Shown in pieces: positions 1-64,000 of a DNA stretch of 64,000 bases. Within the stretch, counting starts at the first letter, position 1. Each line of letters opens with the position of its first letter. The stretch is from assembly GCF_014280435.1 (NCBI RefSeq), contig NZ_CP060388.1:1302001-1366000 (forward strand), given 5' to 3'. The notes below the pieces were generated by a model. That model had not been told where the DNA came from and did no database searches. It was given only the letters and a program-made list of their open reading frames with translations. Made by a program: the position numbers and the translations under genes. The stretch comes from Sphingobium sp. KCTC 72723 (GTDB lineage: Bacteria; Pseudomonadota; Alphaproteobacteria; Sphingomonadales; Sphingomonadaceae).

Positions 1-1140
1 TGCGCCGATCGCCATGATCATGGCCTGTGGCGGGTTGATGACGGCTTCAAACTGCTTGATGCCGAACATGCCCATGTTGGACAGCGACGCCGTGCCGCCC
101 TGATATTCGGACGGCTGGAGCTTGCCCGCCTTGGCGCGGTCGGCCAGATCCTTCATCGCGTTCGAAATGGCGGCAACGCCCTTCGCACCGGCGTCCGTGA
201 CGATCGGGGTGATGAGGCCGCCGGGGATGGACACCGCAACGCTGATGTCGGCGCGGGTGAATTGCAGCATCTGGTCGCCCGCAAACTGCACGTTACATTC
301 CGGCACTTCCATCAGCGCGACGCCCAGCGCCTTGATGAGCAGATCGTTGACCGACAGCTTCACCTTGCGGCTGGCCAGACCCGCATTGAGTTCACCGCGC
401 AGCTTGAGCAGCTTGTCGAGCTGAATATCCACCGTCAGGTAGATGTGCGGCACCTGCTGCTTGGATTCGGTCAGACGGCGCGCGATCGTCTTGCGCATAC
501 CGCTGAGCTTGACGACTTCGTGCGGGATGCCGAAATCCTGCGCAGCGGCGGCAACCGGCGCGGGCGCAGCGGCTGGGGCGGACGCAGCGACAGGTGCAGC
601 AGCCTTGGCAACAGGCGCTGCCACGCCCTCCTTTGCGCCGTCCAGATCGCCCTTGACGATGCGACCATTGGGACCGGAGCCGGACAGGCTGGCCAGATCA
701 ATGCCCTTGGCCTCCGCCAGACGGCGGGCGAGCGGGCTGGCCTTGACGCGCGCATCGCTGGACGGGGTGGCGGGAACGGTGTCCGCCTTGGGCGCGGCGA
801 CCGGGGCTGCCTCTGCCTTGGCTGGAACCGGATCAGCCTTGGGTGCGGCTTCGGCCTTGGCGGTGCCACCAGATGCTGCGGCAGTCGCGACATCTTCGCC
901 TTCTTCGGCGATGATGGCGATGACGGTGCCGACCTTCACGCCCTCGGACCCTTCCGACACCAATATCTTGGCGACGATGCCTTCATCGACGGCTTCGAAT
1001 TCCATCGTCGCCTTGTCCGTCTCTATTTCCGCCAGCAGATCGCCGGACGATACCGTATCCCCTTCCTTCACCAGCCATTTGGCCAGAGTTCCCTCCTCCA
1101 TAGTGGGGGACAAAGCGGGCATCTGGATCGTCTTGCTCAT
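1..1140 (-). CDS. pdhC: Pyruvate dehydrogenase E2, dihydrolipoamide acetyltransferase (partial, C-terminus off window)
   Basis: This is the E2 core of the pyruvate dehydrogenase complex, which moves the acetyl group from lipoyl-lysine to CoA. The 380 visible codons start with [17 protein letters not shown], a typical lipoyl-domain opening, and the lipoylated lysine is K43 in the DKAT motif. An Ala/Pro-rich linker (about residues 80-128) leads to an E3-binding domain (about 130-165, ending [12 protein letters not shown]). The acyltransferase domain runs to the window edge, with the [15 protein letters not shown] stretch as the last visible part. The catalytic HRxxDG segment would lie beyond position 1, so it cannot be checked. 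One lipoyl domain is present. Confidence 0.95.
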
Positions 1141-1327
1141 GCGTTCTGGGCCTCTTCTTTACTTGTGCGGCACGCGCCATTTGGTGTTCGTTTTCACCCA
1201 TTCGCCGGATCGGTCAAGCGACGCCTTGCGGAAGGGGCGATTATGGCCCACATTTCACCGCACTGGTTCGTTGGACCGGAATTGACGGTCCGGCAAGGCC
1301 GTTGGCGCAACGCGGGGGCGATGGAAA

Positions 1328-1783
1328 GTGCGGACATATCTGGTTGTCGTGGACGAATCGGCGGAGGCGGAAACCGCGCTGCGCTTTGCCGCGCGCCGGG
1401 CGACTAAGACCGGCGGATCGGTCCGCATCCTCGCCCTTATCCCGCCCGCAGAGTTCGTCCAGTGGGGCGGCGTGCAGGCGACGATGGAGGATGAAGCGCT
1501 GCAACGCGCCGAGGCGCTGGTGACCAGCGCGGCAGGCACGCTGACCGATGAGTCCGGCATCCGTCCGAGCATTACCGTGCGGCAGGGCGACGCAGTGACG
1601 GTGGTGCGGCGCACGCTCGATGAAATGGACGATGTCGCCGCACTGGTGCTGGGCGCGGCGGCAAGCGGGCCGCCCGGTGCCTTGGTGTCGCACTTTGCGG
1701 GCGCGGACGCGGGCAAGATGCCCTGCCCCATCATGGTCATTCCCGGCGGGCTGGACGCAGAGGCGATTGATCGGTTGAGTTGA
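1328..1783 (+). CDS. Universal stress protein (UspA family)
   Basis: A single-domain 151-residue protein with a Usp-like fold pattern: the N-terminal strand MRTYLVVVDES, an alpha/beta body, and a C-terminal strand CPIMVIPGG. The start used is GTG at 1328, which places the first strand right at the N-terminus; an ATG at 1321 is in another frame. The usual ATP-binding G-x2-G-x9-G(S/T) motif is not clean (LGAAASGPPGALVSHF), so nucleotide binding is uncertain. It stands alone, divergent from the E2 gene, and is followed by a palindromic repeat. Family membership is fairly secure, function is only general stress. Confidence 0.8.
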   Translation: MRTYLVVVDESAEAETALRFAARRATKTGGSVRILALIPPAEFVQWGGVQATMEDEALQRAEALVTSAAGTLTDESGIRPSITVRQGDAVTVVRRTLDEMDDVAALVLGAAASGPPGALVSHFAGADAGKMPCPIMVIPGGLDAEAIDRLS

Positions 1784-1791
1784 GAACCCAG

Positions 1792-1860
1792 CGTCATTGC
1801 GAGCGTAGCGAAGCAATCCATCGCGCCACCATGGATTGCTTCGCTACGCTCGCAATGACG
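1792..1860. repeat. REP-type perfect inverted repeat, 30-bp arms
   Basis: Two 30-bp arms (1792-1821 and 1831-1860) are exact reverse complements around a 9-bp loop. Each arm is also a small imperfect hairpin (ATTGC...GCAAT). It lies between the stop codons of the convergent usp and rnr genes and may serve as their transcription end, although it has no T-tract. The arm begins CGTCATTGCGAGCG, a repeat type I recognise from many sphingomonad genomes. Confidence 0.85.
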
Positions 1861-1867
1861 AGATGCA

Positions 1868-4201
1868 CTACCGCTTATGCTTACCCCTTTTGCCGCCGAT
1901 ATGACGGACATTGGCGGGGCGGCCGCGATGGGTGATGGAGCGGGAGTTGCCCGGACGGGTGCGGTCCTGCCTGCCCGGTCCACCGCGCGACGGGGGCGAG
2001 TCGGGCAGTTCGAAGCGTAGCACGCCGTTGATCGGGTCGGCTTCGGCCAGTCGCAGGTCGAGCCGCTGGCCGACGGTGTAGCGATCGCCGCTTTCCACGC
2101 CCTCCAAGGCCCGGCCCGCTTCGTCATGGAAGAAGCGTTCGCGGCCCAGCGTCGAGATATGGACGAGGCCATCGCCGCCCAACCCCTCCACCGTGGCGAA
2201 GAAGCCGAAATTCTGGACGCCGGTGATGCGCGCATGGACGATTTCGCCGACATGGGCAGCAAGATAGGCGGCGACATAGCGGTCCACCGTCTCACGCTCC
2301 GCTTCCATCGCGCGGCGCTCGAACTGGCTGATCATTTCGCCGACCTTGCCCATATTCTCATAATCAGCGACACTGAGCGAGGATTTGGCGGGGATGACAT
2401 TTCCCTTGGGCGCGGGCAGTTCCAGCCCGTGCGCGCCGACGAGCGCGCGATGGACCAGAAGGTCGGCATAGCGGCGAATGGGCGAAGTGAAATGGCCGTA
2501 GGAGCCAAGCGCCAGGCCGAAATGGCCCATATTGACCGGGCTGTAATAAGCCTGCGTCTGGCTGCGCAGGATCTGCTCCATGATCTGGGGCTTTTCCTCC
2601 GCCTCCCCCACCCGCTTGATGAGGTGGTTGAAGGTCGCGGGGCGCACCACCTGACCCAGGGCGAAGTCGATGTCGAAGGTCGCCAGATATTCCTTGAGCG
2701 CGACCAGCTTGTCGCGGCTGGGCGGTTCATGGACGCGATACATGACCGGCGCTTTCTTCTGTTCCAGCGCCTTGGCAGCCGCGACGTTGGCGGCGATCAT
2801 ATAATCTTCGATCAGCATATGCGCGTCGAGCCGTTCGCGTATCGCGACGCTGACGATCTTGCCCCATTCGTCCAGCACCACGCGCCGTTCGGGCAGGTCG
2901 AGCGCCAGCGGCTCGCGCGCCAGCCGCGCCTTGTGCAGCAAGTCCCAACAGGCCCAGAGCGGCTTGAGCGCGGTTTCGAGCAGGGGATGATCGCGCGTGC
3001 CGTCGATCGCGGCCTGTGCGTCTTCATAAGCCAGCACGGCAGCGACGCGGATGATGGCGCGGGAAAAGCGCCATGATATGACCTTGCCCGCCGCGTTGAG
3101 GACGAGGTGGCAGGCCATAGCCGCACGATCCTGCCCCGCGCGCAGCGAACACATGTCGGACGACAATTGATGCGGCAGCATGGGGACGACGAGGTCGGGG
3201 AAATAGACGCTGTTGCCGCGCTTGCGCGCTTCGCGGTCCAGCGCGCTGCCGGGGCGGACATAATAGCTGACATCGGCGATGGCGACGATGGCGCGGAAGC
3301 CGCCGGGATTGGCTTCGTCCGCGTCGGGCGTAGCCCAGACCGCATCGTCATGGTCGCGCGCGTCGGACGGATCGATCGCCACGATGGGAAGGTGGCGCAG
3401 ATCCTCGCGCTTTTCCTCATGCAGCGGCAGCGCGGACGCGGCGAGCGCTTCTTCCTCCACCGCTTCGGGGAAGACGTTGGGAATGCCATGTTTGTGGATG
3501 GCAATCAGGCTGAAACTGCGCGGGGCGAAGGGATCGCCCAAAATGTCGGTGACGCGCGCGGAAATGCGCGGCGGGCGGCCGGTGGGTTCGGCCAGCACCA
3601 GATCGCCCTTCTTGGCGTTGCCTGCGTCGCTGATCGGCGTATCCTTGCGGATGCGCTTGTCCACCGGGCGCAGCCACAGCTTGCCATCGGCCATTTCCTC
3701 GACCACGCCGAGCAGCATCTCGGTCGATTTTTCGAGCTTCTTCATCGGGTGCGCGACCCAGCCGTTGCCGGCCTCCTCCGTCCGGGCGAGGATGCGGTCG
3801 CCGACGGTGAGTGCGCCGCGTTTGCCGCGCTCCATGACGCGCAGGCGGGGCGCGGGCTGGCCTTCGGCTTCCCACCGTTCGGGGATGGCGATCAGGGTCG
3901 TGTCGTTGACATCGACGATGCGCAGCACAGTGACTTTGGGGACGCCGCCCAGCTTGTGGAAAGCACGGGCGGGGCCAAGGTCGATCATGCCTTCGTCGGC
4001 CATGTCCTTGAGCAAGGCTTTCAACGCGATCTTTTCCTGGCCCTTGAGGCCGAAAGCCTTGGCGATTTCGCGCTTGCCCGCTGGCTGGTCGGACGTGGTG
4101 ATGAAGTCCATGATTTCGGTGCGGGTCGGGAAACCGGCGGGGCGCACGCGGTCGCGGGCGGGGCGCTTTGGCGTGGGCGCCTTTTTGTCGTTGGATGTCA
4201 T
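1868..4201 (-). CDS. rnr: Ribonuclease R
   Basis: A processive 3'-5' exoribonuclease acting on structured RNA. The 777-residue product has an N-terminal winged-helix region (about 25-80), cold-shock-like domains, and the RNB catalytic domain with the metal-binding motif IDPSDARDHDDAV near residue 280. An S1 domain (ARITGVQNFGFFATVEGLG...LVHIS) and a basic tail follow. The start ATG at 4201 (MTSNDKK) is preferred over an in-frame one at 4243, which would overlap the divergent cupin gene. A TATAGC hexamer lies just 7 nt upstream of this ATG, so the mRNA may be leaderless. Confidence 0.95.
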   Translation of the reverse strand: MTSNDKKAPTPKRPARDRVRPAGFPTRTEIMDFITTSDQPAGKREIAKAFGLKGQEKIALKALLKDMADEGMIDLGPARAFHKLGGVPKVTVLRIVDVNDTTLIAIPERWEAEGQPAPRLRVMERGKRGALTVGDRILARTEEAGNGWVAHPMKKLEKSTEMLLGVVEEMADGKLWLRPVDKRIRKDTPISDAGNAKKGDLVLAEPTGRPPRISARVTDILGDPFAPRSFSLIAIHKHGIPNVFPEAVEEEALAASALPLHEEKREDLRHLPIVAIDPSDARDHDDAVWATPDADEANPGGFRAIVAIADVSYYVRPGSALDREARKRGNSVYFPDLVVPMLPHQLSSDMCSLRAGQDRAAMACHLVLNAAGKVISWRFSRAIIRVAAVLAYEDAQAAIDGTRDHPLLETALKPLWACWDLLHKARLAREPLALDLPERRVVLDEWGKIVSVAIRERLDAHMLIEDYMIAANVAAAKALEQKKAPVMYRVHEPPSRDKLVALKEYLATFDIDFALGQVVRPATFNHLIKRVGEAEEKPQIMEQILRSQTQAYYSPVNMGHFGLALGSYGHFTSPIRRYADLLVHRALVGAHGLELPAPKGNVIPAKSSLSVADYENMGKVGEMISQFERRAMEAERETVDRYVAAYLAAHVGEIVHARITGVQNFGFFATVEGLGGDGLVHISTLGRERFFHDEAGRALEGVESGDRYTVGQRLDLRLAEADPINGVLRFELPDSPPSRGGPGRQDRTRPGNSRSITHRGRPANVRHIGGKRGKHKR

Positions 4202-4277
4202 GTCATGGCTATAGGGGGGCGGCGGGGCGCGCGCCAGTGGCATGGCGGGACGGCAGTTGCGGATCGTTCAAGGGGGC

Positions 4278-4676
4278 ATGATGCTCCTGCTCCTCCTTGC
4301 CGCCGCCGCGCAACAGCCGGTTCCGATCGACCGGGCCACGGGCGAACATTATGTCTGGGGTGGGGTCAATGACGGCTGGCATCTTGTGAAGCGCGACGAC
4401 ATGTCGGTCATCGCCGAACGGATCGCGCCGGGGGCAAGCGAGGTGCGGCATGTTCATGCGCGGGCGCGGCAATTTTTCTATGTGCTGGCGGGCGAACTGA
4501 CGATGGAGGTCGGCGGGACGACCCGTGTGCTGCACGCGGGTCAGGGGATCGAAATAGCGCCTGGCATCGCGCATCAGGCGCAGAATCGGAGTGCCGCGCC
4601 GGTAGACATCATCGTCAATTCGACACCCAAGAGCCATGGCGACCGGACAGAGGCGCCGCAGGCCGGAACGCCCTAA
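4278..4676 (+). CDS. Exported cupin-domain protein
   Basis: A 132-residue protein with a very short hydrophobic N-terminus (MMLLLLLAAAAQQ), probably a signal or anchor, then one cupin barrel. Motif 1 is visible as HVHARARQFFYVLAGE: the two histidines are present, but the usual glutamate position holds Gln. Motif 2 is GQGIEIAPGIAHQAQN with its histidine. An in-frame ATG at 4242 would overlap rnr and hide the hydrophobic start, so 4278 was chosen. Its stop overlaps the convergent MOSC gene by a few bases. Substrate is unknown. Confidence 0.75.
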   Translation: MMLLLLLAAAAQQPVPIDRATGEHYVWGGVNDGWHLVKRDDMSVIAERIAPGASEVRHVHARARQFFYVLAGELTMEVGGTTRVLHAGQGIEIAPGIAHQAQNRSAAPVDIIVNSTPKSHGDRTEAPQAGTP

Positions 4677-5338
4677 CCCGCCAATTTGCGCGCGCGGTCG
4701 CGCCATGCTTCGGCCAGCAACGGCATGTCCGCCAGCGCGCGCACGGCGTGAGGATCGCGCTTGTGGCCACCGCCGATCAGCAGGCGGAAGATACGATCGA
4801 TGTTCCAGTCGGGCAGCGGGCGATCGATCAGTTCCATGCGCGTACCCGCCGCCGCCTCCCCTTCGCGGATGACCCGGAAATAGATGCCGCAGCGGGCGGT
4901 CTTGACGATCGTCGCCATGACGTCGCGCGCGCCGAAGCGATGGTCGAGTTTCCAGCAGGGCTGGCGACCATGGCTGACCTCCACGATGGCGCTGCCCAGA
5001 GTGAAGCGGTCGCCCAGGCACAGGTCAGCCTCCGTCATGCCGCGCGAGGCGATATTTTCGCCGAATGCGCCGGGTGCGTCCAGTAACGGATGGCCCGACC
5101 TTGCCGCGCGCCACCAGTCATAATGATCTTGCGGGTAGAGGTGTATCGCCTTGTCCCAGCCGCCATGGTGGATCGGGTCAGCGACCTGATTGCCGACAAA
5201 GCCATCCCATGTGATTTGCACCGGGCCGTCCACCGGGCGTTTGGCGATGGCGCTATAATCGTCGCCGCGAAACGGAACGGGCGTGCCGACCAGCAGCGCG
5301 TCGATGGTCATGAAGGGCGTGTCCATGCCCGCCTTCAT
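4673..5338 (-). CDS. MOSC domain-containing protein (YiiM-like)
   Basis: A 221-residue protein of the MOSC superfamily, whose members bind the molybdenum cofactor or carry sulfur through a conserved cysteine. The candidate is C128 in RQPCWKLDHRFG. The N-terminal part (WDGFVGNQVADPIHHGG.DKAIHLYP) and the PGAFGENI stretch match the YiiM branch, known for molybdenum-dependent reduction of N-hydroxylated bases. Alternative starts exist at codons 5 and 10. It is convergent with the cupin gene (4-bp overlap). Confidence 0.88.
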   Translation of the reverse strand: MKAGMDTPFMTIDALLVGTPVPFRGDDYSAIAKRPVDGPVQITWDGFVGNQVADPIHHGGWDKAIHLYPQDHYDWWRAARSGHPLLDAPGAFGENIASRGMTEADLCLGDRFTLGSAIVEVSHGRQPCWKLDHRFGARDVMATIVKTARCGIYFRVIREGEAAAGTRMELIDRPLPDWNIDRIFRLLIGGGHKRDPHAVRALADMPLLAEAWRDRARKLAG

Positions 5339-5386
5339 GCCATGGCGGCGCGGCGGAGGCGAGGGGTCGGTTGACGGTGGCTGGCT

Positions 5387-5605
5387 TTACCCGGCGTCGA
5401 TTTCCGAACGCAGTTTCAGCACCTTTCCGCCATTGTCGGTTTCGATCAGAAAGGCCGGGTCATCGTGCGATCCGTTGCGGCGGATCAGCGCGCCTTCGAT
5501 CGTGCGTTCGACAGGATGTTCGAATCGCTCCGTAATGCGTCCCCGGCCGACGCCCTGCCCCCAATTCCACCTGACCCGCGTTCCTGTACGGAATGTCTGA
5601 GCCAT
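5387..5605 (-). CDS. DUF2945 / hypervirulence-associated TUDOR-like small protein
   Basis: A 72-residue protein starting MAQTFRTGTRVRWNWGQG with an SH3/tudor-like beta-rich composition, as in the DUF2945 (HVA1) family of about 70 residues. The charged middle (ERTIEGALIRRNGSHDDPAFLIETDNGGKVLK) fits the family. An upstream in-frame ATG at 5680 would add 25 residues with no family match, so 5605 was chosen. The molecular role of the family is not established. Confidence 0.7.
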   Translation of the reverse strand: MAQTFRTGTRVRWNWGQGVGRGRITERFEHPVERTIEGALIRRNGSHDDPAFLIETDNGGKVLKLRSEIDAG

Positions 5606-5732
5606 TGGGGCATCCTCTCCTATTTTGGGCGCAACTGCGCCAGCCGGTGCATCCTTGCCAACGAAAGGCATAAATCCCAACGGCTTGACTGGTTCCCTTG
5701 GGTTTTGGCAACTCTTGCGCTAAAGGGCGCGC

Positions 5733-6911
5733 ATGGATGCTACCGGCCTTCGCGTTGCGCTGTTCAGCGGCAATTATAATTATGTGCGCGATGGGGCCAA
5801 TCAGGCGCTCAACCGCTTCGTGGGCTATTTGCTGCGGCAGGGGGCAAGCGTGCGGGTCTATTCGCCGACCACCGACACGCCCGCCTTTGCCCCCGCAGGC
5901 GATCTGGTCAGCACGCCGTCGGTGCCGGTGCCAGGGCGCAAGGAATATCGCATACCCTATGCCATGTCGGCGCATGTTCGCCGCGATCTCAAGGCGTTCG
6001 CACCCAATCTGGTCCACCTGTCCAGCCCCGATCCGCTGGGCCATCGCGCGCTCAGCTGGGCGCGGGCGCATGGATTGCCGACGGTGGCATCGGTGCATAC
6101 ACGGTTCGAAACCTATCCCCGCTATTATGGTCTGGCCTTTCTGGAGCCAGTGATAGAGGGCATATTGCGGCGCTTCTATCGCCGCTGCGACGCCATTGTC
6201 GCGCCGTCCGAATCGATGGCGCAACTGCTGCGCGAACAGCGGATGAGCTATGATGTCGGTATCTGGACACGCGGCATCGACCGGGAGATTTTCAATCCGG
6301 GTCGTCGCGATCTGGACTGGCGGCGCTCGGTCGGCATCGCCGATGACATGCCGACGATTGGCTTCATCGGCCGGTTGGTGATGGAAAAGGGGCTGGACGT
6401 GTTTTCCGACACGATCGACCAGCTGACGAGCCGACAGGTGCCGCACAAGGTGCTGGTCGTGGGCGAAGGCCCGGCACGCGAATGGTTCCAGAACCGCTTG
6501 CCCGGCGCGGTCTTTACCGGGTTCCAGCAGGGGCAGGATCTGGGCCGGGCAGTCGCCAGCATGGACATGCTGTTCAACCCGTCCGTCACCGAGACGTTCG
6601 GCAATGTGACGCTGGAAGCGATGGCGTGCGCCCTGCCGACCGTGGCAGCGCGGGCAACGGGCAGCGAAAGCCTGTTGGTCGATCGCGTCACTGGCCGTCT
6701 GATCCGCCCCGGCGCGATCGGGTCTTTCGCTGATGCACTGGCCGATTATTGCACGGACGCCGACGCGCGCGGCCATGCTGGTGTCGCGGCACAGGCACGG
6801 GCCGAACGCAATGGGTGGGATCAGGTCAATCAGGCGCTGGTCGATACCTATCTGCGCATCATCCGCCAGCGCGAACAGGGCACGATGCCCCGTTCCAGCC
6901 CGGTTCCCTGA
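5733..6911 (+). CDS. Glycosyltransferase family 4 (GT-B fold)
   Basis: A 392-residue retaining glycosyltransferase. The N-terminal domain starts RVALFSGNYNYVRDGANQALNRF and a VHTRFETYP segment lies near residue 121. The C-terminal GT1 domain has FIGRLVMEKGLD (211-222) and the E-x7-E nucleotide-sugar motif at E287/E295. The pattern resembles SqdX/MgtA-like enzymes that glycosylate diacylglycerol or mannose lipids, so a glycolipid acceptor is possible, but acceptor and donor cannot be read from the sequence. It is followed 28 bp later by rarA. Confidence 0.85.
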   Translation: MDATGLRVALFSGNYNYVRDGANQALNRFVGYLLRQGASVRVYSPTTDTPAFAPAGDLVSTPSVPVPGRKEYRIPYAMSAHVRRDLKAFAPNLVHLSSPDPLGHRALSWARAHGLPTVASVHTRFETYPRYYGLAFLEPVIEGILRRFYRRCDAIVAPSESMAQLLREQRMSYDVGIWTRGIDREIFNPGRRDLDWRRSVGIADDMPTIGFIGRLVMEKGLDVFSDTIDQLTSRQVPHKVLVVGEGPAREWFQNRLPGAVFTGFQQGQDLGRAVASMDMLFNPSVTETFGNVTLEAMACALPTVAARATGSESLLVDRVTGRLIRPGAIGSFADALADYCTDADARGHAGVAAQARAERNGWDQVNQALVDTYLRIIRQREQGTMPRSSPVP

Positions 6912-6939
6912 ACGTCCTTTCATCCCTATATCGGGACCG

Positions 6940-8259
6940 ATGGCTGATCTTTTCGCTCCCGATGATGCCGCTGGCGCCGATGCGCCAGCAGACAGCGCTC
7001 CGCTGGCCGACCGGCTGCGCCCGCGCACGCTGGCGCAGGTGGTGGGTCAGGAACATCTGACCGGACCGGAAGGCGCGATCGGGCGGATGGTGGCGGCGGG
7101 GCGGCTGTCGTCGATCATCCTGTGGGGACCGCCCGGCACCGGCAAGACAACCACCGCGCGGTTGCTGGCCGATGCGGTGGGGATGGAATTCATGGCGATT
7201 TCCGCCGTGTTTTCGGGCGTCGCCGACCTCAAGAAAGTCTTTGCCACAGCCAAGGATCATGCCCGGCGCGGTAACAAGACCTTGTTATTCGTGGATGAGA
7301 TCCACCGCTTCAACCGGGCGCAGCAGGACAGTTTCCTGCCCTTTGTCGAAAATGGCACTGTCACTCTGGTCGGGGCGACGACCGAAAATCCCAGTTTCGA
7401 GTTGAACGCGGCTTTGCTGTCGCGGGCGCAGGTGTTGATCCTGCGACGGCTGGACGCGGCGGCGCTGGAGCAGTTGATCGACCGGGCGGAAGCGGAGACG
7501 GGACGCGCCCTGCCGCTCACTCCTGCGGCGCGCGAAGCGCTGGTGGCCAGTGCCGATGGCGACGGGCGTTTCCTGCTCAATCAGGTCGAGACGCTCTATT
7601 CGATTGCGATCCCGGTGCCGCTCGATCCGGCTGCGCTGTCCGCCCTGCTCCACCGCCGGGTCGCGGTGTATGACAAGGATCGGGAGGGGCATTATAACCT
7701 GATTTCCGCGCTGCATAAGTCGCTGCGCGGGTCCGATCCGCAGGCCGCGCTTTATTATATGGCGCGGATGCTGGTGGCGGGGGAACAGCCGCTTTATGTG
7801 CTGCGCCGGTTGGTGCGCTTTGCAGCGGAAGATATTGGCCTCGCCGATCCGCAGGCGCTGATCCAGTGTCTGGCCGCCAAAGATGCCTATGATTTTCTGG
7901 GTTCGCCCGAAGGCGAAGTCGCGATCGTGCAGGCCTGCCTATATTGCGCGACCGCGCCCAAATCCAACGCGGCCTATATGGCGATGAAAGCGTCGTTCAA
8001 ATCGGCGCGCGACACCGGGTCGCTGATGCCGCCGCAAAACATCCTGAACGCGCCGACCAAGCTGATGAAGGATGTCGGTTACGGCAAAGGCTATCAATAT
8101 GATCATGACGCGGTGGATGGCTTTTCCGGCGCGGATTACTGGCCGGAGGAGATGGAGGCGCAGACCTTCTATGCGCCGACCGACCGGGGATATGAGGCGC
8201 GGATTGCCGAGCGGATCGCCTATTGGAACCGGCTGCGCGCCGAACGTGGCGGGGCGTGA
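6940..8259 (+). CDS. rarA: Replication-associated recombination protein RarA (MgsA)
   Basis: An AAA+ ATPase of the clamp-loader clade that acts at stalled replication forks. It is 439 residues long. Walker A is GPPGTGKT (63-70) and Walker B is FVDEIHRFN (DEIH 119-122). A sensor/arginine region with GATTENPSFELNAALLSR follows, and the C-terminal tetramerisation region has the typical KSLRGSDPQAALYYMARM and PEGEVAIVQACLY. The ATG at 6940 gives the family-length N-terminus MADLFAPDD; an upstream extension to 6733 lies inside the glycosyltransferase gene. The next gene overlaps its stop codon. Confidence 0.95.
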   Translation: MADLFAPDDAAGADAPADSAPLADRLRPRTLAQVVGQEHLTGPEGAIGRMVAAGRLSSIILWGPPGTGKTTTARLLADAVGMEFMAISAVFSGVADLKKVFATAKDHARRGNKTLLFVDEIHRFNRAQQDSFLPFVENGTVTLVGATTENPSFELNAALLSRAQVLILRRLDAAALEQLIDRAEAETGRALPLTPAAREALVASADGDGRFLLNQVETLYSIAIPVPLDPAALSALLHRRVAVYDKDREGHYNLISALHKSLRGSDPQAALYYMARMLVAGEQPLYVLRRLVRFAAEDIGLADPQALIQCLAAKDAYDFLGSPEGEVAIVQACLYCATAPKSNAAYMAMKASFKSARDTGSLMPPQNILNAPTKLMKDVGYGKGYQYDHDAVDGFSGADYWPEEMEAQTFYAPTDRGYEARIAERIAYWNRLRAERGGA

Positions 8260-9125
8260 GGCCGTTCGACCAGTTTGCCGTCATCGACTGGTCGGGACAG
8301 GCCGTGGCGCGGCCCAAAGGGCTGGCGCTGGCATGGGCCGGGCGGGATGATGCGCCGCCGGTGATGGTCGCGCCGGAGGACGGGTGGAGCCGGGCGACGA
8401 TAACGGAATGGATCGCCGATCAGGGACGCGCGAAACGCCGGATGCTGATTGGCATGGACCTGTCCCCTGCCCTGCCCTTTGTCGATGCGGGCGGCTATTT
8501 TCCCGGCTGGGCCGAATCGCCCGCCAATGCCAAAAAATTATGGGCGATGGTCGACGCGATGGCCGACGCGGATCTGCATCTGTCGGTCGGCACTATGCTG
8601 GGCCATGGCGAAGTGCGGCGGCATTTCCGGCAGATCGGCGATTGTGGCGATCGCTTTGCGGCAGGGCGCGGGCGGTTGCGGGTGTGCGAGTTGGGACAGG
8701 CGGCGATGGGCCTGTCGCCCTATAGCTGTTTCAATCTGGTCGGCGCGGCGCAGGTGGGCAAATCCAGCCTGACGGCGATGCGATCGCTCCATCGTCTGCG
8801 CGGAGTAGTGCCGGTGTGGCCGTTCGATCCGGTGCCAGATGACGGGCCGCTGATCGTGGAAATCTATACATCGCTGGCGGCGCGGGCAGCGGGGATGCCC
8901 AAGGGCCGGTCTAAGATGCGGGATGGCGCGGCGCTGGACATGGCGCTGGCGGCGTTGGGGGTTGCGCCGCACGCGCCCCTGCCCCGCTATAACGACCATG
9001 CCACCGATGCGATTTTGACATGCGCCTGGTTGCGAGGCGTTGCGCATGATGCCGCGTTGTGGAACCCGGTCGCGCTCGACGCCCATATTGGGCAAACTGA
9101 GGGCTGGACGTTCGGCGTCATCTGA
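8256..9125 (+). CDS. Unknown protein with an RNase H-like (DUF429-like) pattern, coupled to rarA
   Basis: A 289-residue protein whose GTG start (8256) overlaps the rarA stop as GTGA, indicating translational coupling. Four acidic residues sit at spacing expected for an RNase H-like fold: D11 in FAVIDWSG, D68 in LIGMDLS, E202 in LIVEIYTS and D251 in NDHATDAI. This pattern resembles DUF429. A GAAQVGKS segment (163-170) looks like a P-loop but may only be a family motif. No function is known to me; coupling with RarA makes a nucleic-acid role attractive but unproven. Confidence 0.65.
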   Translation: MRPFDQFAVIDWSGQAVARPKGLALAWAGRDDAPPVMVAPEDGWSRATITEWIADQGRAKRRMLIGMDLSPALPFVDAGGYFPGWAESPANAKKLWAMVDAMADADLHLSVGTMLGHGEVRRHFRQIGDCGDRFAAGRGRLRVCELGQAAMGLSPYSCFNLVGAAQVGKSSLTAMRSLHRLRGVVPVWPFDPVPDDGPLIVEIYTSLAARAAGMPKGRSKMRDGAALDMALAALGVAPHAPLPRYNDHATDAILTCAWLRGVAHDAALWNPVALDAHIGQTEGWTFGVI

Positions 9126-9156
9126 TAGTAAGGGCTTGGCCCAGCCGAAACGGCGC

Positions 9157-9231
9157 GCCGGATTAGCACAGTGGTAGTGCAGCGGTTTTGTAAACCGAAG
9201 GTCGCGGGTTCAAATCCTGCATCCGGCACCA
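9157..9231 (+). tRNA. tRNA-Thr (anticodon TGT)
   Basis: A full cloverleaf can be drawn: acceptor GCCGGAT/ATCCGGC, D-stem GCAC/GTGC, anticodon stem CGGT/ACCG with loop TTTGTAA (anticodon TGT, Thr), T-stem GCGGG/CCTGC with loop TTCAAAT, discriminator A and an encoded CCA. Confidence 0.95.
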
Positions 9232-9281
9232 TTTTCAAACAACAGCGCCAGCGATCCCCAAGAGCGGGACAAACCCAAACG

Positions 9282-9313
9282 CAAAATGGGGACCAGCATT
9301 GCTGCCGGTCCCC
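9282..9313 (-). terminator. Terminator-like hairpin reading on the minus strand
   Basis: Stem GGGGACC (9288-9294) pairs with GGTCCCC (9307-9313); read on the minus strand it is followed by ATTTTG. No annotated minus-strand gene lies upstream of it, which suggests an unseen transcript between about 9315 and 9700. Confidence 0.45.
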
Positions 9314-9706
9314 ACTTCCGTCGGGTCATGCGATCCGCTTCTCCGGTGGAGAGGCGATCATCGGCCCGGCGTTTGCTCCTGCACCAGCCACAAGGGCCGC
9401 CGCATCGGCGGAACCGGGGCGGGCCAAGGGCAGCCATCCCGGTGTTGATCCCTGCTTTCCGCAGCCCGACGTTCACTTTCGCGCGTACCCGGCAGCGGCC
9501 TTTGGGGACCGATCCGGCGGTTGACGCCATCCTTGCGAATGGCCCCTTCCATCGGATCAGCAGAACAGGTTCAAATCGTTGATTTCTCGCCGATTTTCCG
9601 AACCGGATTTCGCCGCTTCGTCTGTTCCGATGCCATCATGCTCTCACCGATTGCGAGTCGCGCAAAGCGGATTCTTGCACTTTGGCGACAGCGACATGGA
9701 CATAGC

Positions 9707-9725
9707 TGTGGATAAGTGTGGATAA
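9707..9725. promoter_or_regulatory. Two tandem consensus DnaA boxes
   Basis: TGTGGATAA occurs at 9707-9715 and again at 9717-9725, each a perfect match to the reverse of the TTATCCACA consensus, in direct orientation with 10-bp spacing. AT-rich DNA follows about 50 bp further. This could be part of a replication origin or a DnaA-controlled promoter for the gene at 9904. Confidence 0.6.
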
Positions 9726-9903
9726 GTTTGTAACGGGCGTTACAGCCGACCGGCGCTGGCCAGTTGAACGCAGCGAATATTCCATCCGTCGCAAATTTTA
9801 TTGCTTTAGAAACAATGGCTTAATTTGTTGCCTCAGGTTCATGCAACTTGAATCAAGATATAGGGGTTCTGCCATCAAATCATTGCAATCGGAGGAAAAA
9901 TTC

Positions 9904-10206
9904 ATGCGTAAAGCTCTTATGGCCCTGGCCGCCGTCTCGCTCGCCGTTCCGCTGTCCATGGCCGTGCCGACCGACGGTGCGCAGGCGCGCAAGGATTATC
10001 GTTACAAGGAATGGCGCGGTCGCGATGGCCGGACCTATTGCCGCAAGTCGAATGGCACGACCGGCATGATCGTGGGCGGCGTCGGCGGCGCGCTGGCGGG
10101 CCGGGCGATCGATACGCGCGGCGACCGGGCGACCGGCACGATCCTGGGTGCGGCCGGTGGCGCGTTGCTGGGCAAGGCGATCGACAGCAAGCGCACCTGC
10201 CGCTGA
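9904..10206 (+). CDS. Exported glycine-zipper 2TM protein
   Basis: A 100-residue protein with a signal peptide (MRKALMALAAVSLAVPLSMA, cleavage probably after AQA near residue 25). A basic stretch and a Gly-rich double hairpin (MIVGGVGGALAGRAID...TILGAAGGALLGKAID) follow, the hallmark of the glycine-zipper 2TM / 17-kDa surface-antigen-like family of envelope proteins. GGAGG precedes the ATG by 8 nt. Two cysteines (in TYCRKSNG and near the C-terminus) could form a disulfide. A bidirectional terminator follows. Confidence 0.85.
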   Translation: MRKALMALAAVSLAVPLSMAVPTDGAQARKDYRYKEWRGRDGRTYCRKSNGTTGMIVGGVGGALAGRAIDTRGDRATGTILGAAGGALLGKAIDSKRTCR

Positions 10207-10219
10207 GGCATTTGAAGCA

Positions 10220-10257
10220 AAAAAGGGGCGGCATCCCGTCGGATGCCGCCCCTTTTT
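10220..10257. terminator. Bidirectional Rho-independent terminator
   Basis: A perfect 17-bp inverted repeat with CGTC loop: A5-GGGGCGGCATCC (10220-10236) pairs with GGATGCCGCCCC-T5 (10241-10257). It serves both the glycine-zipper gene and the convergent small secreted protein. Confidence 0.9.
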
Positions 10258-10275
10258 GCGTAACGGGTCTGACGA

Positions 10276-10563
10276 TCAGTTCGTAGCAGCGCCGCGTGCT
10301 TCGTCAACATTGAACGACACTGGCTGGCCGCCCGATACGCCCGAAACCTTGCCGTTCTTGACCGACAGGTTGAACGCTACGGCGTCGGGGAAGCGACGGC
10401 CGGAAATGACCTTGCCAGTCTTGGAATCCTTGACTTCATACACATAGGTATAACCTTCGTGCGTGAAGCGCTGCTTGCCGGCTTCTTCAGCCTGGGCAGG
10501 GGCGGCGATGGCAATGATAGCGCTCAGGGCGCTGGCGGCAACAAACTTGGACAGCATTCGCAT
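10276..10563 (-). CDS. Small exported protein of unknown function
   Basis: A 95-residue protein with a clear signal peptide (MRMLSKFVAASALSAIIAIAAPAQAEE, cleavage after AQA). The mature part of about 70 residues is beta-rich (YTYVYEVKDSKTGKVISGRRF). AAGGAG sits 7 nt upstream of the ATG at 10563. I recognise no named domain. It is convergent with the glycine-zipper gene and shares its terminator, so it is probably a separate periplasmic or surface protein. Confidence 0.75.
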   Translation of the reverse strand: MRMLSKFVAASALSAIIAIAAPAQAEEAGKQRFTHEGYTYVYEVKDSKTGKVISGRRFPDAVAFNLSVKNGKVSGVSGGQPVSFNVDEARGAATN

Positions 10564-10709
10564 GGGTAAACTCCTTGTGAATGCCGATCAAACACCTCTG
10601 TATATTCTTGTTCTGTTGAGAGCGTCTCTATGTTGCAGTGCGGCATGGCGACAATCGCAAAAAGTGCGCGCACAGTTGCGCGGAACGCAACCGAAACGGA
10701 TCATGCCAC

Positions 10710-11117
10710 TCAAGCCTTTGATAGTGCAACGATATGATCGAACTCTGCGGCCGTCAGCGGCGCGACCGAAAGGCGCGATTGGCGCAGCATGAGCATGTTG
10801 GCCAGGGCCGAATCGGCTTTCATCACCTTGAGCGACACGGGTTTGGCCAGCTTTTCGCGCGGCGCGACATGCACCGCGATCCACTTGCCGCTGTCATCAG
10901 TGCTGTCTGGCGCGGCTTCCCCGACGATTTCTATGATGCCGACGGCTTCCACGCCGATGTTGCTGTGATAGAAGAAGGCCAGGTCGCCCAGGCGCATGGC
11001 GCGCATATGCCCCTGCGCCGCATGATTGCGCACGCCGTCCCACTCCGCTTTCCCCTTCGCGACCAGATCGTCATAGGAAAAGGCGTCCGGTTCCGATTTC
11101 ATCAGCCAGTAGTTCAT
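10710..11117 (-). CDS. EVE domain-containing protein
   Basis: A 135-residue PUA-like EVE protein beginning MNYWLMKSEPDAFSYDDL, with WDGVRNHAAQGHMRAMRLGDLAFFYHSN, the family's best conserved segment. EVE domains read modified bases in DNA or RNA; the natural ligand here is unknown. The start at 11117 matches the family and has GGAGG 6 nt upstream, so the in-frame ATG at 11180 was not used. It is divergent from the oxygenase gene. Confidence 0.92.
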   Translation of the reverse strand: MNYWLMKSEPDAFSYDDLVAKGKAEWDGVRNHAAQGHMRAMRLGDLAFFYHSNIGVEAVGIIEIVGEAAPDSTDDSGKWIAVHVAPREKLAKPVSLKVMKADSALANMLMLRQSRLSVAPLTAAEFDHIVALSKA

Positions 11118-11221
11118 TTTGCCTCCTTGCATCACCGCCCCGCCGCGATCAAGGATGGGAACATCAGCGGGTGACCCCATATAGGATGGCGCGCCCCTTA
11201 GCTTGCTTGGAGAAGATCGAC

Positions 11222-12166
11222 GTGTCGCAAACGGTTTTGGATCAGGTGCCTGTCCTGTCCATGGCAGAGTTGAGCAAGGCGGATTTTTCCCGCGCGTTCG
11301 GCCAATCCTTTCAGCGCTTCGGCTTTGCCATGGTGCGCGACCATGGCATGGATCAGGCGTTGTTGGACGAAGGATGGGCGCTGGCCCGCGCTTTCTTTGC
11401 CCTGCCGGAAGAAACGAAGCGCGCCTATGACGCCAAATTCAACGGCGGCCAGCGCGGCTATACTGCGTTCGGCACCGAAATAGCCAAAGGCGCGAGCGAG
11501 AATGACCTGAAGGAATTCTGGCATGTCGGGCGCGACCTGCCCGCAGGCGATCCGCTGGCCGAAACGATGCCGCCCAACATCTGGCCGGCCGAAATGCCGG
11601 AGTTCAAACCCGTGTTCGCCCGACTCTATGCCGAGTTCGACCGGGTCGGCGCGGAATTGCTGTCCGCCATCGCCCTCTATCTAGGGCTGGAGGAGCGCTG
11701 GTTCGACAAGCCGGTCGAAAATGGCAATTCGATCCTGCGGCTGCTGCATTATCCGCCGGTATCGCCGCAGGCGCCGGGCATCCGGGCGGGCGCGCATGAG
11801 GATATCAACCTCATCACCCTGTTGCTGGGGGCTGAAGAAGGCGGGCTGGAGTTGAAGGATCGCGATGGCAACTGGCTGCCCGTGGTGCCGCCGCCGGGTG
11901 CGCTGGCGATCAATGTCGGCGACATGCTCCAGCGGCTGAGCAACCATGTGCTGCCATCGACCAGCCACCGCGTGGTCAATCCGCCGCCGGAGCGGCGCGG
12001 TCATTCGCGCTATTCGATGCCGTTTTTCCTGCACCTGCGCCCCGATTTCATGATCGATGCGCTGCCCCAATGCGTGAGCGTAGATAATCCGCGTCGCAAT
12101 CCGCCGATCAGCGCACATGATTATCTGACCGAGCGGCTGATCGAAATCGGGCTGATCAAGAAGTAA
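11222..12166 (+). CDS. 2-oxoglutarate/Fe(II)-dependent oxygenase, isopenicillin N synthase family
   Basis: A 314-residue non-heme iron oxygenase. The N-terminal DIOX_N-like part (FGFAMVRDHGMDQALLDEGW) precedes a jelly roll with the iron triad H and D in GAHEDINLITLL and H in STSHRVVNP. The RYS in HSRYSMPFF is the usual 2-oxoglutarate-binding R-x-S. A GTG at 11222 with GGAGAAG upstream is the likelier start; an ATG at 11171 would add 17 residues without family support. Substrate cannot be predicted. A REP element follows its stop by 7 bp. Confidence 0.88.
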   Translation: MSQTVLDQVPVLSMAELSKADFSRAFGQSFQRFGFAMVRDHGMDQALLDEGWALARAFFALPEETKRAYDAKFNGGQRGYTAFGTEIAKGASENDLKEFWHVGRDLPAGDPLAETMPPNIWPAEMPEFKPVFARLYAEFDRVGAELLSAIALYLGLEERWFDKPVENGNSILRLLHYPPVSPQAPGIRAGAHEDINLITLLLGAEEGGLELKDRDGNWLPVVPPPGALAINVGDMLQRLSNHVLPSTSHRVVNPPPERRGHSRYSMPFFLHLRPDFMIDALPQCVSVDNPRRNPPISAHDYLTERLIEIGLIKK

Positions 12167-12173
12167 AATCACC

Positions 12174-12237
12174 TTCTCCCGCGCAGGCGGGAGTCCAGTT
12201 CCGGCGTATCGACTGGACTCCCGCCTGCGCGGGAGAA
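12174..12237. repeat. REP-type inverted repeat, 26-bp arms (copy 1 of a family)
   Basis: Arms 12174-12199 and 12212-12237 are exact reverse complements with a 12-bp loop. Each arm itself folds as CTCCCGC-GCAG-GCGGGAG. A second member of this family is at 40712-40775. It sits between the convergent oxygenase and FolB-like genes. Confidence 0.85.
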
Positions 12238-12257
12238 CGTCGCCTTACCTTGTGCCG

Positions 12258-12641
12258 TTATTTGCGGACGCGCCCCAGGGTGATGCCGATTTCCTCGCCC
12301 CGTTCGGACAGGGCCAGCTTGACGATCTTCACTTCGACATGGCTGACATCGTCGCCCTGAAGGAAGATGGTGTCGATGACATGGTCGGCGACGGCTTCGA
12401 TCAGCGTGAAATGCACCCCTTGCGGCAGCGCGGTCGATGCCGCGTGCTTGAGGTCCATATAATTTTTCGAGCGGGACAGCGGCGTCGCAGGATCATAATG
12501 GTCCGCGATTTTCAGTCGTGCGCGAATGGATATGCGCAGCGGCTGGGGGAGATGCGTCTCCTCCGAATAAATGCCGGTCAGCACGTCGACATGCAGGTCG
12601 TTGACCTCCAACGTCAGAAAATCGTCAAATCCAGTCTGCAT
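12258..12641 (-). CDS. Dihydroneopterin aldolase family protein (FolB-like)
   Basis: A 127-residue protein of the FolB family, which in folate synthesis converts 7,8-dihydroneopterin to 6-hydroxymethyl-dihydropterin. The conserved block LTGIYSEETHLPQPLRISI and the FTLIEAVADHVIDTIF helix fit the tunnel-fold enzymes. The start MQTGFDDFLTLEVNDL at 12641 is chosen; 36 further upstream codons have no family match. The C-terminus ends ERGEEIGITLGRVRK, as expected. No other folate genes are nearby, so the call is to family rather than confirmed enzyme. Confidence 0.82.
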   Translation of the reverse strand: MQTGFDDFLTLEVNDLHVDVLTGIYSEETHLPQPLRISIRARLKIADHYDPATPLSRSKNYMDLKHAASTALPQGVHFTLIEAVADHVIDTIFLQGDDVSHVEVKIVKLALSERGEEIGITLGRVRK

Positions 12642-12751
12642 AGTTCGCCATCTAAGGCCGGTTCCTGCTGTCAGGATGGGCCAGTTTAGTCTTTCATTTT
12701 GCAAAGCGCGCGCTAAAGCCCGCCGCTCCCGGCGCGGTCCATGCGCCATTG

Positions 12752-13300
12752 ATGGCGGATCGGCAAGACGTGTCTATGATTGTGCCTCTCGAAAGCCAGC
12801 CTGCCGACGCGATCGAGCGGTTGCTGGATGCCGCTTTTGGACCTGCGCGGCATGGCCGCACCGCCTATCTGATCCGCGACGCCATGCCATGGCTGCCTGC
12901 CTTGTCCTTTGCCACGCTGGATGCAGACGGCGCGCTGATTGGCACGTTGCAAAGCTGGCCCGTGGCGCTGGTGCAAGCGGACGGGACGCAGATGCCGCTG
13001 ACCATGGTCGGCCCGGTGGCGGTCGATCCTGCCCATCAGGGCGGCGGCCATGGCCGCGCGATGATGGACGCAGTGGTCGCTGCCGCCCGCGCGCAGGCCG
13101 ATGTTCAGGGCAGCGCGCCGTTGATGATGATTGGTGATCCCGAATATTATGGCCGTTTCTGGGGCTTTTCCGCCGATGGCACGGGTGGATGGGATGCGCC
13201 GGGTCCGTTCGAAAAACACCGGCTGCTGGCACTGTCGGTCGATGGCCGCTCGGTTGATGGCACAGGAATGCTGGGTCCGCGAATCGCTGTTTCGGCCTGA
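12752..13300 (+). CDS. GNAT family N-acetyltransferase (YhbS-like)
   Basis: A 182-residue protein with a GNAT core: VGPVAVDPAHQGGGHGRAMMDAVVAAARAQ contains the acetyl-CoA pyrophosphate loop (QGGGHG, Q/RxxGxG type). YYGRFWGFSADG matches the YhbS-type C-terminal half. The ATG at 12752 is used. It is divergent from the folB-like gene and starts a tight same-strand run that leads into DUF1285-Nudix-cca. Substrate unknown. Confidence 0.88.
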   Translation: MADRQDVSMIVPLESQPADAIERLLDAAFGPARHGRTAYLIRDAMPWLPALSFATLDADGALIGTLQSWPVALVQADGTQMPLTMVGPVAVDPAHQGGGHGRAMMDAVVAAARAQADVQGSAPLMMIGDPEYYGRFWGFSADGTGGWDAPGPFEKHRLLALSVDGRSVDGTGMLGPRIAVSA

Positions 13301-13351
13301 ACGCACGAAACCCCTTTGCCATCGGGGCGGGGCGATCCTATCTGCTATTCC

Positions 13352-13921
13352 ATGCCCATGCCCCCCATCCCTCACCTGGCCGACCTGTCCCTTGCCGATA
13401 TTGCGCGGTTGCTGGCTGAAAAGCGGTTGCCGCCGGTCGAGAAATGGAACCCGGACCATTGCGGCGACAGCGAGATGCGGATCGCGCGCGACGGCACATG
13501 GTTTCATCAGGGTTCGCCGATCGGGCGCGAAGCGATGGTGCGGCTGTTTTCCACCATATTGCGGCGCGAAGCCGATGGCAGCTATGTGCTGGTCACGCCG
13601 GTCGAAAAGCTGAGCATTGCCGTCGACGATGCGCCCTTCGTCGCGGTGGAACTCAAGAATGAGGGCGAAGGGCGCGACCGGGTGCTGGCGTTCCGGCTGA
13701 ACACTGGCGATTTCGTCACCGCCGGGCCGGACAATGGGTTGATGATTCGCGAGACGGCGGACGGTCCGCATCCCTATCTGCACGTCCGGGGCGGGCTGGA
13801 GGCACTGGTAGCGCGCAGCGTCTATTATGAGTTGATGAACCTGGCGCTGGACGAAGCCGGCAATGCGCGCGTTGGCCTGTGGAGTGGCGGGGCGTTCTTC
13901 CCGCTGGACGGGGCGACATGA
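13352..13921 (+). CDS. DUF1285 family protein
   Basis: A 189-residue protein with DUF1285 signatures: PPVEKWNPDHCGDSEMRIARDGTWFHQGSPIGREAMVRLFSTILRRE near the start and ARSVYYELMNLALDE towards the end. The family is common in alpha- and gammaproteobacteria but has no firm function. Its stop overlaps the Nudix start as ATGA, so the two are translationally coupled. The in-frame start at 13316 was rejected for lack of family match. Confidence 0.88.
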   Translation: MPMPPIPHLADLSLADIARLLAEKRLPPVEKWNPDHCGDSEMRIARDGTWFHQGSPIGREAMVRLFSTILRREADGSYVLVTPVEKLSIAVDDAPFVAVELKNEGEGRDRVLAFRLNTGDFVTAGPDNGLMIRETADGPHPYLHVRGGLEALVARSVYYELMNLALDEAGNARVGLWSGGAFFPLDGAT

Positions 13922-14529
13922 CGCTGGTCGACCGGCTGCGCGCGGCATTGGCGGACGGCCATGCGCGGGCGGAGACTTTGGAGCCGTCCGAAACGCGCGA
14001 CCCGCGCATCGACGGAGCCATCCCGCTTGCCCCGGCGGCGGTGCTGGTGGCAATTACCGACCGGCCCGAACCCGGCCTGATCCTGACCCGGCGGTCCGAC
14101 CGATTGCGCAAACATGCCGGGCAGATCGCCTTTCCCGGCGGCCGGGTGGATGCCAGCGATGCGGACGAAATTGCCGGTGCGTTGCGGGAAGCGGAGGAGG
14201 AAATCGCCCTGCCCCCGCATGTCGCGCAAATCGTCGGCGTGACCGACCGCTATCATACCTTCACCGGGTTCGACATCGTGCCGGTGGTTGCCGTCATTCC
14301 GCCCGACCTGCCGCTGCGCGCGCAGGAAAGCGAAGTGGCCGACTGGTTCGAAGTGCCGTTGGCCTATGCGCTGGACCCCGCCAACCGGGTGCGGCAGGCA
14401 ATGGAGTTTGAAGGTGCGACCCGGCACTTTTACGAAATCATGTGGCAGGACCGCCGTATCTGGGGGATTACCGCTGCCATTCTCACCAATCTTTCACGCA
14501 GGCTGGGCCATGACCGTCTTGTTGCCTGA
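13918..14529 (+). CDS. Nudix hydrolase, CoA pyrophosphatase type
   Basis: A 203-residue Nudix protein. The Nudix box is visible as GGRVDASDADEIAGALREAEEEIAL (about residues 80-104), preceded by the RRSDRLRKHAGQIAFPGG motif typical of CoA diphosphatases (NudL type), which split CoA and acyl-CoA to 4'-phosphopantetheine and 3',5'-ADP. The start overlaps the DUF1285 stop (ATGA), and its own end overlaps the cca start by 20 bp. Confidence 0.9.
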   Translation: MTLVDRLRAALADGHARAETLEPSETRDPRIDGAIPLAPAAVLVAITDRPEPGLILTRRSDRLRKHAGQIAFPGGRVDASDADEIAGALREAEEEIALPPHVAQIVGVTDRYHTFTGFDIVPVVAVIPPDLPLRAQESEVADWFEVPLAYALDPANRVRQAMEFEGATRHFYEIMWQDRRIWGITAAILTNLSRRLGHDRLVA

Positions 14530-15721
14530 CGCCGACTGGCGGCATCGTCCCGGCCTCGACGCCCTGCTCGACGCGCTGGATGCGGCGGGCGGCAAGGCGC
14601 GTTTTGTCGGTGGCGCGGTGCGCGACGGATTGCTGGGCCTGCGCGTCAACGACCTGGACATTGCCACGACGATCGATCCGCATGAGGTGGTCGACCGGCT
14701 GAAAACGGCGGGGATAAAGGCGGTGCCGACCGGGATCGACCATGGCACGATCACTGCCGTCATTGGCGGATGGCCTGTGGAAATCACCACGTTGCGCCGC
14801 GATGTCAGCACCGACGGGCGGCGTGCGACCATTGCCTATACTGACGACTGGCGCGAGGATGCGGCGCGGCGCGACTTCACGATCAACGCGCTATATGCCG
14901 ACCCGCTGACGCGCGAAGTGACCGATTATTTCGGTGGCGTGGCGGACCTGGAGGCGCGACGGTTGCGCTTCATTGGGGACGCGAGCGCGCGGATTGCCGA
15001 GGATCATCTGCGCATATTGCGCTATTTCCGGTTCCTGGCGCGCTATGGCGGGGATGTACTGGACGCGGATGCCTATGAAGCGTGCCGGGCGGCGGCCAAC
15101 AGCCTGATGGCGTTGTCGCGGGAGCGGATTGCCGATGAATTGCTCAAGCTGATCGTCGTTGCCGCGCCGCTCCATGCGCTGCGACTGATGGTCGATGGCG
15201 GCATTTTGCGGGCAGTGCTGCCCGAAGTCGATGGCGCAGGTATCGCCCGGCTGGAGCAGCTGATCGCGCGGGAGGCGGCGGCGGGGGTGACGCCTGCGCC
15301 CGTGCGACGGCTGGCCTCGTTGCTGCCGCCGGACGCGGCCATCGCGGACGGGATCGCCGCGCGGTTGAAACTATCGAACAAGGCGCGCAAGCGATTGAGC
15401 ATCGCGCTGGAGCCGGGCGGGCTGGACGAAAGCCCACGCGCGCTGGCTTACAGGATCGGGGTGGAGGGGGCGTTCGACCGGATGCTGTTGGAGCCACATG
15501 TGCCGCTGGAGGCGCTGGAGGCGATTCGCGGCTGGACCCCGCCTACCCTGCCGATCGGCGGCGGCGCGCTGATCCAGCGTGGGTTGCAGCCGGGACCGGA
15601 CGTGGCGAAAGCGTTGCAGGCGGTGCAGCAGATGTGGGTGACGGAAGGCTTCCCCGACGCAGGCCGCGTCGCCGCCCTGGCGGATCAGATCGTTTCGAAA
15701 TTCCAGCGCGCGCGCCAGTAA
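14510..15721 (+). CDS. cca: CCA tRNA nucleotidyltransferase / poly(A) polymerase-type enzyme
   Basis: A class II nucleotidyltransferase of 403 residues that repairs or adds the CCA end of tRNAs. Visible motifs are GGAVRDGLLG, DLDIATT (metal-binding D-x-D), RRDFTINALYAD, and RIAEDHLRILRYFRF. The ATG at 14510 lies inside the Nudix gene end. The DUF1285-Nudix-cca order with overlaps implies one operon. Its 3' end overlaps the convergent GGDEF-EAL gene by 37 bp. Confidence 0.93.
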   Translation: MTVLLPDADWRHRPGLDALLDALDAAGGKARFVGGAVRDGLLGLRVNDLDIATTIDPHEVVDRLKTAGIKAVPTGIDHGTITAVIGGWPVEITTLRRDVSTDGRRATIAYTDDWREDAARRDFTINALYADPLTREVTDYFGGVADLEARRLRFIGDASARIAEDHLRILRYFRFLARYGGDVLDADAYEACRAAANSLMALSRERIADELLKLIVVAAPLHALRLMVDGGILRAVLPEVDGAGIARLEQLIAREAAAGVTPAPVRRLASLLPPDAAIADGIAARLKLSNKARKRLSIALEPGGLDESPRALAYRIGVEGAFDRMLLEPHVPLEALEAIRGWTPPTLPIGGGALIQRGLQPGPDVAKALQAVQQMWVTEGFPDAGRVAALADQIVSKFQRARQ

Positions 15722-17439
15722 TCGAACGCATCATTTTCGTTCATCGGCTTTGAGAAATGATAGCCCTGCCCCTGCCAGCAGCCCAGTTGCTGAAGCGCAT
15801 GGGCCAGTTCCTGCGTCTCTATCCCTTCGGCCGTGACTTTCAGGTTGAGCGATTCGGCGAGCGACAGGATGGTGCGGACGATCACCTGCTTGTCGCGATC
15901 CTCCATCATGTTGGACACGAAGCTGCGGTCGATCTTCAATATGTCGATCGGCAGGCTGTGCAGGCTGGCCAGGTTGGAAAAGCCGGTGCCAAAATCGTCC
16001 ATCGCGATCGACATCTTCAGATCTTTTAGAGCGAACAGCAATTTGCGCGCCTTGTCAGGATCGGCAATGATTGCGCTTTCGGTCAGTTCGGCGGTCATGC
16101 GGCTGCCCACGATGCCGGAATAGCGCAGCGCTTCCTCAAAGATCGAGGCGACGTCGTCGCGCGCCATCTGGATGGGCGACAGATTGACGTTCACGCTGAC
16201 CGGCAGCGGTTGCCCGAATTTCATGTCCCAGCGCGACAGTGCCTGCGCCGCTTCATAAGCGGCCCAGCGCCCCAGCGGGGTAATGAGGCCGCTTTCCTCC
16301 GCGACCGCGATGAACTCGACCGGCGGCACCGAGCCAAGGTTCGGGTCGTCCCAGCGCGCCAATGCTTCAAACCCGGTAATTTCGCCGGTTTGCAGGTGGA
16401 TCAGCGGTTGATAGGCCAGCGTCAGCCCACCCTGCGCCAGTGCGTCGCGCAGGCGGCTTTCGATCGAGAAGCGGCGCTGCGCTTCTTTCAACACGCCGTT
16501 GCGATAGATTTCCACTTTGCCGCTGCGCTTGGCGATCTTCACGGCGGCCTGCGCCTTGCGCACCACATCTTCCGGGTCATCATCCAGCGTCGTCGACAAG
16601 GCGCAACCGATCGCACAATCGACCCTGATCTGAAGGTCGGACAGGCGAATGGGCGAACTGAGCGCTTCCTTGATCCGCTGAACGATATGAAGGGCATCCG
16701 ACAGGCCATTGTTAAGGCGTGCGAAAATGGCGAAGTCATTGCCGCCGATCCGGGCCAGCACATCGCCCTGACGCAGGCTGGATTTCAGCCGCTTGGCAAC
16801 GGTGATCAACAATTCGTCGCCGGCCATCGGACCCAGCGATTCATTCACACGGCTGAACCGGCTAAGATCGATGGCGATGATGCCGAATTGGGCATTGTCG
16901 GGCCAAACCATATTGGCCAGCCGGTCTTCGATTTCTTCGCCAAAACCCGAACGGTTCGGCAGCGCGGTCAATCCGTCCGACAGCAGTTCCCGGCGCAGAT
17001 TCTTTTCGATCGTCCGTTCGCTGGTGCGGTCGGCAGCGGTAAAGAGATAATGTTCGCCCTGCCCGTTTTCGGCGGTCAATCGTCCAAAAGCGCAGGAAAA
17101 ATATTCCGGTCCCAATTTTCCGTCGCGGCGTAGTTCGAAATTGCGGTGGGGGCGATTCGACTGGACGAACGCCTCAAAATGCGTGCGCCAATCCATGCCG
17201 ATGCCGGCATGGGCCGCACTGTTTTCCAGAAAATCCCGTTGCGCCTGACGAAAGCCATCATTGCCGCAAATCAGGACTGTTTCATTGTTATCATAGGAAA
17301 AAATCGCGGCTATATTCGCAAGCGCGTTCAGCCAGTCGCCATATTCATGCAATTTCGCAGGACGTGCGTCATCGCCCGCGATTTGCGGGGCGCGACTGGC
17401 CTTTTCGACCGACTGATTGCACGCCGGAACAGATTCCAT
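15685..17439 (-). CDS. GGDEF-EAL protein, probable c-di-GMP phosphodiesterase with degenerate GGDEF
   Basis: A 584-residue cytoplasmic protein: an N-terminal PAS-like region (about 30-140), a GGDEF domain (about 150-310) and an EAL domain (about 325-575). The cyclase signature reads GGNDF (232-236), lacking the catalytic acidic residue, so cyclase activity is unlikely; it may still bind GTP. The EAL domain keeps EAL (358-360), NVNLSP, DDFGTG (481-486) and TAEGIET, so phosphodiesterase activity is expected. No membrane segment is seen. Its last 37 bp overlap the end of cca on the other strand. Confidence 0.92.
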   Translation of the reverse strand: MESVPACNQSVEKASRAPQIAGDDARPAKLHEYGDWLNALANIAAIFSYDNNETVLICGNDGFRQAQRDFLENSAAHAGIGMDWRTHFEAFVQSNRPHRNFELRRDGKLGPEYFSCAFGRLTAENGQGEHYLFTAADRTSERTIEKNLRRELLSDGLTALPNRSGFGEEIEDRLANMVWPDNAQFGIIAIDLSRFSRVNESLGPMAGDELLITVAKRLKSSLRQGDVLARIGGNDFAIFARLNNGLSDALHIVQRIKEALSSPIRLSDLQIRVDCAIGCALSTTLDDDPEDVVRKAQAAVKIAKRSGKVEIYRNGVLKEAQRRFSIESRLRDALAQGGLTLAYQPLIHLQTGEITGFEALARWDDPNLGSVPPVEFIAVAEESGLITPLGRWAAYEAAQALSRWDMKFGQPLPVSVNVNLSPIQMARDDVASIFEEALRYSGIVGSRMTAELTESAIIADPDKARKLLFALKDLKMSIAMDDFGTGFSNLASLHSLPIDILKIDRSFVSNMMEDRDKQVIVRTILSLAESLNLKVTAEGIETQELAHALQQLGCWQGQGYHFSKPMNENDAFDYWRARWNFETI

Positions 17440-17534
17440 ACCCCCGCCATAAGGGGGAGCGGTAAATATTCAGGAAACGCTATTTGCCAAAAATCCACTC
17501 AGACCCGTCGTGACAAGCCTGTCAGTGGTGCCGT

Positions 17535-19823
17535 TCAGAAGCGATTGTCGCGCGGAAAGCCATTGGGTGGCATCCGTCCCGCCGCGCCGCGCGCGACGCG
17601 CCATGGCGTCATATCGCTTTCGGTGCGGGTGCGCCCACTGCCCCCGCCCATCGTCCAGCTAAGGCCATCGGCCAGCGTAAACGCGATGGCATCGGACATG
17701 CCGCCATCGCGATAGCGCTGCATCTGAACGCCCTGCCCGCGCGACATTTTGGGCATTTCGCTGAGCGCAAAGACCAGCAATTTGCGGTTTTCGCCAATCA
17801 CGGCGATGCTGTCCGCCCCGGCCGGGACCGGGCGGATGATCGACAGCTTCGCTCCGGCGCGCACATTGACAACCTGCTTGCCCTTGCGCGTTTCGGCGAT
17901 CAGGTCGCTGACGGCGGCCAGGAAACCGCGCCCGTCCGACGACGCCAGCAGCAAATCGGTGCCGATCCGCGCGGGCATCAACGACAGGATCGTCCCTTCA
18001 TTATCCATGTCCAGCAACGACCGCACCGGATCGCCAAAGCCTCGCCCGCCCGGCAACTTGTCCGACCCCAGAGTGTAGATGCGCCCGGTGGCCGTCGCCA
18101 GCAGCAGCTTGTCGGTAGTATAGGCGTGGAAGGCGAATTGCGGGCCGTCGCCTTCCTTGAATTTCAGCGTGTCGGCAGCGGCAAGATCGCGATGGCCGCT
18201 CATGGCGCGGATCCAGCCGCGTTCGGACAGGATCACGGTAATCGGTTCGCGCTCGATCATCGCTTCCAGCGGGATTTCGCGCGCGATCGCAGCTTCCTCC
18301 ACCAGCGTGCGGCGGCGGCCCATGTCGGTTTCGGGACCATAGCGTTTGCGCAACGCCGCGATGTCGCGCTTCAGGCGCTTGCGCTGAAGGCCGGGGTCGC
18401 CGACCAGCTTTTCCAGATCGGCCTTTTCCTTGACCAGATCGGCATGTTCGCCGCGCAGCTCCATTTCCTCCAGCTTGCGCAGGGAGCGCAGCCGCATGTT
18501 CAGGATCGCCTCGACCTGACGGTCGTTCAGGCCGAATTCCTCCATCATCACCGTTTTAGGCTCATCTTCGGTGCGGATGATTTCGATCACCCGGTCGAGG
18601 TTGAGATAGGCGATGATATAGCCGTCGAGCAGGTCCAGCCGTGACGCGATCTTTTCCAGCCGGTGCTGTGCGCGCCGGACCAGCACATCGATCTGATGCT
18701 TCAACCATTCGATGAGAACCGCTTTAAGCCCCATCACGCGCGGCGTGTGGCTGGCGTCCAGCACGTTGAGGTTCAGCGGAAAGCGATTTTCAAGGTCGGT
18801 CAGCCGGAACAGGCTGTCCATCAGCATCTGCGGATCGACCGTGCGGGCGCGCGGTTCGATGACGATGCGGATTTCGGTGTCGCTCTCATCGCGTACATCG
18901 GCCAGGATCGGCAGCTTGCGGTCGTTGATGATCCCGGCAATCTGTTCGATCAGCTTGGATTTCTGCACCTGATAGGGAATTTCGGTCACGATCGCGACCC
19001 AGGTGCCGCGCCCGCCCTCTTCCTTGTGCCAGCGCGCACGGGTGCGAAACGCGCCGCGCCCGGTCACATAGGCTTCGGCAATGATCGCCGGATTATCGAC
19101 CAGCACGCCGCCGGTGGGAAAGTCCGGCCCGCCCACGACCTGCATCAGGGCGGCATGATCGGTATCGGGATCGTCGATCAGCAGGCTGGCGGCATCCAGC
19201 AATTCGGTGACATTGTGCGGCGGAATGCTGGTCGCCATGCCGACGGCGATGCCAGTCGCGCCATTGGCCAGCAGGTTGGGGAACAGGCCTGGAAAAACCT
19301 CCGGCTCCTCATCCTCGCCATTATAGGTCGGGCGATAATCGACCGTGCCTTCGTCCAGACCCTCCATCAGGTCGGCGGCGGCCTGTGTCAGACGCGCTTC
19401 GGTATAGCGCATGGCGGCTGCATTATCGCCGTCGATATTGCCGAAATTGCCCTGCCCATCGACCAGCGGGGTGCGGAGTGAAAATTCCTGCGCCAGCCGC
19501 ACCATGGCGTCATAGACCGACTGGTCGCCATGGGGGTGATATTTGCCGATGACGTCGCCGACGACGCGGGCGCATTTCTTGTAACTGGTGGTGTTGCGCG
19601 CGGGATTGGCGACCAGCACATCGGGCGACGCGCCGCCCGGCTCCATCTTGAGCAGGCGCATCGCCCATAACAGGCGGCGATGCACGGGTTTCAATCCATC
19701 GCGCAGATCCGGCAGCGAGCGCGCGGTGATGGTGGACAGGGCATAGACCAGATAGCGTTGCGACAGCGCCGCGTCGAACGGATGGTCCTTGATATCGTCA
19801 AAGGGATCGCGAAAATCGGTCAT
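17535..19823 (-). CDS. parC: DNA topoisomerase IV subunit A
   Basis: A 762-residue type IIA topoisomerase breakage-reunion subunit, needed to decatenate daughter chromosomes. The catalytic tyrosine is Y140 in [11 protein letters not shown]. The quinolone region reads [15 protein letters not shown], giving Gln101 and Asp105 where E. coli ParC has Ser80 and Glu84. A short C-terminal domain of blades (e.g. [18 protein letters not shown]) follows, with no GyrA box seen, which supports ParC rather than GyrA. ccdB ends 45 bp upstream on the same strand with no obvious terminator between. No strong ribosome-binding site precedes the ATG. Confidence 0.95.
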
Positions 19824-19868
19824 CGCAGGCGGGATAGCAGGATGGATACGAAACGGAAACGGATTTGC

Positions 19869-20162
19869 TCAGAAGCCGATCAGAAGCATCTCCAATGCCG
19901 CAGCAATATTGTCCTGATGTTCCCGAACGGAGCCGACCGGCTTGCCCAGGAACCGGACGGGGACCGAAGCGATCTGGTGAGTGGCCATGACATAGGTTTG
20001 GCGATCAACTTGCAGCAATGGATGCAATCGCGCGATCGGCGCAGGCACTTCATCAGGGGCGACTAATGGCACGACGACGCGCCGCGACACATGATTGAGC
20101 ACATCGGCCTGGCAATCAATGACCAGCACGTCACCCAGTCGATAGAGGTCGAACCGTGCCAT
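19869..20162 (-). CDS. ccdB: CcdB family toxin
   Basis: A 97-residue CcdB-family protein: MARFDLYRLGDVLVIDCQADVL at the start, RRVVVPLVAPDEV, LHPLLQVDRQTYVMATHQIASVPV and a final ALEMLLIGF. Plasmid-F CcdB poisons GyrA and needs its last residues Trp99-Gly100-Ile101; here they read Ile-Gly-Phe, so the gyrase-poisoning Trp is missing. The ATG overlaps the ccdA stop (TAATG). It lies 45 bp upstream of parC. Activity or target may differ from classical CcdB. Confidence 0.88.
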   Translation of the reverse strand: MARFDLYRLGDVLVIDCQADVLNHVSRRVVVPLVAPDEVPAPIARLHPLLQVDRQTYVMATHQIASVPVRFLGKPVGSVREHQDNIAAALEMLLIGF

Positions 20163-20410
20163 TAAAAGGCCCGATATTGATCGAGCGGCGAACCATGTTC
20201 GCTATCATAGATATTCCATGCCGCTATCGCCTCTGCATTCTCTTCCTGCCACTGGCGACCGCGTTCCGCCGCTATTTCCTTGCGCAATCCTTCCTCGCAG
20301 GCGCGCGAAAGGTTTATGCCGAGTGCGCGGGCGTCCTCCACCAATGCGCTGTCCAGTGACAGGTTGGTCGCCTTGCGGGTTTTGAAGCCGGTACGATCAT
20401 GGCGGGTCAT
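20162..20410 (-). CDS. ccdA: CcdA family antitoxin
   Basis: An 82-residue antitoxin. The N-terminal half (KATNLSLDSALVEDARALGINLSRACEEGL) is a ribbon-helix-helix DNA-binding pattern. The C-terminal half (RQWQEENAEAIAAWNIYDSEHG) matches the toxin-binding arm of CcdA. AAAGGAG stands 6 nt before the ATG. As in other type II systems it precedes the toxin and overlaps it. Autoregulation is suggested by a palindrome in the promoter upstream. Confidence 0.92.
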   Translation of the reverse strand: MTRHDRTGFKTRKATNLSLDSALVEDARALGINLSRACEEGLRKEIAAERGRQWQEENAEAIAAWNIYDSEHGSPLDQYRAF

Positions 20411-20439
20411 GGGTGGCTCCTTTACCGGACATGCGCATC

Positions 20440-20467
20440 ATCATACGCATGATCATGCGCACGGCAA
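20440..20467 (-). promoter_or_regulatory. ccdAB promoter with palindromic operator in the spacer
   Basis: On the minus strand, TTGCCG (-35, 20462-20467) and TATGAT (-10, 20440-20445) are separated by 16 bp. Within that spacer, 20446-20459 is the perfect 14-bp palindrome CGCATGATCATGCG, and a wider TGCGCAT (20432-20438) / ATGCGCA (20455-20461) pair overlaps it. This is the expected place for CcdA or CcdAB repressor binding. Confidence 0.6.
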
Positions 20468-20535
20468 GCGCTTTTCCCGTTCGGAAAGACACAGCAAGGG
20501 GTTGCACATTTCGCACGACGCGCCACTTTACCGCC

Positions 20536-21297
20536 GTGTTCGAACCCGCCCTTTCCCAATCCGCCCTGCCCTCCCCCCCGCTCGCGCTGCTGACCGGCGC
20601 GGCACTGTTCCTCGATTTCGACGGAACGCTGACGCCGATCGTCGATACGCCGGACGATGTCGATGTCGGGCCGGACCTGATCGCGATGCTCTTGGCGTTG
20701 CGGGCGAAGCTGGACGGGCGGCTGGCGATCGTCAGCGGCCGGTCGGTGGCGACGCTGCGCGATCTGGGCTTTGGCGATTTTCTGTTGGCAGGCACCCATG
20801 GGCTGGAGTTTGCGCGGCCCGGCGAGGCCGCGCAAGCACCGCCGCGCCTGCCCGCGATCGACGCAGTGGAGGCGGCCTTCCACGCCTTTATCGCCGACAA
20901 GCCGGGCCTGTTGGTCGAGCGCAAGACGATCAGCGTGGGCCTGCATTTCCGGCGCGCGCCGGAGTGGGGCGAGGCGGCGGGCGCGCTGGCCGCTACGCTG
21001 GCGGCGCAACATGGCCTGACGATCCAGCATGGCAAGATGCTGTATGAACTGCGCCCCGGCGGCGCGGACAAGGGCAGCGCGGTCACGGCGCTGATGAAGC
21101 AATCGCCCATGGCGGGCGGGGTGCCGGTGTTCATCGGCGACGATGTGACGGATGAGGAAGGCTTCGCGGTTGCGGCCGACCTTGGCGGGGCGGGCATATT
21201 GGTCGGGCCGCAACGATCGACGCTGGCGTCATTCTCTTTGGAACAGGTTGCCGCCGTCAGGCATTATCTGGCTGAGGGGGCTGCAAGTCCGCGCTGA
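20536..21297 (+). CDS. otsB: Trehalose-6-phosphate phosphatase
   Basis: A 253-residue HAD-family phosphatase that releases trehalose from trehalose 6-phosphate. The nucleophile motif is DFDGTLTP near residue 25, the second motif VSGRS follows, and the C-terminal GDDVTDEEGF carries the metal-binding acids. The GTG at 20536 places DFDGTL at the usual distance; the longer frame from 20413 would run through the ccdA promoter region. First gene of the otsB-GH15-otsA operon. Confidence 0.93.
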   Translation: MFEPALSQSALPSPPLALLTGAALFLDFDGTLTPIVDTPDDVDVGPDLIAMLLALRAKLDGRLAIVSGRSVATLRDLGFGDFLLAGTHGLEFARPGEAAQAPPRLPAIDAVEAAFHAFIADKPGLLVERKTISVGLHFRRAPEWGEAAGALAATLAAQHGLTIQHGKMLYELRPGGADKGSAVTALMKQSPMAGGVPVFIGDDVTDEEGFAVAADLGGAGILVGPQRSTLASFSLEQVAAVRHYLAEGAASPR

Positions 21298-21313
21298 CGG
21301 AACGCTGCCCTCG

Positions 21314-23173
21314 TTGTTTCATCCAGACACGGGGGACAGACAGATCAGCGATCACCGCGATACTATTCCGGCCGGACATGAGCGTTCGCTCGACCTTTGG
21401 CCCATCGGCAATTGTCAGGCTTCGGCCCTGATCGACCGCGCAGGGCGGATGGTGTGGGGCTGCGTTCCGCGCGTCGATGGCGACCCGGTCTTTTCCGCCC
21501 TGCTGGACAACAAGCAGTGGGACGACCCACAGGCGCGCGGTTTCTGGGCCATCGAGCTGGAAAATGTCGTCGCGGTCGAACAATATTATCTGCGTAACAC
21601 GCCGGTGCTGGTCACGCGGCAGAGCGATGCGCAGGGCAATGCGATCGAGACACTCGATTTCTGCCCGCGCCACCGGCACAAAGGGCGCATCTATCGCCCG
21701 GTCGCGTTCATCCGCATCGTCCGGCCGGTGTCGGGCAGCCCACGCATCCGCGTCCGTTTGCGTCCGACGACCAGCTGGAATGGCGATCATGTGCCGATCA
21801 GCTATGGCTCCAACCATATCCGTATGGTGCTGTCCTATATGGCGATGCGGGTGTCGACCAACGCGCCGATCGGCCTGATCGCACAGGAAAGCTGGTTCCG
21901 GCTGGAAAGTGACGTGCATTTCTTCATGGGACCGGACGAGGGTTTTTCCGACGCGCTGCGCCCGGCGATCGAACGGATGCTGGACGACACGGTGGAGGAG
22001 TGGCGGCTGTGGGTTCGTGGGCTGGCCATTCCCGCCGAGTGGCAGGAAGCAGTGATCCGTTCCGCCATTACGCTGAAACTATGCCAGCATGAGGAAACCG
22101 GCGCGATCGTCGCGGCGCTGACCACATCCATTCCCGAACATGCCGACAGCGGGCGGAACTGGGACTATCGTTATTGCTGGGTGCGGGACGCTTATTATAC
22201 CGTCGAAGCGCTCAACCGGCTGGGCGCGCTCGATGTGCTGGAAAGCTATCTCGTCTATCTGCGCAACATCGTCGATGGCGCGAAGGGCGGGCATATTCAG
22301 CCGCTCTATGACGTGCGCGGCAATGCGACGCTGACCGAGTGGGAGGCCGATAGCCTGCCCGGCTATCGCGGCATGGGTCCGGTGCGGGTGGGTAATGCCG
22401 CCTATGAACAGATACAGCATGACGCCTATGGCCAGATCGTGCTGTCGTCGGTGCAGGGCTTTATCGACCAGCGGCTGTTGCGCATGGCGGGCCATGCCGA
22501 TTTCGAGGCTTTGGAGGCTGTCGGCGAACGGGCCTGGGCAGTCTATGACCAGCCTGACGCTGGCCTGTGGGAATTGCGCACCCGCGCGCATGTTCACAGT
22601 TACAGCGCAGTGATGTGCTGGGCGGCGTGCGACCGGCTGGCTCATGCGGCCACCGCCCTCGCCCTGCCGCTGCGCGCGGCGCATTGGCAGAACCGCGCCG
22701 AAACGATGAAGGCGCGGATATTGGAGGCGGCATGGCGCGACGGCAGTCAGGCGATCTCCGCCAATTTCGAGGATGATTCGCGCGACGCTTCACTGCTCCA
22801 GTTGCTCGACCTGCGCTTTTTGACGGCGGACGATCCGATGTTCATCGGCACGCTCGCGGCGCTGGAAACCGACCTGCGGCGGGGCAACGACATGCTGCGG
22901 TATAGCGCGCCCGACGATTTCGGCGAGCCGGTGACCGCGTTCAACGTCTGCACCTTCTGGCTGATCGAGGCGCTGCATCGCACCGGGCGGACGGCCGAAG
23001 CGCGAGAATTGTTCGAGGAGATGCTGACTCGCCGCACCGCCGCCGGGCTGTTGTCGGAGGATATCGACCCTGCGACCGGGGAATTGTGGGGCAATTACCC
23101 CCAGACCTACTCATTGGTCGGCATCATCAATTGCGCCGTCCTGCTGAGCAAACCGTGGAGCGCGATGCGATGA
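21314..23173 (+). CDS. Glycoside hydrolase family 15 protein (trehalase or glucoamylase type)
   Basis: A GH15 alpha/alpha-barrel enzyme of about 619 residues. Conserved stretches include DLWPIGNCQASALID at the start, NWDYRYCWVRDAYYTVEAL in the middle and LLSEDIDPATGELWGNYPQTYSLVG near the end, which hold the catalytic glutamates of the family. Being locked between otsB and otsA (ATGA overlap with otsA), it may act as a trehalase or in a regulated trehalose cycle, but glucoamylase activity is not excluded. The start is uncertain: TTG at 21314 is offered because an ATG at 21152 lies deep inside otsB. Confidence 0.85.
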   Translation: MFHPDTGDRQISDHRDTIPAGHERSLDLWPIGNCQASALIDRAGRMVWGCVPRVDGDPVFSALLDNKQWDDPQARGFWAIELENVVAVEQYYLRNTPVLVTRQSDAQGNAIETLDFCPRHRHKGRIYRPVAFIRIVRPVSGSPRIRVRLRPTTSWNGDHVPISYGSNHIRMVLSYMAMRVSTNAPIGLIAQESWFRLESDVHFFMGPDEGFSDALRPAIERMLDDTVEEWRLWVRGLAIPAEWQEAVIRSAITLKLCQHEETGAIVAALTTSIPEHADSGRNWDYRYCWVRDAYYTVEALNRLGALDVLESYLVYLRNIVDGAKGGHIQPLYDVRGNATLTEWEADSLPGYRGMGPVRVGNAAYEQIQHDAYGQIVLSSVQGFIDQRLLRMAGHADFEALEAVGERAWAVYDQPDAGLWELRTRAHVHSYSAVMCWAACDRLAHAATALALPLRAAHWQNRAETMKARILEAAWRDGSQAISANFEDDSRDASLLQLLDLRFLTADDPMFIGTLAALETDLRRGNDMLRYSAPDDFGEPVTAFNVCTFWLIEALHRTGRTAEARELFEEMLTRRTAAGLLSEDIDPATGELWGNYPQTYSLVGIINCAVLLSKPWSAMR

Positions 23174-24576
23174 GCCGCCTTATAGTCATTTCCAACCGGG
23201 TGTCCCGCCCCAACAAATCGGGCAATCAGGGCGGGCTGGCCGTGGCGCTGGCGCAGGCATTGCGCGAAAGCCGTGGCACCTGGATCGGCTGGTCGGGCGA
23301 AGTCACCGACAATTTTACCGGCCATATCGGCTTTTCGGAAGATGACGGCGTCAAGACGGCGACCATCGACCTGGAAGAACAGGATGTGGACGAATATTAT
23401 AATGGCTACGCCAACAAGACGCTGTGGCCGCTGTTCCATTTCCGCATCGACCTGGCCGAATATGCGCGCGATTTCGAAGGTGGCTATAACCGCGTCAACC
23501 AGCGTTTTGCCGATACTGCCGCGCCGCTGATCGAGCCGGAGGATGTCATCTGGGTCCATGATTATCATATGATCCCGCTGGGCCAGATGCTGCGCGACCG
23601 GGGCCATCGCAACAAGATGGGCTTCTTCCTGCACATCCCCTGGCCACCCACGCGCCTGCTGGTGTCGCTGCCCCATCACAGCAAGCTGGTCAGCACGCTT
23701 TTCGCCTATGACGTGGTGGGTTTCCATACCGAGGAATGGCTCGAATCCTTCCGCCACTATGTCGAACGGGAAATGGGCGGCAGCGTGAACGGCGATTTCG
23801 TGACCGTGGGCGATCGCACGATTCAGGCCGTTGCCTGCCCGATCGGCATCAACGCCCGCGAATTTGCCGAGGCCGCCGAAAGCGAAGCGGCGCACGACAT
23901 GCTCAACCTCGTCCGCGCATCCTTGCAGGACCGGGCAATGATCGTCGGCGTCGACCGGCTTGACTATAGCAAGGGGCTGGAAGAACGCTTCAACGGCTAT
24001 GCCCGGTTCCTGAAGGACCATCCCGAACATCATCGCAAGGTGTTGCTGACCCAGATTGCGCCGCCATCGCGGGGCGAAGTGGAAAGCTATCAGCAGATCC
24101 GCGCGACGCTGGATGCGCTCGCGGGGCGGATCAACGGCGAATATAGCGATGTGGACTGGACCCCGATCCGCTACGTCAATCAGGGCTATCCGCGTGACAA
24201 GCTGGCGGGCATCTATCGCGGCGCGAAAATCGGCCTTGTGACGCCATTGCGCGACGGCATGAACCTGGTCGCGAAGGAATATGTCGCGGCCCAAGACCCG
24301 GACGATCCGGGCGTCCTTATATTGTCGCGCTTTGCCGGCGCGGCGATGCAGCTCAAGGACGCGCTGCTCATCAACCCCTACAGCCCGGAGGAAATGTCCG
24401 ACGCGATCCTGCGCGCGCTGGCCATGCCGCTGGACGAACGCAAACGGCGCTGGCGCGCGATGATGGACAGTGTCGAGGGGCAGGATATCAGCTGGTGGCG
24501 GCAATGTTTCACCGGGCGCCTGATGGCGGTCGAGCGTGACACCGCGCGGGTTGAGCCGGAGCCTGCGGCAGGGTAA
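23170..24576 (+). CDS. otsA: Trehalose-6-phosphate synthase (GT20)
   Basis: A 468-residue GT20 enzyme that joins UDP-glucose and glucose 6-phosphate. The donor loop is seen in NKSGNQGGLAVAL near the N-terminus, followed by WVHDYHMIPLG, FFLHIPWPP, VDRLDYSKGLEERF and PLRDGMNLVAKEYVA, all family landmarks. The ATG overlaps the GH15 stop as ATGA. Together with OtsB this makes trehalose for osmotic and desiccation tolerance. Confidence 0.96.
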   Translation: MSRLIVISNRVSRPNKSGNQGGLAVALAQALRESRGTWIGWSGEVTDNFTGHIGFSEDDGVKTATIDLEEQDVDEYYNGYANKTLWPLFHFRIDLAEYARDFEGGYNRVNQRFADTAAPLIEPEDVIWVHDYHMIPLGQMLRDRGHRNKMGFFLHIPWPPTRLLVSLPHHSKLVSTLFAYDVVGFHTEEWLESFRHYVEREMGGSVNGDFVTVGDRTIQAVACPIGINAREFAEAAESEAAHDMLNLVRASLQDRAMIVGVDRLDYSKGLEERFNGYARFLKDHPEHHRKVLLTQIAPPSRGEVESYQQIRATLDALAGRINGEYSDVDWTPIRYVNQGYPRDKLAGIYRGAKIGLVTPLRDGMNLVAKEYVAAQDPDDPGVLILSRFAGAAMQLKDALLINPYSPEEMSDAILRALAMPLDERKRRWRAMMDSVEGQDISWWRQCFTGRLMAVERDTARVEPEPAAG

Positions 24577-24586
24577 GCGACACGGC

Positions 24587-24718
24587 ATGGACGATCAGCA
24601 TGACGAACCGCACGGCATTGCCGCTGCCCTGCGCGCCCGGTCGGGCGTCGTCATCGCTTTGATTGGGTTGGTCGCGTGGATCGCTTTATTATGGGCGATG
24701 TTCGGCGACGTGCTGTGA
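24587..24718 (+). CDS. Small single-pass membrane protein, unknown
   Basis: A 43-residue protein (MDDQHDEPHGIAAALRARSG then a hydrophobic helix VVIALIGLVAWIALLWAMFG) starting 10 bp after the otsA stop. The polar N-terminus with one TM helix is typical of small bacterial membrane proteins. It has no recognisable family. Position suggests co-transcription with the trehalose genes. The frame is clean, but its length leaves some doubt. Confidence 0.55.
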   Translation: MDDQHDEPHGIAAALRARSGVVIALIGLVAWIALLWAMFGDVL

Positions 24719-24847
24719 AGCGCGGCTAATTGCACCCCTGCCGTTATTGCGTTATGGGCAGGGCGAAGCAGCCCCGGCACCCGCTGATCCTTTCCGATTC
24801 GCGTTTGCCGGGGCAAACTGTTTTCAGAAGATAAGTCAGGAACGCGC

Positions 24848-25636
24848 ATGGCCCGTCGCCGCCAGATTTACGAAGGCAAGGCAAAGATCCTTTATGAAGG
24901 CCCGGAACCGGGCACGATCATCCAATATTTCAAGGATGACGCCACGGCTTTCAACGCGCAGAAGAAAGGCACGATTTCCGGCAAGGGCGTGCTGAACAAC
25001 CGGATTTCCGAGCATATCTTCACCCTGCTCGGCCAGATCGGCATCCCCACCCACTTCATCCGCCGCCTCAATATGCGCGAACAGCTGGTCCGCCAGGTGG
25101 AAATCGTGCCGATCGAAGTCGTCGTGCGCAACGTCGCCGCCGGATCGCTCAGCAAGAAGCTGGGCATCGAGGAAGGCACGCAGCTGCCCCGCACGCTGAT
25201 CGAATATTGCTACAAGGATGACGCGCTGGGCGACCCGCTGATTTCCGAAGAGCATATCGCCTGCTTTGGCTGGGCGACGCAGGAAGAAATGCACGACATC
25301 GCCGACATGGCGATCCGCGTGAACGATTTCATGTGCGGGCTTTTTGCGGGCATCGGCATCCGCCTGATCGACTTCAAGCTGGAGTTCGGGCGGCTTTATG
25401 ACGGCGATTACAGCCGCATCATCCTGGCCGACGAAATCAGCCCCGATGGTTGCCGCCTGTGGGACATGGTGACCAACGAAAAGCTGGACAAGGACAGGTT
25501 CCGCCGCGACCTAGGCGGCGAAGTCGAAGCCTATCAGGAAGTGGCACGCCGCCTTGGCCTGCTGCCCGAAGGGCTGGACACCACGGTCCTTGACCTCGAC
25601 ACCCATCGCAAGAAGCGCGAGAAGGAAGAAGGCTGA
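24848..25636 (+). CDS. purC: Phosphoribosylaminoimidazole-succinocarboxamide synthase
   Basis: SAICAR synthase of 262 residues, joining aspartate to CAIR in purine synthesis. [63 protein letters not shown] and [14 protein letters not shown] are family signatures. A terminator follows closely. purS and purQ lie about 1.2 kb downstream on the same strand but are separated by the TauE gene on the other strand. Confidence 0.97.
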
Positions 25637-25655
25637 TCCTTTCGGCCTGAACGCA

Positions 25656-25693
25656 AAAAGCCCGGCGCAAGCATCCGCTTCCGCCGGGCTTTT
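25656..25693. terminator. Rho-independent terminator after purC
   Basis: AAAAGCCCGGCG (25656-25667) pairs with CGCCGGGCTTTT (25682-25693) around a 14-nt loop. It lies between the convergent purC and TauE/SafE genes and can serve both. Confidence 0.85.
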
Positions 25694-25709
25694 CGTATCC
25701 GATCTGATT

Positions 25710-26462
25710 TCAGGCGATCAGCGCGTCGGCGACCAGCTTGATGCCCAACAATACCATCAGGCCATAGATCAGCGTGTAGAATCGCGCCGGATCGACCCGG
25801 CGCACCAGCGCGACGCCCGCCAGCGTCGAAACGATTGCCACAGGCACCAGCATCGTCGTCGCCATCAGGTTGGCGCGGGTAAATTGCCCCAGCGCGGCAT
25901 AGGCAGGCAGCTTCATCCAGTTCATCGCGGCAAAGGCGAATGCCGTCGTCCCCACCAGCATGTCGCGCGGCAAACGCTTGGGCAGCACCCACATCTGGAA
26001 CGGCGGGGAACCGGCATGGGCGATATGGCTGGTAAAGCCGCTGGCGATGCCGAACAGAATGCCGACCCAGCCGGGCGAATCCGATGGCAGCACCGCGCCT
26101 TTGCGCCGCTCGATCCATAGCCGGTGCAGGCCGAACAGAATGGAGATGCCGCCCAATACGCCCAGCACCGCCGTTTCCGACACTTGCGCTGCAAACAGAT
26201 AGCCCGCGCCGATGCCGACCGCCGCGCCGGGCAATATGACCTTCAATATGCCCCCGTCCCAACTGTGGCGATATACCCAGACGCTCACCGCATCCTGAAG
26301 GATCAGTATGGGCAGCAGGATCGCGGCGCCGCGCACGGGATCGACGCCCAGCGCCATAATCGGCATCGCCAGCGCTCCTACGCCTGCAAAGCCGCCCTTG
26401 GCCAGGCCAGCGACGAATACAGCGACGATCGCGCAGGCATAATAGAGTGTGTCAGGGTTCAT
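25710..26462 (-). CDS. TauE/SafE family (TSUP) membrane permease
   Basis: A 250-residue polytopic membrane protein with about 8 hydrophobic helices and the TSUP hallmark AGLAKGGFAGVGALAMPIM near the N-terminus, repeated in part in the second half (ASGFTSHIAHAGSPPFQMWVL). Members export sulfite, sulfoacetate or other anions; the cargo is unknown here. A 52-residue membrane protein is encoded 41 bp upstream on the same strand and may be co-transcribed. Confidence 0.9.
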   Translation of the reverse strand: MNPDTLYYACAIVAVFVAGLAKGGFAGVGALAMPIMALGVDPVRGAAILLPILILQDAVSVWVYRHSWDGGILKVILPGAAVGIGAGYLFAAQVSETAVLGVLGGISILFGLHRLWIERRKGAVLPSDSPGWVGILFGIASGFTSHIAHAGSPPFQMWVLPKRLPRDMLVGTTAFAFAAMNWMKLPAYAALGQFTRANLMATTMLVPVAIVSTLAGVALVRRVDPARFYTLIYGLMVLLGIKLVADALIA

Positions 26463-26503
26463 CGCCCGCGTTTAGGAAATATGCAGGCAGAAAGAAACGA
26501 GGA

Positions 26504-26662
26504 TCAATTATTGGCGCGATAGCCGATCAGCAGGCCGAAGCAAAAGGTCGCCAGCAGCGCGAGCTGGACCCGGCCATGCGGGTCTTCATAGCCCATAATC
26601 TGCTGTCCCCATGCGAACAGCCCGACAAACATCGCCAACGCCAACCCGGACACGCCATTCAT
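26504..26662 (-). CDS. Small two-helix membrane protein, unknown
   Basis: A 52-residue protein, MNGVSGLALAMFVGLFAWGQ at the start and LLATFCFGLLIGYRANN at the end, with two predicted TM helices joined by a short charged loop (YEDPHGR). It is read from the minus strand and lies 41 bp before the TauE/SafE gene. It has no known domain. It is too short for many gene callers, but the hydrophobic pattern and position favour a real gene. Confidence 0.5.
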   Translation of the reverse strand: MNGVSGLALAMFVGLFAWGQQIMGYEDPHGRVQLALLATFCFGLLIGYRANN

Positions 26663-26813
26663 CCTCGATTACGATGCGGCACAATGAGGCGATAGTCGCT
26701 AACAAAGGCATAATGGCTTGCCTCCCCGCCGCACCGGGACTAGGGGGACGGCAAAGTCGATCCGCCCGCGCCACAAGGCTCGGTCCTGTCGTTGTCAAGG
26801 AGTTCGCCCCCTC

Positions 26814-27047
26814 ATGAAAGCCCGCATTTTCGTCACTCTCAAGGGCGGTGTCCTCGATCCTCAGGGGCGGGCAATCCACCATGCGCTGGAAGGTCTGGGC
26901 TTTGACGGCGTCAATGACGTGCGCGCGGGCAAGCTGATCGAACTGGACCTGGCCGACGGCACCAGCGACGATGATATCGACGCGATGTGCCGCAAGCTGC
27001 TGGCCAATACCGTGATCGAAAACTACCGCATCGAAAAGGTCGCCTGA
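26814..27047 (+). CDS. purS: Phosphoribosylformylglycinamidine synthase subunit PurS
   Basis: A 77-residue PurS subunit of the three-part FGAM synthase (PurS-PurQ-PurL). MKARIFVTLKGGVLDPQGRAIHHAL and the FDGVNDVRAGKLIELDL strand are diagnostic. AAGGAG stands upstream of the ATG. purQ starts 4 bp after its stop. Confidence 0.96.
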   Translation: MKARIFVTLKGGVLDPQGRAIHHALEGLGFDGVNDVRAGKLIELDLADGTSDDDIDAMCRKLLANTVIENYRIEKVA

Positions 27048-27050
27048 GCC

Positions 27051-27725
27051 ATGAAAAGCGCGGTCATCGTCTTTCCGGGCAGCAATTGCGACCGCGACCT
27101 GGCGGTGGCGTTCGAAGCGGCGACTGGCGCAAAGCCGGTCATGGTGTGGCATCGCGATACGGAGTTGCCCGACGACATCGACCTGATCGGCGTACCGGGC
27201 GGCTTTTCCTATGGCGACTATCTGCGTTCCGGCGCGATGGCCGCGCGTTCGCCAGTGATGGCGTCCGTGGCGCAGGCGGCTGACCGTGGCGCATTCGTGC
27301 TGGGCATCTGCAACGGGTTTCAGGTGTTGACGGAAAGCGGCCTGCTGCCGGGCGCGCTGCTGCGCAATGCCGGCGGGCATTTCGTGTGTCGCGACGTCGC
27401 GCTGACGGTGGACAATGCGCAGAGCGCCTTCACCAGTCGCTATGCAGCGGGGGAAGCGATTTCCTATCCGGTCGCCCATCATGACGGCAATTATTTCGCC
27501 GACGATGCGACGCTCGACCGGCTGGAAGGCGAAGGCCGGGTCGCGCTGCGCTATGCCGAAAATGTCAACGGATCGGCCCGCAACATTGCGGGCATATTGA
27601 ACGACAAGGGCAATGTGCTGGGCATGATGCCGCACCCCGAACGGGTCATAGAAGCCGCCCATGGCGCGACCGATGGCAAGCGCCTGTTCGACGGGCTGGT
27701 CGAAGGGTTGATGGCGCAGGCGTAA
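27051..27725 (+). CDS. purQ: Phosphoribosylformylglycinamidine synthase subunit PurQ
   Basis: A 224-residue class I glutamine amidotransferase supplying ammonia to FGAM synthase. The nucleophile Cys is in [12 protein letters not shown] and the His-Glu pair in [14 protein letters not shown]. The small type pairs with PurS and PurL, as is usual in alphaproteobacteria; purL is not in this window. A strong terminator follows. Confidence 0.97.
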
Positions 27726-27748
27726 CGCCTTCGTCCGACCTGGGATGT

Positions 27749-27788
27749 AAAAGGGAGCGCCTCCGCTGGGATGGCGCTCCCTTTTTTT
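27749..27788. terminator. Rho-independent terminator after purQ
   Basis: AAAAGGGAGCGCC (27749-27761) pairs with GGCGCTCCC followed by seven T (27773-27788). It lies between the convergent purQ and the BY-kinase gene. Confidence 0.9.
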
Positions 27789-27799
27789 GTCCCTACCCC

Positions 27800-29881
27800 T
27801 CACCCGCCCCGGTGGTAATCATAGTCGAACGCCCTGCCCTGCTGCTTGGTCAGGATAGCGCCGACGATCGCTGCGCCGGATCGGCGCAGCCGATCGACAG
27901 CGGTGCGCAACCCGCCATGATGGTTACGGCCCCATTCGACCACAAGCAGGCTGGCCTGCGCCTTGGCCGCCAGCAACGGCGTGTCGTCCAGCCCCAGGAT
28001 CGGCGGCGCGTCGATCAGCAGCGTGTCATAATCGTCGCGCACCGACGCCAGTAACATGTCCAGCGCGCGCGTGGACAGCAGTTCGGCGGGATTGGGCGGC
28101 ACCGCGCCACAGGGCAGCAGCGCTACGCCCGCAACGCCGCTGTCCATGATGACGTCGCGCACCTGCGCCTGCCCGGTCAGCACTTCGCTGATGCCATGCG
28201 TGGGCGTCAGGCGGAACAGACGGTGCTGCGCGGGTCGGCGCATGTCGGCGTCGATCACCAGCACGCGCTTGCCCAATCGCGCCAGCGCCAGCGCCAGCGC
28301 ATGGACGGTGAGCGACTTGCCCTCCCCTTCCTGCGCGCTGGTGACGAGCAGGGAGCGAGGCAAGCCATCGACCGATGCGAGCAACAGAGACGAGGCTATC
28401 GGCGCGAAGATGTCGGGCGGTTGCACATTGTCGCCCGTCACCGGCACTGCGCCGATCAGCGGCAGGCCCACCCGTTCGGCCAGCGTATCAGCGGAGGTAA
28501 CGGCATCATCGAATATATGGCGCGCCGCCACCAGCAGGATGCCCAGCGCCATGCCACCCAGCGCCGCGACCAGCAGGATCAGCCCGATGCGCGGGGAAAA
28601 GGGCCGGTCCGGCACTGCCGCGCGATCGAGTGGCTGGATGCGCCCGGCCTGAAACCCCGCCTGCGACGCCATGTCGCGATACCGCTGGAGCAGGCTGTCG
28701 TGCAGCATCCGGTACGTGTCGGCCTGCCGCGCCAATATGCCGCGCTGCACGTCATGGCCCTGCGCCGCCTGCGCCTGTCGTTCCAGCGCCGTGATTTCCG
28801 CCGCAATCTGTCGTTCGCCATGGACGGCGACATCATATTCTTCTTTCAGCGACGCGCGGATGCCATTGGCCATCGATTCCGCCTGATCGTCCAGCACCGC
28901 CAGCCGGGCGCGGGCCTCCCGCATTTCGGGGTGGCCATCCTTGCGAAACTGCCGTTCCTGCACCACCATCGCGCGGGCATTGGCGCGCTGTGTCATCAAT
29001 GCCTGCATCGCGCCATTGCCCAGCACTTCGGGCAGCGTTTCCGCGCTGGCGCGGCGCGCGCTTTCCCAGCGTTTTTGCGCGGCGATGCGATCGGTCAGCG
29101 CCTGCGTGCGATAACCGTTAAGCTGTGCCAGCCGGGCCGGGACGCTGCCGTCGAGTGCCGGGGCAGCCCCGTCATGCGATGCGGTTTGGGTGGCATAGAC
29201 CGCCAGATCGCGCTCCGCCCGCGCCAGATCGCGCCGTGCGCCGTCCAGTTCGCCCAGCAGGAAACGACGCGCCTGCACCCCGGATTCAAAGCCACGTTTC
29301 AGGTCGGTGCGAATCAGGCTGTCGGCATAGCTGTTGGCGACTCGCGCAGACAGGACGGGATCGGCACTGACGAAGCTGATGCGCAACACGCGCGACTTGC
29401 CGGGCAGTTCGACTTCCAGATTGTCGCGCAGCAACCGCGCGACCATATCCTGCTCCACCTGCCGCTGGCTTTGGCTGCCCTTGCCGCCGACCGGGCGGTC
29501 ATGCCCCATGCCCTGAAAGAAAGTTGGCGTGCCGACCAGCGCCAGGTCGCGCGCGACTTCGTCTGCAAGGGCGCGGGTGCGCAACACTTCCAGTTCGGTC
29601 TGCATCAGCGTTTCGGTGCTTTCAGGCGTCGGGCGCCCGGTCGATCCGGCACCGGCTGCGCCCGCTGGCACATCCTGCACCTCGACCGATGCCGTCGCCC
29701 GGTAATCGGGCGTCGACATCAGGATGAAGATCAGCCCGGCAAGCAGGCACAGCGCCATGGTGACGAACAGGATGACGCGATGGCGGCGCAGGACCGCCCA
29801 GCTATGGCGCGCCGCCGCAACGAAGCGGCCAGCGCGCGGCACCTGCGTTTCGACGGGCAAAAGCATGTCCACGGACCCCAT
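27800..29881 (-). CDS. Polysaccharide co-polymerase with BY-kinase domain (Wzc/GumC-ExoP type)
   Basis: A 693-residue inner membrane protein controlling chain length and export of a surface polysaccharide. TM1 is near residue 36-56 (VILFVTMALCLLAGLIFIL), followed by a long periplasmic coiled-coil domain and TM2 near 430 (IGLILLVAALGGMALGILLVA). The kinase domain has Walker A SAQEGEGKS, Walker A' VLVIDADMRRP and Walker B TLLIDAPP. The tyrosine tail is very short (FDYDYHRGG, two Tyr). The wza stop overlaps its start (TGATG). Confidence 0.92.
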   Translation of the reverse strand: MGSVDMLLPVETQVPRAGRFVAAARHSWAVLRRHRVILFVTMALCLLAGLIFILMSTPDYRATASVEVQDVPAGAAGAGSTGRPTPESTETLMQTELEVLRTRALADEVARDLALVGTPTFFQGMGHDRPVGGKGSQSQRQVEQDMVARLLRDNLEVELPGKSRVLRISFVSADPVLSARVANSYADSLIRTDLKRGFESGVQARRFLLGELDGARRDLARAERDLAVYATQTASHDGAAPALDGSVPARLAQLNGYRTQALTDRIAAQKRWESARRASAETLPEVLGNGAMQALMTQRANARAMVVQERQFRKDGHPEMREARARLAVLDDQAESMANGIRASLKEEYDVAVHGERQIAAEITALERQAQAAQGHDVQRGILARQADTYRMLHDSLLQRYRDMASQAGFQAGRIQPLDRAAVPDRPFSPRIGLILLVAALGGMALGILLVAARHIFDDAVTSADTLAERVGLPLIGAVPVTGDNVQPPDIFAPIASSLLLASVDGLPRSLLVTSAQEGEGKSLTVHALALALARLGKRVLVIDADMRRPAQHRLFRLTPTHGISEVLTGQAQVRDVIMDSGVAGVALLPCGAVPPNPAELLSTRALDMLLASVRDDYDTLLIDAPPILGLDDTPLLAAKAQASLLVVEWGRNHHGGLRTAVDRLRRSGAAIVGAILTKQQGRAFDYDYHRGG

Positions 29882-30582
29882 CACCGATTGCCGTCCAGCG
29901 CGACGAAGCCAGCGGCCAGCGCAGGCCCGGCCAATATCGCGCCGCCCAATATAGCCTTTGCGCGCGACAGGCCGACGATGATGCTGTCACCCGGCAGGAT
30001 TTCAGGATCTGGCGCCCTGCCCCGGCGAATGGCGGACAGGTCGAACATTGCGGCCTGCCTTTGTCCTTCGACCTGCCGCACGACCAGGATCTGGCTCAGG
30101 CTGGCGATCCGGCTTGGTCCCTTGGCCATCGCCACCGCCTGGCTGAGCGTCATGCGGCCATCGACCGGGAACAGGCCCGGTTCGCGCACTTCGCCGTCCA
30201 CGGTGATGCGGCGACCCACGGCCTTTTTGACGAAGATCGTGACCTGGGGCGACACCAATATGCGCTCGCCCAGTCGCCCGGCAATGGCGTCTGCCGCTTC
30301 ATTGGCGGACATTCCAGCGACCGGCACGTCACCGATCAACGGCATACGCACCGTGCCAGCGGCGCTGACCTGCGCATCCTCCAGCGACAGGCCCGGCTCA
30401 TGATAGATGGAAATGCGCAGCACATCGTCGGGGCCGATGCGATAATCCGCGCCGATCGCGGGCGCTGGCGGAATGAGCATATAGGCCGCCTGCCCGCGCG
30501 GCGCTTCGTCCACGCTGGCGCAGCCTGCCAGCATCGCCACTGTTGCAACCAGAGCGTAACGCCATCGTGCGCCGCACGTCAT
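29881..30582 (-). CDS. Polysaccharide export outer membrane lipoprotein (Wza/GumB type)
   Basis: A 233-residue outer membrane exporter. The N-terminus MTCGARWRYALVATVAMLAGC carries a lipobox (LAGC), so the mature protein is lipidated. The PES domain follows (YRIGPDDVLRISIYHEPGLSLEDAQVSAAGTVRMPLIGDVPVAG) with a SLBB-type segment ITVDGEVREPGLFPV. It overlaps the BY-kinase gene and forms the export duct with it. An in-frame start at 30684 was rejected because the signal would be buried. Confidence 0.93.
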   Translation of the reverse strand: MTCGARWRYALVATVAMLAGCASVDEAPRGQAAYMLIPPAPAIGADYRIGPDDVLRISIYHEPGLSLEDAQVSAAGTVRMPLIGDVPVAGMSANEAADAIAGRLGERILVSPQVTIFVKKAVGRRITVDGEVREPGLFPVDGRMTLSQAVAMAKGPSRIASLSQILVVRQVEGQRQAAMFDLSAIRRGRAPDPEILPGDSIIVGLSRAKAILGGAILAGPALAAGFVALDGNR

Positions 30583-30717
30583 GCGCCAATATCCCCCATG
30601 ATCGCCCAAACCGCGTGCGACGAAACGCCGCCCGCTTTGGCGGTTAACCGGGGGGCAGCGCCATGGCAACCATTTGCGCGGCAAAGCGCGGCGAAGCGTG
30701 GGCCAAAGGCCCGCGCA

Positions 30718-32013
30718 TTACACCGCCAGTCGGCCGGGCGCTGTCTCAATGGCGCGGCGCGGCTGGTCGGGCCAGATGCCGCGCGTATCATAGACAGCCT
30801 TGTCGGCGCGTTCGTCGACGGGGACAGATTTGAACATGTCATGATCGACAAGAATGATGAACACGCCACATTGTTCCAGAGCCGTATCGAGATCGACCAG
30901 TTCCGCGCCGGTGCCGGCAAACTCCATCGGCACCGCATGGGCATAGGGTTCGACCAGCTTGATACGGCGACCATAGCGACGCGCGAGGCGCGCGGCGACC
31001 TTGACTGCCGGGCTTTCGCGGAAATCGTCGATATTCGCCTTGAACGCGAGGCCCAGGCAGGCGACGTCCTCACCAGCGAAAGCGTCGATCATGTCGGACG
31101 CCTTGGCCACAACATAGTCGGTCTTGCCGTCATTCACTTCGCGCGCGGTGCGGATGATGCGGGCATTTTCCGGGTCGCCATGGACGATGAACCACGGATC
31201 GACCGCGATACAATGGCCGCCGACGCCGGGACCGGGCGACAGGATGTTGACGCGCGGATGGCGGTTGGCCAGCCGGATCACTTCCCACACGTCGATGTCC
31301 ATATTTTCCGCGATCACCGACAATTCATTGGCAAATGCGATGTTGACGTCGCGGAAGCTGTTTTCGACCAGCTTGACCATTTCCGCCGCGCGGGCGGTGG
31401 TGGTGATGCACGCGCCGCGCACGAATTGACGGTAGAATCCCAGCGCCTTGCGGGCGCAACGGGGGGTGATGCCACCAATGCAGCGATCATTGTCGATCAG
31501 CTCGACCAATATGCGACCGGGCAAAACCCGCTCAGGACAATAGGCGATGGCGATGTCGCCTGCCACGCCCTTGGCGGGCATTTTGAGGTCGGGGCGCATC
31601 CCGCCGATCACGTCGCGCATCGCTTCGGTCGTGCCGACCGGCGAGGTGGATTCAAGGATAACGGTGTCGCCCGCCTTCAATACCGGCGCGATGGTGCGGG
31701 CGGCTTTCAGGACATAGCTGATGTCAGGCGCGCGATCTTCCGATACCGGGGTCGGCACCGCAATGATGAACACGTCGCTATCCTCGACGGTCAGGCTGGC
31801 GCGCAAATTGCCGCGTGCGACAACGCCCTGCACCAGTCCGTCGAGATCGACTTCCTCGATATGGACCCGGCCCGAATTGACGGTTTCCACCACATGGGCG
31901 GACACATCGACCCCCACCACCTGCGCGCCGCCACGGGCGATCAACGCAGCGGTAGGCAGGCCGATATAGCCCAGGCCAATGACGGAAACCTTCTGCTTGG
32001 CATCGACGGGCAT
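30718..32013 (-). CDS. wecC: UDP-N-acetyl-D-mannosamine dehydrogenase
   Basis: A 431-residue NAD-dependent enzyme oxidising UDP-ManNAc to UDP-ManNAcA. The NAD-binding motif is VIGLGYIGLPTA, the catalytic Cys is C268 in GPGVGGHCIAVDPWF, and LVENSFRDVNIAFANEL and the FKANIDDFRESPA segments are typical. With the WecB gene 529 bp upstream it completes the path from UDP-GlcNAc, giving a building block for a ManNAcA-containing polysaccharide. Confidence 0.93.
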   Translation of the reverse strand: MPVDAKQKVSVIGLGYIGLPTAALIARGGAQVVGVDVSAHVVETVNSGRVHIEEVDLDGLVQGVVARGNLRASLTVEDSDVFIIAVPTPVSEDRAPDISYVLKAARTIAPVLKAGDTVILESTSPVGTTEAMRDVIGGMRPDLKMPAKGVAGDIAIAYCPERVLPGRILVELIDNDRCIGGITPRCARKALGFYRQFVRGACITTTARAAEMVKLVENSFRDVNIAFANELSVIAENMDIDVWEVIRLANRHPRVNILSPGPGVGGHCIAVDPWFIVHGDPENARIIRTAREVNDGKTDYVVAKASDMIDAFAGEDVACLGLAFKANIDDFRESPAVKVAARLARRYGRRIKLVEPYAHAVPMEFAGTGAELVDLDTALEQCGVFIILVDHDMFKSVPVDERADKAVYDTRGIWPDQPRRAIETAPGRLAV

Positions 32014-32137
32014 GGGTCGGGCAATCCTTCAAACGGTAAAGTCGACCGTTTTCTGCCCGGAAATGCTGAAGATTTCGGTAACGCTCCCCCACGCGACGGA
32101 CAGATATCGTCCGAAGCGGGGGCGGAAGCTGCGCTTT

Positions 32138-32374
32138 TTAGCGGTAGCGCGGCGCGGGCTGGCGCGCCATGTGCAGGGGGGAACGCACGATGGCTTCGGT
32201 GATGATCTTCTTGCTCAGCAATTCGCGGATGCGATCGGCCCCGATGGGGTTGAGCAGGACGACACGGGTGCCGCCCGACGTCAGCGGCTCGATCGTCGAA
32301 ATGGCGATGTCATGCTTGGCGCATAAGGCCTGCACGTCCTTGACTTCGGCGTTGACGTTGATGGCCCGGCTCAT
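32138..32374 (-). CDS. Unknown 78-residue protein between wecC and wecB
   Basis: Starts MSRAINVNAEVKDVQALCAKHD and has a beta-alpha-beta-like pattern ending IITEAIVRSPLHMARQPAPRYR. No signal peptide, membrane helix or known domain is seen. The ATG at 32374 is favoured; 32 upstream codons have weak coding character. Its place between the two UDP-ManNAcA genes, on the same strand, suggests a link with the polysaccharide locus, but no function can be named. Confidence 0.6.
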   Translation of the reverse strand: MSRAINVNAEVKDVQALCAKHDIAISTIEPLTSGGTRVVLLNPIGADRIRELLSKKIITEAIVRSPLHMARQPAPRYR

Positions 32375-32541
32375 GCGCGCGACACCGAGATGGACAGTGA
32401 TGAAAGGGTGATAAAGGACATAAAACGCGCCTTGCCTGGCAAGCGGGAGCGCGATCTGTCTCTCGGTCACGGCGAATGCTTGCGGGCAGGGTTCGCGGCG
32501 ATGCCGTCCCCTAACAGGTCCGCCCCATGGCGTCGCCGCTT

Positions 32542-33675
32542 TTATTCCGCCCCCGTTGCGATGACCCGCGCGATCCGCTGCGCCGCCTTGCCATCGCCAA
32601 AGGGATTATGCGCGCGCGCCATGGCGTCATAGGCCGCATCGTCGTCGAGCAATGCCAGCACTTGCGCCACGATCCTGTCGCGATCCGCGCCGACCAGCCT
32701 GGCGGTCCCGGCCTCCACCCCTTCGGGTCGCTCGGTCGTTTCGCGCATCACCAGCACGGGTTTGCCCAGTGAAGGCGCTTCTTCCTGCACCCCGCCACTG
32801 TCGGTCAGAACCAGATGGCACATGTCGAGCAGGCGGACGAAATGGGGATAGTCGAGCGGTTCGATCATCGCGACATTGGGCAGGTCGCCCAGCACGGCAT
32901 CCATAACCGGACGGACATTGGGGTTGGGGTGGACGGGGAAAATCACCGCCACGTCGGGCCGCGCCGCGATGTCCGCAATGGAACGGGCGATCGCTTCCAT
33001 CCCCCCGCCGAAATTTTCGCGCCGGTGGCTGGTGACGGCAATGATCCGCTTGCCCGCGAAACGCATGGCCAGATCGTCGAGGCCGCTGGCCAGCGACGGA
33101 TCGGCCAGCACCCGGTCGCGCGTCGCCAGCAGCGCGTCGATCACGGTATTGCCCGTGACATATATGCCCGCCGCGTCCCGGCTTTCACGCAGCAGCGCGT
33201 CGGCGGCGGCCTGCGTGGGCGCGAAATTCATGTCGGCGATGCAGGCAACGACGCGGCGGTTCACTTCCTCCGGCCAGGGGTGGTGAATGTCGCCGCTGCG
33301 TAGCCCCGCTTCGACATGGGCGACCGGGATCTTGCGATAATAGGCCGCCAGGCTGGCCACCATGGTCGTCAGCGTGTCGCCATGCACCACCACCCGGTCG
33401 GGCCGTTCCATGTCGAACGCCTTGCCCAGTTCCAAGATCAGCTTGGCAGTCAGCCCGTCCAGCGTCTGGTTCGGCACCATCACGTCCAGGTCGATGTCGG
33501 GCGTGATTCCGGCAATGTCCAGCACCTGATCCAGCAGCCCGCGATGCTGCGCCGTCACGATGACGCGCGTGTCCACGCCCGGCATCGCGCGCAGGGCGTG
33601 GATGACCGGAAACATCTTGATCGCTTCGGGCCGCGTACCGAACACGATGGCGATCTTCTGGTGCGCGATTTTCAT
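32542..33675 (-). CDS. wecB: UDP-N-acetylglucosamine 2-epimerase (non-hydrolysing)
   Basis: A 377-residue GT-B-fold epimerase making UDP-ManNAc. MKIAHQKIAIVFGTRPEAIKMFPVI, VHGDTLTT, HVEAGLRSGD, PWPEEVNRRV, TSHRRENFG and LTDSGGVQEEAPSLGKPVLVMRETTERPEG are classic motifs. The start at 33675 gives the family N-terminus. It feeds WecC on the same strand. Confidence 0.95.
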   Translation of the reverse strand: MKIAHQKIAIVFGTRPEAIKMFPVIHALRAMPGVDTRVIVTAQHRGLLDQVLDIAGITPDIDLDVMVPNQTLDGLTAKLILELGKAFDMERPDRVVVHGDTLTTMVASLAAYYRKIPVAHVEAGLRSGDIHHPWPEEVNRRVVACIADMNFAPTQAAADALLRESRDAAGIYVTGNTVIDALLATRDRVLADPSLASGLDDLAMRFAGKRIIAVTSHRRENFGGGMEAIARSIADIAARPDVAVIFPVHPNPNVRPVMDAVLGDLPNVAMIEPLDYPHFVRLLDMCHLVLTDSGGVQEEAPSLGKPVLVMRETTERPEGVEAGTARLVGADRDRIVAQVLALLDDDAAYDAMARAHNPFGDGKAAQRIARVIATGAE

Positions 33676-33827
33676 TCGGGTCTTTCGATTATGCCGTTGC
33701 GCCGAACGCACTGGCAGAAAATCGTAACCATCGCCTGAACAAGCGCGCCGATTTGCAATGAAGTGTGGGCAGGGTTAGGAACCAATGCCATGCGCCGCGC
33801 CATGACAGAGCAGAACCGGGAAGCCCG

Positions 33828-33950
33828 ATGAACTGGCCATGGCTCGATCAGGCGGACAACGCCCTGCCCCGCTGGTGGCACTGGCTGATCGCGCTGGTGA
33901 CGCTGATCATCCTGCGGACATTCGTGCCGATATTCGCCGCCTTTATCTAA
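33828..33950 (+). CDS. Small single-pass membrane protein, unknown
   Basis: A 40-residue protein (MNWPWLDQADNALPRWWHWL, then hydrophobic IALVTLIILRTFVPIFAAFI) with one TM helix at the C-terminus and a Trp-rich N-terminus. It lies between wecB and the ABC-2 permease, reading the opposite way, and ends 4 bp before the permease stop. GGGAAG lies upstream. No family recognised. Confidence 0.5.
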   Translation: MNWPWLDQADNALPRWWHWLIALVTLIILRTFVPIFAAFI

Positions 33951-33954
33951 AGGC

Positions 33955-34815
33955 TTAGGCCTTGATCTTCCAGCCGCGTTTCAGGAGCATGTAGCAAGCG
34001 GTCCCCAGCAGGATGTTGAGCGCCAGCAGCACGCTGCTGCCCACCAGCACATTGATGTCCGCCGCCGCGACGAAGCCATAGCGGAAACCGGAAATCATGT
34101 AGAAGAAGGGATTGGCATGGCTGATCCCCTGAAAGAAAGGGGGCAGCCGGTCGATGGAATAAAAAGTGCCGGACAGCAGCGCCAGCGGCCCGATGACGAA
34201 ATTCGTAACGGCTGCGTTATGATCGAACTTGTCCGACCAGATGGAGGTCAACACCCCCAGAAACGCAATGAAGCTGGTGCCGATCACGCCGAACCACAGC
34301 ACTGCCCACAGATGCGCGGGCGTGACATGGACGCCCGGCCACAGTGCCATTGCCCCCCACAGCGCCCCGCCCACGAACAGCGCGCGCGTGACCGATGAAG
34401 CAATCAGCGCGCCCAGTAATTCGCCGACTGAAATCGGCGGCATCAGATAATCGACCAGCGTTCCCTGCAACTTGCCGACCATCAGCGGGAAGCTGGCATT
34501 GGCGAAGCAGGCGTTGATCATGCCCATGATGATAAGGCCGGGCGCAACGAAATCGGCGAATGGCACCGCCTGTCCACGCAACATCACCACGCGCCCGCTG
34601 CCCCCCAGCGCGACGATGAAGATGACCAGAAACAGCAAAGTGGTGATTGCCGGTCCCCACACGGTCTGTAACTGCACCTTCATGAAACGGCGCACTTCCT
34701 TGGTATAGAGCGCCCAGGTGCCTGCCCAGTTGATGTTGCGAATCTGTGGCACGCCCGGTTCGGCGAAGGGTGCGGGCGTCGAAGGCGCGGCGGTAATTTT
34801 GGGCTGGTCGTTCAT
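33955..34815 (-). CDS. ABC-2 type transporter permease
   Basis: A 286-residue membrane protein with six hydrophobic helices after a soluble N-terminus. It has the ABC-2 pattern: FMKVQLQTVWGPAITTLLFLVIF, the GLIIMGMINACFANASFPLMVGKLQGTLVDYLMPPIS core and SGTFYSIDRLPPFFQGISHANPFFYMISGFRYG. Such permeases export polysaccharides, lipids or drugs; the ATPase partner is not next to it. It lies beside the ManNAcA cluster, but its substrate is unproven. Confidence 0.88.
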   Translation of the reverse strand: MNDQPKITAAPSTPAPFAEPGVPQIRNINWAGTWALYTKEVRRFMKVQLQTVWGPAITTLLFLVIFIVALGGSGRVVMLRGQAVPFADFVAPGLIIMGMINACFANASFPLMVGKLQGTLVDYLMPPISVGELLGALIASSVTRALFVGGALWGAMALWPGVHVTPAHLWAVLWFGVIGTSFIAFLGVLTSIWSDKFDHNAAVTNFVIGPLALLSGTFYSIDRLPPFFQGISHANPFFYMISGFRYGFVAAADINVLVGSSVLLALNILLGTACYMLLKRGWKIKA

Positions 34816-34881
34816 GACTGGATCGACTATCGGCTGGGACGTTGTGCTGCAAGCGCGCAGTTCATTCCTGTGTCGTGACAT

Positions 34882-34909
34882 TTGAACCTGCGCGCCCGCT
34901 TCTTATATA
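34882..34909 (+). promoter_or_regulatory. Probable housekeeping promoter of gcrA
   Basis: TTGAAC (34882-34887) and TATATA (34904-34909) separated by 16 bp stand 33 bp before the GcrA start codon, a good sigma-70 match. No GANTC methylation site occurs between this element and the start. Confidence 0.5.
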
Positions 34910-34942
34910 GGAAGCCATGCCTGTTTTTTGAGGAGTGTTTCA

Positions 34943-35656
34943 TTGTCCTGGACCGACGAGCGTATCGACCAGCTCAAAGGGATGTGGGAGCGCGGCCTGA
35001 CCGCCAGCCAGATCGCCGAAGAACTGGGCGGGGTCAGCCGCAATGCGGTGATCGGCAAGGCGCATCGCCTGGGCCTGCAATCCCGCCCTTCGCCAGTGAA
35101 GGCGAACGATAGCAGCAAAAAGCCCGCCGTCGCCGCGCCCGTGCGCAAGCCTGCGCCCGCCGCCGCTGCGCCGGAAGCAGAAGCGCCCCGCGCCGCCGCA
35201 CCCGTGGTCGAAGCTCCCGCCGCGCCCGTGCGCGCGCCAGCACCTGCCGCTCCGGTGGCGGCTGCCCCTGCCGCAGCACCTGTCGGTGCCAGCGACGAAC
35301 AGCCCGTGCGCCCACCCCAGCCGCGCATCGTGTCGGTCGGTCCGGGCGGCTTCCTGCGTCAGGGTCCGGGCGATCAGCAGGCGCCGATCCCGCCCGCCCC
35401 GCCCCGCCGCCTGGTCCCGGCCAAGCCTAGCGCGGACATTGCGGGCAAGACGTCGCTGCTCGACCTGACCGAACGGATCTGCAAATGGCCGATGGGCCAT
35501 CCGGGCGAGCCGGACTTCCATTTCTGCGGTGAAACGGTGAACCCCGGCTTCCCCTATTGCGTCGAACATTGCGGTCGCGCCTATCAGGCGCAATTGCCGC
35601 GCGGCACCCGCCGCCCGCCCCCGCCGCTGCCCTTCGGCGGTCCGCGCGTGCGCTGA
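34943..35656 (+). CDS. gcrA: GcrA cell cycle regulator
   Basis: A 237-residue alphaproteobacterial master regulator that works with RNA polymerase and CcrM methylation. The N-terminal helix-turn-helix SWTDERIDQLKGMWERGLTASQIAEELGG-VSRNAVIGKAHRLGL is diagnostic. A long Ala/Pro-rich linker (about 60-135) follows, then the C-terminal domain with CKWPMGHPGEPDFHFCGE and three further cysteines, all as in GcrA. The start is TTG at 34943 with GGAG upstream; the Caulobacter protein starts at the same point. Confidence 0.95.
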   Translation: MSWTDERIDQLKGMWERGLTASQIAEELGGVSRNAVIGKAHRLGLQSRPSPVKANDSSKKPAVAAPVRKPAPAAAAPEAEAPRAAAPVVEAPAAPVRAPAPAAPVAAAPAAAPVGASDEQPVRPPQPRIVSVGPGGFLRQGPGDQQAPIPPAPPRRLVPAKPSADIAGKTSLLDLTERICKWPMGHPGEPDFHFCGETVNPGFPYCVEHCGRAYQAQLPRGTRRPPPPLPFGGPRVR

Positions 35657-35675
35657 TCGCGTTCGACCTGTTACG

Positions 35676-35714
35676 AAAAAAGGCCCGGTTCCTGCGCAGG
35701 AACCGGGCCTTTTT
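35676..35714. terminator. Bidirectional terminator between gcrA and the porin-like gene
   Basis: A near-continuous palindrome, A-tract plus AGGCCCGGTTCCTG / CAGGAACCGGGCCT plus T-tract, centred at about 35695. It can end both convergent transcripts. Confidence 0.9.
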
Positions 35715-35774
35715 CATGTCTGGCGCAGCCGATGTCCGATCAGGCACTACCACCTGACCGGACATCATTCTGGA

Positions 35775-36614
35775 TCAGAAGCGGAAGCTGGTCGTGACCA
35801 TCACGCTCTGCGTGTCGAACTTGTCGCCACGGTTGATGCTCGCGCCGCCCGACGGGGTGATGCGGAACGGGTTGGTCGCAGGGGCGCTGCCCGCGCCGAC
35901 ATCGACGCGATAGTCGCCGACATTATAGCGGGTCCACAAATAGCGCGCACCGATGGAGAAATTGTCGGAAACCTTGGCTTCCACACCGCCGCCCATGGTG
36001 TAACCCCAGGCGTCTTCCTTATTGTCGAACTGCGTGAAGCTGTTTGCCGCATTGTTGGTGGCAAAGCTGTTCTCGACCTTCGCATAGGCCAGACCGCCGG
36101 TGATGTAGGGCATGATGCCGCCCGGCGTCGTGTAACCCAGACGGGCGCGCAGGTTACCGTTCCAGTCGATCCGGCGCGTCATTTCATAAAAGGCTGGCGT
36201 GGTCGAATATTCGCTCACGCTGTCGCTGATATATGCCTTACCCGCTTCGGCGACGACACCAGCAACGATGCTGCCGAACTGCATGTCGTAACCGACATGA
36301 CCCATCCAGCCGATCGCGTCCTTGTCATCGTTACAGCCAGCAGCCGGAGTCGCGCCGCGTGCCGAACCGCCGCAGGTGCCGGGCGAAAAGGCATTTGCGC
36401 CGGTCGTCGTGCGGATCGTGTCATTATAGGTGCCATCGGCGTTGGTGTCGAAACGCAGATGTTCGCCCTGATCGCTTTTCTGCCAGTTATAGCCGAACGA
36501 GCCACCGACATAGGGGCCGGTCCAGTCGGTCGTGCCGCTGTCTTGCGCGAAGGCGGGGGTTGCCAGCGCGAACGCCAGAGCGGCGCCAATCGGCGCGATA
36601 CGGTTGAATTGCAT
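35775..36614 (-). CDS. Outer membrane beta-barrel protein, porin-like family (Omp31-like)
   Basis: A 279-residue protein with a signal peptide (MQFNRIAPIGAALAFALATPAFAQ) and an outer-membrane barrel pattern: alternating strands such as GPYVGGSFGYNWQ, VGYDMQFGSIVAGVVAEAG and a C-terminal VMVTTSFRF with the terminal Phe used by the BAM complex. A CGGSARG...AAGC pair may form a loop disulfide. Resembles the Omp25/Omp31 family of surface proteins in alphaproteobacteria. Function beyond structure is unclear. Confidence 0.85.
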   Translation of the reverse strand: MQFNRIAPIGAALAFALATPAFAQDSGTTDWTGPYVGGSFGYNWQKSDQGEHLRFDTNADGTYNDTIRTTTGANAFSPGTCGGSARGATPAAGCNDDKDAIGWMGHVGYDMQFGSIVAGVVAEAGKAYISDSVSEYSTTPAFYEMTRRIDWNGNLRARLGYTTPGGIMPYITGGLAYAKVENSFATNNAANSFTQFDNKEDAWGYTMGGGVEAKVSDNFSIGARYLWTRYNVGDYRVDVGAGSAPATNPFRITPSGGASINRGDKFDTQSVMVTTSFRF

Positions 36615-36738
36615 TGAATAAATCTCCTGGCCTGATCGGGTATCTAAACCCAACTGCGCTTCGCAAACGGCCCGGCGGACGCTTTTGTTTCACTGGCCGA
36701 TGTAACATTTCATGTCTGTTGCATTTGCACCACAGTGC

Positions 36739-36766
36739 TTGCGCCCGCCGCCCGCCCGCCTATAGC
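36739..36766 (+). promoter_or_regulatory. Possible parE promoter close to the start codon
   Basis: TTGCGC (36739-36744) and TATAGC (36761-36766), spacer 16 bp, lie just 8 bp before the parE ATG, implying a leaderless or nearly leaderless mRNA; no Shine-Dalgarno is present. Confidence 0.35.
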
Positions 36767-36774
36767 TTGTCGCC

Positions 36775-38751
36775 ATGCCTGATGACCTGTTTGCTGCCCA
36801 GCCCACATCCTCCCCCGGCTATGACGCCTCGGCCATCGAAGTGCTGGAGGGGCTGGAGCCGGTCCGGCGTCGGCCGGGCATGTATATCGGTGGCACGGAC
36901 GAGCGTGCGCTGCACCATCTGGCGTCCGAAGTGCTGGACAACAGCATGGACGAGGCCGTGGCGGGTCATGCCACGCGCATCGAAATCACGCTGGAACCGG
37001 GCAATCGCCTGACCATCACGGATAATGGGCGCGGCATCCCGGTCGATCCGCACCCCAAATTCCCCGGCAAATCGGCGCTGGAAGTCATCATGACCACGCT
37101 CCATTCGGGCGGCAAATTCACGGGCAAGGCCTATGCCACGTCGGGCGGCCTGCATGGCGTGGGCATCAGCGTGGTCAACGCCCTGTCGATCACCACCATT
37201 GTAGAGGTTGCCCGTAACAAGGAATTGTTCCGGCAGAGCTTCTCGCAGGGCTTGCCGGTCACGCCGCTGGAAAAGGTCGGCGCGGCCCCCAACCGGCGCG
37301 GCACGTCCGTCACCTTCATTCCCGACACCGAAATCTTCGGCGAACAGAAGTTCAAGCCCGCGCGCCTCCACCGTCTTGCCCGGTCGAAGGCCTATTTGTT
37401 CGCGGGGGTGGAAATCCGCTGGAAATGCGCGGCGGAACTCATCAGCGACGATACGCCGGTCGAGGCCGTGTTCCAGTTTCCCGGCGGGCTGGCCGATCAT
37501 CTCAAGGAACAGGTGAGCGACCGCGAATGTGCCACCAGCGTGTTCTTTTCCGGCAATCAGGATTTTCCGGCGGAAGCAGGGCGCGTCGAATGGGCCGTCG
37601 CCTGGCCGCTCTGGTCGGATGGCAGCTATAGCTGGTATTGCAACACCATCCCCACCCCCGACGGTGGCACCCATGAAGCGGGGATGCGCGCGGCGCTGGT
37701 GAAGGGCATCCGTGCCTTTGCCGATCTGATCGGGCAGAAGAAGGCGAAGGACATCACTGCCGACGACATCATGACGTCATCGGAAATCATGCTATCCGTG
37801 TTCATCCGCGAACCCCAGTTTCAAAGCCAGACCAAGGATCGGCTGACCAGCCCCGACGCTGCAAGGCTCGTGGAAAACGCCGTGCGCGACCATTTCGACC
37901 ATTATCTGACCGACCATATGGACCGGGGCAAGGCGCTGCTCGCCTATGTTCTGGACCGGATGGACGAACGGCTCAAGCGCAAGCAGGAGAAGGAGGTCAA
38001 GCGCAAGACCGCAACCAACAGCCGCAAGCTGCGCCTGCCCGGCAAGCTGACGGATTGTTCCAACGACGACCCGGAAGGCGCTGAAATCTTTTTGGTCGAA
38101 GGCGATTCTGCCGGCGGTTCTGCCAAACAGGCGCGCGACCGCAAGACGCAGGCGATTCTGCCCCTGCGCGGCAAGATATTGAACGTCGCGTCCGCCAACA
38201 ATGCCAAGATCCTGGCCAATCAGGAAATCGCCGACATGATCCTGGCGCTGGGTTGTGGCACGCGCAAGGACTGTAACCCCGACCATCTGCGCTACGAACG
38301 CATCGTCATCATGACCGATGCGGACGTGGACGGCGCGCATATCGCCACGCTGCTGATGACCTTCTTCTTTCAGGAAATGCCCGAACTGGTGCGGCGCGGG
38401 CATCTCTATCTGGCGCAGCCGCCGCTTTACCGCATCGTGGCAGGCGGCAAGAGCCTCTATGCCAAGGATGACGCCCATCGCGAGGCGCTGCTGAAAAAAG
38501 AATTCAAGGGCAAGAAGGTGGAGATCAGCCGCTTCAAGGGGCTGGGCGAAATGAACCCGATGCAATTGCGCGAAACCACCATGGACCCCAAGACCCGCAG
38601 CATGATCCGCATCACCCTGCCCGCCGATGTCGAGGAACGCGCCGGGGTGCGCGATCTGGTCGACCGGCTGATGGGGACAAACCCGGCCCACCGCTTCGCC
38701 TTCATTCAGGAAAATGCAGCGGCGGTGGACGAAGCAGCCATCGACGCATGA
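36775..38751 (+). CDS. parE: DNA topoisomerase IV subunit B
   Basis: A 658-residue ATPase subunit partnering ParC. The GHKL ATP-binding site shows EVLDNSMDEAVAG, ITDNGRGIPVD and GGLHGVGISVVNALS. The Toprim domain has VEGDSAGGSAKQARDRKTQAILPLRGKILN and MTDADVDGAHIATLL. Length and the AYVLDRMDERLKRKQEKE coiled segment fit ParE. parC lies about 17 kb upstream and on the opposite strand. The next gene overlaps the stop codon by ATGA. Confidence 0.95.
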   Translation: MPDDLFAAQPTSSPGYDASAIEVLEGLEPVRRRPGMYIGGTDERALHHLASEVLDNSMDEAVAGHATRIEITLEPGNRLTITDNGRGIPVDPHPKFPGKSALEVIMTTLHSGGKFTGKAYATSGGLHGVGISVVNALSITTIVEVARNKELFRQSFSQGLPVTPLEKVGAAPNRRGTSVTFIPDTEIFGEQKFKPARLHRLARSKAYLFAGVEIRWKCAAELISDDTPVEAVFQFPGGLADHLKEQVSDRECATSVFFSGNQDFPAEAGRVEWAVAWPLWSDGSYSWYCNTIPTPDGGTHEAGMRAALVKGIRAFADLIGQKKAKDITADDIMTSSEIMLSVFIREPQFQSQTKDRLTSPDAARLVENAVRDHFDHYLTDHMDRGKALLAYVLDRMDERLKRKQEKEVKRKTATNSRKLRLPGKLTDCSNDDPEGAEIFLVEGDSAGGSAKQARDRKTQAILPLRGKILNVASANNAKILANQEIADMILALGCGTRKDCNPDHLRYERIVIMTDADVDGAHIATLLMTFFFQEMPELVRRGHLYLAQPPLYRIVAGGKSLYAKDDAHREALLKKEFKGKKVEISRFKGLGEMNPMQLRETTMDPKTRSMIRITLPADVEERAGVRDLVDRLMGTNPAHRFAFIQENAAAVDEAAIDA

Positions 38752-40022
38752 GGGTTCTGGCATCAGTGCTGGCCCTGTTGTGGCTGGTGCTGCTGCCCGC
38801 GCGCGCACTGGAAACACCGGCCTATGTAGCGCGTGCGGCGCAATTGCCCGCCCTGCTGCGCGAATCCGGCGGGGAGAATGCCTTTTTCTCCACCCTGTTC
38901 CTTGACGCCGTGCCGCCGGAACGGTGGCGTGCCATCGCCGCCGATCTGCGCGCCCGCCATGGCAAAGTGTTGGCGCTGGGCGCTGTGCGGCAGGAAAGCG
39001 CGACCACCGGGCAAGTCGAAATCCGTTATGAGAAGGCGACGGTCGGTTTCACCCTGGTCGTCGCGCCGCAACCGCCCAACCGGGTCGTGGGCCTGCACGT
39101 CGTGGGCGTAAGCCTGACCAGCGACAGCATGGACCGGATCGTGGCGGACATATCTGCCCTGCCCGGCAGCGCCAGCTTCGCCATCGCCCGCCTGACCGAT
39201 GCCGGGCCGGTGTGGAGCCAGCAGCACCGCGCCGATGCACCGATGGCGACCGGATCGTCCTTCAAACTCTACATCCTGGCCGAACTGGCCCGTGCCGTCG
39301 CGGCAGGCGAGCGGCGCTGGAGCGATGCCGTCCCGCTTGGCCCCAAAAGCTTTTCGGGACGCTTGATGCACTGGCCCGACCGCGCACCCATGACCCTGCA
39401 CAGCCTGGCCACCGCGATGATCGCCGAAAGCGACAATAGCGCCGCCGATACGCTGCTCCGCGCGCTGGGGCGGGAGAAGGTCGATATGATGGTCACGCGC
39501 GCCGGCCATGCGCAGCCCGACCAGACCTTGCCCCTGCTGACCACCGCAGAAGCCTTCGCCCTCAAAATGCCCGCGCAGTCGGACCTCGCCCGCCGCTATG
39601 CCGCCGCCACGCCCGACCAGAGACGCGCGCTATTGCGCGACCATGCCGCCACGCTGACCGCCGCCGCCGTCGATATTGGCAGCGTCGCCGAACGGCCAAG
39701 CGCGATCGACAGCATCGAATGGTTCGCCGCCCCGCGCGATCTGATCGTGCTGATGGACGTTCTGCGGCGGCAGGGTGGCGGCGCGCTGCCGATCATGGCG
39801 ATCAACCCCGGCATCGCGCCTGCCGACGCGAAACGCTGGCGCTATCTGGGGTATAAGGGCGGGTCGGAACCGGGTGTCATCGCGATGACGTTTCTGGCGC
39901 AGGCGCACGACGGGCGCTGGTTCGCAATATCGGGCAGTTGGAACAACCCGGCCGCCCGCGTCGATGAACCCCGCTTCGTCGCGCTGATGACTCGCGCGCT
40001 CAACCTGATCGCGGCGGACTAA
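38748..40022 (+). CDS. Class A beta-lactamase-like serine hydrolase, exported
   Basis: A 424-residue protein with a signal peptide (MRVLASVLALLWLVLLPARA). It has an N-terminal domain of about 110 residues, then a serine beta-lactamase-like fold: SxxK at S170-K173 (GSSFKLY), SDN at 228-230 and KGG near residue 371 in place of KTG. The extra N-terminal domain and weak third motif point to a peptidase or other hydrolase rather than a true resistance enzyme. It overlaps parE (ATGA) and so is expressed with it. Confidence 0.82.
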   Translation: MRVLASVLALLWLVLLPARALETPAYVARAAQLPALLRESGGENAFFSTLFLDAVPPERWRAIAADLRARHGKVLALGAVRQESATTGQVEIRYEKATVGFTLVVAPQPPNRVVGLHVVGVSLTSDSMDRIVADISALPGSASFAIARLTDAGPVWSQQHRADAPMATGSSFKLYILAELARAVAAGERRWSDAVPLGPKSFSGRLMHWPDRAPMTLHSLATAMIAESDNSAADTLLRALGREKVDMMVTRAGHAQPDQTLPLLTTAEAFALKMPAQSDLARRYAAATPDQRRALLRDHAATLTAAAVDIGSVAERPSAIDSIEWFAAPRDLIVLMDVLRRQGGGALPIMAINPGIAPADAKRWRYLGYKGGSEPGVIAMTFLAQAHDGRWFAISGSWNNPAARVDEPRFVALMTRALNLIAAD

Positions 40023-40669
40023 CGCTCGCCGTCCTCGTCCCGATAGACTGGCAGGCCCAGCCCGCGCCGGATCGCCACCGCACGCAAGGCAAAGCCCAGC
40101 AGCGCGGCGATAACCCCTGCCACCGGCACGTCCAGCCCGACCCAGCGCAGCGCCACGAACAGGCCGGATGAAAAGGCCGCCGCCGTCACATATAATTCGG
40201 GCCGCAACAGGATGGACGGTTCCCCCGCCAGCAGATCCCGCATGATCCCGCCGACGCAGCCCGTCACGACCCCCATCATTGCCGCGACGAAGGGCGGCAC
40301 GCCGAAGCTCATTGCCTTGGCCGCGCCAAACACGGCGAACGCCGCCAGCCCGATCGCATCCAGCCAGTCGAGCGCCCGCACGCTCCAGAAAGTGCGCGGC
40401 GTGAACCACACGACCACCGCGGCCACCATGCAGGCGATGGCCGGAACCGGATCGACCACCCAGAATACCGGCGCACCGATCAACAGGTCGCGCAAAGTTC
40501 CGCCGCCAACGCCTGTCACCAGCGCGAAGAAAGCGAAGGTCACCAGCGTCTGCCGCAACCGCGCCGCCGCCAGCGCACCGGACGCGGCAAAGACGAAAGT
40601 GCCGACGATGCTCAATGTTTCAAGCACGGGACCGATGGAATTGGCGAGCAGGGGCGTGGGTGGGAGCAT
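40019..40669 (-). CDS. TRIC-type cation channel family protein (UPF0126/YadS-like)
   Basis: A 216-residue protein with about seven TM helices and the duplicated glycine-rich motif typical of the family: GVGGGTLRDLLIG in the first repeat and GCVGGIMRDLLAG in the second. Prokaryotic TRIC homologues conduct monovalent cations. The stop overlaps the end of the convergent serine hydrolase gene by 4 bp. Confidence 0.9.
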   Translation of the reverse strand: MLPPTPLLANSIGPVLETLSIVGTFVFAASGALAAARLRQTLVTFAFFALVTGVGGGTLRDLLIGAPVFWVVDPVPAIACMVAAVVVWFTPRTFWSVRALDWLDAIGLAAFAVFGAAKAMSFGVPPFVAAMMGVVTGCVGGIMRDLLAGEPSILLRPELYVTAAAFSSGLFVALRWVGLDVPVAGVIAALLGFALRAVAIRRGLGLPVYRDEDGER

Positions 40670-40711
40670 GGCGTGGTCTAGCCCCTTTCCTGGCATGATT
40701 GAAGCAGGGTG

Positions 40712-40775
40712 TGTTCCCGCGCAGGCGGGAACCCAGTTCGAACGGCGGGCCTGGGTTCCCGCCTACGCGGGAACA
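40712..40775. repeat. REP-type inverted repeat (copy 2 of the 12174 family)
   Basis: Arms 40712-40736 and 40751-40775 pair with one mismatch. Each half folds as TTCCCGC-NNNN-GCGGGAA. Compared with the copy at 12174 (CTCCCGC/GCGGGAG) the end bases of the inner stem changed together, keeping pairing. Located upstream of the TRIC gene. Confidence 0.85.
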
Positions 40776-40814
40776 TGCTCCTCAATCAGACCATTCTAAA
40801 CGGCGGCGCGCTCC

Positions 40815-42140
40815 CTATTTCCGCCCCTTTTCCCCCGCCAGCCGGCTCATCAATATCGCGGCGCGCTTGGCCTGGCGTTTCATCGTCGACAGGTCGGCCC
40901 TTTCCGCCGGGCTATGGTCGCCACTGGACGCCAGCCCCAGCCCGACCAGCCCGTCCGTGTCCGCCGCGACGAAAGCGATGTCGCCTGCCCCGCGCTTCAA
41001 CGGATCGAGTTCGGGCATCGCCGCCAGTCCCAGATCGGCGTTGATCCCGTTCAATTTGGCCAGCAATGCGCGGTTGCCCGTCGTGGGTGCCATCGACGGA
41101 TAGCCCATGTCGAACGCGATGCTGGCACCGGTGCCGGGCAGATGATCCGCGTCCACAATGGCCTGCATCTTCGCGCGCACCCTTTTGGTCTGATCCTCGC
41201 TGAGCGTGCGGAAATCGCCCTTCGCCACGGCGATCGGCGGGATGATGTTGGTCTTGCCGGTAACGGCGATGCGCACGCCATCCTTGTCCACGTCCGCACT
41301 TTGCCCGCCGCCGATCAGCCCGACGTTGAAGGTCAGGTTCGGTTCCGGCAATGCCTTGCGAAACGCCACGATGATCCGCGCCAGTTCATAGACCGCGCCA
41401 TCGCCCGCACTGGCGGAAAAGATGCCGGAGCTATGCCCCGACTTGCCCGTCGCAGTCAGCGTCCAGCTGTTGGAGGATCGGCGCGCGATCGACCCCATAT
41501 CCTTGCCATTGTCCTGCGCCAGCCCTTCGAAATCCAGTGCCACGTCGGCCCGCTTGCCCGCCGCGATCAGGTCCGCCCGCGCAATGGTGATCGGATCGCC
41601 CGAATCCTCCTCATCCCCGGTCAGCACGACTTCGATATTGGCGTTTTTCAGCGTGCCTGCCGCCTGCATCGCCTTCAATGCGAGCAGCATCGTCACGACC
41701 CCGCCCTTGTCGTCGGCAACGCCGGGACCAGCGGCCCAATCACCCCCAGAAGCGCCGCCTTTACGCTCGAACTTCTGGAACGGCGAATCCGGTTCGAACA
41801 CCGTATCCAGATGCCCGATCAGCAGCATTTTCGTGCCACCCGCCTTGCCCCTATGCACCGCGATCAGATGCCCCGCCCGCTTGGCCGCATCCATTGGCTT
41901 CCACGTCACGGTAAAGCCCAGCGCCTCATATTCCGGGCGCAGCATGTCGGCGACGGCCCTCACCCCCGCCAGGTTCATGGACCCGCTATTCTGGTTCACC
42001 ACTTTTTCGAGCAGGCCGATGGCGGGTTCATAACCCGCCTCGACCGTTGCGGCGATTTTCTGCTCTGCCGGGCTGAGGGCGGCATGTGCCAAAGGCGCGC
42101 TGCCCATCAGCAGCGCGCCCATCACCGATGCCCGGATCAC
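40815..42140 (-). CDS. Exported M20 family zinc metallopeptidase
   Basis: A 441-residue M20 peptidase resembling glutamate carboxypeptidase. A signal peptide (MIRASVMGALLMGSAPLAHAA) sends it to the periplasm. Zinc ligands and catalytic residues are visible in LLIGHLDTVFE, PGVADDKGGVV and VVLTGDEEDSGD. A dimerisation domain with GKSGHSSGIF sits in the middle. The next gene upstream, glutathione peroxidase, overlaps its start by ATGA. Confidence 0.9.
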   Translation of the reverse strand: MIRASVMGALLMGSAPLAHAALSPAEQKIAATVEAGYEPAIGLLEKVVNQNSGSMNLAGVRAVADMLRPEYEALGFTVTWKPMDAAKRAGHLIAVHRGKAGGTKMLLIGHLDTVFEPDSPFQKFERKGGASGGDWAAGPGVADDKGGVVTMLLALKAMQAAGTLKNANIEVVLTGDEEDSGDPITIARADLIAAGKRADVALDFEGLAQDNGKDMGSIARRSSNSWTLTATGKSGHSSGIFSASAGDGAVYELARIIVAFRKALPEPNLTFNVGLIGGGQSADVDKDGVRIAVTGKTNIIPPIAVAKGDFRTLSEDQTKRVRAKMQAIVDADHLPGTGASIAFDMGYPSMAPTTGNRALLAKLNGINADLGLAAMPELDPLKRGAGDIAFVAADTDGLVGLGLASSGDHSPAERADLSTMKRQAKRAAILMSRLAGEKGRK

Positions 42141-42682
42141 TTGGCCAGTTCCGCCTCGATCGCCGCGACCAAGGCCGCATCGTCAGGGGCCGTGGTCGGC
42201 GCGAAACGGGCGGCAACGCTGCCATCCTTGGCGATCACGAATTTCTCGAAATTCCACAGCACTTCCGGCACCGGGTTGGGGGTCATGCCATAGCCTTTCA
42301 GCTTCTCGCGAAATGCATCGCCTTCACCCTGCGCGTCCGGCTGCGCGCTGGTCAGCGCCGCATAGAGCGGGTGCTTGTCCGGGCCAGTGACGACGATCTT
42401 TTCGAACATCGGAAATTCCACGCCGAAATTGGTGGTGCAGAACGTCGCGATCTCATCATTGTCGCCCGGTTCCTGCGCGCCGAAATCATTGGCGGGAAAG
42501 CCTGCTACCACCAGCCCCTTGTCCTTATATTCGGCATAGAGCTTTTCCAGCCCTTCATATTGCGGGGTCAGGCCGCATTTGGACGCCACATTGACGGCCA
42601 GCACGACCTTGCCCGCATAATCGGCCAGGCTGGCATCGGCGCCCTTGATGGTCTTGAGCGGAATCTGCTGAATGTCGGTCAT
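42137..42682 (-). CDS. Glutathione peroxidase (Cys type)
   Basis: A 181-residue thiol peroxidase. The peroxidatic Cys is C36 in NVASKCGLTPQYEGLEKLY, with GFPANDFGAQEPG and the WNFEKFVIAKDG motif (Trp, Asn) completing the active site. Cys replaces selenocysteine as in most bacterial members, which often use thioredoxin. The start at 42682 has AAAGGAG upstream. It is coupled to the M20 gene (ATGA). Confidence 0.94.
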   Translation of the reverse strand: MTDIQQIPLKTIKGADASLADYAGKVVLAVNVASKCGLTPQYEGLEKLYAEYKDKGLVVAGFPANDFGAQEPGDNDEIATFCTTNFGVEFPMFEKIVVTGPDKHPLYAALTSAQPDAQGEGDAFREKLKGYGMTPNPVPEVLWNFEKFVIAKDGSVAARFAPTTAPDDAALVAAIEAELAK

Positions 42683-42722
42683 ATGATCGTCTCCTTTGAA
42701 TATATTTGCGTCGAACCTGCCA

Positions 42723-43442
42723 TTATATCGCCGCGCCGAACAGATGCCCCGCACCTGCCGTCACTGCCATCGCCAGCGCGCCCCAGAACAGGGTGCGCAA
42801 AATCGAGCGCAGCACCCTGGCCCCGCCCAGCCGCGCCCCGACATAACCCAGCAGGACAAGGCACAGCAGCGACAGTCCGACGATCGCGACAATCGCGCTA
42901 CCAGCAGGCACGATCGCCGCGACCAGCACCGGCGGCGCGGCCCCCACGGCAAAGCTGGCGGCCGACGCCAGCGCCGCCTGCACCGGCCGCGCCGTCGCCG
43001 ACTCGGAAATACCCAGTTCGTCGCGCGCGTGCGCGCCCAGCGCATCGGCGGCCATCAATTGCTGCGCCACTTGCCCCGCCAGATCACTCGTCAGTCCGCG
43101 TTCGACATAGATGTCGCGCAATTCGGCCCATTCCTCATGCGGTTGCGCCGCCAGTGCATGGCGTTCCTTGGCCAGGTCGGCGCGTTCGGTGTCCGACTGC
43201 GCACTGACGGAGACATATTCGCCCGCCGCCATCGACATGGCCCCCGCCACCAGCGCGGCAATGCCCGTCAGCAATATCGTGTGGCTTTGCGCGCCCGACG
43301 CAGCAATGCCGGTCATCAGGCTGGCAGTGGACACGATGCCGTCATTGGCCCCCAGCACCGTGGCGCGCAGCCACCCGACGCGGTTGACATAATGGACCGC
43401 ATGGTGCGGCTGGTCGATTGCGGTATCCGTCTGCACGTCCAT
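42723..43442 (-). CDS. VIT1/CCC1 family iron/manganese transporter
   Basis: A 239-residue membrane protein: LRATVLGANDGIVSTASLMTGIAA (TM1 with the conserved G-x-N-D-G), AGAMSMAAGEYVSVSAQSDTE, a cytoplasmic acidic helical insert, and three C-terminal helices. Members export Fe2+ or Mn2+ from the cytoplasm. It lies 40 bp upstream of the peroxidase gene on the same strand, hinting at a joint role in metal and oxidative stress. Confidence 0.9.
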   Translation of the reverse strand: MDVQTDTAIDQPHHAVHYVNRVGWLRATVLGANDGIVSTASLMTGIAASGAQSHTILLTGIAALVAGAMSMAAGEYVSVSAQSDTERADLAKERHALAAQPHEEWAELRDIYVERGLTSDLAGQVAQQLMAADALGAHARDELGISESATARPVQAALASAASFAVGAAPPVLVAAIVPAGSAIVAIVGLSLLCLVLLGYVGARLGGARVLRSILRTLFWGALAMAVTAGAGHLFGAAI

Positions 43443-43516
43443 CGATCAGCCCCTTCATCCGGCCCCTATCCCGGCATCCATGCACGCCGAGCCTGTCGAA
43501 AGAAAGGCGGGCAACG

Positions 43517-45298
43517 CTACCCCGCCAATCCTTCCGCCTTTTCCGCGAGTTCCAGCCAGCGCATTTCCGCCGCTTCTTTCTCCGCCCGCGCCTTTTCGAT
43601 CGCGCCGGTCAGCGCATCGAACCGCTTGCGATCGCGCGTATAAAGCGCCGGGTCGGCCAGCAACTCCTCATCGCGGGCAATCGCCCCCTCCAGTTCCTCG
43701 ACTCGCTTGGGCAGCAGTTCCAGGTCGCGCTGGTCCTTGTAGGTCAGCTTGGCCGACACGGGTTTCGGCGGTGGCGGCGCGGCGACCGCTTTTCTTTCGG
43801 CCTTCGCCGCCTTGCGCGGGTCGCGCTTGGCGATCCAGTCGGCATAGCCACCCACGATCACGTCCACCACGCCCGTCCCGTCCAGCCCCAGCGTGACCGT
43901 CACCGTCCGGTCCAGAAAATCGCGATCATGGCTGACGATCAGCACCGTACCGTCATAATCGGCGATCACTTCCTGCAACAGGTCGAGCGTTTCCAGGTCA
44001 AGGTCGTTGGTCGGTTCGTCCAGCACCAGCAGGTTCGATTCGCGGGCAAATTCCCGCGCGAACAGCAGGCGCGACCGCTCGCCGCCCGACAATGTCATGA
44101 CCTTTGCCTCGGCCAGCGACGGGTCGAACAGAAAGTCCTTGAGATAACCGTGGATATGCTTGCGCACCCCGCGCACGTCGATCCAGTCGCCCCCTTCGCA
44201 CAACACGTCGCGCACCGTCTTGTCGCCCTGCATCAGGCTGCGCTGCTGGTCGATGAAGATCATGTCGAGCGTCTGGGCCAGCGTCACCCTGCCGCTGTCA
44301 GGCGCCAGTTCGCCAGTCATCAGCTTGAGCAGCGTGGATTTGCCAGCGCCATTGCCACCCACGATGCCGATCCGGTCGCCGCGCTGCACCCGCAACGTGA
44401 AATCATCGATGATCGTCCGGTCCCCGAACATCTTGGTGACATGCTCGGCCTTAATGACGCTCTTGGTCTTGCTGTCGTCGCTGGCCACCGCGATCTTCGC
44501 TATGCCCTGCGGCCCGTTCATCGCCGCGCGCGTTTCACGCATTTCCCATAGCTTGGCCAGCCGCCCCTGGTTGCGCTTGCGCCGCGCGGTAACGCCGCGT
44601 TCCAGCCAGTGCGCCTCGATCTTCAGCTTCGCGTCCAGCTTGTCGGCGGCCCGTGCCTCTTCGGCATAGACTGCTTCCATCCACTGTTCGAACCCGCCAA
44701 AGCCAATTTCGCTGCGCCGCATGATGCCCCGGTCCAGCCATAAGGTCTGCCGCGTCAGCCGGGTCAGGAACGCCCGGTCATGGCTGATCACCACGAACGC
44801 GCCATTATAGCGCGCCAGCCAGTTTTCCAGCCAGTCGATCGCGGCAATATCCAGATGGTTCGTCGGTTCGTCCAGCAACAGCAGGTCCGGCTCGCTCGCC
44901 AGCGCGCGGGCGATCGCGGCGCGCCGACGCTCGCCCCCGCTCGCGGTTTTCGCCTCGCGCGACAGGTCGATGCCCAACTGGTCGGCAATGGCTTCGACCT
45001 CATGAACCGGCGGCGCAAACTCGCCCGCCATCGCGAAATCATGCAGCGTGGCATAGGCGGTCACGTCGGGATCCTGCTCCAGCATGATGACCCGCGCGCC
45101 CGGCTGCACCGACCGCGTGCCTTTGTCAGGCTCGATGATCCCGGCGACCAGTTTCAGCAGCGTCGTCTTGCCCGCGCCGTTACGCCCGATCAGCGCCAGC
45201 CGGTCGCGCTGGCCGACATGAATTTCGATCCCCTCGAACAACCAGTGGGAGCCTTGCGAGAGGCCGAGATTTTCATAGGAGAGAAGAGGTGCTGCCAT
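43517..45298 (-). CDS. ABC-F family ATP-binding protein (Uup-like)
   Basis: A 593-residue soluble protein with two ABC domains and no membrane segments. Walker A motifs are GRNGAGKTTL and GGNGAGKSTL; signatures are ASGGERRRAAIARAL and LSGGERSRLLFAREF; Walker B motifs LLLLDEPTNHLD and LLVLDEPTNDLD. The interdomain linker with ARRKRNQGRLAKL and a C-terminal coiled coil are as in Uup, which acts on ribosomes and DNA structures. The start at 45298 gives the normal N-terminus. Confidence 0.93.
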   Translation of the reverse strand: MAAPLLSYENLGLSQGSHWLFEGIEIHVGQRDRLALIGRNGAGKTTLLKLVAGIIEPDKGTRSVQPGARVIMLEQDPDVTAYATLHDFAMAGEFAPPVHEVEAIADQLGIDLSREAKTASGGERRRAAIARALASEPDLLLLDEPTNHLDIAAIDWLENWLARYNGAFVVISHDRAFLTRLTRQTLWLDRGIMRRSEIGFGGFEQWMEAVYAEEARAADKLDAKLKIEAHWLERGVTARRKRNQGRLAKLWEMRETRAAMNGPQGIAKIAVASDDSKTKSVIKAEHVTKMFGDRTIIDDFTLRVQRGDRIGIVGGNGAGKSTLLKLMTGELAPDSGRVTLAQTLDMIFIDQQRSLMQGDKTVRDVLCEGGDWIDVRGVRKHIHGYLKDFLFDPSLAEAKVMTLSGGERSRLLFAREFARESNLLVLDEPTNDLDLETLDLLQEVIADYDGTVLIVSHDRDFLDRTVTVTLGLDGTGVVDVIVGGYADWIAKRDPRKAAKAERKAVAAPPPPKPVSAKLTYKDQRDLELLPKRVEELEGAIARDEELLADPALYTRDRKRFDALTGAIEKARAEKEAAEMRWLELAEKAEGLAG

Positions 45299-45313
45299 GG
45301 GCGTGCAGCTAGA

Positions 45314-45357
45314 GCATTTTTGAGGCAGGTGGAACCACCTGCCGGCTCGGAAAATGC
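45314..45357. repeat. Small nested palindrome upstream of the ABC-F gene
   Basis: Inner GGCAGGTGG / CCACCTGCC (45324-45332 / 45335-45343) with outer GCATTTT / AAAATGC (45314-45320 / 45351-45357). It resembles the GAGCATTTT-type palindromes scattered in alphaproteobacterial genomes. Confidence 0.65.
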
Positions 45358-45498
45358 GGAAATCAAAAATGGCGTTCGTGCGCGGCGGGGCAAGAGCGAG
45401 GGAACCGGAAAGCTGTCGGAAGGCTTTCAACGCATGTCAGCGTCCATTCATCGCAGCCGTCACAAAAGCACTGCATCCCAATTGGAGAGTTTCCCGCC

Positions 45499-46230
45499 AT
45501 GAAATCCGCCTTCGCCCTGATGGCCCTCGCCACCGCATCGCTGCCCGTCGCGGCCCTTGCCCAGACCAGCGTGACCATCGCCGAAACCGCGCCGGTCGTG
45601 ACGCTCAACGTCACGCAAAGCGTCGAAGGGGCGCCCGACATCGCGACCGTCGGCACCGGCGTCCAGAGCCGGGCCATGACCGCGCAGCAGGCCACGCGCG
45701 ACAATGCCGCCAAGACCGAAAAGCTGGTCGCCGCACTGGCCAAGGCGGGCATTGCGAAGAAGGACATCCAGACCAGCGGCATCAATCTGTCGGCGCAATA
45801 TGACTATAATCAGCGCGAGGGCGAACCGGCAGGGCCGCGCTTCACTGGCTATGAAGCGTCCAACCAGTTGACCGTCAAAGTCCGCGACGTGCGCAAGACC
45901 GGCGCGCTGCTCGACGCGATGGTGGCGGCCGGCGCAACCAGCATCAACGGTCCCAGCTTCGCCATAGACGATCCTGCTCCGCTGATCGCGCAGGCGCGCG
46001 GCGCAGCGTTGAAGGACGCAAAGGCGCAGGCGGATTTCTACGCCCAGGCATCGGGCTTCCGCTCCGCCCGCCTCCTGACCATCAGCGAAAGCAGCAGCGG
46101 CGGCAACCGCCCCATGCCGATGATGGAAAGCGCACGGTTCAAGGCAGATGCTGCGCCGACAACGCCGGTCGAACCCGGCCTGGTCAGCGCATCGGTATCG
46201 CTGACCGTCCAATATGCGCTGGAACGGTGA
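45499..46230 (+). CDS. Exported SIMPL (DUF541) domain protein
   Basis: A 243-residue protein with a signal peptide (MKSAFALMALATASLPVAALAQ) and a SIMPL domain: IATVGTGVQSRAMTAQQATRDNAAKTEKLVAAL, IQTSGINLSAQY, GYEASNQLTVKVRDVRKTGALLDAMVAAGATSINGPSF. Members are periplasmic or outer membrane proteins of the BP26/Omp28 type that form oligomeric channels or act in stress. GGAGAG precedes the ATG. Confidence 0.92.
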   Translation: MKSAFALMALATASLPVAALAQTSVTIAETAPVVTLNVTQSVEGAPDIATVGTGVQSRAMTAQQATRDNAAKTEKLVAALAKAGIAKKDIQTSGINLSAQYDYNQREGEPAGPRFTGYEASNQLTVKVRDVRKTGALLDAMVAAGATSINGPSFAIDDPAPLIAQARGAALKDAKAQADFYAQASGFRSARLLTISESSSGGNRPMPMMESARFKADAAPTTPVEPGLVSASVSLTVQYALER

Positions 46231-46234
46231 TAGC

Positions 46235-47728
46235 TTAAGGGTCAAGCCGCCAGCGCAGGATCGCACGATCCGCGCTGGCACCCTTGACCAGCCGCGCGTC
46301 CACGCCCCGTTCGGCAAAGATCTTGAGCGCAGGAAAATCACCTTCGCGCCGCACCGCCATGTCCACTGCCATGCCCGTGCGTTGCGAAGCCCATAGCGCC
46401 AGTTCCAGTGCCTCCTTGCTGGTGGCGCGCCCTTCCTTGTCCAGATCAAGCGGCGGCAGGGCCAGCACAGGCGGTTCGACTTCGATGATCCAGCCCGGCG
46501 CCATGGCCGCTGCCCGAACCTCCAGCGCCTGATAGGCAGCCAGGCCCGCATCGGGCAGCGGCTTGGCCCGAACGACCGCCCGTTTGTGGACGGTATCGAC
46601 CGTTACCGCATCAGGATTCACTCCGGCAATCAGGGCTAGGCGATCGGTCATGCGATCGACCAGCCCCTGCACTTCCCTGCGCGCGCTCTGCACCGCCAAT
46701 AGCTGCGCGCTTTCCGCACCAACGCCCTCTCCAACCCGGATTTGTTCGATGTCCAGCGCGACCGGACGGCCCAGCATGGCGCTCAAGGCCCGGCTCGCTC
46801 TGGCATCCGCGCCTTTTTGATACACGCTGGTCAACACGCTTGCGGTGACGGCAATTGGCTCTGCCTCGAAATCCAGGTCGATCTGGCTGATCCGCGCGCC
46901 GCCGGCAAATTCCCGCTTGATGACATCGCGCGCATCGCGTGCGGCCCTGGCTTCCCACGCAATCTGTCCCAACGACAGACCCAGCGGCACCGCCAGGCCC
47001 AGGAAGATGGCAGCGATGAACGCCGTCTGCATCCAGCTTTGGCTGGGCGACAATTCCCGTCCGAAGCCATAAAGCCGCGCCATGATGCCGACCGCCAGCG
47101 CGATCGTCACGAAGTTGGTGAAGAATAGCAGAAACGCCCCGCCCGCGACCGTCGCGTTCAACGTCGCCAGACCAAAGCCGACCGTCGCAAGCGGGGGCAT
47201 AAGCGCCGTGGCGATCGCCACCCCCACGATAGTCCCTTCCTTGCCCCGGATCATGGCATAGGCACCGGCCAGCGCCGAAAATAGCGCAACCATCAGGTCG
47301 AACAGATTGGGCCGGGTCCGCGCGGCAATTTCACTGGTGACTGTCTGCAACGGCGACATCAGCACGATCAGTGCGGTAAACAACACGGCCAGAACCGCGC
47401 CGCCTGCCAAAGCGGTCAGCGTCCGCCGGATTTCCCGCGAATCTGTGGTCGCCAACGCAAAGCCCAGCCCCACGATCGGTCCCATCAACGGCGAAATCAG
47501 CATCGCGCCGATCACCACGGCGGGCGACGACAGCAACAGGCCCAGCACCGCAATACCCGCAGACATCAGGATCATGAAGGCATAGCGCGGACTCCAGCCA
47601 TCATCCTCCCGCACCCGGTCCACGACGCTCTGATGGTCGATTTCCCGAATGACATGGCCCCGCCACCAACGCGGCACGACTTTCCATGCGGAGGGATCGG
47701 CTATTGTTCTGGAATCTTCTGTCGTCAT
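46235..47728 (-). CDS. DUF389 membrane protein
   Basis: A 497-residue protein: an N-terminal soluble stretch, about six or seven TM helices with the DUF389 core (GLLLSSPAVVIGAMLISPLMGPIVGLGFAL and TIVGVAIATALMPPLATVGFGLAT), and a long C-terminal soluble domain (about 270-497). The family is broadly spread, with no solid biochemical role. It is convergent with the SIMPL gene, stops being 4 bp apart. Confidence 0.9.
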   Translation of the reverse strand: MTTEDSRTIADPSAWKVVPRWWRGHVIREIDHQSVVDRVREDDGWSPRYAFMILMSAGIAVLGLLLSSPAVVIGAMLISPLMGPIVGLGFALATTDSREIRRTLTALAGGAVLAVLFTALIVLMSPLQTVTSEIAARTRPNLFDLMVALFSALAGAYAMIRGKEGTIVGVAIATALMPPLATVGFGLATLNATVAGGAFLLFFTNFVTIALAVGIMARLYGFGRELSPSQSWMQTAFIAAIFLGLAVPLGLSLGQIAWEARAARDARDVIKREFAGGARISQIDLDFEAEPIAVTASVLTSVYQKGADARASRALSAMLGRPVALDIEQIRVGEGVGAESAQLLAVQSARREVQGLVDRMTDRLALIAGVNPDAVTVDTVHKRAVVRAKPLPDAGLAAYQALEVRAAAMAPGWIIEVEPPVLALPPLDLDKEGRATSKEALELALWASQRTGMAVDMAVRREGDFPALKIFAERGVDARLVKGASADRAILRWRLDP

Positions 47729-47830
47729 AGTCCAACGGCATAGGGGATGGCGGAACGGCTTTCCATCTTCAAACGCGCCCCATCATTCACCACCTGTTCA
47801 ATGCCTTCCGCCTATGCCATGCCCATGACA

Positions 47831-48148
47831 ATGAAATCGAACATGCTGTCCCGATTACTGACCATCCCGCTCGGCGCTGCCGTCGCACTGACCATGGCCA
47901 TGCCCGCCGACGCGGCGGGTCGTCGCGACGAACAGGACGCCGCGCGCCGCGCCATGCTGGACGGGCAGGTCATGCCCTTTGCCATGATCAAGCGTCGCGT
48001 GGACGCACAGATGGGCGGCGCGACCTATGTCGGCAGCGAATTTGACCCTTCCTCCAACCGCTATCGCCTGAAATATGTGAAGGATGGCAAGGTGGTATGG
48101 GTTGATGCGGATGGCCGGACCGGCGATATCATCGGCTGGGCGCGCTGA
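47831..48148 (+). CDS. Exported PepSY-domain-like protein
   Basis: A protein of about 105 residues with a signal peptide (MLSRLLTIPLGAAVALTMAMPADA) and a PepSY-like C-terminal half: MPFAMIKRRVDAQMGGATYVGSEFD then RYRLKYVKDGKVVWVDADGRTGDIIGW. Several in-frame ATGs exist (47747 to 47843) and none has a clear ribosome-binding site, so the start is approximate. It lies 33 bp upstream of a two-component system and may modulate its periplasmic sensor. Confidence 0.78.
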   Translation: MKSNMLSRLLTIPLGAAVALTMAMPADAAGRRDEQDAARRAMLDGQVMPFAMIKRRVDAQMGGATYVGSEFDPSSNRYRLKYVKDGKVVWVDADGRTGDIIGWAR

Positions 48149-48181
48149 CCGCGCCTGCACTATAAGAAGAACGGAACCGCC

Positions 48182-48847
48182 ATGCGCCTGCTGATCGTCG
48201 AGGATGAACCAAGTCTGGGCCAGCAGCTCAGGAACACGCTGGAGGGCGCGGGCTATGCCATCGACCTTGCTACCGATGGTGAGGACGGGCATTTCCTTGG
48301 CTCTACCGAAAGCTATGACGCGGTCGTGCTAGACCTGGGCCTGCCCACCATCGACGGGCTGACCGTGCTGGACCGCTGGCGCAAGGAAGGCCGCACCTTC
48401 CCCGTGCTGGTGCTGACTGCGCGCGACAGTTGGTCGGACAAGGTCGCCGGGCTGGACGCAGGCGCGGACGATTATCTCGCCAAACCGTTCCAGAGCGAGG
48501 AACTGATCGCCCGCCTGCGCGCGCTCATCCGCCGCGCGTCTGGCAATGCGTCGAGCGAACTGACGGCGGGCGACGTGCGGCTCGACACCCGTTCGGGCAA
48601 GGTCACGCTGGCAGGCGACCCAGTCAAACTTACGGCGCAGGAATATAAGCTGCTGTCCTACCTGCTCCACCACAAGGGCAAGGTGGTCAGCCGCACCGAA
48701 TTGATCGAACATATTTACGATCAGGATTTCGACCGCGATTCCAACACGATCGAAGTGTTCGTCACCCGCATCCGCAAGAAATTGGGTGCCGACGTCATCA
48801 CCACCATTCGCGGCCTTGGCTACAGCCTGGACGAGCCGGGGCGCTGA
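48182..48847 (+). CDS. OmpR/PhoP-family response regulator
   Basis: A 221-residue regulator: receiver domain with acidic pocket at VEDE, phospho-acceptor D51 (VVLDLGLPTIDGL) and K101 (LAKPF), followed by a winged-helix DNA-binding domain (KLTAQEYKLLSYLLHHKGKVVSRTELIEHIYD...NTIEVFVTRIRKKLG). The paired histidine kinase is 134 bp downstream, with a repeat element between them. Resembles PhoP-type regulators; regulon unknown. Confidence 0.95.
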   Translation: MRLLIVEDEPSLGQQLRNTLEGAGYAIDLATDGEDGHFLGSTESYDAVVLDLGLPTIDGLTVLDRWRKEGRTFPVLVLTARDSWSDKVAGLDAGADDYLAKPFQSEELIARLRALIRRASGNASSELTAGDVRLDTRSGKVTLAGDPVKLTAQEYKLLSYLLHHKGKVVSRTELIEHIYDQDFDRDSNTIEVFVTRIRKKLGADVITTIRGLGYSLDEPGR

Positions 48848-48861
48848 TAGCGCCATCTATT

Positions 48862-48958
48862 CCGTTCGCCCTGAGCGAAGTCGAAGGGGCTACTCCGAAC
48901 GCAGTGAGGAACCTTCGCTTCGCTCAGGAGAAGGCTTCGACAGGCTCAGCCCGAACGG
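48862..48958. repeat. Imperfect inverted repeat element between response regulator and kinase
   Basis: CCGTTCGCCCTGAGCGAAGTCGAAG at the left pairs imperfectly with CTTCGACAGGCTCAGCCCGAACGG at the right; each half makes its own small hairpin (TTCGC/GCGAA; GGC/GCC). This GGCTGAGCCTGTCGAAG-type repeat is very common in sphingomonads. A further partial copy is near 43487-43501. Confidence 0.75.
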
Positions 48959-48981
48959 ATATGGGAACAGTCTGACCACTC

Positions 48982-50346
48982 ATGACCGATCCCGCCAGCC
49001 CTCCCCCCGTCCGCTCCACCGGATCCATCAGCCGCCGGATGATCGGCATCGCCGCGCTGTGGATCAGCGTGCTGCTGGTCGGCGGGGGCGTAGCGCTGGA
49101 CCGGGTGCTGGCCGACGCGATCACGCGCAATTTCGACGATGGCATGAATTATGTCCTGACCGCGATGATTGCCGCGTCAGAAATCGGCCCGGACGGCGAA
49201 GTCTTGTTCAACCGCGAACTGGCTGACCAGCGCTTCCTGGAACCCAATAGCGGCCTCTATTACCAGATCAGCGCGAAGGGGCGGGAGGACTGGCGTTCCC
49301 GCTCGTTATGGGACCGCGCGCTCAAAATGCCGGACGAACATCATGACCGGCACCTGCACGTCTATGACAGCAAGCAGTTTCCAGGCGAAGACCTGCGCAT
49401 CATGGAACGCACCGTCGTCCTCCCCGGCTCCAACACCCGCTGGCTGTTCATGGTGGGGCAGGCGCGCGAGGGGTTGAACGCGCAGGTGCGGACATTGCGC
49501 TCCACCTTGTTCAAGAGTTTCGCGCTGCTCGCGCTGGGCCTGTTCGTGCTGGCCACGTTGCAAACCATCTATGGCCTGCGTCCCTTGCGCAAGGTGCGGC
49601 TGGAAATCATCCGTATGCGGGGCGGCGAAAAGAGCCGCGTCACCGAACCCATGCCCGCCGAAGTGCTGCCCATGGTCGAGGAATTGAACGCCCTGCTCGC
49701 CCATAATGAACGGCAGGCGGAGGAAGCGCGCACCCATGCGGGCAACCTGGCCCATGCGCTGAAAACCCCGCTGACCGTCATCATGAACGCCGCCACTGCG
49801 CAGGCGCCCGACCTTGGCGAAAGCGTGATCCGCGAAGCGACCACGATGCGGCGGCAGGTCGACCATCACCTCGCCCGCGCCCGTGCCGTGGGCCGTCGCG
49901 GCGCGGCGCAAAGCCGGGCGGAAGTCTGGGCCAGCCTGACCGCCGTCGAACGCGCGGTCCAGCGCCTCTACCCCCACACTCGCGTCGACATGGATGGCGA
50001 AAAATCCGCGTCCGTCCGGGTGGAGCGGCAGGATCTGGACGAAATGCTGGGCAACCTCATCGAAAACGCAGCCAAATATGGCGGTGGCAGCGTGTTCGCC
50101 ACCGTCATGGCCGCCGCCAACGATATGGTGGAGATATTGGTCGAGGATGACGGCAGAGGCATACCGGAAGCCGACCGCGTCCGCATCTTCGATCGCGGCG
50201 TGCGGCTGGATTCAGGCAAACCCGGCACCGGATTGGGGCTGGCCATCGTGCGCGATGTCGCGGAAATCTATGGCGGATCGGTCGCACTGGAAGAAAGCGA
50301 GGATCTGGGCGGGCTGCTGGTGCGGCTCAGATTGCCGGCGGCCTAA
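48982..50346 (+). CDS. Sensor histidine kinase
   Basis: A 454-residue membrane kinase. TM helices at about 21-39 and 177-198 bracket a periplasmic domain of about 135 residues. A HAMP-like linker leads to the phospho-acceptor H258 (LAHALKTPLTV). ATPase boxes are N (NLIENAAKYG), G1 (EDDGRGIP) and G2 (GTGLGLAI). The layout is like PhoQ-type sensors; its signal is not evident. It pairs with the response regulator upstream. Confidence 0.94.
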   Translation: MTDPASPPPVRSTGSISRRMIGIAALWISVLLVGGGVALDRVLADAITRNFDDGMNYVLTAMIAASEIGPDGEVLFNRELADQRFLEPNSGLYYQISAKGREDWRSRSLWDRALKMPDEHHDRHLHVYDSKQFPGEDLRIMERTVVLPGSNTRWLFMVGQAREGLNAQVRTLRSTLFKSFALLALGLFVLATLQTIYGLRPLRKVRLEIIRMRGGEKSRVTEPMPAEVLPMVEELNALLAHNERQAEEARTHAGNLAHALKTPLTVIMNAATAQAPDLGESVIREATTMRRQVDHHLARARAVGRRGAAQSRAEVWASLTAVERAVQRLYPHTRVDMDGEKSASVRVERQDLDEMLGNLIENAAKYGGGSVFATVMAAANDMVEILVEDDGRGIPEADRVRIFDRGVRLDSGKPGTGLGLAIVRDVAEIYGGSVALEESEDLGGLLVRLRLPAA

Positions 50347-50699
50347 TGCGACGGCACCTTTATTTCATCGCGGGCTGGGCATCGCTGGGCCTTGGTGCGA
50401 TCGGCGCGTTCCTGCCGCTGCTGCCCACCGTTCCCTTCATGATCCTGGCCGCCTTCTGTTTCGCCCGCTCCAGCCCGAAGCTGGAAGCCCGCCTGCTCGA
50501 CCACAGGCATTTCGGCCCGCATATCCGCCGCTGGCGGGAACGCGGCGCAATCAGCCGCAAGGGCAAGAAAGCCGCCCTCGCCGCCTTCGCCTTCAGCGTA
50601 GCGTTGGCCCTCATCTTCTCCCCCTTCCCCTGGTTCCTCATCCCCATCACCGCCGCCCTGATCGGCGGCACATGGATCTGGACCCGGCCGGAGGGGTGA
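50346..50699 (+). CDS. YbaN family (DUF454) membrane protein
   Basis: A 117-residue inner membrane protein with two or three TM helices and the family motif LGLGAIGAFLPLLPTVPFMILAAFCFARSSPKLE, then RHFGPHIRRWRERGAISRKGKKAA. The ATG shares a base with the kinase stop (TAATG), so it is translated with the two-component system. Function unknown. Confidence 0.9.
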   Translation: MRRHLYFIAGWASLGLGAIGAFLPLLPTVPFMILAAFCFARSSPKLEARLLDHRHFGPHIRRWRERGAISRKGKKAALAAFAFSVALALIFSPFPWFLIPITAALIGGTWIWTRPEG

Positions 50700-50773
50700 T
50701 GGGGCAGCAGGCGGCCGAAATATGGCGTTCAACGTAGAGGATACTCAGCCCGAACCACAGGCTCATCAATATC

Positions 50774-50898
50774 GTCACCCCAGCGTAGGCTGGGGTCTCA
50801 GGCGATTGCGGGATGTTTTTTCCAAATAGGATTATGCTTTGCTTCAGGTCTGACTGTTGCGCGCCTCCGCCTGAGATACCAGCCTTCGCTGGCATGAC
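50774..50898. repeat. REPIN-like element: two REP halves in inverted order
   Basis: The left half, GTCACCCCAGCGTAGGCTGG from 50774, and the right half (ending 50898) match as reverse complements except for five positions. Each half is itself a hairpin (CCCCAGC-GTAG-GCTGGGG and CCAGC-CTTC-GCTGG) and the differences between halves keep each internal stem paired. About 65 bp of non-repeat sequence separates them. Confidence 0.75.
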
Positions 50899-51280
50899 GG
50901 ATGAGCGGTGCGTGCGCTTGAGCCGAAGTAGGTGCAGTTGCCGACGTCTCGCAACTCTCCTAAACCACCTGCGCTCTACGGTCCGCGCCTACCCCTCCCC
51001 GTCCTGTCCTACACCCGCCCCTTCATGGCAAAAGCAGCCTTGCTCCTTCCCATCGTCAGCCCTCCCTTTCCCGATCGCGCCCATGCGGCCCGGTCGGCGC
51101 GGAAACTTACACGCACTTGTCATGCGCGACATGGACGAACTTAGCGAAGTTCCACGTCACGCCATAAGGCAAAGGGCGCGCCATCCGATCGGAAAACGCG
51201 CCACAAGGCACTGTATTATAAAGGAAAACGCAGGCCTGACCCCGCGCCGAACATCCCGGCGCAGGCAATAGCGGAACCCG
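50899..51280. other. Gene-free stretch downstream of phaZ
   Basis: About 380 bp with no open frame of protein-like composition. A small AACTT-AGCG-AAGTT hairpin (51129-51142) and a TATTATAAAG segment near 51210 are the only structures noticed. Confidence 0.5.
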
Positions 51281-52504
51281 TCAGTTCATCGCCAAAATCA
51301 TGTTCCGCACCTGCGGATAGACCTGCTTTTCCCATTTGCTGCCGGAAAACACGCCATAATGGCCCACACCCGGTTGCAAATGGTGACGTTTCATGTGCGG
51401 GCGAAGGCCCGTGCAAAGGCCATGCGCCGCTGATGTCTGGCCCACGGCGCAGACATCGTCCTTCTCGCCTTCCACCGTCAGCAGCGCGGTGTTGCGGATC
51501 GCGCCCGGATCAACCCGGCGGTCACGGTGCATCAACTCGCCCTTGGACATCAAGGTGCGCTGGAACACCATGTCCACGGTTTCCAGGTAAAATTCCTTGG
51601 TCATGTCCAGAACCGCGAAATATTCCTCGTAGAATGTCTTGATCTTGTCGGCTTCCACCGTCTTGCCATCGGCCAGCAACTGATAAAGTTCGCGATGCTG
51701 CGATCCGTGCCGCTCCATGTTCATCGCCATGAAGGCGGACAGTTGGAGGAAGCCGGGATAGACTTCGCGCCCCCGCCCGGCATAGCGGAACGGGACGGTG
51801 GAAATCAGGTTCTTTTCGAACCATTCGATCGGCTTTTCATTGGCCAGTTCATTGACCACGGTGGGCGCGGCATTGGGGTCGATCGGCCCGCCCATCAACG
51901 TCATCGAACGCGGCGTGGCCTTGTCCTTGTCCTGCGACATCAACGCCACGGCGGCCAGCGCCGGCACGCATGGCTGGCACACCGACACCATATGCGCGCC
52001 TTCGCCCATTTCCTGAAAGAAGCGAATCACATAATCGACATATTCGTCAAAGCCAAAACGCCCAGCGGAAAGCGGCACGTCGCGCGCATTCTTCCAGTCG
52101 GTAATATAGACGTCATGGTCGCGCAGCAAAGTGACGACCGTGCTGCGCAACAAAGTGGAAAAATGACCCGACATCGGCGCTACGACCAATACGCGCGGCT
52201 GTGCCGCTTCCACGTCATCCTTGGCAAAATGCAGCAGGTCGCCAAATGGCAGGTCCAGAACGACCTCGTCACGCACGGCAACTTCCGCGTTACCGCTCAC
52301 CACACTGTCGATATTATAGGCGGGGCGCTTGTGCGTTACCCTGGCACCCTGAAACACGTCCATCAGGGCGAACATGCGGCGCGGCATCGCCCAATCGGCC
52401 ATCGGACCCATTTTGTCGCGCATCCCCAGCGCCACTTGCGCGCCAAAACGCGCAGGGGCCAGCATGTCGTTCCAGGCCTGGTAACCGCTATACAGCATCC
52501 GCAT
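51281..52504 (-). CDS. phaZ: Intracellular polyhydroxyalkanoate depolymerase
   Basis: A 407-residue cytoplasmic enzyme that mobilises stored polyhydroxybutyrate granules. The nucleophile is C176 in VSVCQPCVPAL, the Cys-type lipase box of the PhaZ1 family. The C-terminal His is probably in QPGVGHYGVFSGSKW. MRMLYSGYQAWNDMLAP and TDWKNARDVPLSAGRFGFDEYVDY also match. No phaC or phasin gene is in the window. Divergent from a GST-family gene. Confidence 0.93.
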   Translation of the reverse strand: MRMLYSGYQAWNDMLAPARFGAQVALGMRDKMGPMADWAMPRRMFALMDVFQGARVTHKRPAYNIDSVVSGNAEVAVRDEVVLDLPFGDLLHFAKDDVEAAQPRVLVVAPMSGHFSTLLRSTVVTLLRDHDVYITDWKNARDVPLSAGRFGFDEYVDYVIRFFQEMGEGAHMVSVCQPCVPALAAVALMSQDKDKATPRSMTLMGGPIDPNAAPTVVNELANEKPIEWFEKNLISTVPFRYAGRGREVYPGFLQLSAFMAMNMERHGSQHRELYQLLADGKTVEADKIKTFYEEYFAVLDMTKEFYLETVDMVFQRTLMSKGELMHRDRRVDPGAIRNTALLTVEGEKDDVCAVGQTSAAHGLCTGLRPHMKRHHLQPGVGHYGVFSGSKWEKQVYPQVRNMILAMN

Positions 52505-52629
52505 GTTCCCAAACGTACCTTTGTTGAACCCATCGACCGAATCGGTCTTACACTGAAACGCTATACATGCTTTTTATGTTGCGCTGCATCATGATAAATG
52601 TGAGTTAAGATCGAACCGGGAGGATTGCC

Positions 52630-53286
52630 ATGGCCGTCGCGGAACTGACCCTTTCCAGCAAGAATTATTCGTCCTGGTCGCTACGGGGCTGGCTGCTCTG
52701 TCGCATTGCCGGGCTGGATGTCGTCGAAAAACTCATTGCGCTCGACGACCCGGAAAACCGGGCCGAACTGTTGCTGCTTTCGCCATCCGTGCTGGTCCCG
52801 CGCCTGACGCATGAGGGCGCGAGCGTATGGGACACGCTGGCCATTGCCGAATATCTCCATGAACTTTATCCCGACGCCGGCATGTATCCGGCCGATCGCA
52901 TCGCCCGCGCCCATTGCCGGTCGGTGTCGGGGGAAATTCATTCCGGCTTCGCCAATCTGCGTTCCGCCCTGCCCATGAACCTGAAAGTGCGTCACGCCCG
53001 CTTCCCGATCTTTTCGGGGGCCAAGCCGGACATCGAGCGGATCGAGGCGATCTGGGCGGAATGCCTGACCAGCTATGGCGGCCCATGGCTGTTCGGGGAC
53101 AAGCCCACCGTCGCCGACGCCATGTTCGCGCCGGTTGCCGAACGCTTCCTGACCTATGCCGTGCCGGTGTCCGTCGCTTCGGCGGCTTATTGCCAGACGA
53201 TCAACGGCTGGCCGCTGATGCGCGAATGGATCGACGAAGCGCGGGTCGAACCGGACGAAGTTCTGGAACTCGATATCGAGTTTTAA
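52630..53286 (+). CDS. Glutathione S-transferase family protein
   Basis: A 218-residue GST. The thioredoxin-like N-domain reads ELTLSSKNYSSWSLRGWLLCRIAGLDVV, with the Ser cluster that positions the glutathione thiol, LVPRLTHEGASVWDTLAIAEYL (cis-Pro and Glu/Asp-Thr site), then an all-helical C-domain with PWLFGDKPTVADAMFAP. Substrate not predictable. Confidence 0.9.
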   Translation: MAVAELTLSSKNYSSWSLRGWLLCRIAGLDVVEKLIALDDPENRAELLLLSPSVLVPRLTHEGASVWDTLAIAEYLHELYPDAGMYPADRIARAHCRSVSGEIHSGFANLRSALPMNLKVRHARFPIFSGAKPDIERIEAIWAECLTSYGGPWLFGDKPTVADAMFAPVAERFLTYAVPVSVASAAYCQTINGWPLMREWIDEARVEPDEVLELDIEF

Positions 53287-53330
53287 GCGGGTAGTTTAGG
53301 CTGGCCTTTCCTCCAATGACAGGTGGGGGT

Positions 53331-55007
53331 ATGGCTTTGCCCATGACCATACGCACGCTTGCTCTGGCCCTTGGCCTGAATGCCCTGACCGCCGCCCTGC
53401 CCCTTCACGCCCAGACGGCCATCGATCCGCAGCAACTGGCGCAATCGGTAACGGTACTGGCGTCTGACCTGTTCGAAGGACGCGCGCCCGGCACCGTCGG
53501 CGAAGAACGGACGATCGGATATCTGGTGGGGCGGTTTCAGGCGCTGGGGCTGGAGCCGGGCGGGCCGGATGGCCAGTGGGTGCAAAGCGTGCCGCTGCTC
53601 CACACCCGCCTTGGCAAGGCGGAAAAGCTGGCCGTGACACAGGGCGGCACCACGACGCCGTGGACAGTGGGTAGCCAGGTCTATCTGTCCACGCTTCAGC
53701 CTGCCGATCATGTCGCGGTAAACAACGCGCCGCTGGTGTTCGTCGGCCATGGCGTGTCCGCCCCCGAACGCGGCTGGGACGATTATAAGGGCGCGGACCT
53801 GAAGGGCAAGGTCGCCGTCTTTCTGATCAACGACCCGGATTTCGAAGCGGTCAAGGGGGACGACGCTTTGGGTGCATTTGGCGGCCGCACCATGACCTAT
53901 TATGGCCGCTGGACCTATAAGTTCGAGGAAGCGGCCCGGCGCGGCGCAATCGGCGCGCTGATCGTCCATGACACGCCGGGCGCTGGCTATGGCTGGAACG
54001 TCGTGGTCAGCCCCGGCGGCGAAAATTACGATCTGGTCCGCGCACCCGACAAAGTCACCAGCTTTCAGGTGCAGGGCTGGATCGAAGGGGATGCCGCCAA
54101 AGCGCTGTTCGCCAGCGCAAAGCTAGATCTTGCGGCACTCCGCAAGCAAGCGCGCAGCAAGAATTTCCGCCCGATCGACCTGAAAGGCGCAACCTTCTCC
54201 GCTGCCTTCCCGGTCGCAGGCGAAGTCGTGAAAAGCGCCAACGTCCTTGCGCGCATTCCAGGTGCCAAACGGCCGGATGAAACCGTGATATATGGCGCGC
54301 ACTGGGACGCCTATGGCAAGGGCGCACCAGATGCACAGGGGCGCCTCTATCGCGCCGGGGCCAATGACGACGCGCTGGGCATAGCGGGCCTGTTCGAAAT
54401 CGCCCGCGCCTTCAAAGCTGCGCCAGCGCCCGACCGCTCCGTCATTTTTGCGGCGTGGACTGCCGAGGAACGCGGCTTGCTGGGGTCCGAACATTATGCC
54501 GTCAACCCGGTCTGGCCGCTCGACAGGACAGTCGCCAACCTGGCCATCGACATCCTCCAGACGGCGGGCAAAGCGAAGGACGTGATCCTGGTCGGCAAGG
54601 GTCAGGGGACGCTGGAGGATGATCTGGCGAAGGCCGCCGCCGGGCAAGGGCGCGTCGTGACACCCGAAAGCCTGCCCGAACGCGGACTATTCTACCGTGC
54701 CGATCATTTTTCCATGGCCAAACGGGGCGTCCCCGTCCTGCTGCTGATGGGCATAGCAGGCGCATCGGACTTGGTCGAAGGTGGCCGGGCAGCGGGTCAG
54801 GCATGGGTCGATGCCTATACCGGCCAATGCTATCATCAGGCGTGCGACGCGATCGGCCCAGACTGGAAGCTGGACGGCGCGGCTCAGGATATCGACCTGA
54901 TGCTGACCATAGGCCGCAACTTGGCCACATCGAACCGCTGGCCGCAATGGAAAGCGGGATCGGAGTTCAAGGCGATCCGCGACCAGAGCGAGGCCGTGCG
55001 AAAATAA
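53331..55007 (+). CDS. Exported M28 family metallopeptidase with PA domain
   Basis: A 558-residue zinc aminopeptidase-like protein. A signal peptide (MALPMTIRTLALALGLNALTAALPLHAQ) precedes a peptidase with an inserted PA domain (about 120-260). Zinc ligands are apparent in YGAHWDAYGKG, GANDDALGIAG, WTAEERGLLGSEHYA and CYHQACD. ATG at 53331 has GGTGGGGG upstream; an in-frame ATG five codons earlier is possible. Confidence 0.9.
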   Translation: MALPMTIRTLALALGLNALTAALPLHAQTAIDPQQLAQSVTVLASDLFEGRAPGTVGEERTIGYLVGRFQALGLEPGGPDGQWVQSVPLLHTRLGKAEKLAVTQGGTTTPWTVGSQVYLSTLQPADHVAVNNAPLVFVGHGVSAPERGWDDYKGADLKGKVAVFLINDPDFEAVKGDDALGAFGGRTMTYYGRWTYKFEEAARRGAIGALIVHDTPGAGYGWNVVVSPGGENYDLVRAPDKVTSFQVQGWIEGDAAKALFASAKLDLAALRKQARSKNFRPIDLKGATFSAAFPVAGEVVKSANVLARIPGAKRPDETVIYGAHWDAYGKGAPDAQGRLYRAGANDDALGIAGLFEIARAFKAAPAPDRSVIFAAWTAEERGLLGSEHYAVNPVWPLDRTVANLAIDILQTAGKAKDVILVGKGQGTLEDDLAKAAAGQGRVVTPESLPERGLFYRADHFSMAKRGVPVLLLMGIAGASDLVEGGRAAGQAWVDAYTGQCYHQACDAIGPDWKLDGAAQDIDLMLTIGRNLATSNRWPQWKAGSEFKAIRDQSEAVRK

Positions 55008-55010
55008 GCG

Positions 55011-55433
55011 CTATGGCTGGTCGGGCGCCTTGGCATCATCGGCAAAGAAATGCTGGATCACGTCCCGCGCCAGCCGGGCCGGGCGCAGCGTGGAAGCATC
55101 GATGCAGCACCAGCTGGACTTGACCTCCGCCAGCACATCTTCGCCGCGACGGATGATCGTTTCGTAAAAGGCGCGCGCGCCCTGAACCTTTTCCAGCAGG
55201 ACGGTCGCAATGACGTCATCGTCGAGGAAAGTGGGCTTGCGGTAAGTGATTTCATGTTTGAGCGCGACCCACAGATGCTGCGCGACCGCTTCGGACGGGG
55301 CGAGCGCACGCCAATGGTCCAGCACGGCGGCCTGCACCCATTTAAGATAGCTGGCATTATTGACATGACCCATGAAGTCTATGTCGGCGGCCTCTATCCC
55401 GACAGGGTAGAAATGGGGAATCGCGTTACTCAC
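55011..55433 (-). CDS. Acyl-CoA thioesterase, hot-dog fold (4HBT)
   Basis: A 140-residue single hot-dog protein. HFYPVGIEAADIDFMGHVNNASYLKWVQAAVLDHW has the catalytic-region Asp and HVNN of the 4HBT family, followed by HEITYRKPTFLDDDVIATVLLEKVQGARAFYETII. Such enzymes hydrolyse acyl-CoA or hydroxybenzoyl-CoA. Convergent with the M28 peptidase gene, stops 3 bp apart. Confidence 0.9.
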   Translation of the reverse strand: MSNAIPHFYPVGIEAADIDFMGHVNNASYLKWVQAAVLDHWRALAPSEAVAQHLWVALKHEITYRKPTFLDDDVIATVLLEKVQGARAFYETIIRRGEDVLAEVKSSWCCIDASTLRPARLARDVIQHFFADDAKAPDQP

Positions 55434-55478
55434 ACCGATGTCAATATCACCGCTGCATCGCGTTCGATAGGGGAAAGT

Positions 55479-55501
55479 CGGGGGCGGAATGCCCGCCCCC
55501 G
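55479..55501 (-). terminator. Hairpin after the porin-like gene
   Basis: CGGGGGCGG (55479-55487) pairs with CCGCCCCCG (55493-55501), loop AATGC. Read on the minus strand it lies just after the porin-like stop codon and is followed by ACTTTCC, a weak T-run, so it is a plausible terminator. Confidence 0.5.
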
Positions 55502-55513
55502 CTCTTACAAGGT

Positions 55514-56167
55514 TTAGAAGCGATAGCCGACGCTGGCCACGACCTGATGGCGGTCGGTGTCGATGTCGAATTCGCTGCTGGTCGCGCCGTTCATATAGTC
55601 GATATGGGCGCTGTCATATTTGGAGTAGCGATATTCGACCTTGGCGAAGGTGTTGGCGTTGATCGCCCGTTCCACGCCGCCACCGATGCGCCAGCCGTCC
55701 AGCTTGAACGAGGTGTCGGTCGACTGGTTGGTGTCGGCCGCCAGCACATTGAGCTTGGCATTGGTGTAGCCGCCCTTGACGTAAACCAGCGTATTGGGGT
55801 TGGCGAGGATGCCCGCGCGCGCGCCGACATAGAGGTCACGACCCTGGCTGACACGGCCAAAGCCGAACTGGTCGGTCGGGTCGAAACGGTCGCTCTTAGC
55901 GGTGGAGTCGGTATATTCGCCCTCCACGCCGACGACCGCGCTGCCCAGATTGACGTCATAACCCGCGCCGACGCCGTAGAGCAGGCCGTCGATCGACTGG
56001 TCGTCATTGCCATTATTATTATCCACGTCGCTGCCTGCGCCGACATGGTCATAACCCAAAATGGCTTCGACGCGCGGGCCAGTGAAGGTCGGCGCAATGT
56101 CCTGCGCCAAGACGGGCGTGGCGACCGATGCGCCGGCGAGAAGGCTTGCGACCATAAACTTGTTCAT
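55514..56167 (-). CDS. Outer membrane beta-barrel protein, porin-like family
   Basis: A 217-residue outer membrane protein. Signal peptide MNKFMVASLLAGASVATPVLAQ, barrel strands such as GPRVEAILGYDHVG, YGVGAGYDVNLGSAVVGVEGEYT, LYVGARAGILANPNTLVYVKGGYTNAKL, and the C-terminal HQVVASVGYRF ending in Phe. An Asn/Asp-rich loop (SDVDNNNGNDDQS) may bind cations. GGAG precedes the ATG at 56167. Same family as the gene at 35775 but not a close copy. Confidence 0.85.
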   Translation of the reverse strand: MNKFMVASLLAGASVATPVLAQDIAPTFTGPRVEAILGYDHVGAGSDVDNNNGNDDQSIDGLLYGVGAGYDVNLGSAVVGVEGEYTDSTAKSDRFDPTDQFGFGRVSQGRDLYVGARAGILANPNTLVYVKGGYTNAKLNVLAADTNQSTDTSFKLDGWRIGGGVERAINANTFAKVEYRYSKYDSAHIDYMNGATSSEFDIDTDRHQVVASVGYRF

Positions 56168-56339
56168 ATGTAACTCCATTGTCATGCACCCCCGCAGGAG
56201 TGAGACGAGGGAAGTCCCGGCGCGCCGGTTTGTTTCATGAACGGGAGATAAACACCTGATTATGTTGCATTAAGGTCACGCTATCGGGTCGGCTCATCGC
56301 GATTTCGTGGTATCGCGGCGATGAGTTGAGAAGGGCGGA

Positions 56340-57728
56340 TCAACATTCCACGACATTGACGGCAAGGCCGCCGAGCGATGTTTCCTTATACCGGCTGGCC
56401 ATGTCCTCGCCCGTCTGGCGCATGGTTTCGATGACTGCGTCGAGGCTGACGATATGGCGGCCATCACCCTGAAGCGCGAGATAGGCGGCATTGATCGCCT
56501 TGACCGCCCCCATCGTGTTGCGTTCGATGCAAGGAATCTGGACCAGCCCGCCGATCGGATCGCAGGTCAGGCCCAGATTATGTTCCATGCCGATTTCGGC
56601 GGCATTTTCGATCTGGCCATTGGTGCCGCCCAATACGGCGGCAAGGCCAGCCGCCGCCATGGAGCAGGCGACGCCAACTTCGCCCTGACACCCCATTTCG
56701 GCGGCAGAGATGGATGCGCGCTTCTTGTAGAGGAAGCCGATGGCAGCGGCAGTCAGCAGGAAGCGGCGTTCGCCATCGCGGTCCGCGCCGGGAACGAAGC
56801 GGCGATAATAATGCAGCACGGCGGGAATGACGCCCGCCGCGCCATTGGTGGGTGCCGTAACGACGCGGCCACCAGCGGCATTTTCCTCATTCACGGCCAG
56901 CGCGAACAGGCTGACCCATTCGAAAATCTGGGCCGGGCCAAGCGCGTCGCGTTGCAGGCGCAGCCGCTGGTGAATGGCCATGGCGCGGCGGCGGACTTTC
57001 AAGCCACCGGGCAGCATTCCCTCCTGCGCCATGCCCCGGTCGATGGAGGCGGACATCGCGTCGATCACGCTGTCGAGGAAGGCGTCGGTTTCGCCCTGTG
57101 TGCGCCAGGCGCCTTCGTTGCGCAGGACCAGCGTGGCGATGGACAAGCCAGTGCTTTCGCCCCGCTCAAGCATTTCCGCGCCGGAGGAGAAGGGATAGGG
57201 CTGGACCACATTATGGCCGAGCGGGGTGTCGGACGCCGGGGTTCCGGGCAGGACTGCGCCGCCGCCGATGGAATAATAGTCGCAGGTGAACGGGTCAGCC
57301 TGCCCCGCGAACCATGCGGAAAAGCGCATGGCGTTGCTGTGCGCTTCAAGAAATTCGCCCTTGTGGAACAGGAGGTCGCGGGCTTCCTCGAACGGCACCC
57401 ACTGGTCATGGGCGCTGCCCGCGCGGATGCGCCCATCGTTGCGAATGGCGCGCAATATGGCAGGGATGGTGTCAGGATCGACGCTTTCGGGGCGCTCCCC
57501 CGACAGGCCGAGCAGGATCGCGCTATCCGTTGCATGGCCATGGCCGGTCAGCGCAAGCGAGCCGTACAGGTCGCACTGCACGCGGACCGGATGGGCGGGC
57601 AGCGAGTCCATGAACAGCAGCGCGGCGCGCATCGGGCCGACGGTGTGCGAGCTGGACGGGCCGATCCCAATGGTGAACAGGTCCATCACGCTGATCGCGG
57701 CGGCAGCATCCAGACGGGATTTGGTCAT
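56340..57728 (-). CDS. sdaA: L-serine ammonia-lyase, iron-sulfur dependent
   Basis: A 462-residue one-chain L-serine dehydratase converting serine to pyruvate and ammonia. [24 protein letters not shown] starts the beta domain; the catalytic alpha domain has [26 protein letters not shown] and the Fe-S cysteines in [13 protein letters not shown] and [18 protein letters not shown]. The C-terminal [11 protein letters not shown] keeps the terminal Cys used as tail ligand. TamB ends 3 bp upstream on the same strand. Confidence 0.95.
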
Positions 57729-57731
57729 GGC

Positions 57732-60700
57732 TCAATAATCTTTCGACACGCGCACATTGGCGCTTTCGCGGCCCAGCGTGGAGATGGCGGCGAGCAGCGA
57801 AAGCCAGCGAGTGACCTGATATTCGATGCGGGTGGCGCTATATCCCTGCCCGTCGGTGATCAGTTCGACATAGGTTTTGCGGGTGAGATATTTGCCCGCC
57901 GCGATCGACGTCCCCTGCCCCTGTGTCGGGTCCGCCGCGATGATGCGCAGCCGGTCCAGCCCCGCCGCCTTGCGCACCGCATTGATCGGGTCGAGGCCGC
58001 CATTGCCCTGAAGCGAGCCGACTGCGGAGGCAAGTTGCAACGCTTCGGGCGCGGACAGGTTGGTGATGGAAGTGCCGAACAGGATGCGCGAGAGCAGTTC
58101 GTCCTGAGGCAAGGCTGGCACGCTGTTGAAGGTGATGTCGGGTTTGAGGCCCGTGCCGCCGACATGGATGGTCGCGGTCAGGTCATTGACGTCGGCCACC
58201 GCATCAATGTCCAGCGTGGGATTGACCGGGGTCTTGCCGTCGAACTGGATACGGCCTTCGCGCAATTCAAAGCGACGACCGGCAAATTCATAGCCGCCCC
58301 GCACCAGCTCCGCCCGGCCCGCAATCGCCGGGTTGGTGACGGTGCCGCCCAGGTCCAGGTCCGCGCGCCATTCGCTGTCGAGGCCAAGGCCAGTGACGGT
58401 CAGGCGATTGCGCGCGCGCGCCTTGATCGCCAGCGCCCATGGCACGTTGCTGCGCGGTTTTTCGATTTCGTCGCCGCGCCGGTTGATTTCGATCACGCGC
58501 AGTTCGGGAATGGCCGCCACGGCAGCGGCGCGGCCCAGTGTGAAGCGGCTTTTGTTCAGCACCAGATCGCCGCCAATCGTGCCGCCCACACCATCGGAGC
58601 GCAGGGTGATCGGTCCGGTGACGGTGGCGGCAATATCGTCACGCTCCAGCAGCGCGGCATTGTCCGCCTGAAGCGACAGGTCCATGCCGACGCCCGCAAT
58701 ACCGTTGAAGGTAAAGCGCCCGGTGCCGCCGACCGTGCCACCATTTTGCGCGGTGGCGGCGAAGCTGGAAATGACCAATTGCGCGCCGGAGAAGCGGCCC
58801 CGCGCCTTGACCTTGCCCAACCGCATCCCCGTGACGGGGCTGTTGATCGTGGCGTTTTCCGTCGCCAGCACGCCGGTGATGGCAGGATCGCCCAGCGTGC
58901 CGCGCATGTCGGCGGAGACGCCCACTACGCCGCCAATGTCGACAATTTCCACCCCGGTCAGCCGCCACAGCGTGTCCGCCGCGCCATTATAGCGTAACTG
59001 CGCGAAAAGCGGCGCGGCGTTGAGGCGCTGGACGAGACTGCCCTGCGCGCCGATCGGGCTGAGCAGCGCCTGCGCGCGGCCAATGGTCTTGCCTTCGGAC
59101 ACGAACAGCATCCGCGCGGCCAGCCGATCCGCACTGAGCGCTGCGTTAACGCCGACATCGACAGGCCGGCTACTGAGCGACAGGCCGGAGCGCGACAGGC
59201 CACGGATGCGAATGTCCGCCTTGCCCGTGGGCAGGCCGCCACGCGGCGCAGCAAAGCTGAGCGATCCGGTAGCAGCACCGCCAAGGCCCAGATTGTCATA
59301 GCCGATGTCGAGCAGCGAAAGCGGCATTTTCTGCATCCGCGCCTCGATATGGGTGGAGGCAATGCCCTGTTCGCCCGACAATTGCAGCGATCCGCCGGCA
59401 TAGCTGATCGTCACCGGGGACAGGCGCCAGCCATCGTCGGTGCGCGTGAACAAAGCAGCGTGGGTCAGGCGGATGGGCCGTTTGTCGATCGTGCCGCTGG
59501 CCGACAGGCGGATGGCGTCGCCATCGACATGCGCTTCGCCCTGAATGTCGAACAGGCGGCCACGTTGCCCCGACAGGCTGCCGCGTATCTTGCCCATGCC
59601 ATCGACCAGATCGGCATTGGCGGCAAAGCGCCCCAGCAACAGGCCGCCCACGCGCAACCCGCGCGCCTGCGCCGTGGCCGTGACGGTGGTGCCGTCGGGG
59701 TCCAGCAATATCGTCGCGTCGAGCGACCCGCGCCGCACGGCGATAACGGTCGGGCCGTCGAAGCTGGCGTCGTTGGCCGTGAGTTTGAGCTGCACCTGCT
59801 GGATGGCGTTGACGGGTTTGAAGGCGACATAGCCGGTGACCGGGCCGTTGACGACCAGTTGCCCGTCCAGCCCGCCGGTGACCGGGCGAATGTCGCCGGT
59901 CGCCGTCACGCCCGACACGTCCAGCCGGGCGACGCGCACGATCGCCTGCCCACCCTGCGGCAACAGGATGACGCCGCGCCCGGTGAAGGGACCAAGGGTC
60001 GAGCCACCAACTGCGGTGTAGCTGTAGCCATTGGCGTCCGGCACCAGCTTTGCGCGCACATCGCGCAGGCCCAGCGCGTTGAGCGGACGGGCGAGCAGCA
60101 GGTCGATGGCGGGGCGTTCTATCATACCATCGAGCGTCAGGCGCAGCGGGCCATATTGGCGATGCTGGCCGCTGCCTTCCAGGTGGAGCGATCCGTCACG
60201 ATGGCGCACGCCGCTGCCCGATACCGTCAGCAGGGGCGATTCCAGCCGCAGGCCAGTGAGTGCCACTTCGCCCCCCGGCAGCAGCGCGAGGCCGGTGCGC
60301 AGCGTGGGCAGGCCACCGCCCAGCGAGCGCAGGAAATCATTGTCCAGCCGCCGCACGCGCGCGAAAGCATTGCCGCTCAGGCCAAAGCTGCCATTGGGAC
60401 CGGGGACCGCGCGCAGGCGGGACGTTAGATCGACAATGCCAAGGCCACGGATGGCCAGGCCGTTGATCTGGCCATCCAGCCCGAAATCATAGCGGCCAGT
60501 CGCCAGGTCGGCGAGCATGACCAGCTTGCCGCGCAGCTTGTCGGAACGCAGCTGCATCGGGTTGCTGACGATCTGCTGCCCGTTAAGTTGCAGCACGCCG
60601 TCGAGCGCGAAATTGCGCACGATGCCCGCGACCAGATCCCCCTGCCCGTCGAGGCGGCTGGCGCGCAGGCGCAGGGGGATGAGGACCGGGCCATTGGCTG

Positions 60701-61901
60701 CACGCCGCCCCTTGCCGTCGATGCGCACGTCGCTGATCCGTGTCTTGTCGAAAGCCAGTTCGCGCGCGGTGAGCAGATATTCATAGCCCAGCGTTGCAAA
60801 GGGACCATCAAGCCGGATTTTCGCCACGACGTCGCGGCCGCGCATGGTTTTCAGCAAGGCTTCGGGCCGGGCCAGCTTGACGTTCACCAGCATATTGTCG
60901 AGCGCATTGTTGCGCAGGTCGATCGCGCCGTCAGCGTCAATGTCTATCGCTGTGGAGCGCAGCCAGAGGCGGCCGTCAATCAACCGGTCGACCATGGTGC
61001 CGCTGGCGCGGACGGACAGGCGGGGTGCGGCCATGCGGCGCAGCAGACCGTTGCCCGCAATCGCGCCACCCTCGACCGAACCGCGCGCCGAATAGGCACC
61101 GCTGCGCGCGGCCAGCACGAAATCGGCGACAGGCTTACTGTCCAGTGTGGCGGACAGGCGCCCGTCCCAGCGACGCCAGCCGCCACGCCCGCCGATGCGC
61201 AGATTGGCGTCCTGCTTCAGACCCGCCATCGCCGCCAGCACGCCGCCCTTTGGCGCATTGACGGTCACGTCCAGGCGGAAGCGGTCATCGTCCGGTCGAC
61301 TGTCGAGCGCGATGGCCAGTGCATCCTGCCCGTCAATGACGCGCGCGGTCAGATCAATGATCGCGCGACCGCCGCGAATGTCTGCGTCGCCCGACAGCGT
61401 TGCGGTCTGCGCGCGCCCGGCGACGCCCGGCGCGATGGACAGGCGACCGACCGAAAACTGCATCAGCCGGATGTCGAAGCCGGGCAGGATCGGTCCCTGC
61501 GCCTTGCTGGGGTTGAGTTTGGGCAGTTTGTGCAACGTGGCGCGCGGAATGACCAGCCGGTCGATGTCCAGCCGCTTATAGGCCCAGGCAAAGGGCCACC
61601 AGTCCAGTTCCACGCGCGGCGCGTCCAGGAACAGCCCATTGGGATCGGACAGGGTCAGATTGTGCAGCACCGCCTTGCGATAGATGCTGCCGTCGATCCG
61701 CTCGACGCCAATGGTCAGGCCCGATGGCGGATGAATGGTGGCAATGCGCGAGACGAGGAAGCGATGGCCCGGCGCGGTATCGAGCCATACCAGCGCACCC
61801 ACGACGACCAGCAGTACGCCCGTCAGCAGGCCCAGCAGCCAGCGTTGCCAGCGGCCATCCCATGCGCGGCGGGGTTTGGGGGCGGATGCTTCGTCCGCCA
61901 T
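57732..61901 (-). CDS. tamB: Translocation and assembly module subunit TamB
   Basis: A 1389-residue inner-membrane-anchored protein spanning the periplasm, working with TamA in outer membrane protein assembly and lipid transport. One TM helix near the N-terminus (WLLGLLTGVLLVVVGALVWL), then a long beta-rich, low-complexity groove domain and a C-terminal DUF490 region (GRAELVRGGYEFAGRRFELREGRIQFDGKTPVNPTLDIDAVADV), ending VRVSKDY. The start shares a base with the tamA stop (TGATG). Confidence 0.95.
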   Translation of the reverse strand: MADEASAPKPRRAWDGRWQRWLLGLLTGVLLVVVGALVWLDTAPGHRFLVSRIATIHPPSGLTIGVERIDGSIYRKAVLHNLTLSDPNGLFLDAPRVELDWWPFAWAYKRLDIDRLVIPRATLHKLPKLNPSKAQGPILPGFDIRLMQFSVGRLSIAPGVAGRAQTATLSGDADIRGGRAIIDLTARVIDGQDALAIALDSRPDDDRFRLDVTVNAPKGGVLAAMAGLKQDANLRIGGRGGWRRWDGRLSATLDSKPVADFVLAARSGAYSARGSVEGGAIAGNGLLRRMAAPRLSVRASGTMVDRLIDGRLWLRSTAIDIDADGAIDLRNNALDNMLVNVKLARPEALLKTMRGRDVVAKIRLDGPFATLGYEYLLTARELAFDKTRISDVRIDGKGRRAANGPVLIPLRLRASRLDGQGDLVAGIVRNFALDGVLQLNGQQIVSNPMQLRSDKLRGKLVMLADLATGRYDFGLDGQINGLAIRGLGIVDLTSRLRAVPGPNGSFGLSGNAFARVRRLDNDFLRSLGGGLPTLRTGLALLPGGEVALTGLRLESPLLTVSGSGVRHRDGSLHLEGSGQHRQYGPLRLTLDGMIERPAIDLLLARPLNALGLRDVRAKLVPDANGYSYTAVGGSTLGPFTGRGVILLPQGGQAIVRVARLDVSGVTATGDIRPVTGGLDGQLVVNGPVTGYVAFKPVNAIQQVQLKLTANDASFDGPTVIAVRRGSLDATILLDPDGTTVTATAQARGLRVGGLLLGRFAANADLVDGMGKIRGSLSGQRGRLFDIQGEAHVDGDAIRLSASGTIDKRPIRLTHAALFTRTDDGWRLSPVTISYAGGSLQLSGEQGIASTHIEARMQKMPLSLLDIGYDNLGLGGAATGSLSFAAPRGGLPTGKADIRIRGLSRSGLSLSSRPVDVGVNAALSADRLAARMLFVSEGKTIGRAQALLSPIGAQGSLVQRLNAAPLFAQLRYNGAADTLWRLTGVEIVDIGGVVGVSADMRGTLGDPAITGVLATENATINSPVTGMRLGKVKARGRFSGAQLVISSFAATAQNGGTVGGTGRFTFNGIAGVGMDLSLQADNAALLERDDIAATVTGPITLRSDGVGGTIGGDLVLNKSRFTLGRAAAVAAIPELRVIEINRRGDEIEKPRSNVPWALAIKARARNRLTVTGLGLDSEWRADLDLGGTVTNPAIAGRAELVRGGYEFAGRRFELREGRIQFDGKTPVNPTLDIDAVADVNDLTATIHVGGTGLKPDITFNSVPALPQDELLSRILFGTSITNLSAPEALQLASAVGSLQGNGGLDPINAVRKAAGLDRLRIIAADPTQGQGTSIAAGKYLTRKTYVELITDGQGYSATRIEYQVTRWLSLLAAISTLGRESANVRVSKDY

Positions 61902-63961
61902 CAGAAGGCTTGCCCCAGCGAGACATAGACCGCGACTTTGGGATCGCCCGATTGCGGATTGATGGGCGTGCCGACGTCGATGCGGATCGGGCCGAAATTG
62001 CTGTAATAGCGCAGGCCAAGGCCAGTGCCGATGCGCAGGTCGCGAAAGCGCGGCAGGAAGCTGGTGGAGATATTGCCCGCATCCACGAACGGCACGACGC
62101 CGAAATTGCCGAAGCGCACCCGCGCCTCCAGCGAAAACTCCGCCAGGCTCTTGCCGCCGACCGGATCGTCATCCTCGCCGAAACGCGGGCCGATCGCCTG
62201 ATAGCCATAGCCGCGTACCGATGCGCCGCCACCGGCGTAAAAGCGGCGCGACGGGGCGATCTGTTCGACGGTCGATCCCAATATGGTGCCAAAACGCGCA
62301 CGGGCGGCAACGACGATCCGTTCACTGACTGGCTGGTAGATGCTGCCGTCCAGCTGAACGCGGGTGTAACCGAACGTCTTGTCCTGAAACGAGATTTCCG
62401 GGCTGATCCGGCCGCCCAGACGAAACCCCTTCGACGGGTTGAGCAGGTCGTCGCTGCCATCATAAGTCAGGCTGAGCGGGATGGCCGCGATCAAGAATGT
62501 GCGCCGCGCACCGCCGGAAAAGGCATCCGCTTCATCCGATGCGATCAGTTCCGCGCCGACGCGCCACACCCAATCCTTCTGGAACAGGATGTTGGTCTGC
62601 CGCTCCAACCCGCCCGACAAAGTGATGGTGCGCGCGTCATAAGCGTCGCGCCTGATGTTGCTGACCGACAGCAGGCCAGTCAGCACATTGTCGCGGCGAT
62701 GGAAATTGTTGCGGCGGTAGGTGAAGGAAGCTGTCTGTTCCTGCGTTCCAACCACGCCGCGCACGGTCACGGCCCCTTCGGGCGGGAAAAGATTACGATG
62801 CTGCCAGCTGATTTCGGCGCGATAGCCTTCGCCCGTGCCATAGCCCAGTTCGCCCGCGACCGTGCGCAGCGGCGCCGGGCGCAGGTCGACGGCGAGGTCG
62901 ACATGCTGGCCATCGCCCGCATCCTTTGGCGTCAGGCTGACCGAGGAAACAAGGCCGGTGGCGACGATGGCACGGCGCAGATCTTCTACGTCGGACGCCT
63001 TGTAGGGGTCATTCGGGTCGAAACGGGCAATGTCCTGCACATGGGCGGCATCGAATAACTGGTCGTCGCCCATCATGATTGCGCCGAAAGTGCGAAACCC
63101 GCCGGGTGTCACGATTATGTCGAGGTCGCCCTTGCGCTCCTCATGGTCGATGCGGACTTCGGCTTCGTCCACTTGCGCGAAGGGAAAGCCGCTTTCCGAC
63201 AGAGCGGTAGCCAGCGAATCGCGGCCCGCCAGGATGATGTCGGCATCCACCGGGTCGCCGGGCTTTGGCGGGAAGGCATCGCGCAGCGTCGTTTCGCGAT
63301 CGCCGGTTTCGGCCAGGCCAGTGACATCGACCGTATCGAGCAGATATTGGGTTCCCGGCGTCACGTCGAAGGTGACGGCCAATCGGTCGCTGCCCGCTGC
63401 GGGCGCACCGACTGCGCCCCTTATGCGCGCGGCATAATAGCCCTTCGCGCGCAGCAGCCGGTCGATGAGGTCGCTGTCCTCCTTGATCCGGCGATTGATC
63501 TGCGCAAGGTTGGCAGGCTTCCCCTGCCCCTGCCGCAGGACCGACAATTCATCGAAGCGCAGCGTGAATTGCGCGTCGGCAATATTGTCTATGCCGCCCA
63601 GCGTCACGGTATAGCGGCGTTCTTCCCCGGTATCGGCGAAAACAGGGGTGTCATCCACAGGGTCGCTGGACGTCGGCGTGTCGAAAGCCGGCGCGGTCGC
63701 AGCCGATTGCACATCGGCCGGATCATCGGGCAGCGGAGCGACGCTGTCAGGTTGCGCCATGTCGGGCCAATCCAGCCCTATGTCCGGCATAGCGTCGAGC
63801 GGCTGGTCAACGTCCGGCGCAGCGATATCGGGCAGGGATGGCGGGGCAGCATCCTGCGCCCGCGCCAGGCAGGGCGCAGCCAACAGCAACGGAGCCAGAA
63901 GAAGCCGTGCGGGATGCGGGCGGCCAGAAGCGCGGCAACGGTTCCGCAAACCATGGGTCAT
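61901..63961 (-). CDS. tamA: Outer membrane translocation module TamA (BamA/Omp85 family)
   Basis: A 686-residue Omp85 protein. Signal peptide MTHGLRNRCRASGRPHPARLLLAPLLLAAPCLARAQ, an acidic, Pro-rich linker of about 80 residues (35-115), POTRA domains, and a C-terminal 16-strand barrel (GGGASVRGYGYQAIGPRF is the conserved VRGY motif). It ends VAVYVSLGQAF with a terminal Phe. The linker is unusual for TamA. Start at 63961 is the first in-frame ATG in the window. Confidence 0.92.
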   Translation of the reverse strand: MTHGLRNRCRASGRPHPARLLLAPLLLAAPCLARAQDAAPPSLPDIAAPDVDQPLDAMPDIGLDWPDMAQPDSVAPLPDDPADVQSAATAPAFDTPTSSDPVDDTPVFADTGEERRYTVTLGGIDNIADAQFTLRFDELSVLRQGQGKPANLAQINRRIKEDSDLIDRLLRAKGYYAARIRGAVGAPAAGSDRLAVTFDVTPGTQYLLDTVDVTGLAETGDRETTLRDAFPPKPGDPVDADIILAGRDSLATALSESGFPFAQVDEAEVRIDHEERKGDLDIIVTPGGFRTFGAIMMGDDQLFDAAHVQDIARFDPNDPYKASDVEDLRRAIVATGLVSSVSLTPKDAGDGQHVDLAVDLRPAPLRTVAGELGYGTGEGYRAEISWQHRNLFPPEGAVTVRGVVGTQEQTASFTYRRNNFHRRDNVLTGLLSVSNIRRDAYDARTITLSGGLERQTNILFQKDWVWRVGAELIASDEADAFSGGARRTFLIAAIPLSLTYDGSDDLLNPSKGFRLGGRISPEISFQDKTFGYTRVQLDGSIYQPVSERIVVAARARFGTILGSTVEQIAPSRRFYAGGGASVRGYGYQAIGPRFGEDDDPVGGKSLAEFSLEARVRFGNFGVVPFVDAGNISTSFLPRFRDLRIGTGLGLRYYSNFGPIRIDVGTPINPQSGDPKVAVYVSLGQAF

Positions 63962-64000
63962 GCCGCTGGTCTAGCCCAAGTGCGGACGCAAAGGCCAGCC

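Follow-up and report, generated by a model that had tools for sequence, protein, structure and literature searches.

In E. coli O157 a chromosomal ccd module lies between folA and apaH, and mazEF is situated beside relA, according to the part of PMC7167474 that deals with these loci. For V. fischeri CcdB, a structure has been solved of the toxin bound to GyrA14 (4ely, 4elz; PMC5086665, section 4.2; PMC10886550, section 3.2). In the comparison given in section 4.2 of PMC5086665, three of ten gyrase contacts are common to the V. fischeri and F-type toxins, Asp99 of V. fischeri CcdB bonds GyrA Arg462, and movement of Trp99 is described as a feature of the E. coli complex.

Here we describe a ccdAB module directly before parC in the window (i.e. 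the whole stretch of 64,000 nucleotides of Sphingobium DNA that was analysed), together with the corresponding loci of its relatives. Judged by titles and abstract openings, mainly outside subscription journals, the literature on ccdAB with parC or in Sphingobium did not yield this arrangement, and titles and abstract openings on the exchange of alleles or domains at toxin-antitoxin loci likewise yielded nothing on it. On the comparisons presented below we regard it as probable that the ccdAB of this locus is a chromosomal module of type II, which was inserted before the parC promoter, is transcribed from its own promoter, encodes a gyrase toxin, occurs as diverged alleles and has been lost from some relatives.

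Locus organisation and gene identities

Rechecking of coordinates and translations confirmed the order ccdA, ccdB, parC on the minus strand; the gene order, strand and 45-nt gap given in the initial annotation all hold, as does its observation that the toxin ends in Ile-Gly-Phe and has no Trp. The antitoxin gene ccdA (20162-20410, minus strand) encodes 82 residues (Pfam PF07362 CcdA, 97.4 bits, E 6.2e-28), whilst ccdB (19869-20162, minus strand), the ATG of which shares one base with the ccdA stop codon, encodes a CcdB-family toxin of 97 residues with the C-terminus EMLLIGF (Pfam PF01845, 89.9 bits against a cut-off of 28.6, E 1.4e-25). With a CcdA-family gene directly upstream in what is predicted to be a single operon, ccdB has the setting of a ccdAB module; the genome contains a single ccdB and a single ccdA, and PADLOC matched neither protein of the window. 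A 45-nt spacer (19824-19868, minus strand), in which no terminator is visible, separates ccdB from parC (17535-19823, minus strand), whose product of 762 residues is identified as topoisomerase IV subunit A by Pfam DNA_topoisoIV (449 bits) and by the NCBIfam equivalog TIGR01062 parC_Gneg (823.9 bits, above the cut-off of 628.9). Downstream of parC, on the same strand, lies a gene for a GGDEF-EAL protein (15685-17439), and an open frame at 36766-38751, about 17 kb from parC, matches the GyrB/ParE C-terminal family and was taken to be parE.

On its other side the module is adjoined by the divergent gene otsB (20500-21297, plus strand; trehalose-phosphatase, Pfam PF02358, 122 bits), the start codon of which is not fixed. 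In one related locus (L059) a LysR-type gene (1450-2370 of that locus; PF03466 and PF00126) lies between otsB and ccdA, and in 16 of the 18 other loci that carry ccdAB before parC (hereafter carriers) otsB is located 1850-1958 nt before parC, a distance matching L059, the remaining two stretches being too short to show it. This LysR-type gene is absent from the window, where otsB adjoins ccdA directly (region 20411-20500). The window keeps a TTGCCG -35 box that in relatives coincides with the last part of the upstream gene.

Distribution of the ccdAB-parC linkage

The genus set comprised 94 Sphingobium genomes, including that of the window, and its parC loci 94 rows plus the window, one genome having two parC genes. 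CcdB was found in 29 of the 94 genomes, as a single match in each, and ccdA-ccdB stands directly before parC in 19 of them, with a ccdB-parC gap of 45 nt in ten carriers, 52 nt in eight and 66 nt in one. An identical arrangement at the equivalent position in 18 of the 93 other genomes indicates a linkage that is more than chance, and the neighbourhood comparison (19/94) disposes of one refuting condition set in the initial annotation, namely that relatives carry no ccdAB beside parC. A sample of 298 genomes from the family contained CcdB in 44 relatives; parC was absent from all 44 of the surrounding stretches examined (1.5-2 kb to either side, a few truncated by contig ends), and a contig scan for named relatives returned one locus, from a Sphingomonas. 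Another ccdB group, located away from parC, is common to seven Sphingobium genomes (L031-L037).

In a ParC tree of 93 rows that omitted L151 and L152, whose ParC is short or shifted, all 19 carriers fall within one clade of 42 rows, with an SH-aLRT support of 90 that lies below the 95 mark. Besides the carriers, this clade contains six clear relics of the module, four weak relics and 13 rows in which nhmmer detected no trace of ccd, whilst none of the 51 rows outside it has intact ccdAB or a relic at parC. Clear relics were defined by an nhmmer E of 2e-4 or better, the best match to reversed control sequences having E 3.7. Five loci (L070, L076, L120, L121 and L122) have a decayed ccdA directly before parC with ccdB undetected (nhmmer E 8e-20 to 5e-16), and the relic in L120 retains a CcdA score of 49.6 bits. 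The weak relics are those of L123 (E 0.003), L119 (E 0.08) and L078 and L079 (E about 6), the last two scoring no better than the best reversed control. Relics occur at the place expected for ccdA or for the end of ccdB. Intact ccdAB is therefore missing from 23 of the 42 clade rows, all of which retain parC, and the comparison, which establishes both linkage and decay, makes the parC-side ccdAB look like one old insertion followed by repeated loss.

A wider association between ccdB and topoisomerase genes was also considered and rejected. A type IIA topoisomerase gene adjoins ccdB in one of 152 other locus rows, against about 0.8 by our rough estimate of chance, a count that may be a slight underestimate because contig ends truncate at least eight rows and only part of GyrB served as query, and in which L199 repeats L167; there is thus no general trend. 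The single case, L175, is from an alphaproteobacterium of another family, in which ccdA-ccdB (1187-1803, plus strand) converges with gyrB (1809-3296, minus strand) at a separation of five bases. The linkage to parC seems to trace to one event, perhaps an accidental one, and may have been kept either by local recombination or by plain inheritance.

Diverged alleles between conserved flanks

The CcdB proteins encoded beside parC are of type A in nine and type B in nine of the 18 other carriers, and of a third type in the window. Identities in ParC and CcdB are strikingly different in L071/L075 (99% versus 44%), L067/L072 (98% versus 47%), L114/L116 (98% versus 52%) and L062/L068 (95% versus 51%), whilst six pairs of matching type have CcdB identities of 70-98%. 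Distance profiles of pairs from the same clade with different types show the upstream gene and parC to be close, with distances of 0.31-0.53 over most of the interval that opens near codon 48 of ccdA and closes with the ccdB stop codon, and of 0.25-0.28 at the ccdA-ccdB junction and past the ccdB stop. Over the same interval, pairs of the same type from different clades are separated by 0.12-0.30. DNA distances over the first half of ccdA are similar for both kinds of pair (0.21-0.27 for same clade and different type, 0.24-0.28 for same type and different clade), so that this half follows neither clade nor type.

Approximately unbiased (AU) tests agree with this discordance: the monophyly of three ParC subclades is rejected by CcdB (p 5e-4, 3e-10 and 1e-22) and, conversely, that of type A is rejected by ParC (p about 1e-50). 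On the ParC tree the A and B labels change five times, and 135 of 500 shuffles gave as few changes or fewer; the alleles are thus hardly ordered by ParC, although this is not a positive test. Columns diagnostic of type number 0 of 54 in the first part of CcdA (approximately residues 1-54), 10 of 28 in the last (approximately 55-82) and 31 of 98 in CcdB. Together with the distances, these columns suggest that CcdB travels together with the toxin-binding half of CcdA, the DNA-binding half being common to the locus. Divergence sets in near the beginning of ccdA in L071/L075 and L114/L116 and inside ccdA in L067/L072, indicating that breakpoints differ. Between types, dS is 1.7-1.9 for ccdB and about 0.3 for parC (three pairs), and within types (seven pairs) dN/dS ranges from 0.05 to 0.12 in ccdB and from 0.06 to 0.26 in ccdA; both genes are under purifying selection.

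These patterns might have arisen with no exchange at all, from an ancestral tandem pair or an ancient polymorphism of two CcdB types that was sorted differently among species, an explanation that we consider rather unlikely. Types A and B do form, with 39 database proteins, one supported group in the CcdB tree (SH-aLRT 96), and both occur in both deep ParC subclades, as such sorting would predict. However, the two types never occur together in a genome, CcdB giving just one match in every one of the 29 genomes that have it, and the first half of CcdA bears no mark of the allele. The spacers also match those of clade mates of the other type: L068 (type B) has a 45-nt spacer like its type-A clade mates, and L067 (type A) shares an identical parC-proximal part of the spacer with L072 and L074, clade mates of type B. 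Furthermore, the third type, that of the window, groups apart from A and B, albeit with weak support in a tree of few columns and long branches; it has two close database relatives only (96% and 83% identical).

A plasmid source for the alleles was sought among plasmid CcdB records, of which 3176 matched the window protein, 265 type A and 154 type B; none reached 60% identity, and no plasmid donor was thus found.

In place of sorting, we favour exchange: a cassette made up of the toxin and the antitoxin tail seems to have been exchanged beside parC, presumably by homologous recombination. A more elaborate form of this proposal, to which we give tentative and less than even credence, is that the parC-side ccd is an allele-exchange site at which ccdB and the toxin-binding half of CcdA are swapped by homologous recombination, one arm being provided by the first half of ccdA or the upstream gene and the other by the promoter and start of parC. 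The essential gene would then anchor a locus of changing specificity, perhaps selected to escape or cure incoming ccd modules.

Putative promoters, operator and read-through into parC

Upstream of ccdA a promoter is predicted at 20440-20467 (minus strand; TTGCCG, 16 nt, TATGAT), one of two sites found in the stretch against 0.3 expected from shuffles, and boxes of the form TTGCC[GC] and TAT[AG][AT]T at matching spacing occur upstream of ccdA in 19/19 carriers. Overlapping the -10 box is a candidate CcdA operator (20431-20450, minus strand) with half-sites ATGCGTAT and ATGCGCAT, 12 nt apart centre to centre; this repeat is the sole match in the window, where none is expected, and a related motif of two ATGCGYAT half-sites (up to four mismatches) is found in 19/19 carriers compared with 0/76 other rows. 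The module would thus appear to possess its own promoter and an operator-like repeat, to which CcdA/CcdB is predicted to bind.

A further conserved element lies in the ccdB-parC gap, where GCTATCCC (19831-19838, minus strand), containing GCTA, is predicted to be the -10 element of a promoter belonging to parC itself. With L152 left out of the count, GCTA is present between -25 and -4 relative to the parC ATG in 19/19 carriers and in 70/75 non-carriers, the other 5/75 lacking it, whereas each of five control stretches further upstream contains it in at most three loci of either set. Compared with the Caulobacter RpoD consensus (TTGaCgS, GCtANAWC) as quoted in PMC8144410, GCTATCCC agrees partly with the -10 element, and no -35 is recognisable in the window; on the -35 side, carriers have CGTTTCC-like or CGTTCC-like sequences and many other loci TTGCCA. 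A sigma-70 scan gave no minus-strand site in the gap. As the GCTA box is present with or without ccdAB, parC probably keeps a promoter of its own in the 45-nt gap that is older than the module.

A scan for terminators over 19700-20600 found none in the gap and one site near the end of ccdA (mean of 0.6 in shuffles), and the gap of the window folds into no stable hairpin (-0.5 kcal/mol, z 1.16). Scan and folding therefore bear out the earlier remark that no terminator is evident between ccdB and parC in the window, and read-through into parC may occur. It might be supposed that read-through is the point of the arrangement, i.e. that degradation of CcdA opens the ccd promoter, transcription continues into parC and the additional topoisomerase IV buffers the block of gyrase, the position beside parC having been selected. 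The shared strand and the 45-66 nt gap in all 19 carriers would suit such functional coupling, as would the terminator-free gap (the scan covering the window alone). We nonetheless judge it unlikely, given the GCTA box before parC in every carrier, the 23 of 42 clade rows that keep parC with no intact ccdAB, and the lack of any tendency of ccdB to lie beside topoisomerase genes (1/152). The box and these 23 rows equally speak against the dependence of parC on read-through that was entertained in the initial annotation.

The CcdB C-terminus and the likely target

The window CcdB has a CcdB/MazF-like fold that is closest to CcdB. It does not belong to the F-type equivalog NF010262 (50.2 bits, below the cut-off of 147), and its terminal Ile-Gly-Phe replaces the Trp-Gly-Ile of the F-type toxin. 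The third-from-last residue, Ile in the window, is Trp in 0/58 sphingomonad loci (Thr in 32/58), in 0/70 database matches (the window's own protein among them) and in 2/97 full-length CcdB sequences drawn from the samples at class and phylum level; in the alignment, V. fischeri CcdB has Thr here. The missing Trp had been read as pointing to a target that had changed or been lost; we rejected this argument because Trp is rare in the family and the V. fischeri toxin, which has Thr there, has been solved on gyrase. At the place of V. fischeri Asp99 the window has Glu91, and Asp occupies it in 56/58 sphingomonad loci. An equivalent of Arg462 (numbering on E. coli chains) is present in the organism's own GyrA (in DLRL) and also in its own ParC, and this residue therefore cannot discriminate between the two targets. 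On sequence grounds, gyrase would be the default target, and the window CcdB most likely poisons it in the manner of V. fischeri CcdB, with no need of the Trp.

It has also to be asked whether CcdB encoded beside parC has ParC/topoisomerase IV as its target, in place of gyrase or in addition to it, as the neighbourhood and the Arg462-equivalent in ParC might suggest. The tenth residue from the end of CcdB, a place that we take to align with F-plasmid Asn92 (a gyrase contact, touching gyrase Arg462) and V. fischeri Ala96, is Lys or Arg in 14/19 parC-side toxins and in 0/39 others. This basic residue tracks two allele types that are related to each other, however, and so is not independent evidence; 5/19 parC-side proteins are without it, the window having Ala as does V. 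fischeri, and no other place among the last 17 residues separates the parC-side set from the rest. Binding of a peptide derived from CcdB to ParC, at about 1 nM, has been reported (PMC10886550, section 3.2). Against this, the contrast between ParC (98-99% identical) and CcdB (44-52%) in different species gives no sign that the two proteins changed together, and we find a changed target distinctly unlikely.

The third suggestion of the initial annotation, that the module is a domesticated regulator that is no longer toxic, is in our view highly improbable. Long residence beside an essential gene would be in keeping with it, but the fold and most of the C-terminal end are conserved, the purifying selection noted above acts on ccdA and ccdB, and the module is frequently decayed or absent in relatives, unlike an adopted regulator.

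Discussion

The reading that we prefer can be set out as follows. The ccdAB module would have entered upstream of the parC promoter in the ancestor of one Sphingobium clade, and would be transcribed from its own promoter, with CcdA (together with CcdB) repressing by binding the ATGCGYAT repeat. CcdB is expected to poison DNA gyrase in V. fischeri fashion. Because parC would have its own promoter in the 45-nt gap, its expression should be independent of ccdAB, with read-through as a possible extra input. Members of the clade appear to have lost the module repeatedly, some leaving relics, and where it persists the second half of ccdA and ccdB occur in strongly diverged versions that are at odds with species relationships, whereas the upstream gene and parC agree with them. 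Of the earlier interpretation the conserved linkage (19/94) thus stands; the Trp argument, the dependence of parC on read-through and the domesticated regulator do not.

The usual picture of chromosomal toxin-antitoxin modules is that they are present, absent or decayed; here near-identical flanks surround toxins that share about half of their residues, and the allele boundary runs through the antitoxin, where the DNA-binding half meets the toxin-binding half. This makes it testable whether modules are retained through turnover of specificity, for example as protection against related incoming modules, and why the parC site is involved. It also corrects a trap of annotation: a CcdB whose end has no Trp need not, on that ground alone, have ceased to poison gyrase.

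Of the known toxins, V. fischeri CcdB (PDB 3jrz, 4elz, 4ely, 2kmt) is 30% identical to that of the window in alignment and resembles it at the toxin end, where both are without Trp; its gene neighbourhood differs, and its window counterpart has a predicted target. The F-plasmid toxin (PDB 1vub, 1x75) is 26% identical, is encoded on a plasmid and ends in Trp99-Gly-Ile compared with Ile-Gly-Phe in the window. The E. coli O157 ccd and mazEF/relA loci, as presented in PMC7167474, are likewise modules inserted among housekeeping genes that work without them, and relA, as described there, illustrates that the neighbour can have its own promoter. The present locus differs from them in features that lie outside that account: its neighbour is parC, diverged alleles appear to replace each other, and their boundary falls inside ccdA.
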